From Thermococcaceae archaeon (GTDB lineage Archaea > Methanobacteriota_B > Thermococci > Thermococcales > Thermococcaceae), in NCBI GenBank assembly GCA_027064745.1, contig JAMOPD010000086.1, positions 1 through 17,784 on the forward strand: DNA of 17,784 bases, read 5' to 3'. A program made the translations under genes and the position numbers. Below the pieces are notes generated by a model. The model made no database searches, was not told where the DNA came from, and saw nothing but the letters and a program-made list of their open reading frames with translations. Below are positions 1-17,784 of this stretch, in pieces. Position 1 is the first letter of the stretch, and every line of letters begins with the position of its first letter.

Positions 1-1174
<1,174 letters not shown>

Positions 1175-1196
1175 TCAGAATAAAACAGAAAAGGAG

Positions 1197-1766
1197 CTAT
1201 GTTTTCCACCGCGGATTATCCACGATTTTAACTTTCCCCTTATCCTCAATGACAAGCTTTGAGAAGCCTTTCTCCTTTATACTACCATAGTCATGACCGG
1301 CATCTGCTGGATATACTGCAAGGAATATGAAAGGTTCACCACCAGTATTAACTGTTCTGTGGGCCCAATAAGGGGGAACGTAAACTACAGCCCCTGGCTC
1401 CATCGGAACCCATTCCGCCTTTCCTTCAGGCGTCTGAAGAAGCATTCCACCGGTTCCTTTTATTGCATAGTATATCTCCGCCCTATCCGCCTTGGAGTGA
1501 TAGTGGCCCTTGGTGAAGAAGAACTCCTTTCCAACCTTGCCCGGATAGAGAACAGTGGTAGCAAAGTTCAAATCTCCATCTTTTTCTTCCTGCTCAACCG
1601 CGTAGACTTCATAAACCACAGGATCTTCTCTAAGAAGCTCATTGTATGCTTCTTCATCGATGAAGTATCCCTTTAGATCGCTTAGATGCCTAACGAGTTT
1701 TTTTGCACCTGGAATCACACCTGTCTCAAGATTAATACTTATTCCAAGAGGTTTCTTATACTCCAT
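1197..1766 (-). CDS. pgiA: Phosphoglucose isomerase, archaeal cupin type
   Basis: Cupin-type phosphoglucose isomerase interconverts glucose-6-phosphate and fructose-6-phosphate using a bound divalent metal. It is unrelated to the bacterial/eukaryotic enzyme. The cupin signature is clear: GHYHSKADRAEIYY supplies two His and one Glu metal ligands, and YVPPYWAHRTVN supplies the last His. EEKDGDLNFATTVLYPGKVG and YPADAGHDYGSI also match the Pyrococcus protein. I chose the ATG at 1766, giving 189 residues, the remembered P. furiosus length. It has GGTGAT four bases upstream, the same spacing as glkA, and the N-terminus MEYKKPLG aligns with the known start. TTG at 1778 and ATG at 1772 are alternatives. 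glkA follows on the same strand; a T-rich stretch just past the stop (about 1170-1196) may terminate transcription. Confidence 0.96.
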   Translation of the reverse strand: MEYKKPLGISINLETGVIPGAKKLVRHLSDLKGYFIDEEAYNELLREDPVVYEVYAVEQEEKDGDLNFATTVLYPGKVGKEFFFTKGHYHSKADRAEIYYAIKGTGGMLLQTPEGKAEWVPMEPGAVVYVPPYWAHRTVNTGGEPFIFLAVYPADAGHDYGSIKEKGFSKLVIEDKGKVKIVDNPRWKT

Positions 1767-1796
1767 CTCCATCACCAATGAAAAGTCTTTTCATAC

Positions 1797-1835
1797 CTAT
1801 TTAACTTTTCCCGTCGTATATCACTGGAGGTGTTA
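1797..1835 (-). promoter_or_regulatory. pgiA promoter: Thermococcales glycolytic motif upstream of TATA box
   Basis: On the minus strand TAACAC-CTCCA-GTGATA (1835 to 1819) matches 11 of 12 fixed positions of TATCAC-N5-GTGATA. It is followed 13 nt later by the TATA-like GTTAAATAG (1805 to 1797). Transcription would start near 1779, giving a leader of about 12 nt. The motif lies upstream of the TATA box, the arrangement associated with activation, the opposite of glkA. Its first three bases are the stop codon of the upstream protease gene. Confidence 0.8.
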
Positions 1836-2438
1836 AAGTATGCTCCTAAAGAGGTAAGCCACGCCTATCGCTATAGCCCAGTAGCCAGTGTTCCATCTCA
1901 AGACTTTATACCCATCTAAGGGAGGTATCGGCAGGAGATTGAAAAACGCTAGCCATAGGTTTACAACCGCTGTATATCTCAATACTGCCCATGAAATTGT
2001 ATAGGGGGTTAAATAATACTTCGAAATAACCCCAGCAACTATTCCTACGATTATATTAGTTAGAGGGCCAGCCAAGCTGATTTTGCCATAAGCTTCTTTA
2101 TCCTCCCAATACTGATAGGGAGCGTATATGTAGACTGCTCCGAGAGCAGCGAACACCCATGAATGCCCTGTAGTGAGTTTCGTTAAAATAGCAACTCCAA
2201 GGGCGAGAATAATCCCAAAATCCCATCTTTTGTAGAATGCGACATACCCATATTTTCTAGCTATTTGTCTGTGAGCGAGTTCGTGGAAGATAAATGCAGT
2301 AACAACGGCTGGTACTACATAAAGAATAGCCTTAGCTTCGAAATTCGAAAAAACAAACACCAGAACTATAAAAGATATCAGAAGGTCTTCTATTTCCTGC
2401 TGTTTGGAATCTTCTATTTTAATTCCCGAAAGGCTCAT
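1833..2438 (-). CDS. M50-family (site-2-type) intramembrane metalloprotease
   Basis: A 201-residue polytopic membrane protein with both M50 zinc-protease signatures: the HELAH motif (residues 52-56, HExxH) inside a hydrophobic segment, and NLLPIPPLDG (167-176), whose Asp175 should be the third zinc ligand. Several hydrophobic segments are visible (about 20-50, 75-105, 122-140, 150-170, 185-200). M50 proteases cleave substrates within or next to the membrane; the substrate here is unknown. There is no PDZ or CBS domain, so this is a minimal form. The ATG at 2438 overlaps the stop of the upstream KH gene as ATGA, so the two are probably translationally coupled. The stop codon forms the first three bases of the pgiA glycolytic motif. 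Confidence 0.88.
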   Translation of the reverse strand: MSLSGIKIEDSKQQEIEDLLISFIVLVFVFSNFEAKAILYVVPAVVTAFIFHELAHRQIARKYGYVAFYKRWDFGIILALGVAILTKLTTGHSWVFAALGAVYIYAPYQYWEDKEAYGKISLAGPLTNIIVGIVAGVISKYYLTPYTISWAVLRYTAVVNLWLAFFNLLPIPPLDGYKVLRWNTGYWAIAIGVAYLFRSIL

Positions 2439-2620
2439 CTACCTTTCACCTCAATCCTCTTGCCGAGCACAAGCTCAGCGGCTTTGACTGCTGTTCCTCC
2501 ACTGCCCACTGCTATTTTTACTTGATCCTTGGGAACATAAACTATTATTTCATCATCTTTATATTCAATCTCCAAAATCTCAACACGAAGCATTTTCCTA
2601 AGGTGTTCTTTTACATCCAT
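2435..2620 (-). CDS. Small single-KH-domain protein (NusA-like KH)
   Basis: A 61-residue protein that is little more than one KH fold. The segment VKIAVGSGGTAVKAAELVLG carries the GxxG RNA-binding loop at about residues 39-42, with the flanking helix pattern of NusA-type KH domains. It probably binds RNA; its target is unknown. Archaeal NusA has two KH domains and is over twice as long, so this is not NusA itself. I chose the ATG at 2620 because GGGGGAT precedes it and the conserved part starts there; the in-frame upstream extension runs through the promoter. It is followed immediately (ATGA overlap) by the M50 protease gene. Confidence 0.8.
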   Translation of the reverse strand: MDVKEHLRKMLRVEILEIEYKDDEIIVYVPKDQVKIAVGSGGTAVKAAELVLGKRIEVKGR

Positions 2621-2650
2621 AGCTATCCCCCGATACAAGTTCGAAAAAAG

Positions 2651-2661
2651 AAATATAAATG
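2651..2661 (-). promoter_or_regulatory. TATA box of the KH/M50 operon
   Basis: Minus-strand CATTTATATTT (2661 to 2651) lies about 36 nt before the KH ATG. Predicted transcription start is near 2630, with a roughly 10-nt leader containing the GGGGGAT ribosome binding site. Confidence 0.65.
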
Positions 2662-2678
2662 TAACGAAATCAGGTGAC

Positions 2679-2737
2679 ATACTGTCAGGATACCCCGTGA
2701 GCTGATAGTAAATCCGATATAATTATCCTGACAGTAT
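2679..2737. repeat. 59-bp inverted-repeat element with perfect 14-bp arms
   Basis: ATACTGTCAGGATA (2679-2692) and its exact reverse complement TATCCTGACAGTAT (2724-2737) flank a 31-nt core. The right arm ends one base from the stop codon of the zinc-ribbon gene, so the hairpin could also act in 3'-end formation. The arms resemble those at 8142-8220 and 13760-13775, suggesting a short non-autonomous element or collapsed insertion-sequence ends. No target-site duplication is convincing. Confidence 0.7.
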
Positions 2738-2738
2738 C

Positions 2739-2915
2739 TCAGTCGAAGTCCCATATTGTCCTTCCTTTGTAGAACATCATAACATAGCCACAGTTTCTGC
2801 AGATGACTATTTTGACCTTGTGGGCTGTAAAGCCCCATTTGCTATCGAGCTTCCCCTCCTCAACCTGAAAATCTGTTCCCCCACAGAGAGGGCATTTAAG
2901 ATGCATGCGCTCCAT
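2739..2915 (-). CDS. Small zinc-ribbon protein, 58 aa
   Basis: A short gene read directly from the sequence. The protein carries two CxxC knuckles, CPLC (residues 8-11) and CRNC (39-42), spaced as in a single zinc ribbon, and ends GRTIWDFD. Thermococcales have many such small putative nucleic-acid-binding zinc ribbons; the specific role is unknown. The ATG at 2915 has GGTGAT three bases upstream; an internal ATG at 2906 would give 55 residues. It starts 18 nt after the traB-like stop with no obvious promoter of its own, so it is probably the last gene of the rnz/traB-like operon. The 14-bp inverted repeat lies immediately after its stop. Confidence 0.82.
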   Translation of the reverse strand: MERMHLKCPLCGGTDFQVEEGKLDSKWGFTAHKVKIVICRNCGYVMMFYKGRTIWDFD

Positions 2916-2933
2916 GAGATCACCGTAATTATA

Positions 2934-3614
2934 TTACAAGGTAGGTATAAAACGTTTTTCTTTTTCCGAGTTGAGAATTCGCTCAATGCCTGCTTTATGT
3001 CCCAGACCAACAACCGCAACAACACGGGGCTTTTTAACACCATGCATCTTGAGAGAATCCACAATTGATACTAGGTTTTTTGCCATGATTTCGTTCCTCT
3101 CCTCCACAAGAACGCGGTATAGGTAGGGATACCTTCTTTTGAACTGCATCATCATAGCCTTGTACTCTCTCATAACATCAGACCCCTCTAACTTCACAGG
3201 TACGAAAACTGCCAGACTCTCAAACAGCAACATGAGCTTTTCCCTCACGGGTGCATTGAGAATCTTTGTCATTATCAGATTGATATCTTCATCTATCAGG
3301 AACAGAGGGATGCCTAGTCTCTCAGCCAGATTTATGGCCTCCAGCATCTCCCCACCCGGCATCATCCCAAATTCCTCCCCAAGCTTCTCCTCCACCCTAG
3401 CAAGGATATAAGCGAAAAACCCCCTGCGCCCAAGTTTCAGTGCGTCCCCAAAATTCATTCTCTGTTTTGATTTTATCGAGAGAAATCTTGGTCTGTCAAG
3501 TTCTACAGCAATTCCATGAGGTTTTTCACGAAGAATCAGCTCTCTAACGTTCTCCCTACTTTCAGGAGAAACATGCATCGTCCCAATAACCTTAACATAT
3601 CGAAGATAGCTCAT
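2934..3614 (-). CDS. TraB-family protein, short form without membrane domain
   Basis: A 226-residue protein with TraB/PrgY-family signatures: GTMH (residues 11-14), AVELD (36-40), the ERN..MAKN segment in the second half, and GLGH (203-206). The family shares the EreA/ChaN-like fold and is suspected to be hydrolytic or regulatory; biochemical function in archaea is not established. Many archaeal members are longer and have a C-terminal membrane region; this one stops soon after GLGH with no hydrophobic segment, so it should be soluble. The start is the ATG at 3614, preceded by GGTGAGG; an in-frame GTG lies at 3623. It overlaps the 3' end of rnz by 23 bp and is read in the same direction, implying co-translation. 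Confidence 0.82.
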   Translation of the reverse strand: MSYLRYVKVIGTMHVSPESRENVRELILREKPHGIAVELDRPRFLSIKSKQRMNFGDALKLGRRGFFAYILARVEEKLGEEFGMMPGGEMLEAINLAERLGIPLFLIDEDINLIMTKILNAPVREKLMLLFESLAVFVPVKLEGSDVMREYKAMMMQFKRRYPYLYRVLVEERNEIMAKNLVSIVDSLKMHGVKKPRVVAVVGLGHKAGIERILNSEKEKRFIPTL

Positions 3615-4515
3615 AACCCTCACCGCTCAGCTTCACAACATCAAAGTCCTGTGGTATTATAAAGTTATAGCGGCACAGCTCTTCCGCCTTGGAGAAGTAC
3701 TCTTCAAAGCTGTAGCGGGGTGCTCGGTGAAAGAGAGCTAAAAGTTTAGCCTTTGACTTTTCAGCCATCTCACATGCTTCCTCCACGGTTGTGTGGTAGC
3801 TCTCTCCTCTATCCTCTGGGCTAAGATAGGTTGCCTCATGGATGAGCAGATCAGCATTTTCCCCGAACAGCCTGACCCTCCCGCATGGCTCTGTGTCGCC
3901 AGTATAAACGATCTTAACCCCTCTCTTCTTCGGGCCAGTGACATCCTCCAAGCGAATTACACGGCCGTTCAGCTCTATTTTACCTTCCCGCTCAAGCTTT
4001 CCAAGAAGAGGGCCTTCGTTCAGGCCATACTCAGCGAGCTTTTCGGGGAGGAACTTCCCCCTCCTGTCATTTTCTCTGAAGACATAGCCCAGAGCGGGGA
4101 TTCCGTGTTCCACTTTGAAGCTCCAGATTTCATAACCCTTGAACTTCAGCCTCGCCTCACCTAGCTCGTGCACATGAATTGGAAAGTCCGGCCTGAAAAA
4201 TCCGCTCTTCAGAAAGTTCTGAACAAATTCAAAGGTGTATTTCGGTCCGTAGATGTGGAGCGGTTTTTCTCTTTTCCAGAGCGTCATCGTCTGGATCAGA
4301 GCCATCAATCCGAGATAGTGATCGCCGTGGAAATGGGTTATGAAAATCTTTTCAATCTTCATAGGGCTCAGCTTTGCCCTATTCATCTGCCTCATCGTTC
4401 CCTCTCCTACATCGAAGAGAATAATCTCTCCATTATAACGGAGTGCTATGGCCGGAACATTTCTCTCCTTTGTGGGCATTATTCCCCCAGTACCAAGAAA
4501 AATTACCTCAAGCAT
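3592..4515 (-). CDS. rnz: Ribonuclease Z (tRNA 3'-end endonuclease)
   Basis: RNase Z removes 3' trailers from tRNA precursors. This 307-residue protein is the usual length for the short form. The N-terminal MLEVIFLGTGG and FDVGEGTMRQM are typical. The metallo-beta-lactamase motif is HFHGDH (residues 61-66). Further metal-binding positions lie in the VEHGIPALGY region, YTGDTEPC and the LFHRAPRYS segment near the C-terminus, and GGIMPTKERN matches tRNase Z rather than other beta-lactamase-fold enzymes. There is no ribosome binding site before the ATG, and a TATA-like element sits about 25 nt upstream, so the mRNA may be leaderless. It heads an operon with the traB-like and zinc-ribbon genes. 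Confidence 0.95.
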   Translation of the reverse strand: MLEVIFLGTGGIMPTKERNVPAIALRYNGEIILFDVGEGTMRQMNRAKLSPMKIEKIFITHFHGDHYLGLMALIQTMTLWKREKPLHIYGPKYTFEFVQNFLKSGFFRPDFPIHVHELGEARLKFKGYEIWSFKVEHGIPALGYVFRENDRRGKFLPEKLAEYGLNEGPLLGKLEREGKIELNGRVIRLEDVTGPKKRGVKIVYTGDTEPCGRVRLFGENADLLIHEATYLSPEDRGESYHTTVEEACEMAEKSKAKLLALFHRAPRYSFEEYFSKAEELCRYNFIIPQDFDVVKLSGEGYELSSIC

Positions 4516-4534
4516 GATTGGAGATATGAAGGTA

Positions 4535-4545
4535 CAATAAAAAGG
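4535..4545 (-). promoter_or_regulatory. Probable rnz TATA box (leaderless transcript)
   Basis: Minus-strand CCTTTTTATTG (4545 to 4535) is centred about 25 nt before the rnz ATG at 4515, the normal TATA-to-start distance. The intervening bases contain no GGAGG/GGTGA sequence. It lies at the very end of the upstream gene and in the 30-nt spacer. Confidence 0.5.
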
Positions 4546-5730
4546 TTATCGTCTGAGTTTGAAGAGGATAAAAATCAGTCCAATAACCGATATAACACTC
4601 AGGGAGAAGGATATTAAAGTTAAAGGCATATCGCTCCTCTCCTGCGGTCGCCAGAAATCCCTTCTTGAGACATAGATATCAACTGCATAAACATTCTTCT
4701 CCCCAACACCTTCAAGAAGTGTGAAAGGAGATGCTGAGGTGAATCCAGTGAAGACATCGAGATAGTAATCATTCCCCGGAGGGTTACGTCTTCCAACAGT
4801 TATATAGCCTCCGGCAAAGCTTATTTCAACCATCTGGGGACCGGGAGGAAGGACACCCTGACACTTCTTCAGGTGCTTTGAGGTTATACAAACTCTACCC
4901 TTCTCAAGGTAGATTCGGGACTCTACATATCCAGGAGTTCCATGAAAACGCAGCAATGTTATATCTCCTCCGTCATAAAAGAATTCAAGGTTTATCTTAA
5001 ACTCCTTAAAAGGTCCCCAATATCCGAACAAATAAGTAAAGTTCCTAAAAATTGCAATGTACTCATCCCTCATCCTTTTCTCAACAGGTGCTATTCCATA
5101 GGCATACACCTCAAAATCTTTCCAACCTTCAATCTCCAAGCTTATGTTTCCTGAGAGATTGAGATTTCGAGAGTCAATGAACCAGACATTCTCAGAAATA
5201 TGTTGCGGCTTAAAAGTGGCGTTAATAACATCTGACTCTGACTCCAGCTTAACCCTCAAGTTTGCAGAGGATATCGGGGTTTCATTTTCAGTCAGCAGTG
5301 TGGAGACTATGTATATACCAACAATCGGCCATGGAGAACTTATCCTAAAAGTTTTCCTGTTTTTATCGGCTGGTATTAAGACGAGCCTTTTTCGCCATGT
5401 GTATAGTCTTCCGATTACATGCATGTCAAGGTTGATCCTCGGAGTCAGATTAAATTTAACTTTGCAAGGAGCAATTAATAGGACTGAAACATTCCCTCCA
5501 ATATGAGGTTCAAGTTCAATACTCCCACTGGGTAAAGAAAGAGCTTTGACACTGCTCCCGCTACTCCAGTTTAAAATGAGGAGGGCTTCACCAGAGCAGT
5601 TTGCCGTATAGTTCAGATAAATATTTTCAAAGATATAGCCCCCCGGTGCCTCTATATTCTGAGTGTAACTCCATGCAGATACAGATGACAGAAGGAAGAG
5701 TATCACAAACACTGCACCATACTTCTTCAC
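4546..5730 (-). CDS. Secreted, C-terminally membrane-anchored protein, unknown function (third of three)
   Basis: I do not recognise this 394-residue protein. It has an N-terminal signal peptide (basic MKK, hydrophobic core to about residue 18) and one C-terminal transmembrane helix (about 367-390) ending FKLRR, so almost all of it should face outside the cell. The body looks beta-rich and has many N-x-S/T sequons. About residues 240-360 resemble the C-terminal regions of the two upstream proteins: FFYDGGD, then GRVC and KKC as a cysteine pair, then PPGPQMVEISFAGGY. That region may be a concanavalin-A-like sandwich, but this is inference. The start is a GTG overlapping the upstream stop as GTGA, with AGGAGG eight bases before it. 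The operon ends with this gene; rnz has its own promoter. Confidence 0.82.
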   Translation of the reverse strand: MKKYGAVFVILFLLSSVSAWSYTQNIEAPGGYIFENIYLNYTANCSGEALLILNWSSGSSVKALSLPSGSIELEPHIGGNVSVLLIAPCKVKFNLTPRINLDMHVIGRLYTWRKRLVLIPADKNRKTFRISSPWPIVGIYIVSTLLTENETPISSANLRVKLESESDVINATFKPQHISENVWFIDSRNLNLSGNISLEIEGWKDFEVYAYGIAPVEKRMRDEYIAIFRNFTYLFGYWGPFKEFKINLEFFYDGGDITLLRFHGTPGYVESRIYLEKGRVCITSKHLKKCQGVLPPGPQMVEISFAGGYITVGRRNPPGNDYYLDVFTGFTSASPFTLLEGVGEKNVYAVDIYVSRRDFWRPQERSDMPLTLISFSLSVISVIGLIFILFKLRR

Positions 5731-6995
5731 CGTCTCAACCTCCTTAGGTTGAGTACGATGGAAACTATTAAAGCCACAGCAGATAAACCTAAGGCAATGT
5801 CCTTTTTTCTTTCATCGGATGGCACAATGTAGTAATCTGGATTTCTCTTCAATCCAGCATCAAAACTTATTAAGCTGAAGTTCCCGTCACCTCCGAGGTA
5901 CCAGAGCCTTATCCCCGAATCTACTTCAAGATCCTCAAAGATATAAACATCATCAACCAGCATGTTTAGATACCGTCTTCCATCAGGACTTCTGCTCAGT
6001 AAGAGCCGCAACTCATGAATACCATTTCCGGGAATTTCCACACAGTTCTTTTTTCTCCATTTACCAGGAATGTGTAGTTCAGCACAGGCTTTGTTGTCAT
6101 CAATATACACCCGTGAGTCCTCACCGGTTATGAAATCAAAAGTTAGAATTTTTCCCTTTCCAGAAAACCATACCTTAATTGTACCTTCGTCCCATGTTAT
6201 ACCTTTTAACGGGAGTATGAAATATATGATCCCCTCTTTTTTATAAAGCAGATCCTCATTGATAGGTCTTATTTCAGAGAAATAATAAGCCCTTGCTTCA
6301 ATGCCAGTATTGGATGGAACATTAAGCATTAAATCAACTTTTCCTTTTGCATTTTCTCCTGGAATCCATATCCAGCCCTTTTTTACTGGGACTGTGAAGT
6401 TTCTTTTTCCACCCTCCCACTTTATAATTCCATAAACTTTCTTTCCCTCATAGTTGTAAAGTCTGAGCCTCACTCCTAGAAGCTTTCCAGAAGTATTGAA
6501 GTGAATGAGTGATTGAGTGTCTTTCACAATATCCAAAATCCATGCATTTTCAATGCTTCTGTTTGTTCTGACCACAAGATGCCTCAGTCTATCAAGGTTG
6601 ATACTGAGATATAGGGTGTAATCAAGAGGTTTAACCTTGCATGGAAAGCTTATGTTTGCGTAGACATCAAATTCACCTTTGAGATTATCCAAGGGTATTA
6701 CAAACTTTCCTATATACCCCCATTTAGACGTTAAAACCCATTTGACACTAACATTTCCTCTCTCCACGGTCCCTTGGTACTGAATTATACTGTAAGAGAG
6801 TGATGCATTGCAGGTTCTGTTAGAAGCAAAGGTTAGCGTGAGCCATATGGCATCATACTCCGGGGGGACATTTACATGAACTGAAAAGGTTCTGCTATTA
6901 TTTAACTTTCCTCCCATTGTTTTTGAAAACTGAAAGGAATAGCTCAGCTGAACTAAAAGCAGAAAAAGTATGATAGATAAGACCAGCCGCTTCAT
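5727..6995 (-). CDS. Secreted, C-terminally membrane-anchored protein, unknown function (second of three)
   Basis: A 422-residue protein of unknown function. The signal peptide is MKRLVLSIILFLLLVQLSYS; the C-terminus has one membrane helix (about 398-415) followed by the basic tail NLRRLRR. The extracellular part is beta-rich, with many N-x-S/T sequons and a motif WIWIPGENAKG near the middle. Its C-terminal third contains NKAC, KNCVEIPGNG and HELRLLLSR, which appear to correspond to the paired-cysteine, PG-turn and strand pattern in the neighbouring proteins. I chose the ATG at 6995, which overlaps the upstream stop as ATGA and has GGTGGAGG just before it; a GTG nine bases upstream is the alternative. 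Tight overlaps on both sides indicate an obligate operon. Confidence 0.83.
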   Translation of the reverse strand: MKRLVLSIILFLLLVQLSYSFQFSKTMGGKLNNSRTFSVHVNVPPEYDAIWLTLTFASNRTCNASLSYSIIQYQGTVERGNVSVKWVLTSKWGYIGKFVIPLDNLKGEFDVYANISFPCKVKPLDYTLYLSINLDRLRHLVVRTNRSIENAWILDIVKDTQSLIHFNTSGKLLGVRLRLYNYEGKKVYGIIKWEGGKRNFTVPVKKGWIWIPGENAKGKVDLMLNVPSNTGIEARAYYFSEIRPINEDLLYKKEGIIYFILPLKGITWDEGTIKVWFSGKGKILTFDFITGEDSRVYIDDNKACAELHIPGKWRKKNCVEIPGNGIHELRLLLSRSPDGRRYLNMLVDDVYIFEDLEVDSGIRLWYLGGDGNFSLISFDAGLKRNPDYYIVPSDERKKDIALGLSAVALIVSIVLNLRRLRR

Positions 6996-7984
6996 CTCCT
7001 CCACCGTACCGCCAATATCAGAGCAATCACAATCGCAACAGCAAAGACGAAGTATCCATATTTGTCTTCGGAAGTATAGAAGGTTTCTGATGGCGAACCT
7101 TCAACACCATAAAAGCTCACGTTGCTTAAGATTCCACCGAGGGATGCCAGATAGAGAGGGTGCACCACATGAACAGATTTCTCAAACACAATTTCATTCT
7201 CATCCGTATTTTTAAGAACTCTGAGGGATAGGTTTCCTCCTTGAAACTTCATATTTATTTTGTAGATACCTGGAGAAAGCGTGGTATTTTCTTCATAACA
7301 CTCACAATATTTCTCAGCCAGACAAACTTTTCCATTATTGATGCTGAATATAGGACAAGAATCGCTTTTCCATCCATTCACGATGTCCTCGTAACCACCA
7401 TCATAGAGATATGTAAAGTTAAGTTCAAACTCCCTCCAGTAAGTCTTATTTGCAAATTCAAGCTCTTCAGCTCTCATTTCTTTCTCAAGACGCCTGTATG
7501 GATGGATAAGCATTAACGGCAGATCTTTCGGATTGAGTTTTGATGTAACAAAAATGAAATCCTTAGCAGTAACCTCACAGTTCTTAGCTTTCATAGTTAT
7601 GTTGAATGTATAGGGTCCTCTACTGAGGTTGTAATGTCTGGAATAGAGATCAGGTTCAAACATCTGGAGGTACAGCGTTCCATTTGCTCCTGGCCCTTCC
7701 CCATAGCTCACATAAAACTTTCTTCCATTCCCGTCCACAAGTGTTATCTCATTATTAAAGCTGCAGTCTCCAATGGCAGAAACGAGGATTCCAGCCCAGT
7801 ATAGATAATCACTCGTGTTTAGCATGTAACCATGCCATTCGAAAGTCATATTCCCTAATCTGCCCCAAGAGAATGTAGGTTTCTCGATGATATTATAGTT
7901 ATTCGTGGAAAAAGTGAAGCTGTATGCACTAACAGAAGACAGTGACAGTATAATGAGCATCAATACCAATAGAAGTTTTCTCAT
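6992..7984 (-). CDS. Secreted, C-terminally membrane-anchored protein, unknown function (first of three)
   Basis: First gene of a three-gene operon; 330 residues, family not recognised. The signal peptide is MRKLLLVLMLIILSLSSVSA, with likely cleavage after residue 20. A single C-terminal helix (about 311-326) ends AVRWRR. The region from about 185 to 295 contains FELNFTYLYDGGY, GKVC and CEC cysteines, LSPGIYKINMKFQGG and LASLGGILSNVSFYG, a strand pattern like the ligand-binding sandwich of LamG/concanavalin-A-like domains. It resembles the C-terminal region of the third protein in particular. Six cysteines in the exported part suggest disulfides. The ATG at 7984 is preferred (GGTGG six bases upstream) over the GTG at 7993. 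Confidence 0.83.
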   Translation of the reverse strand: MRKLLLVLMLIILSLSSVSAYSFTFSTNNYNIIEKPTFSWGRLGNMTFEWHGYMLNTSDYLYWAGILVSAIGDCSFNNEITLVDGNGRKFYVSYGEGPGANGTLYLQMFEPDLYSRHYNLSRGPYTFNITMKAKNCEVTAKDFIFVTSKLNPKDLPLMLIHPYRRLEKEMRAEELEFANKTYWREFELNFTYLYDGGYEDIVNGWKSDSCPIFSINNGKVCLAEKYCECYEENTTLSPGIYKINMKFQGGNLSLRVLKNTDENEIVFEKSVHVVHPLYLASLGGILSNVSFYGVEGSPSETFYTSEDKYGYFVFAVAIVIALILAVRWRR

Positions 7985-8029
7985 CCATCCCACCTTCTAT
8001 AATCTTTCATCTTACTTTAGATAATAGAA

Positions 8030-8040
8030 CTTAAAAGCTT
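8030..8040 (-). promoter_or_regulatory. TATA box of the surface-protein operon
   Basis: Minus-strand AAGCTTTTAAG (8040 to 8030) follows an A-rich BRE-like stretch and lies about 50 nt before the ATG at 7984, predicting a leader of about 25 nt. It faces away from the TPR gene promoter at 8240. Confidence 0.55.
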
Positions 8041-8141
8041 TTTTCCTGTGACATAAAGAAATGAAATTGCATACTGTCATAATACGTTTAACAATGGATT
8101 ACCTTCATTCTCCTTAGTAACATTCTCTGCTCTACTCAAAG

Positions 8142-8220
8142 ATACTGTTAGTAGGATAAGTTAGACAGCCCGCATATAGGAGTTATTCTCAGGCGCCCTC
8201 ACAGCTTATCCTAACAGTAT
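8142..8220. repeat. 79-bp MITE-like element in the divergent promoter region
   Basis: Left end ATACTGTTAGTAGGATAAG (8142-8160) and right end CTTATCCTAACAGTAT (8205-8220) are inverted repeats of 16 bp, apart from three extra bases (TAG) in the left arm. Inside the left end, TTAGACAGCCCGC resembles the sequence at 13775-13787 after another end of this type. ACTCAA occurs on both flanks (8134-8139 and 8222-8227), a possible but short target duplication. The element ends 20 bp before the TPR gene TATA box. Confidence 0.75.
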
Positions 8221-8239
8221 GACTCAATATGTCCATAAA

Positions 8240-8249
8240 GTTAAATATC
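8240..8249 (+). promoter_or_regulatory. TATA box of the TPR/GNAT operon
   Basis: GTTAAATATC, about 38 nt before the ATG at 8283. Predicted transcription start is near 8270, leaving a 13-nt leader that holds GAGGTG. Confidence 0.6.
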
Positions 8250-8282
8250 GGCACAGCTAAGATATTTTTGAGGTGCTGGAAA

Positions 8283-9242
8283 ATGGAAGAGATTCTTAGA
8301 GCAATAGAAGAAAAGGACACAAAGAAGGTTGCAAACCTCCTGTACTACAAGGTGGATGACCTGAGCGATGAGGATTTAAAAGAAGCTTTGGAAAAGGCCG
8401 AAAAACTGGCTTTGGAATGTAGAGATTTTGAGTTATATAAACTCGTCGTGTATTACTATCATGAACTCCTTGAAACAGACAAAATACACGAATTTGAAAA
8501 AATAGTTGAAAAAGAGGATAATTTCGATGCTAAATTCAATCTTGCAGACCTATACTTCCTCATCGGAGAATTTGAGAAGAGCCTCGACATATATAGACAG
8601 CTACTTGAAGAAGAGACCGAAAAAGGAAACATGGAAAACATAGCAAAAGTCTACTACAACATGGGACTAATCCATGAAGAGCTACAGGAATACGAGAAGG
8701 CTCTCGAACTGATGGAAAAAGCCAAAGAACTCCTTGAAGAATTAGGAAAAGAGGAAGAGCTCCTTCATGTACGGATATACAGTGGATACATCAAGTTCGA
8801 GATGGGAGAGATAAGCGAGGCAAAAGCTGACTTAGCTGAGGTGTTTCGGCAAGTTCGAAACAAACCCTCCTTGAAGGCACAGGTGCATTTGGCATATGAG
8901 GAAATCTTTGAGGAAGAGGACAACTATGATGGAGCCTTTCAAGAGTGCTTCTATGCTATGCTTGAAGCTAAAAACTCTGAATATGAGGATGTGGCATTTG
9001 ACGCGTTCATAGATGTGATTTGGCAACTTATGGTGGAGGATAATTTTGAGCTAATATACAAGAACATGGACATGTTCTCCAAAGGAATACCTGAAATGGG
9101 AGACTTCTTCGAGGCCATAAAGGCAATAGCTCTGTATAAAGATGGAAAAATCGGTTTGGAAAAGGCGAGTGAAGCTGTCTCCAAAGTTAAGGATAGACGT
9201 TTGCTGGATCTCCTTGAGTTTCTCAGTGAGGCTGAAGCCTGA
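8283..9242 (+). CDS. Tetratricopeptide-repeat protein
   Basis: A 319-residue, strongly acidic, nearly all-helical protein. TPR units are visible around residues 81-114 (FNLADLYFLIGEFEKSLDIY), 120-153 (AKVYYNMGLIHEELQEYEKA) and about 160-190 (YSGYIKFEMGEISEAKADL), each with the G/A, Y and A positions of the repeat; the N- and C-terminal parts look like degenerate repeats. There is no signal peptide, membrane helix or catalytic motif, so a cytoplasmic protein-interaction scaffold is likely; the partner is unknown. The ATG at 8283 is used because GAGGTG lies seven bases upstream and the in-frame extension to 8229 crosses the TATA box. A GNAT acetyltransferase gene follows after 15 bp. Confidence 0.87.
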   Translation: MEEILRAIEEKDTKKVANLLYYKVDDLSDEDLKEALEKAEKLALECRDFELYKLVVYYYHELLETDKIHEFEKIVEKEDNFDAKFNLADLYFLIGEFEKSLDIYRQLLEEETEKGNMENIAKVYYNMGLIHEELQEYEKALELMEKAKELLEELGKEEELLHVRIYSGYIKFEMGEISEAKADLAEVFRQVRNKPSLKAQVHLAYEEIFEEEDNYDGAFQECFYAMLEAKNSEYEDVAFDAFIDVIWQLMVEDNFELIYKNMDMFSKGIPEMGDFFEAIKAIALYKDGKIGLEKASEAVSKVKDRRLLDLLEFLSEAEA

Positions 9243-9257
9243 GTTTGGTGATCTTTA

Positions 9258-10157
9258 ATGGAAATAAGGCTGGGAACCCTTGAAGACGTTAGTGGGATTA
9301 CCGAAACCCATTGCTCTGAGATAGATGAATGGTACCACGGAAAGAGGACAACAAAATCCGCCCTGAACATATTTGAACGATATCTCCATGGCGGACCATG
9401 GATGAGCGTGGAGAGCTGTGCAGTTCATCTCAACAACCTCCTGCTCGAAGGTCATCCCGTCATTGTGGCCGAAGTTGATGGAAAAATCATCGGAGAAGCT
9501 GAACTTCTAATAAGCAAGGAGCCAGTGAATGGGGAGCTCCACAGAATAGCCCATCTGGATGTCATTGAAGTTCATAAAGACTTTAGGAGGCGGGGCATTG
9601 GGAAAGCTCTCATAGATTTTTCGGAAGAAATTGCGAGAGAACGAGGCTGTGATATGCTAACGGTAACTCCTGAGGAGAGAGCTTTGGCATTCTATGAAAA
9701 GCTTGGAATTAAGGAAATCATCTATCGGGGAATCATGGTGGATTTCAACCTTGAGGGGTTTCCTTCAGGAGGGACAGAAATCCAGATAGGAGAATTTCAA
9801 TGGAACAGAATTCAGGAGAAGGAAATGATTCTCGGAAAGTTTCAGAGCTCTTACCATCACTGGTTCTTAGCTTTTAAAGACCGGATAGCCGGAATCGACG
9901 ACAGGCTATATTTTGAGAGTGGCAGATTCGGGAAGAACTATTATGTTCTGGAGAGTAGCTTCTTTGGAAAAGACGTTGCAACAGCATATTCATGGGGAGA
10001 TAGCGTCATTGAGACCCTCCTAACGCTCGGAAACAGGGCAGAGGAACTTGGATTCAGAAAGCTGCGTACCATAATAGGGGTGGAGGAAATAGAGCCGGTG
10101 AAATTCCTGAAGCCTGTGATAACCGGCAAAAGCGTCATACTTGCAAAAAGGCTCTAA
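9258..10157 (+). CDS. GNAT-family N-acetyltransferase
   Basis: A 299-residue protein whose first half is a GNAT domain. Acetyl-CoA-binding motif A is LDVIEVHKDFRRRGIGKAL (about 100-118), preceded by VIVAEVDGKIIGEAEL (about 68-83) and followed by ERALAFYEKLGIKEI (about 140-154), the usual GNAT C-terminal signature. The second half (about 165-299) is longer than a simple GNAT and may be a degenerate second GNAT-like or substrate-recognition domain. The substrate cannot be told from sequence. GGTGAT lies six bases before the ATG. It follows the TPR gene by 15 bp, and its 3' end converges with and slightly overlaps the decayed mobA on the other strand. Confidence 0.88.
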   Translation: MEIRLGTLEDVSGITETHCSEIDEWYHGKRTTKSALNIFERYLHGGPWMSVESCAVHLNNLLLEGHPVIVAEVDGKIIGEAELLISKEPVNGELHRIAHLDVIEVHKDFRRRGIGKALIDFSEEIARERGCDMLTVTPEERALAFYEKLGIKEIIYRGIMVDFNLEGFPSGGTEIQIGEFQWNRIQEKEMILGKFQSSYHHWFLAFKDRIAGIDDRLYFESGRFGKNYYVLESSFFGKDVATAYSWGDSVIETLLTLGNRAEELGFRKLRTIIGVEEIEPVKFLKPVITGKSVILAKRL

Positions 10158-10657
10158 GGTCTTCTTTTCTATTTACATTGAAAAACTCCCTTTCCATTCT
10201 TTAGGACTTCCCTAACAGCCACGTTGAGCATGTTTTCTCCGGAGGAAATTTTCATCCAGAGAATTTCCCTAAATGCCCCTGAATAAACTGCATGAAGCGG
10301 CTCTAGATAACCGGAGGGACACAGACAATCGGTCTATACCGTTCAAACATCTCAATCAGATAATCGACGAACTCAAGATTGATCTTCGGCATGTCTCCAC
10401 CAGCAATAAATACATCACTGTGGCTTAGGGCAGTATATAAGTCCGGCAGGAAACTCATCGACTAGAATCTCAAACCCAAGATGCCTGAGCCATTCTGCAT
10501 TTTCCTTGGAGGTTATGAGGAAGATATCGTCAATCCTCTCTACCTTAAGGAGCCTTTCAATGGTGTATAAAATAAGCGGCTTTCCATCTATCCTGTAAAA
10601 GAGCTTGTTTAACCCAAAACGCTTTGATTTTCCTCCTGCAAGAATCGCAGCCTGCAT
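10135..10657 (-). pseudogene. mobA: Decayed molybdenum cofactor guanylyltransferase (MobA)
   Basis: MobA attaches GMP to molybdopterin. The start at 10657 encodes MQAAILAGGKSKRFGLNK, the nucleotide-binding loop LAGGxSxRFGxNK, then GKPLILYTIERLL and VDEFPAG. The frame then breaks near 10437-10442, and also appears to lack codons where intact MobA usually has a Gly-rich GPxxGIYTAL. It resumes in another frame as YTALSHSDVFIAGGDMP, breaks again near 10309-10314 and continues as YLEPLHAVYSGAFREILW. A third shift in a T-run near 10181-10190 would give FFNVNRKEDL, the usual C-terminal motif, ending at 10135 within the GNAT 3' end. All parts together are close to full length. There is no ribosome binding site, and the tnpB element begins about 18 bp upstream of the ATG. 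Confidence 0.85.
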
Positions 10658-10675
10658 GACTTTTCTTTTTTCAAG

Positions 10676-10695
10676 CCTCGCCCTTTAGGGCGGGG
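10676..10695. repeat. Left-end subterminal hairpin of the tnpB element
   Basis: CCTCGCCC and GGGCGGGG form an 8-bp stem (one T-G pair) with loop TTTA. IS200/IS605 ends carry such imperfect hairpins as TnpA recognition structures. It sits just upstream of the mobA start. Confidence 0.75.
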
Positions 10696-10735
10696 TACAG
10701 GGTTCAAAAAGGCAACAAACAAGGAAAGCAAAAAG

Positions 10736-10743
10736 TATTTAAA
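10736..10743 (+). promoter_or_regulatory. TATA box of the RHH-tnpB transcript
   Basis: TATTTAAA lies about 40 nt before the GTG start of the RHH gene. Predicted start is near 10767, followed by GGGTGAT as ribosome binding site. Confidence 0.6.
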
Positions 10744-10779
10744 CCATTAACACCATAATACACTATAGGGTGATTAATT

Positions 10780-10935
10780 GTGAAAAGGCTCGACGTGTAC
10801 ATCCCCGACGAACTGGACAAAAAGTTCAGAGAAACCGTTAGAAGAAAGTACGGGAACAGAAGGGGCGCCTTAAGCATAGCCGTAGAACAGGCAATCAGAA
10901 ACTGGATCAAAAAAGTCGAGGAAGAGGAAGGATGA
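10780..10935 (+). CDS. Small ribbon-helix-helix (CopG/Arc-like) protein encoded upstream of tnpB
   Basis: A 51-residue basic protein. It opens with KRLDVYIPDELDKKF, the beta-strand plus first helix of ribbon-helix-helix proteins, then a GNRRGALSIAVEQAIRNWI second helix, which is the typical RHH layout; it should bind DNA as a dimer. The start is the GTG at 10780 with GGGTGAT five bases upstream. Its TGA overlaps the tnpB ATG as ATGA, so the two are translationally coupled. A plausible role is autoregulation of the element or binding of its left end, but nothing in the sequence proves a target. Confidence 0.83.
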   Translation: MKRLDVYIPDELDKKFRETVRRKYGNRRGALSIAVEQAIRNWIKKVEEEEG

Positions 10936-12245
10936 AGAGGAGCATAACAGTAAAACTCCAGCCCTCAAAAGAACAAGAGAGAATCCTTTTCGAGATAGCC
11001 CAAGCAACAGCGCTAATCTGGAATAAAATCAACTATGAGAGATTAAAACAGTTCAAAAAATTCGGCAAAATAAACTTCGCGACAACAGAAAAAGAAGCCT
11101 ATTACACCTTCAAAGACTGGGTTGGCGGCTCAACAGTCCAACAACTGGCCAGAAAGAACGCTGAAGCCTGGCGGAGCTTCTTCACCCTCAACAGAAAGAA
11201 AAAGAAGGGAGAACTCTCCTCTTGGTTCAAGCCAAGACCGCCGAAATTCATCAGAGAAAAACACGGGAGAAAACTCTTCATAATCCCCTTGAGGAACGAC
11301 CAGTATCGAATTGAGGGTAACGTTATCGAGCTGAGGCGCCTCGGAAAGTTTGGACGATTAAAAATCCAGTTCAAGGGGAGAATTCACTTGAAAGGTAAAC
11401 AGGGAAGGCTAGAAATTACCTACGATGATGTTAAACGCAAGTGGCATGCTCACATTAGTTATACTGTCGAAGAGAAGTTAAAGGGCAATTCTTGGGTCAA
11501 AGTTCCGAGAGAACCGAAGGGAAATCTTTCTGCAGGGATAGACTTGGGTATAAACAATTTGATGGCAGTTTATGTTGAAAACGGTAAAAGCTTCCTCGTG
11601 AATGGAAGACCATTAAAGAGCATTGATTTCTACTGGCGGAAGAAGATTGCCAAGTACCAGTCAAAACTCAACAAGTCTGGCTGTAAAAAGAGTAGAAAAC
11701 TCAAAAGAATGCACGAGAAGGCAAAACTCCAAGCAAGGCATTATATTAACACGGCAGTTAGGCAGACAGTTAGAAGACTTTATAGGTTGGGAGTGAGCAA
11801 AATCATCGTTGGTTATCCTAAAGAGATCGCAAGGGAACCAGACAAGGGGAGAAAACAAAACTTCATCCTCTCCCACGTGTGGCGGTTTAATTATGTCATT
11901 AAACGTTTAACTGAAGTTGCCGAAGAGTATGGTATTAGTGTTGTGGTTGTGAATGAGGCTTTTACTTCTAAGGTTTGCCCCGTCTGCGGCCAACGCCACT
12001 CAAATGGTAGGTTCGTTAGAGGTTTGTTTAAGTGTCCCGCAACGGGGCTTGTTTTTAACGCTGACTTAGTTGGAGCGTTTAACATTTTGCGCAAAGTTAG
12101 AACCATAACCCCGAATTTGGGCGGTTTGTACGCTCAGAGGCGGGGTAACGGGGGGAAGACCCTCCCCGAGAGGTTCGAAGAACCCGTTTTAATGGGTTCA
12201 TTGATGAGAACCCCTCAAACCTCCCCGTCACTGGCGAGGGGTTAA
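10932..12245 (+). CDS. tnpB: TnpB-family RNA-guided nuclease of an IS200/IS605-type element
   Basis: A 437-residue full-length TnpB, an RNA-guided RuvC endonuclease. The N-terminal domain opens KRSITVKLQPSKEQERILFE. The RuvC-like core starts AGIDLGINNLMAVY (catalytic Asp204), and the last catalytic Asp is D378 in NADLVGAFNIL. The usual second catalytic residue (motif v-v-E-dL) is missing: the equivalent segment reads IIVGYPKEI with Gly294. Instead Glu342 occurs in NEAFTSKVCPVCG, where most TnpBs have Pro. The zinc finger keeps C349, C352 and C368, but the fourth Cys is Thr371. The last codons overlap the GC-rich hairpins expected to be omega-RNA scaffold. The ATG overlaps the RHH stop. There is no frameshift, so it may be active. 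Confidence 0.93.
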   Translation: MKRSITVKLQPSKEQERILFEIAQATALIWNKINYERLKQFKKFGKINFATTEKEAYYTFKDWVGGSTVQQLARKNAEAWRSFFTLNRKKKKGELSSWFKPRPPKFIREKHGRKLFIIPLRNDQYRIEGNVIELRRLGKFGRLKIQFKGRIHLKGKQGRLEITYDDVKRKWHAHISYTVEEKLKGNSWVKVPREPKGNLSAGIDLGINNLMAVYVENGKSFLVNGRPLKSIDFYWRKKIAKYQSKLNKSGCKKSRKLKRMHEKAKLQARHYINTAVRQTVRRLYRLGVSKIIVGYPKEIAREPDKGRKQNFILSHVWRFNYVIKRLTEVAEEYGISVVVVNEAFTSKVCPVCGQRHSNGRFVRGLFKCPATGLVFNADLVGAFNILRKVRTITPNLGGLYAQRRGNGGKTLPERFEEPVLMGSLMRTPQTSPSLARG

Positions 12246-12272
12246 CTCGTTGGAACCCTCGCAAAGGGGAGG
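12180..12272 (+). ncRNA. Candidate omega-RNA scaffold at the tnpB 3' end
   Basis: TnpB omega RNAs come from the 3' end of tnpB and the right end of the element. Here GAACCC/GGGTTC (12180-12199, loop of 8) is followed by AACCCCTC (12209-12216) pairing with GAGGGGTT (12236-12243). The loop of that stem holds CCTCCCC (12220-12226), complementary to GGGGAGG (12266-12272): a possible H-type pseudoknot. A guide would then begin near 12273. Inferred from base pairing only; CCTC (12257-12260) with GAGG (12269-12272) is a competing local hairpin. Confidence 0.5.
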
Positions 12273-12298
12273 AGGTCAGAGCGAATAGATAGTATTGG

Positions 12299-12338
12299 GT
12301 TTATAACCTTAGTATTACATTTCCAAAGGTTTATTTTT
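12299..12338 (+). promoter_or_regulatory. hypC promoter: SurR-type core site and TATA box
   Basis: GTT-TAT-AAC (12299-12307) matches the SurR core motif GTTn3AAC; the extension expected after n5 (GTT) reads TAT, so only the core is present. TTTATTTTT (12330-12338) is the TATA-like element, about 34-42 nt before the hypC ATG. The operator lies upstream of the TATA box, the activating arrangement. Confidence 0.65.
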
Positions 12339-12371
12339 GCTCCATCCGAATTTTTAGCAGAGGTGAAAAAA

Positions 12372-12596
12372 ATGTGTCTTGCAGTTCCGGCCAGGGTTGT
12401 GGAGATCAGGGATAAGGTTGCCATCGTGGATTTCGGTGGAATCAGGAGAGAGGCGAGACTTGATTTGCTGCCTGATGTTAAGGTAGGGGATTACGTTATA
12501 GTCCACACAGGCTTTGCCATCGAGAAACTCGACGAAAAACAGGCTCTTGAAAGTCTGAAGGCATGGGAAGAAATCATGCAAGTTCTGGGGGAGTGA
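12372..12596 (+). CDS. hypC: Hydrogenase maturation chaperone HypC
   Basis: HypC is the small scaffold and chaperone that, with HypD, assembles the Fe(CN)2CO group and delivers it to the NiFe hydrogenase large subunit. The 74-residue product begins MCLAVPARVVEI. The Cys after the initiator Met is the iron-binding residue of the family, so the start must be the ATG at 12372 (GGTG six bases upstream) and not the in-frame GTG at 12363. IVDFGGIRREARLDLL and VGDYVIVHTGFAIEKLDE are the remaining family signatures. hypD starts 3 bp after its stop. It is the first hyp gene, immediately downstream of the tnpB element. Confidence 0.96.
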   Translation: MCLAVPARVVEIRDKVAIVDFGGIRREARLDLLPDVKVGDYVIVHTGFAIEKLDEKQALESLKAWEEIMQVLGE

Positions 12597-12599
12597 AGG

Positions 12600-13712
12600 A
12601 TGCTTGATTTGAAAATCTTTGAAAACCGCGAGCTGGCCCAGAAGATTCTCCAAGCCATCAGAAGGGAGGCTGAAAGGATAGAAAGGGAAGTCCGGCTGAT
12701 GCACGTCTGTGGAACCCATGAGGACACGGTAACGAGGAGCGGGATAAGATCACTCCTTCCTGAGAATGTTAAAATAGTCAGCGGACCGGGATGTCCTGTC
12801 TGCATAACCCCAGTTGAAGACATTGTGAGAATGCAGGAGATAATGAGGAAAGCGAGAGAAAAGGGTGATGAAATAATTCTCACAACATTCGGTGATATGT
12901 ATAAGATTCCAACGCCCAGAGGGAGCTTTTCAGACCTCAAAGGAGAAGGTTATGACATCAGGATAGTGTATTCAATCTATGACACTTACAAAATTGCCAG
13001 AGAAAACCCCGACAGGCTTGTTGTCCACTTCTCCCCCGGCTTTGAGACAACGACTGCACCAGCCGCGGGAATGCTCGAAACGGTTGCAGGGGAAAAACTA
13101 GAGAATTTTAAAATTTACTCTGTTCACCGCTTAACTCCTCCGGCCGTTGAAGCTCTCGTAAAGCAGGGAACAGTCTTCGACGGACTCATTACCCCCGGTC
13201 ATGTCTCCACAATAATAGGAGTTAAGGGCTGGGAGTACATAACAAGTGAATACGGGATTCCGCAGGTCATTGCGGGCTTTGAACCGGTCGATTTCCTGAT
13301 TGGAGTTCTGCTTCTCCTCAGGATGATACGGGATGGAGAGGCGAGAATTGAGAATGAATATACCCGTGCCGTCAGATACGAGGGGAATACAAAGGCTCAG
13401 GAGTTAATTGACAGATTCTTTGAGGTAAAAGATGCTAAATGGAGGGCCCTTGGGGTTATTCCGGCGAGTGGATTGGAGCTCAGGGGGGAATGGAAAGATC
13501 TCGATATCAAAAATATCTACAAGGTCAAGGTTCCCAAGCTTCCCGACCTTGAAAAGGGCTGCCTGTGTGGGGCTGTTCTCAGGGGAATGGCATTACCAAC
13601 AGACTGTCCGCTCTTCGGAAAGGAATGCACTCCACGCCATCCAGTTGGGCCTTGTATGGTGTCCTACGAGGGAACATGCAGCATATTCTACAAATACGGT
13701 GCTTTGTTCTGA
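12600..13712 (+). CDS. hypD: Hydrogenase maturation protein HypD
   Basis: HypD is the iron-sulfur protein on which the Fe(CN)2CO unit is put together with HypC. The 370-residue product has the expected conserved parts: MHVCGTHEDTV (Cys37), GPGCPVC (Cys65, Cys68), HFSPGFETTTAP, GFEPVDFL, and a C-terminal cluster-binding segment with CLCG, DCPLFGKEC and GPCMVSYEGTC that ligates the [4Fe-4S] cluster. All expected cysteines are present. The ATG at 12600 has GGAGTGA just upstream, overlapping the end of hypC. Unlike many genomes, hypE does not follow directly; a 210-bp spacer with operators precedes hypF. Confidence 0.97.
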   Translation: MLDLKIFENRELAQKILQAIRREAERIEREVRLMHVCGTHEDTVTRSGIRSLLPENVKIVSGPGCPVCITPVEDIVRMQEIMRKAREKGDEIILTTFGDMYKIPTPRGSFSDLKGEGYDIRIVYSIYDTYKIARENPDRLVVHFSPGFETTTAPAAGMLETVAGEKLENFKIYSVHRLTPPAVEALVKQGTVFDGLITPGHVSTIIGVKGWEYITSEYGIPQVIAGFEPVDFLIGVLLLLRMIRDGEARIENEYTRAVRYEGNTKAQELIDRFFEVKDAKWRALGVIPASGLELRGEWKDLDIKNIYKVKVPKLPDLEKGCLCGAVLRGMALPTDCPLFGKECTPRHPVGPCMVSYEGTCSIFYKYGALF

Positions 13713-13730
13713 GGGTTCGGGCACCCATCC

Positions 13731-13817
13731 AGTTTTAACTTTTGGTTTTTTAGAATTGGTACTGTCAGGATAAGTCAGAGTGCCCGCCTAATTGGAAACT
13801 TATGAATGCTCTGAAAG
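13731..13817. repeat. Upstream, degenerate copy of the hypF promoter repeat
   Basis: Positions 13731-13755 and 13798-13817 match the functional promoter copy at 13857-13900. The second part is 16 of 20 identical, with transitions only (TATAAAT there, TATGAAT here). The copy is split by about 40 bp containing a GGTACTGTCAGGATAAGTC end. Its SurR-like site has two instead of three spacer bases (GTT-TT-AAC), so it is probably dead. Confidence 0.7.
13756..13795. mobile_element. Solo end of an insertion sequence or MITE
   Basis: GGTACTGTCAGGATAAGTC (13758-13776) continues AGAGTGCCCGCC and closely parallels the left end of the 8142-8220 element. No matching right end follows. AATTGG occurs at both edges (13754-13759 and 13790-13795), possibly a target duplication. 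The first bases GGTACTGT recall IS6-family ends, but the family is not proven. Confidence 0.55.
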
Positions 13818-13831
13818 TCTTTCTCTGAGCC

Positions 13832-13890
13832 AACCTTTGGTTTAAAACTCCCCTCTAGTTTTTAACTTTTGGTTTTAGAAACCTATAAAT
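13832..13890 (+). promoter_or_regulatory. hypF promoter with two full SurR-type operators
   Basis: GTT-TTT-AAC-TTTTG-GTT (13858-13874) is an exact match to the extended SurR motif GTTn3AACn5GTT. AAC-CTTTG-GTT-TAA-AAC (13832-13848) is an exact match in the opposite orientation. Both lie directly upstream of the TATA box CTATAAAT (13883-13890), where SurR activates. Transcription should start near 13910, just before the GGTGAG ribosome binding site. Confidence 0.82.
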
Positions 13891-13922
13891 GCCCCGAAAG
13901 AAAAGAGAAAAGCGGTGAGAAG

Positions 13923-16235
13923 ATGAAAAGTTATCACATTCATGTGGAGGGCATAGTTCAGGGAGTTGGTTTCAGGCCCTTCGTCTACCGAATTGCCCAT
14001 GAAAATGACCTTCGGGGATATGTTAAAAACCTTGGAGATGCGGGTGTGGAGATAGTTATTGAAGGCCGGGAGGAAAATATCAAAAAGTTCCTTAGAGACC
14101 TCAGGGAGAAGAAACCTCCACTGGCTAGGATTGAGAAGATAAAGAAAAAAGAGATTCCACTTCAGGGATTTGACCGCTTTTACATCGAGAAAAGTTCTCA
14201 AGGGGGAGAAGGTGGAGATTCGATAATACCACCTGATGTTGCCATATGCGATGACTGTATCAGGGAGCTCTTTGATCCAGCGGATAAGCGCTATATGTAC
14301 CCATTCATAGTATGCACAAACTGTGGACCGCGTTTTACTATAATTGAAGACCTCCCTTACGATCGCATAAACACCACCATGAGAGAATTTGATATGTGCG
14401 ACTTTTGTGAGAGTGAATACAAGGATCCTCTCAACAGGCGCTATCATGCCGAACCCGTATGCTGTCCGGTCTGCGGGCCAAGTTATCGCTTATACACGAA
14501 AGATGGGGAAGAGATGAGGGGAGATCCTCTCAAAAAAGCCGCAAGGCTAATAGATGAAGGCTACATCGTGGCAATCAAGGGGATAGGTGGAATCCATTTA
14601 GCCTGTGATGCCACCAATGAAGAAGCCGTCGAAGAGCTCAGGAGAAGGACTCTCAGACCTCAGAAGCCCTTTGCCCTGATGGCCAGAGACCTGAAGACCA
14701 TTGAGAGCTTTGCCATAGTAGATGAGCCGGAAAAGGAGGAACTAACCTCCTACCGAAGGCCTATACTGATTCTCAGGAAGAAGGAGCCGTTTCCTCTGCC
14801 GGAAAAGCTCGCACCCGGTCTGCACACAATCGGCGTCATGCTACCCTATGCCGGGACGCACTACATACTCTTTCACTGGTCAAAGAGTCCTGTCTATGTG
14901 ATGACATCCGCCAACTATCCAGGTCTTCCTATGGTAAAAGATAACGAGAGGGCATTTAAAGAGCTGAAGGATTTAGCCGATTACTTCCTCCTCCACAACA
15001 GGAAAATCCTCAACAGAACCGATGACAGCGTTGCCCGCTTTGTAAATGGAAAGAGAGCCGTGATAAGAAGGAGCAGGGGCTTCGTGCCGCTTCCTGTAGA
15101 AATCCCCTTCCACTACACTGGGTTGGCTCTCGGAGCTGAGCTCATGAACGCGTTCTGCATAGCGAAGAACGGAAGAGTCTATCCAAGCCAGTACATAGGC
15201 AACACCGGAAAAATTGAGGTGCTCAACTTTATGAGAGAGGCAATAAATCACTTCAAAAAGATACTTAGACTCAAAAAGCTGGATCTGATAATAGCCGACC
15301 TTCATCCCACATACAACACAACAAAGCTTGGAATGGAACTGGCTGAGGAGTCACACACGGAGTTCCTCCAAGTTCAGCACCACTATGCACACGTTGCATC
15401 AATAATGGCTGAGCACAGACTCGATGAAATCATAGGAATAGCTCTCGATGGCGTTGGCTATGGAACAGACGGAAATGTGTGGGGTGGGGAGGTTATATAC
15501 CTCAGCTATGAGGATGTTGAGAGGATTGCGCATATTGATTACTACCCGCTTCCAGGCGGTGATCTGGCGAGCTACTATCCCCTAAGAGCCCTCATGGGAA
15601 TACTGAGCAACATTTACCGGATCGATGAGGTACAGGAGATAATTAAGAGACACTGCCCAAAGGCCATTGAGAGCCTCAAATATAAAGATGTCGAGTTCAA
15701 CGTCATACTGAACCAGCTCACTAGAGGAATAAACGTATCATATGCCTCCTCAACAGGAAGGGTGCTCGATGCATTTTCAGTTCTCCTGAATGTCGCATAT
15801 AGCAGAACCTACGAGGGCGAACCAGCTATGAAGCTTGAGAGCCTTGCACTTAAAGGCAAAAATGATCTGAAGTTTGAAATTCCTGTTGAGGGCGAAACCC
15901 TGAAGGTGGAGGAGCTCTTCAATCAGACACTGGAAAGCAGGCCAAATCCTGCTGACATAGCATATTCGGTTCATCTCGCCCTTGGTAGGGCCTTTGGAGA
16001 GATAGCACTTGAGAAGGCAGAAGAGTTTGGAGCCAGAGCCATCGGAATCAGCGGCGGGGTTGCATACAACGAGCTGATAGTTAAGACCATCAGGAAAATG
16101 GTCGAGACAAGGGGATTGAAGTTCTATTCAACGTATGAAGTCCCGAGAGGGGACAACGGAATAAACGTCGGGCAGGCGTTCCTTGGAGGGTTGTACCTCG
16201 AAGGGTATTTAAGCAGAGAAGACTTGATACTCTAA
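13923..16235 (+). CDS. hypF: Carbamoyltransferase HypF
   Basis: HypF uses carbamoyl phosphate and ATP to carbamoylate the C-terminal Cys of HypE, the source of the hydrogenase cyanide ligands. The 770-residue protein has the full domain order: acylphosphatase (residues 1-90, VEGIVQGVGFRPFVYRIA), two zinc fingers with four CxxC pairs (C109/C112, C131/C134, C159/C162, C181/C184), a YrdC-like domain (about 200-385, KGIGGIHLACDATNEEAV), and a Kae1-like domain with HHYAH (H486, H487, H490), DGVGYGTDGNVWGGE and SGGVAYNELI. I chose the ATG at 13923 because GGTGAG is three bases upstream and the acylphosphatase domain starts there; the longer frame from 13869 begins upstream of the TATA box. hypE follows within 10 bp. 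Confidence 0.97.
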   Translation: MKSYHIHVEGIVQGVGFRPFVYRIAHENDLRGYVKNLGDAGVEIVIEGREENIKKFLRDLREKKPPLARIEKIKKKEIPLQGFDRFYIEKSSQGGEGGDSIIPPDVAICDDCIRELFDPADKRYMYPFIVCTNCGPRFTIIEDLPYDRINTTMREFDMCDFCESEYKDPLNRRYHAEPVCCPVCGPSYRLYTKDGEEMRGDPLKKAARLIDEGYIVAIKGIGGIHLACDATNEEAVEELRRRTLRPQKPFALMARDLKTIESFAIVDEPEKEELTSYRRPILILRKKEPFPLPEKLAPGLHTIGVMLPYAGTHYILFHWSKSPVYVMTSANYPGLPMVKDNERAFKELKDLADYFLLHNRKILNRTDDSVARFVNGKRAVIRRSRGFVPLPVEIPFHYTGLALGAELMNAFCIAKNGRVYPSQYIGNTGKIEVLNFMREAINHFKKILRLKKLDLIIADLHPTYNTTKLGMELAEESHTEFLQVQHHYAHVASIMAEHRLDEIIGIALDGVGYGTDGNVWGGEVIYLSYEDVERIAHIDYYPLPGGDLASYYPLRALMGILSNIYRIDEVQEIIKRHCPKAIESLKYKDVEFNVILNQLTRGINVSYASSTGRVLDAFSVLLNVAYSRTYEGEPAMKLESLALKGKNDLKFEIPVEGETLKVEELFNQTLESRPNPADIAYSVHLALGRAFGEIALEKAEEFGARAIGISGGVAYNELIVKTIRKMVETRGLKFYSTYEVPRGDNGINVGQAFLGGLYLEGYLSREDLIL

Positions 16236-16245
16236 GGTGGTGGCA

Positions 16246-17256
16246 ATGAAGATCAGACTTGAACATGGAGCAGGCGGAGAGCTGATGGAAGAGTTCATAC
16301 GGGATGTCATACTGAAGAATCTCACGCTGAAATCAGCGGGTGGGATTGACCTTGAGGCACTGGACGACGGCGCCACGATTCCCTTTGGGGATAAGCATAT
16401 TGTTTTCACGATAGACGGGCATACGGTGAAGCCGCTCTTCTTCCCTGGAGGGGATATTGGCAGGCTTGCAGTGAGCGGAACGGTAAATGATTTAGCTGTT
16501 ATGGGTGCTAAGCCATTAGCTCTGGCAAATTCTATGATAATCGAGGCAGGCTTCGATGAGACCAGCCTTGAGAAAATCCTGAGGTCAATGGATGAAACAT
16601 CAAAAGAAGTTCCCGTTCCAATAATAACAGGAGACACGAAGGTTGTTGAGGACAGGATAGGCATGTTCGTAATCACAGCAGGCATTGGAATCGCCGAACG
16701 GCCGGTAAGCGATGCAGGTGCGCAGGTTGGTGATGTTGTGCTCGTCAGCGGGACAATTGGTGACCATGGAATGGCAATAATGAGCTACCGCGAGGGAATA
16801 GCCTTTGAAAGCGACCTCAGGAGTGATGTTTCCCCTGTCTGGGATGTTGTTAAGACTGTTGCCGATGCCATAGGCTGGGAGAACATCCATGCCATGAAGG
16901 ACCCAACAAGGGCAGGGCTGAGCAATGCTTTGAACGAGATTGCGCGGAAATCCGGGGTTGGAATACTGGTGAGGGAGCGCGATATACCCATAAAGCCTGA
17001 AGTCAGGGCCGCGAGCGAAATGCTCGGCATAAGTCCCTATGACGTAGCGAATGAAGGGAAAGTTGTGATGGTTGTTGCACGGGAGTATGCGGAAGAGGCT
17101 CTTGAATCCATGAAAAAAACCAGAAGAGGAAAAGATGCTACAATAATCGGAGAAGCCATGAAGGAGTACAGAGGAAAAGTCATCCTCGAAACTGGAATCG
17201 GCGGCAAGAGGTTTATGGAGCCTCCAGAGGGAGACCCTGTTCCCAGGATATGCTGA
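16246..17256 (+). CDS. hypE: Hydrogenase maturation protein HypE
   Basis: HypE carries the carbamoyl group from HypF on its C-terminal cysteine and dehydrates it with ATP to a thiocyanate, which supplies cyanide to HypC-HypD iron. The 336-residue protein begins MKIRLEHGAGGELMEEFI and contains LDDGATIPFG, FTIDGHTVKPLFFPGGDIG, VSGTVNDLAVMGAKPLAL and ITGDTKVVE, the AIRS/ThiL-type ATP-binding features. It ends with the diagnostic VPRIC (Cys336 terminal), so it should be active. The ATG at 16246 is preferred (GGTGGT upstream); GTGs at 16237 and 16240 are alternatives. It is the last gene of the hypF-hypE unit. Confidence 0.97.
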   Translation: MKIRLEHGAGGELMEEFIRDVILKNLTLKSAGGIDLEALDDGATIPFGDKHIVFTIDGHTVKPLFFPGGDIGRLAVSGTVNDLAVMGAKPLALANSMIIEAGFDETSLEKILRSMDETSKEVPVPIITGDTKVVEDRIGMFVITAGIGIAERPVSDAGAQVGDVVLVSGTIGDHGMAIMSYREGIAFESDLRSDVSPVWDVVKTVADAIGWENIHAMKDPTRAGLSNALNEIARKSGVGILVRERDIPIKPEVRAASEMLGISPYDVANEGKVVMVVAREYAEEALESMKKTRRGKDATIIGEAMKEYRGKVILETGIGGKRFMEPPEGDPVPRIC

Positions 17257-17320
17257 GTATTTTTCGATTCTCTTTTCACTTCCTATTTTTGCATTTTCTA
17301 TGTTTTTCCGCCTTCTATTT
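17257..17320 (+). terminator. T-rich transcription terminator after hypE
   Basis: Several pyrimidine and oligo-T runs follow the stop (TATTTTTCG, CTATTTTTGCATTTTC, TGTTTTTCC). Archaeal RNA polymerase terminates at such T-tracts without needing a hairpin. Confidence 0.55.
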
Positions 17321-17784
17321 GCGAGATAAAAGACTCAACGTACGTTTGATAGCTTTAATAACCGCTGGTATCTATATAACTAAACGTTACATATAACAGC
17401 ATTGGCTGTAACATTATATCAGGAACATGAATAATCCAAGGCTCCAGCGTTCTCCAATAGATCTGCATCCTGCAGATAGCAGATAATTGAAAGCTACGAG
17501 GATTATAAGGCCTGCATTAGATGAAAACTCCCCCAGATGGACTCTGGAACTTCTGTGTATGTTTTTGTACATAGAAGGAGAAGAGAGGGCTCTTCCAGAT
17601 GATCTGCAGAATATTCGCTAAAATCGCTCGGAAAGGACATAGCTTCAGGCTTTTCAAGTTGGTCTCCAAAGAAAAGTTTAAATATTCCGGACTCTCTTAT
17701 CCATTTATAGGGCAAAAAGGCGGAATAAGCGCCCTGTTCCAATAAGACTTTAGGAGAATTGAAATAAAGAAAATCGTTACTTCG
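17321..17784. other. Intergenic region without a convincing gene
   Basis: About 460 bp with no supported coding region on either strand. It holds a 17-bp palindrome, ATCTGCA-TCC-TGCAGAT (17461-17477), a hairpin ACAGC-ATTG-GCTGT near 17395-17410, and a TATA-like GTTTAAATATT (17676-17686). The last could drive a plus-strand gene starting beyond the window, but no start codon with a ribosome binding site is present before the edge. Confidence 0.5.

Follow-up and report, generated by a model that had tools for sequence, protein, structure and literature searches.

The promoter of hypF-hypE in a Thermococcaceae genome carries an unusual, fixed double site in a SurR-type promoter. The pair is real and conserved, and it probably serves activation by SurR. 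We assign a probability of about 0.85 to the reading that this is a SurR-activated hypF-hypE operon promoter whose double operator, of fixed geometry, has been kept in most of the order Thermococcales. HypF and HypE synthesise the cyanide ligands found in the active sites of [NiFe]-hydrogenases, a role supported for T. kodakarensis (PMC13260591). The window, by which we mean the whole analysed stretch of 17,784 nucleotides, contains the following elements around the hypF start, the hyp genes here and below being identified by NCBIfam models, all above cut-off.

13832..13848, reverse strand: distal extended SurR-type site, AACn5GTTn3AAC, an exact match
13858..13874, forward strand: proximal extended SurR-type site, GTTn3AACn5GTT, an exact match
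13875..13883, forward strand: BRE-like stretch TTAGAAACC, adjoining the proximal site and assigned as BRE by resemblance
13884..13889, forward strand: TATA box, TATAAA, called from the sequence
13914..13919, forward strand: GGTGAG, the likely hypF ribosome-binding site, judged from the sequence
13923..16235, forward strand: hypF, encoding carbamoyltransferase HypF (TIGR00143, 885.8 bits, cut-off 466.1)
16246..17256, forward strand: hypE, 3' of hypF (TIGR02124, 390.6 bits, cut-off 251.6)

The initial annotation had described two exact extended sites in opposite orientations, 9 bp apart and 5' of the TATA box, and both matches are indeed exact. The promoter thereby contains, twice over, the exact GTTn3AAC/GTTn3AACn5GTT motif of a SurR-regulon member. 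The proximal site ends at 13874, 9 bp before the TATAAA that starts at 13884, and the hypF ATG follows at 13923; this is an activator-type placement, 5' of BRE and TATA without overlap, the edge of the BRE being inexact. From the gap of 10 bp between them, hypF and hypE are probably co-transcribed. Shuffled sequence yields 0.07 extended sites on average against the two of the window, and two or more appear in 1 of 200 shuffles. Genome-wide, a single exact extended site is weak evidence, because the assembly scanned for such sites (2.38 Mb in 424 contigs, 85% complete) contains 34 of them against 20 for the reversed-pattern control.

The evidence that carries the argument comes from the positional conservation of the pair. 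HypF is present in 90 of 94 Thermococcales genomes, and promoters were read in the 87 of these with a hypF start on the contig, one locus each (L035-L121). The entire set comprised 92 loci (L031-L122), of which L034 and L122 had no hypF start in the automatic step, and L031-L033 come from the same genomes as L036, L101 and L115, so the genome counts rest on L035-L121. The proximal extended site is exact in 84/87 promoters, beginning at -65 to -67 relative to the start codon, the exceptions being L037, with an extra T inside the site, L112 and L113. Among the 84 promoters with an exact proximal site, the distal GTTn3AAC core lies exactly 18 bp upstream in 77, the exact core being missing in L065, L076, L079, L088, L099, L105 and L118; the sole other core offset is -32, in four promoters. 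The extended form of the distal site is exact in 19/84 and has at most one mismatch in 79/84, with many members of the window's genus reading CACC at the outermost base of the distal arm where the window reads AACC. Thus, the motif scan of orthologous hypF promoters that the initial annotation had proposed finds both sites kept in the manner of a SurR-regulon member. This degree of sequence conservation marks the paired site as a real and old control element and no peculiarity of the window's genome.

Column statistics were drawn from 26 representatives with less than 90% HypF identity, anchored on the proximal site. Because of this anchor, the nine consensus columns of the proximal site are invariant by construction and contribute no column evidence, and 3/87 promoters were left out. 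The five bases between the proximal half-sites (n5) read TTTTG, are invariant in four of five columns and have a mean entropy of 0.05 bits, close to that of the TATA box (0.08; four of six columns invariant, mean top frequency 0.99); five of the nine columns of the BRE-like stretch are likewise invariant. Entropy is 0.47 in the distal core, 0.82 in its looser outer arm and 1.01 in the 9-bp spacer, with reference values of 1.64 for the flank upstream and 1.69 for 125 four-fold degenerate positions in hypF. Set against these two references, the near-constancy of n5 indicates constraint beyond what the published consensus needs.

These differences between the two sites bear on a variant of our explanation, in which the proximal site alone activates and the distal one is retained to serve a different factor or as part of the promoter's upstream context. 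The greater constancy of the proximal site (84/87, as compared with 77/84 for the distal core and 19/84 for its exact extended form) agrees with such a scheme, as do the single sites listed before several SurR-linked operons of T. piezophilus (PMC8595942, Table 2). However, the distal core sits at an exact 18-bp offset, and across 66 distinct promoters its six columns and the adjoining TC each reach at least 92%, a constraint above that of the flank; we therefore regard the variant as possible but somewhat doubtful. As a separate observation, three members of genus g3 (L111, L114 and L116) and L105 have an extra GTTn3AACn5GTT at about -98 to -81, overlapping the distal site, which gives a three-dyad element in the three g3 members.

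The pair is also found essentially only at hypF. The pattern GTTn3AACn9GTTn3AACn5GTT occurs in 79/94 genomes, against one match of the reversed control in all 94, and in 77 of the 79 it is the hypF promoter read here. In the remaining two, the pair lies at a contig end: G052 has a cut hypF start, and in G059 the promoter sequence is the same but no readable gene remains. Additional matches precede a second, cut hypF start in G082 and the second hypF of G069; the lone match away from hypF, before a different gene in G062, looks like chance. The pair is missing from 15 genomes, among them all three members of genus g2 and the one g6 genome, and in five of the 15 the hypF start is unreadable. A reading of the sites as the chance matches that a short motif would have in intergenic DNA rich in A+T can appeal to the small excess of single extended sites over the reversed control in this genome, yet it is exceedingly improbable in view of the order-wide positional conservation and of how rarely the pair occurs elsewhere, and as an account of the pair as a conserved element it is already refuted by these sequence comparisons. 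A nearly unique and strictly kept pair at hypF suggests selection for tight sulfur control of active-site assembly in addition to the enzymes. The hypF promoters also offer a clean test of how output depends on the number and spacing of SurR sites, in which natural one-site variants can be compared. In G069, two hypF loci (L094 and L122) each have the paired operator, the N-terminal part of the second being a separate match.

The genome encodes the SurR, with a redox CxxC and adjoining pdo, that such a regulon presupposes. The gene lies on contig 348 (C348 of G000), divergent from pdo, and its product has CTEC in the N-terminal domain, matches PF0095 at E 5.6e-88 and scores 374.3 bits with NCBIfam NF047699 (cut-off 250); it was located via pdo, being absent from the HTH_20 loci first fetched. 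Comparison gives strong support to the predicted SurR control of hypF-hypE: the two sites keep their place, spacing and sequence across relatives, they occur as a pair almost exclusively at hypF, and the genome encodes SurR.

On contig 125, an mbh-type cluster repeats the hypF layout of an extended site, then TTAGAAAC, then TATA, with the same site orientation and distance to TATA. Its promoter bears two extended sites, 96 and 11 bp before the gene, which are the distances of the two long sites given for T. barophilus mbh2 (PMC12162507, Table 2, where mbs has four). The identity of this cluster rests on gene order and the CGIC and CLCC motifs of the large subunit, for which no NCBIfam model matched above cut-off. 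An assignment as a SurR-repressed mbs cluster with an 'MbhA-like' gene was considered and rejected, as the contig has one large antiporter subunit and a CGIC/CLCC large subunit, the mbh pattern. The mbh class is SurR-activated according to PMC10025317 and PMC12401011, and the former places the motif just upstream of BRE/TATA in the frh, fhl, nfd and mbh promoters. The hypF promoter resembles the SurR-activated mbh, sh and frh promoters in having an extended GTTn3AACn5GTT just 5' of BRE/TATA, but adds a second, inverted site at a fixed core-to-core distance of 18 bp. Multi-site SurR promoters (T. barophilus mbh2 and mbs; surR/pdo) likewise have more than one SurR-type site each, yet as tabulated in PMC12162507 these are 85 bp apart, or have starts just 8 bp apart and overlap. 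A literature search on SurR with hypF, hydrogenase maturation or the motif, covering parts of articles outside the primary SurR papers, returned no passage on the hypF double site.

Further extended sites in this genome lie near hypA, sulfhydrogenase-2 beta, a CoA-disulfide-reductase/NSR-like gene and an frhA-like hydrogenase subunit (273.7 bits, below the cut-off of 392.5), whereas several additional ones inside reading frames look like chance. Because hypA and the hydrogenase operons carry sites as well, the proposal that hypF-hypE is the main sulfur switch finds no support here.

From the sites, their geometry, their conservation and near-restriction to hypF and the presence of SurR, all computed here, we infer binding, activation and cooperativity at the pair, the predicted cooperative double operator being based on the constant 18-bp offset (77/84). 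In the absence of sulfur, reduced SurR would bind the proximal extended site, 9 bp before TATA and abutting the BRE-like stretch, and from there would help to recruit TFB/TBP. The inverted distal site, 18 bp further upstream, would take up a second SurR, which would probably raise occupancy or steepen the response. Elemental sulfur would oxidise the SurR CxxC, with loss of binding, and hypF-hypE would fall along with the other hyp and hydrogenase operons.

Published expression data bear on the sign of this control. In T. onnurineus proteomics, HypF ratios are 0.26 for sulfur/CO, 0.41 for sulfur/formate and 0.18 for sulfur/starch, and those of HypE are 0.69, 0.86 and 0.45, significant against starch only (PMC4463584); its authors connect SurR with the maturation genes and refer to Lipscomb et al. 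2009 and Yang et al. 2010. This drop of HypF and HypE, together with the mbh-type layout in the present genome, makes activation without sulfur likely. On the other hand, Palaeococcus pacificus RNA-seq lists hypF as 10.8-fold up on sulfur (PMC6981617). The same table has MBH1 also up, unlike in the other two species, and a word search of the article's text gave no match for 'replicate' or 'qPCR'. In G002, taken to be Pa. pacificus (L076), the distal core is shifted by one base and ends in AAT, and the proximal site is intact. Of what the initial annotation had claimed, SurR control of hypF-hypE stands well on conservation, near-uniqueness and an encoded SurR, and activation draws on the mbh-type layout and the T. 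onnurineus drop, with Pa. pacificus pointing the opposite way.

The Pa. pacificus increase at an intact proximal site could reflect SurR that binds and represses: the closeness of the proximal site to the BRE may allow steric repression, such that SurR would block TFB/TBP and sulfur would de-repress hypF-hypE. We consider this very unlikely, given that the identical layout is found at the mbh-type cluster, whose class is SurR-activated, that the T. onnurineus proteins drop on sulfur, and that the rise of MBH1 indicates a response differing more widely in Pa. pacificus. Also unlikely, if a little less so, is a composite element in which the distal site sets sign or gain, with both sites giving activation and a decayed distal site, as in the three g2 genomes, leaving a lone proximal site neutral or repressive. 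If true, this would explain the rise of hypF on sulfur in Pa. pacificus, which belongs to genus g2, and a maturation gene would pass from the hydrogen programme to that of sulfur through the loss of one half-site. That rise is explained equally well by a general difference in the organism or the experiment, because MBH1 is listed as up as well. SurR activation through the fixed double operator remains our preferred reading.

The neighbouring hypC-hypD genes provide a comparison within the same window:

12299..12307, forward strand: core SurR-type site 5' of hypC without the third GTT half-site; L031, the nearest relative, retains this core
12372..12596, forward strand: hypC (TIGR00074, 95.8 bits, cut-off 48)
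12600..13712, forward strand: hypD (TIGR00075, 450.2 bits, cut-off 192.8)

As the initial annotation had it, hypC in the window has the core site alone; the core is real and the third half-site is absent. Its further claim, that hypF-hypE is controlled separately from hypC-hypD, fails in the window's genus, where an extended site at about -65 of hypC is present in 38/41 members read (2/7 in genus g3). These counts come from 48/87 loci, 27 being without a hypC start and 12 short of upstream DNA, and cover the window's genus and g3, hypC of the other genera lying outside the stretches fetched around hypF. An earlier count of distinct sequences, window included, gave the extended site in 42/53, the cut copy L036 being among the eleven without it. 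Hence hypC-hypD in this genus appears usually to be wired like hypF-hypE, and since the relatives mostly keep the full site, the difference between hypC and hypF in the window, whose lineage is without the third half-site (12299-12340) kept in those 38 members, looks like a lineage loss. The hypC promoter of relatives resembles that of hypF in that an A-rich BRE-like stretch follows an extended site placed at about -63 to -67, but there is a single extended site, reduced to the core in the window and its nearest relative and absent from several g3 members. Directly 5' of the hypC promoter lies a TnpB-family RNA-guided endonuclease gene (10932-12245); by eye, L031 has no such gene at this position.

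Between hypD and the distal site, the window has an insert with these parts:

13715..13830, forward strand: insert of 116 bp that encloses a decayed proximal-promoter copy, from alignment with L031, edges ambiguous by a few bases
13732..13747, forward strand: GTTn2AACn5GTT, a near-copy of the proximal site one base shorter, from the sequence and the L031 alignment
13760..13789, forward strand: part of a dispersed inverted-repeat element, with AATTGG on either side at 13754-13759 and 13790-13795

The nearest relative, L031 (91% HypF identity), is without these about 116 bases. Some 30 bases of the repeat element separate the two parts of the promoter near-copy, GTTTTAACTTTTGGTTTTTTAGAA and GGAAACTTATGAATGCTCTGAAAG. 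The copy, whose SurR-type site the initial annotation had left unmentioned, is probably inactive, since that site lacks one base and the TATA is degraded. A simple tandem duplication was rejected, the insert being a decayed partial copy broken by the repeat-element fragment. The repeat end motif TACTGTCAGGATAA has 170 matches in the assembly with at most one mismatch (control, none), four of them in the window:

2721-2735: inverted-repeat end match
5338-5352: inverted-repeat end match
8204-8218: inverted-repeat end match
13761-13775: inverted-repeat end match, at the insert

Copies were read at L124-L131, one of them (L131) in a genus g2 genome. By eye, the elements are about 80-90 bp long, with ends TACTGTCAGGATAA ... 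TTATCCTGACA and short flanking duplications in some copies, and they look like MITEs.

Within the window, no Rfam family was found at its gathering score. Elsewhere in the assembly there is a second HypF-like protein of 44% identity (L183, G000:C39:81-2030), either a contaminant or a true paralogue. Finally, the reading frame at 10415-10657 resembles, by eye, the start of a MobA-type nucleotidyltransferase and is probably truncated.
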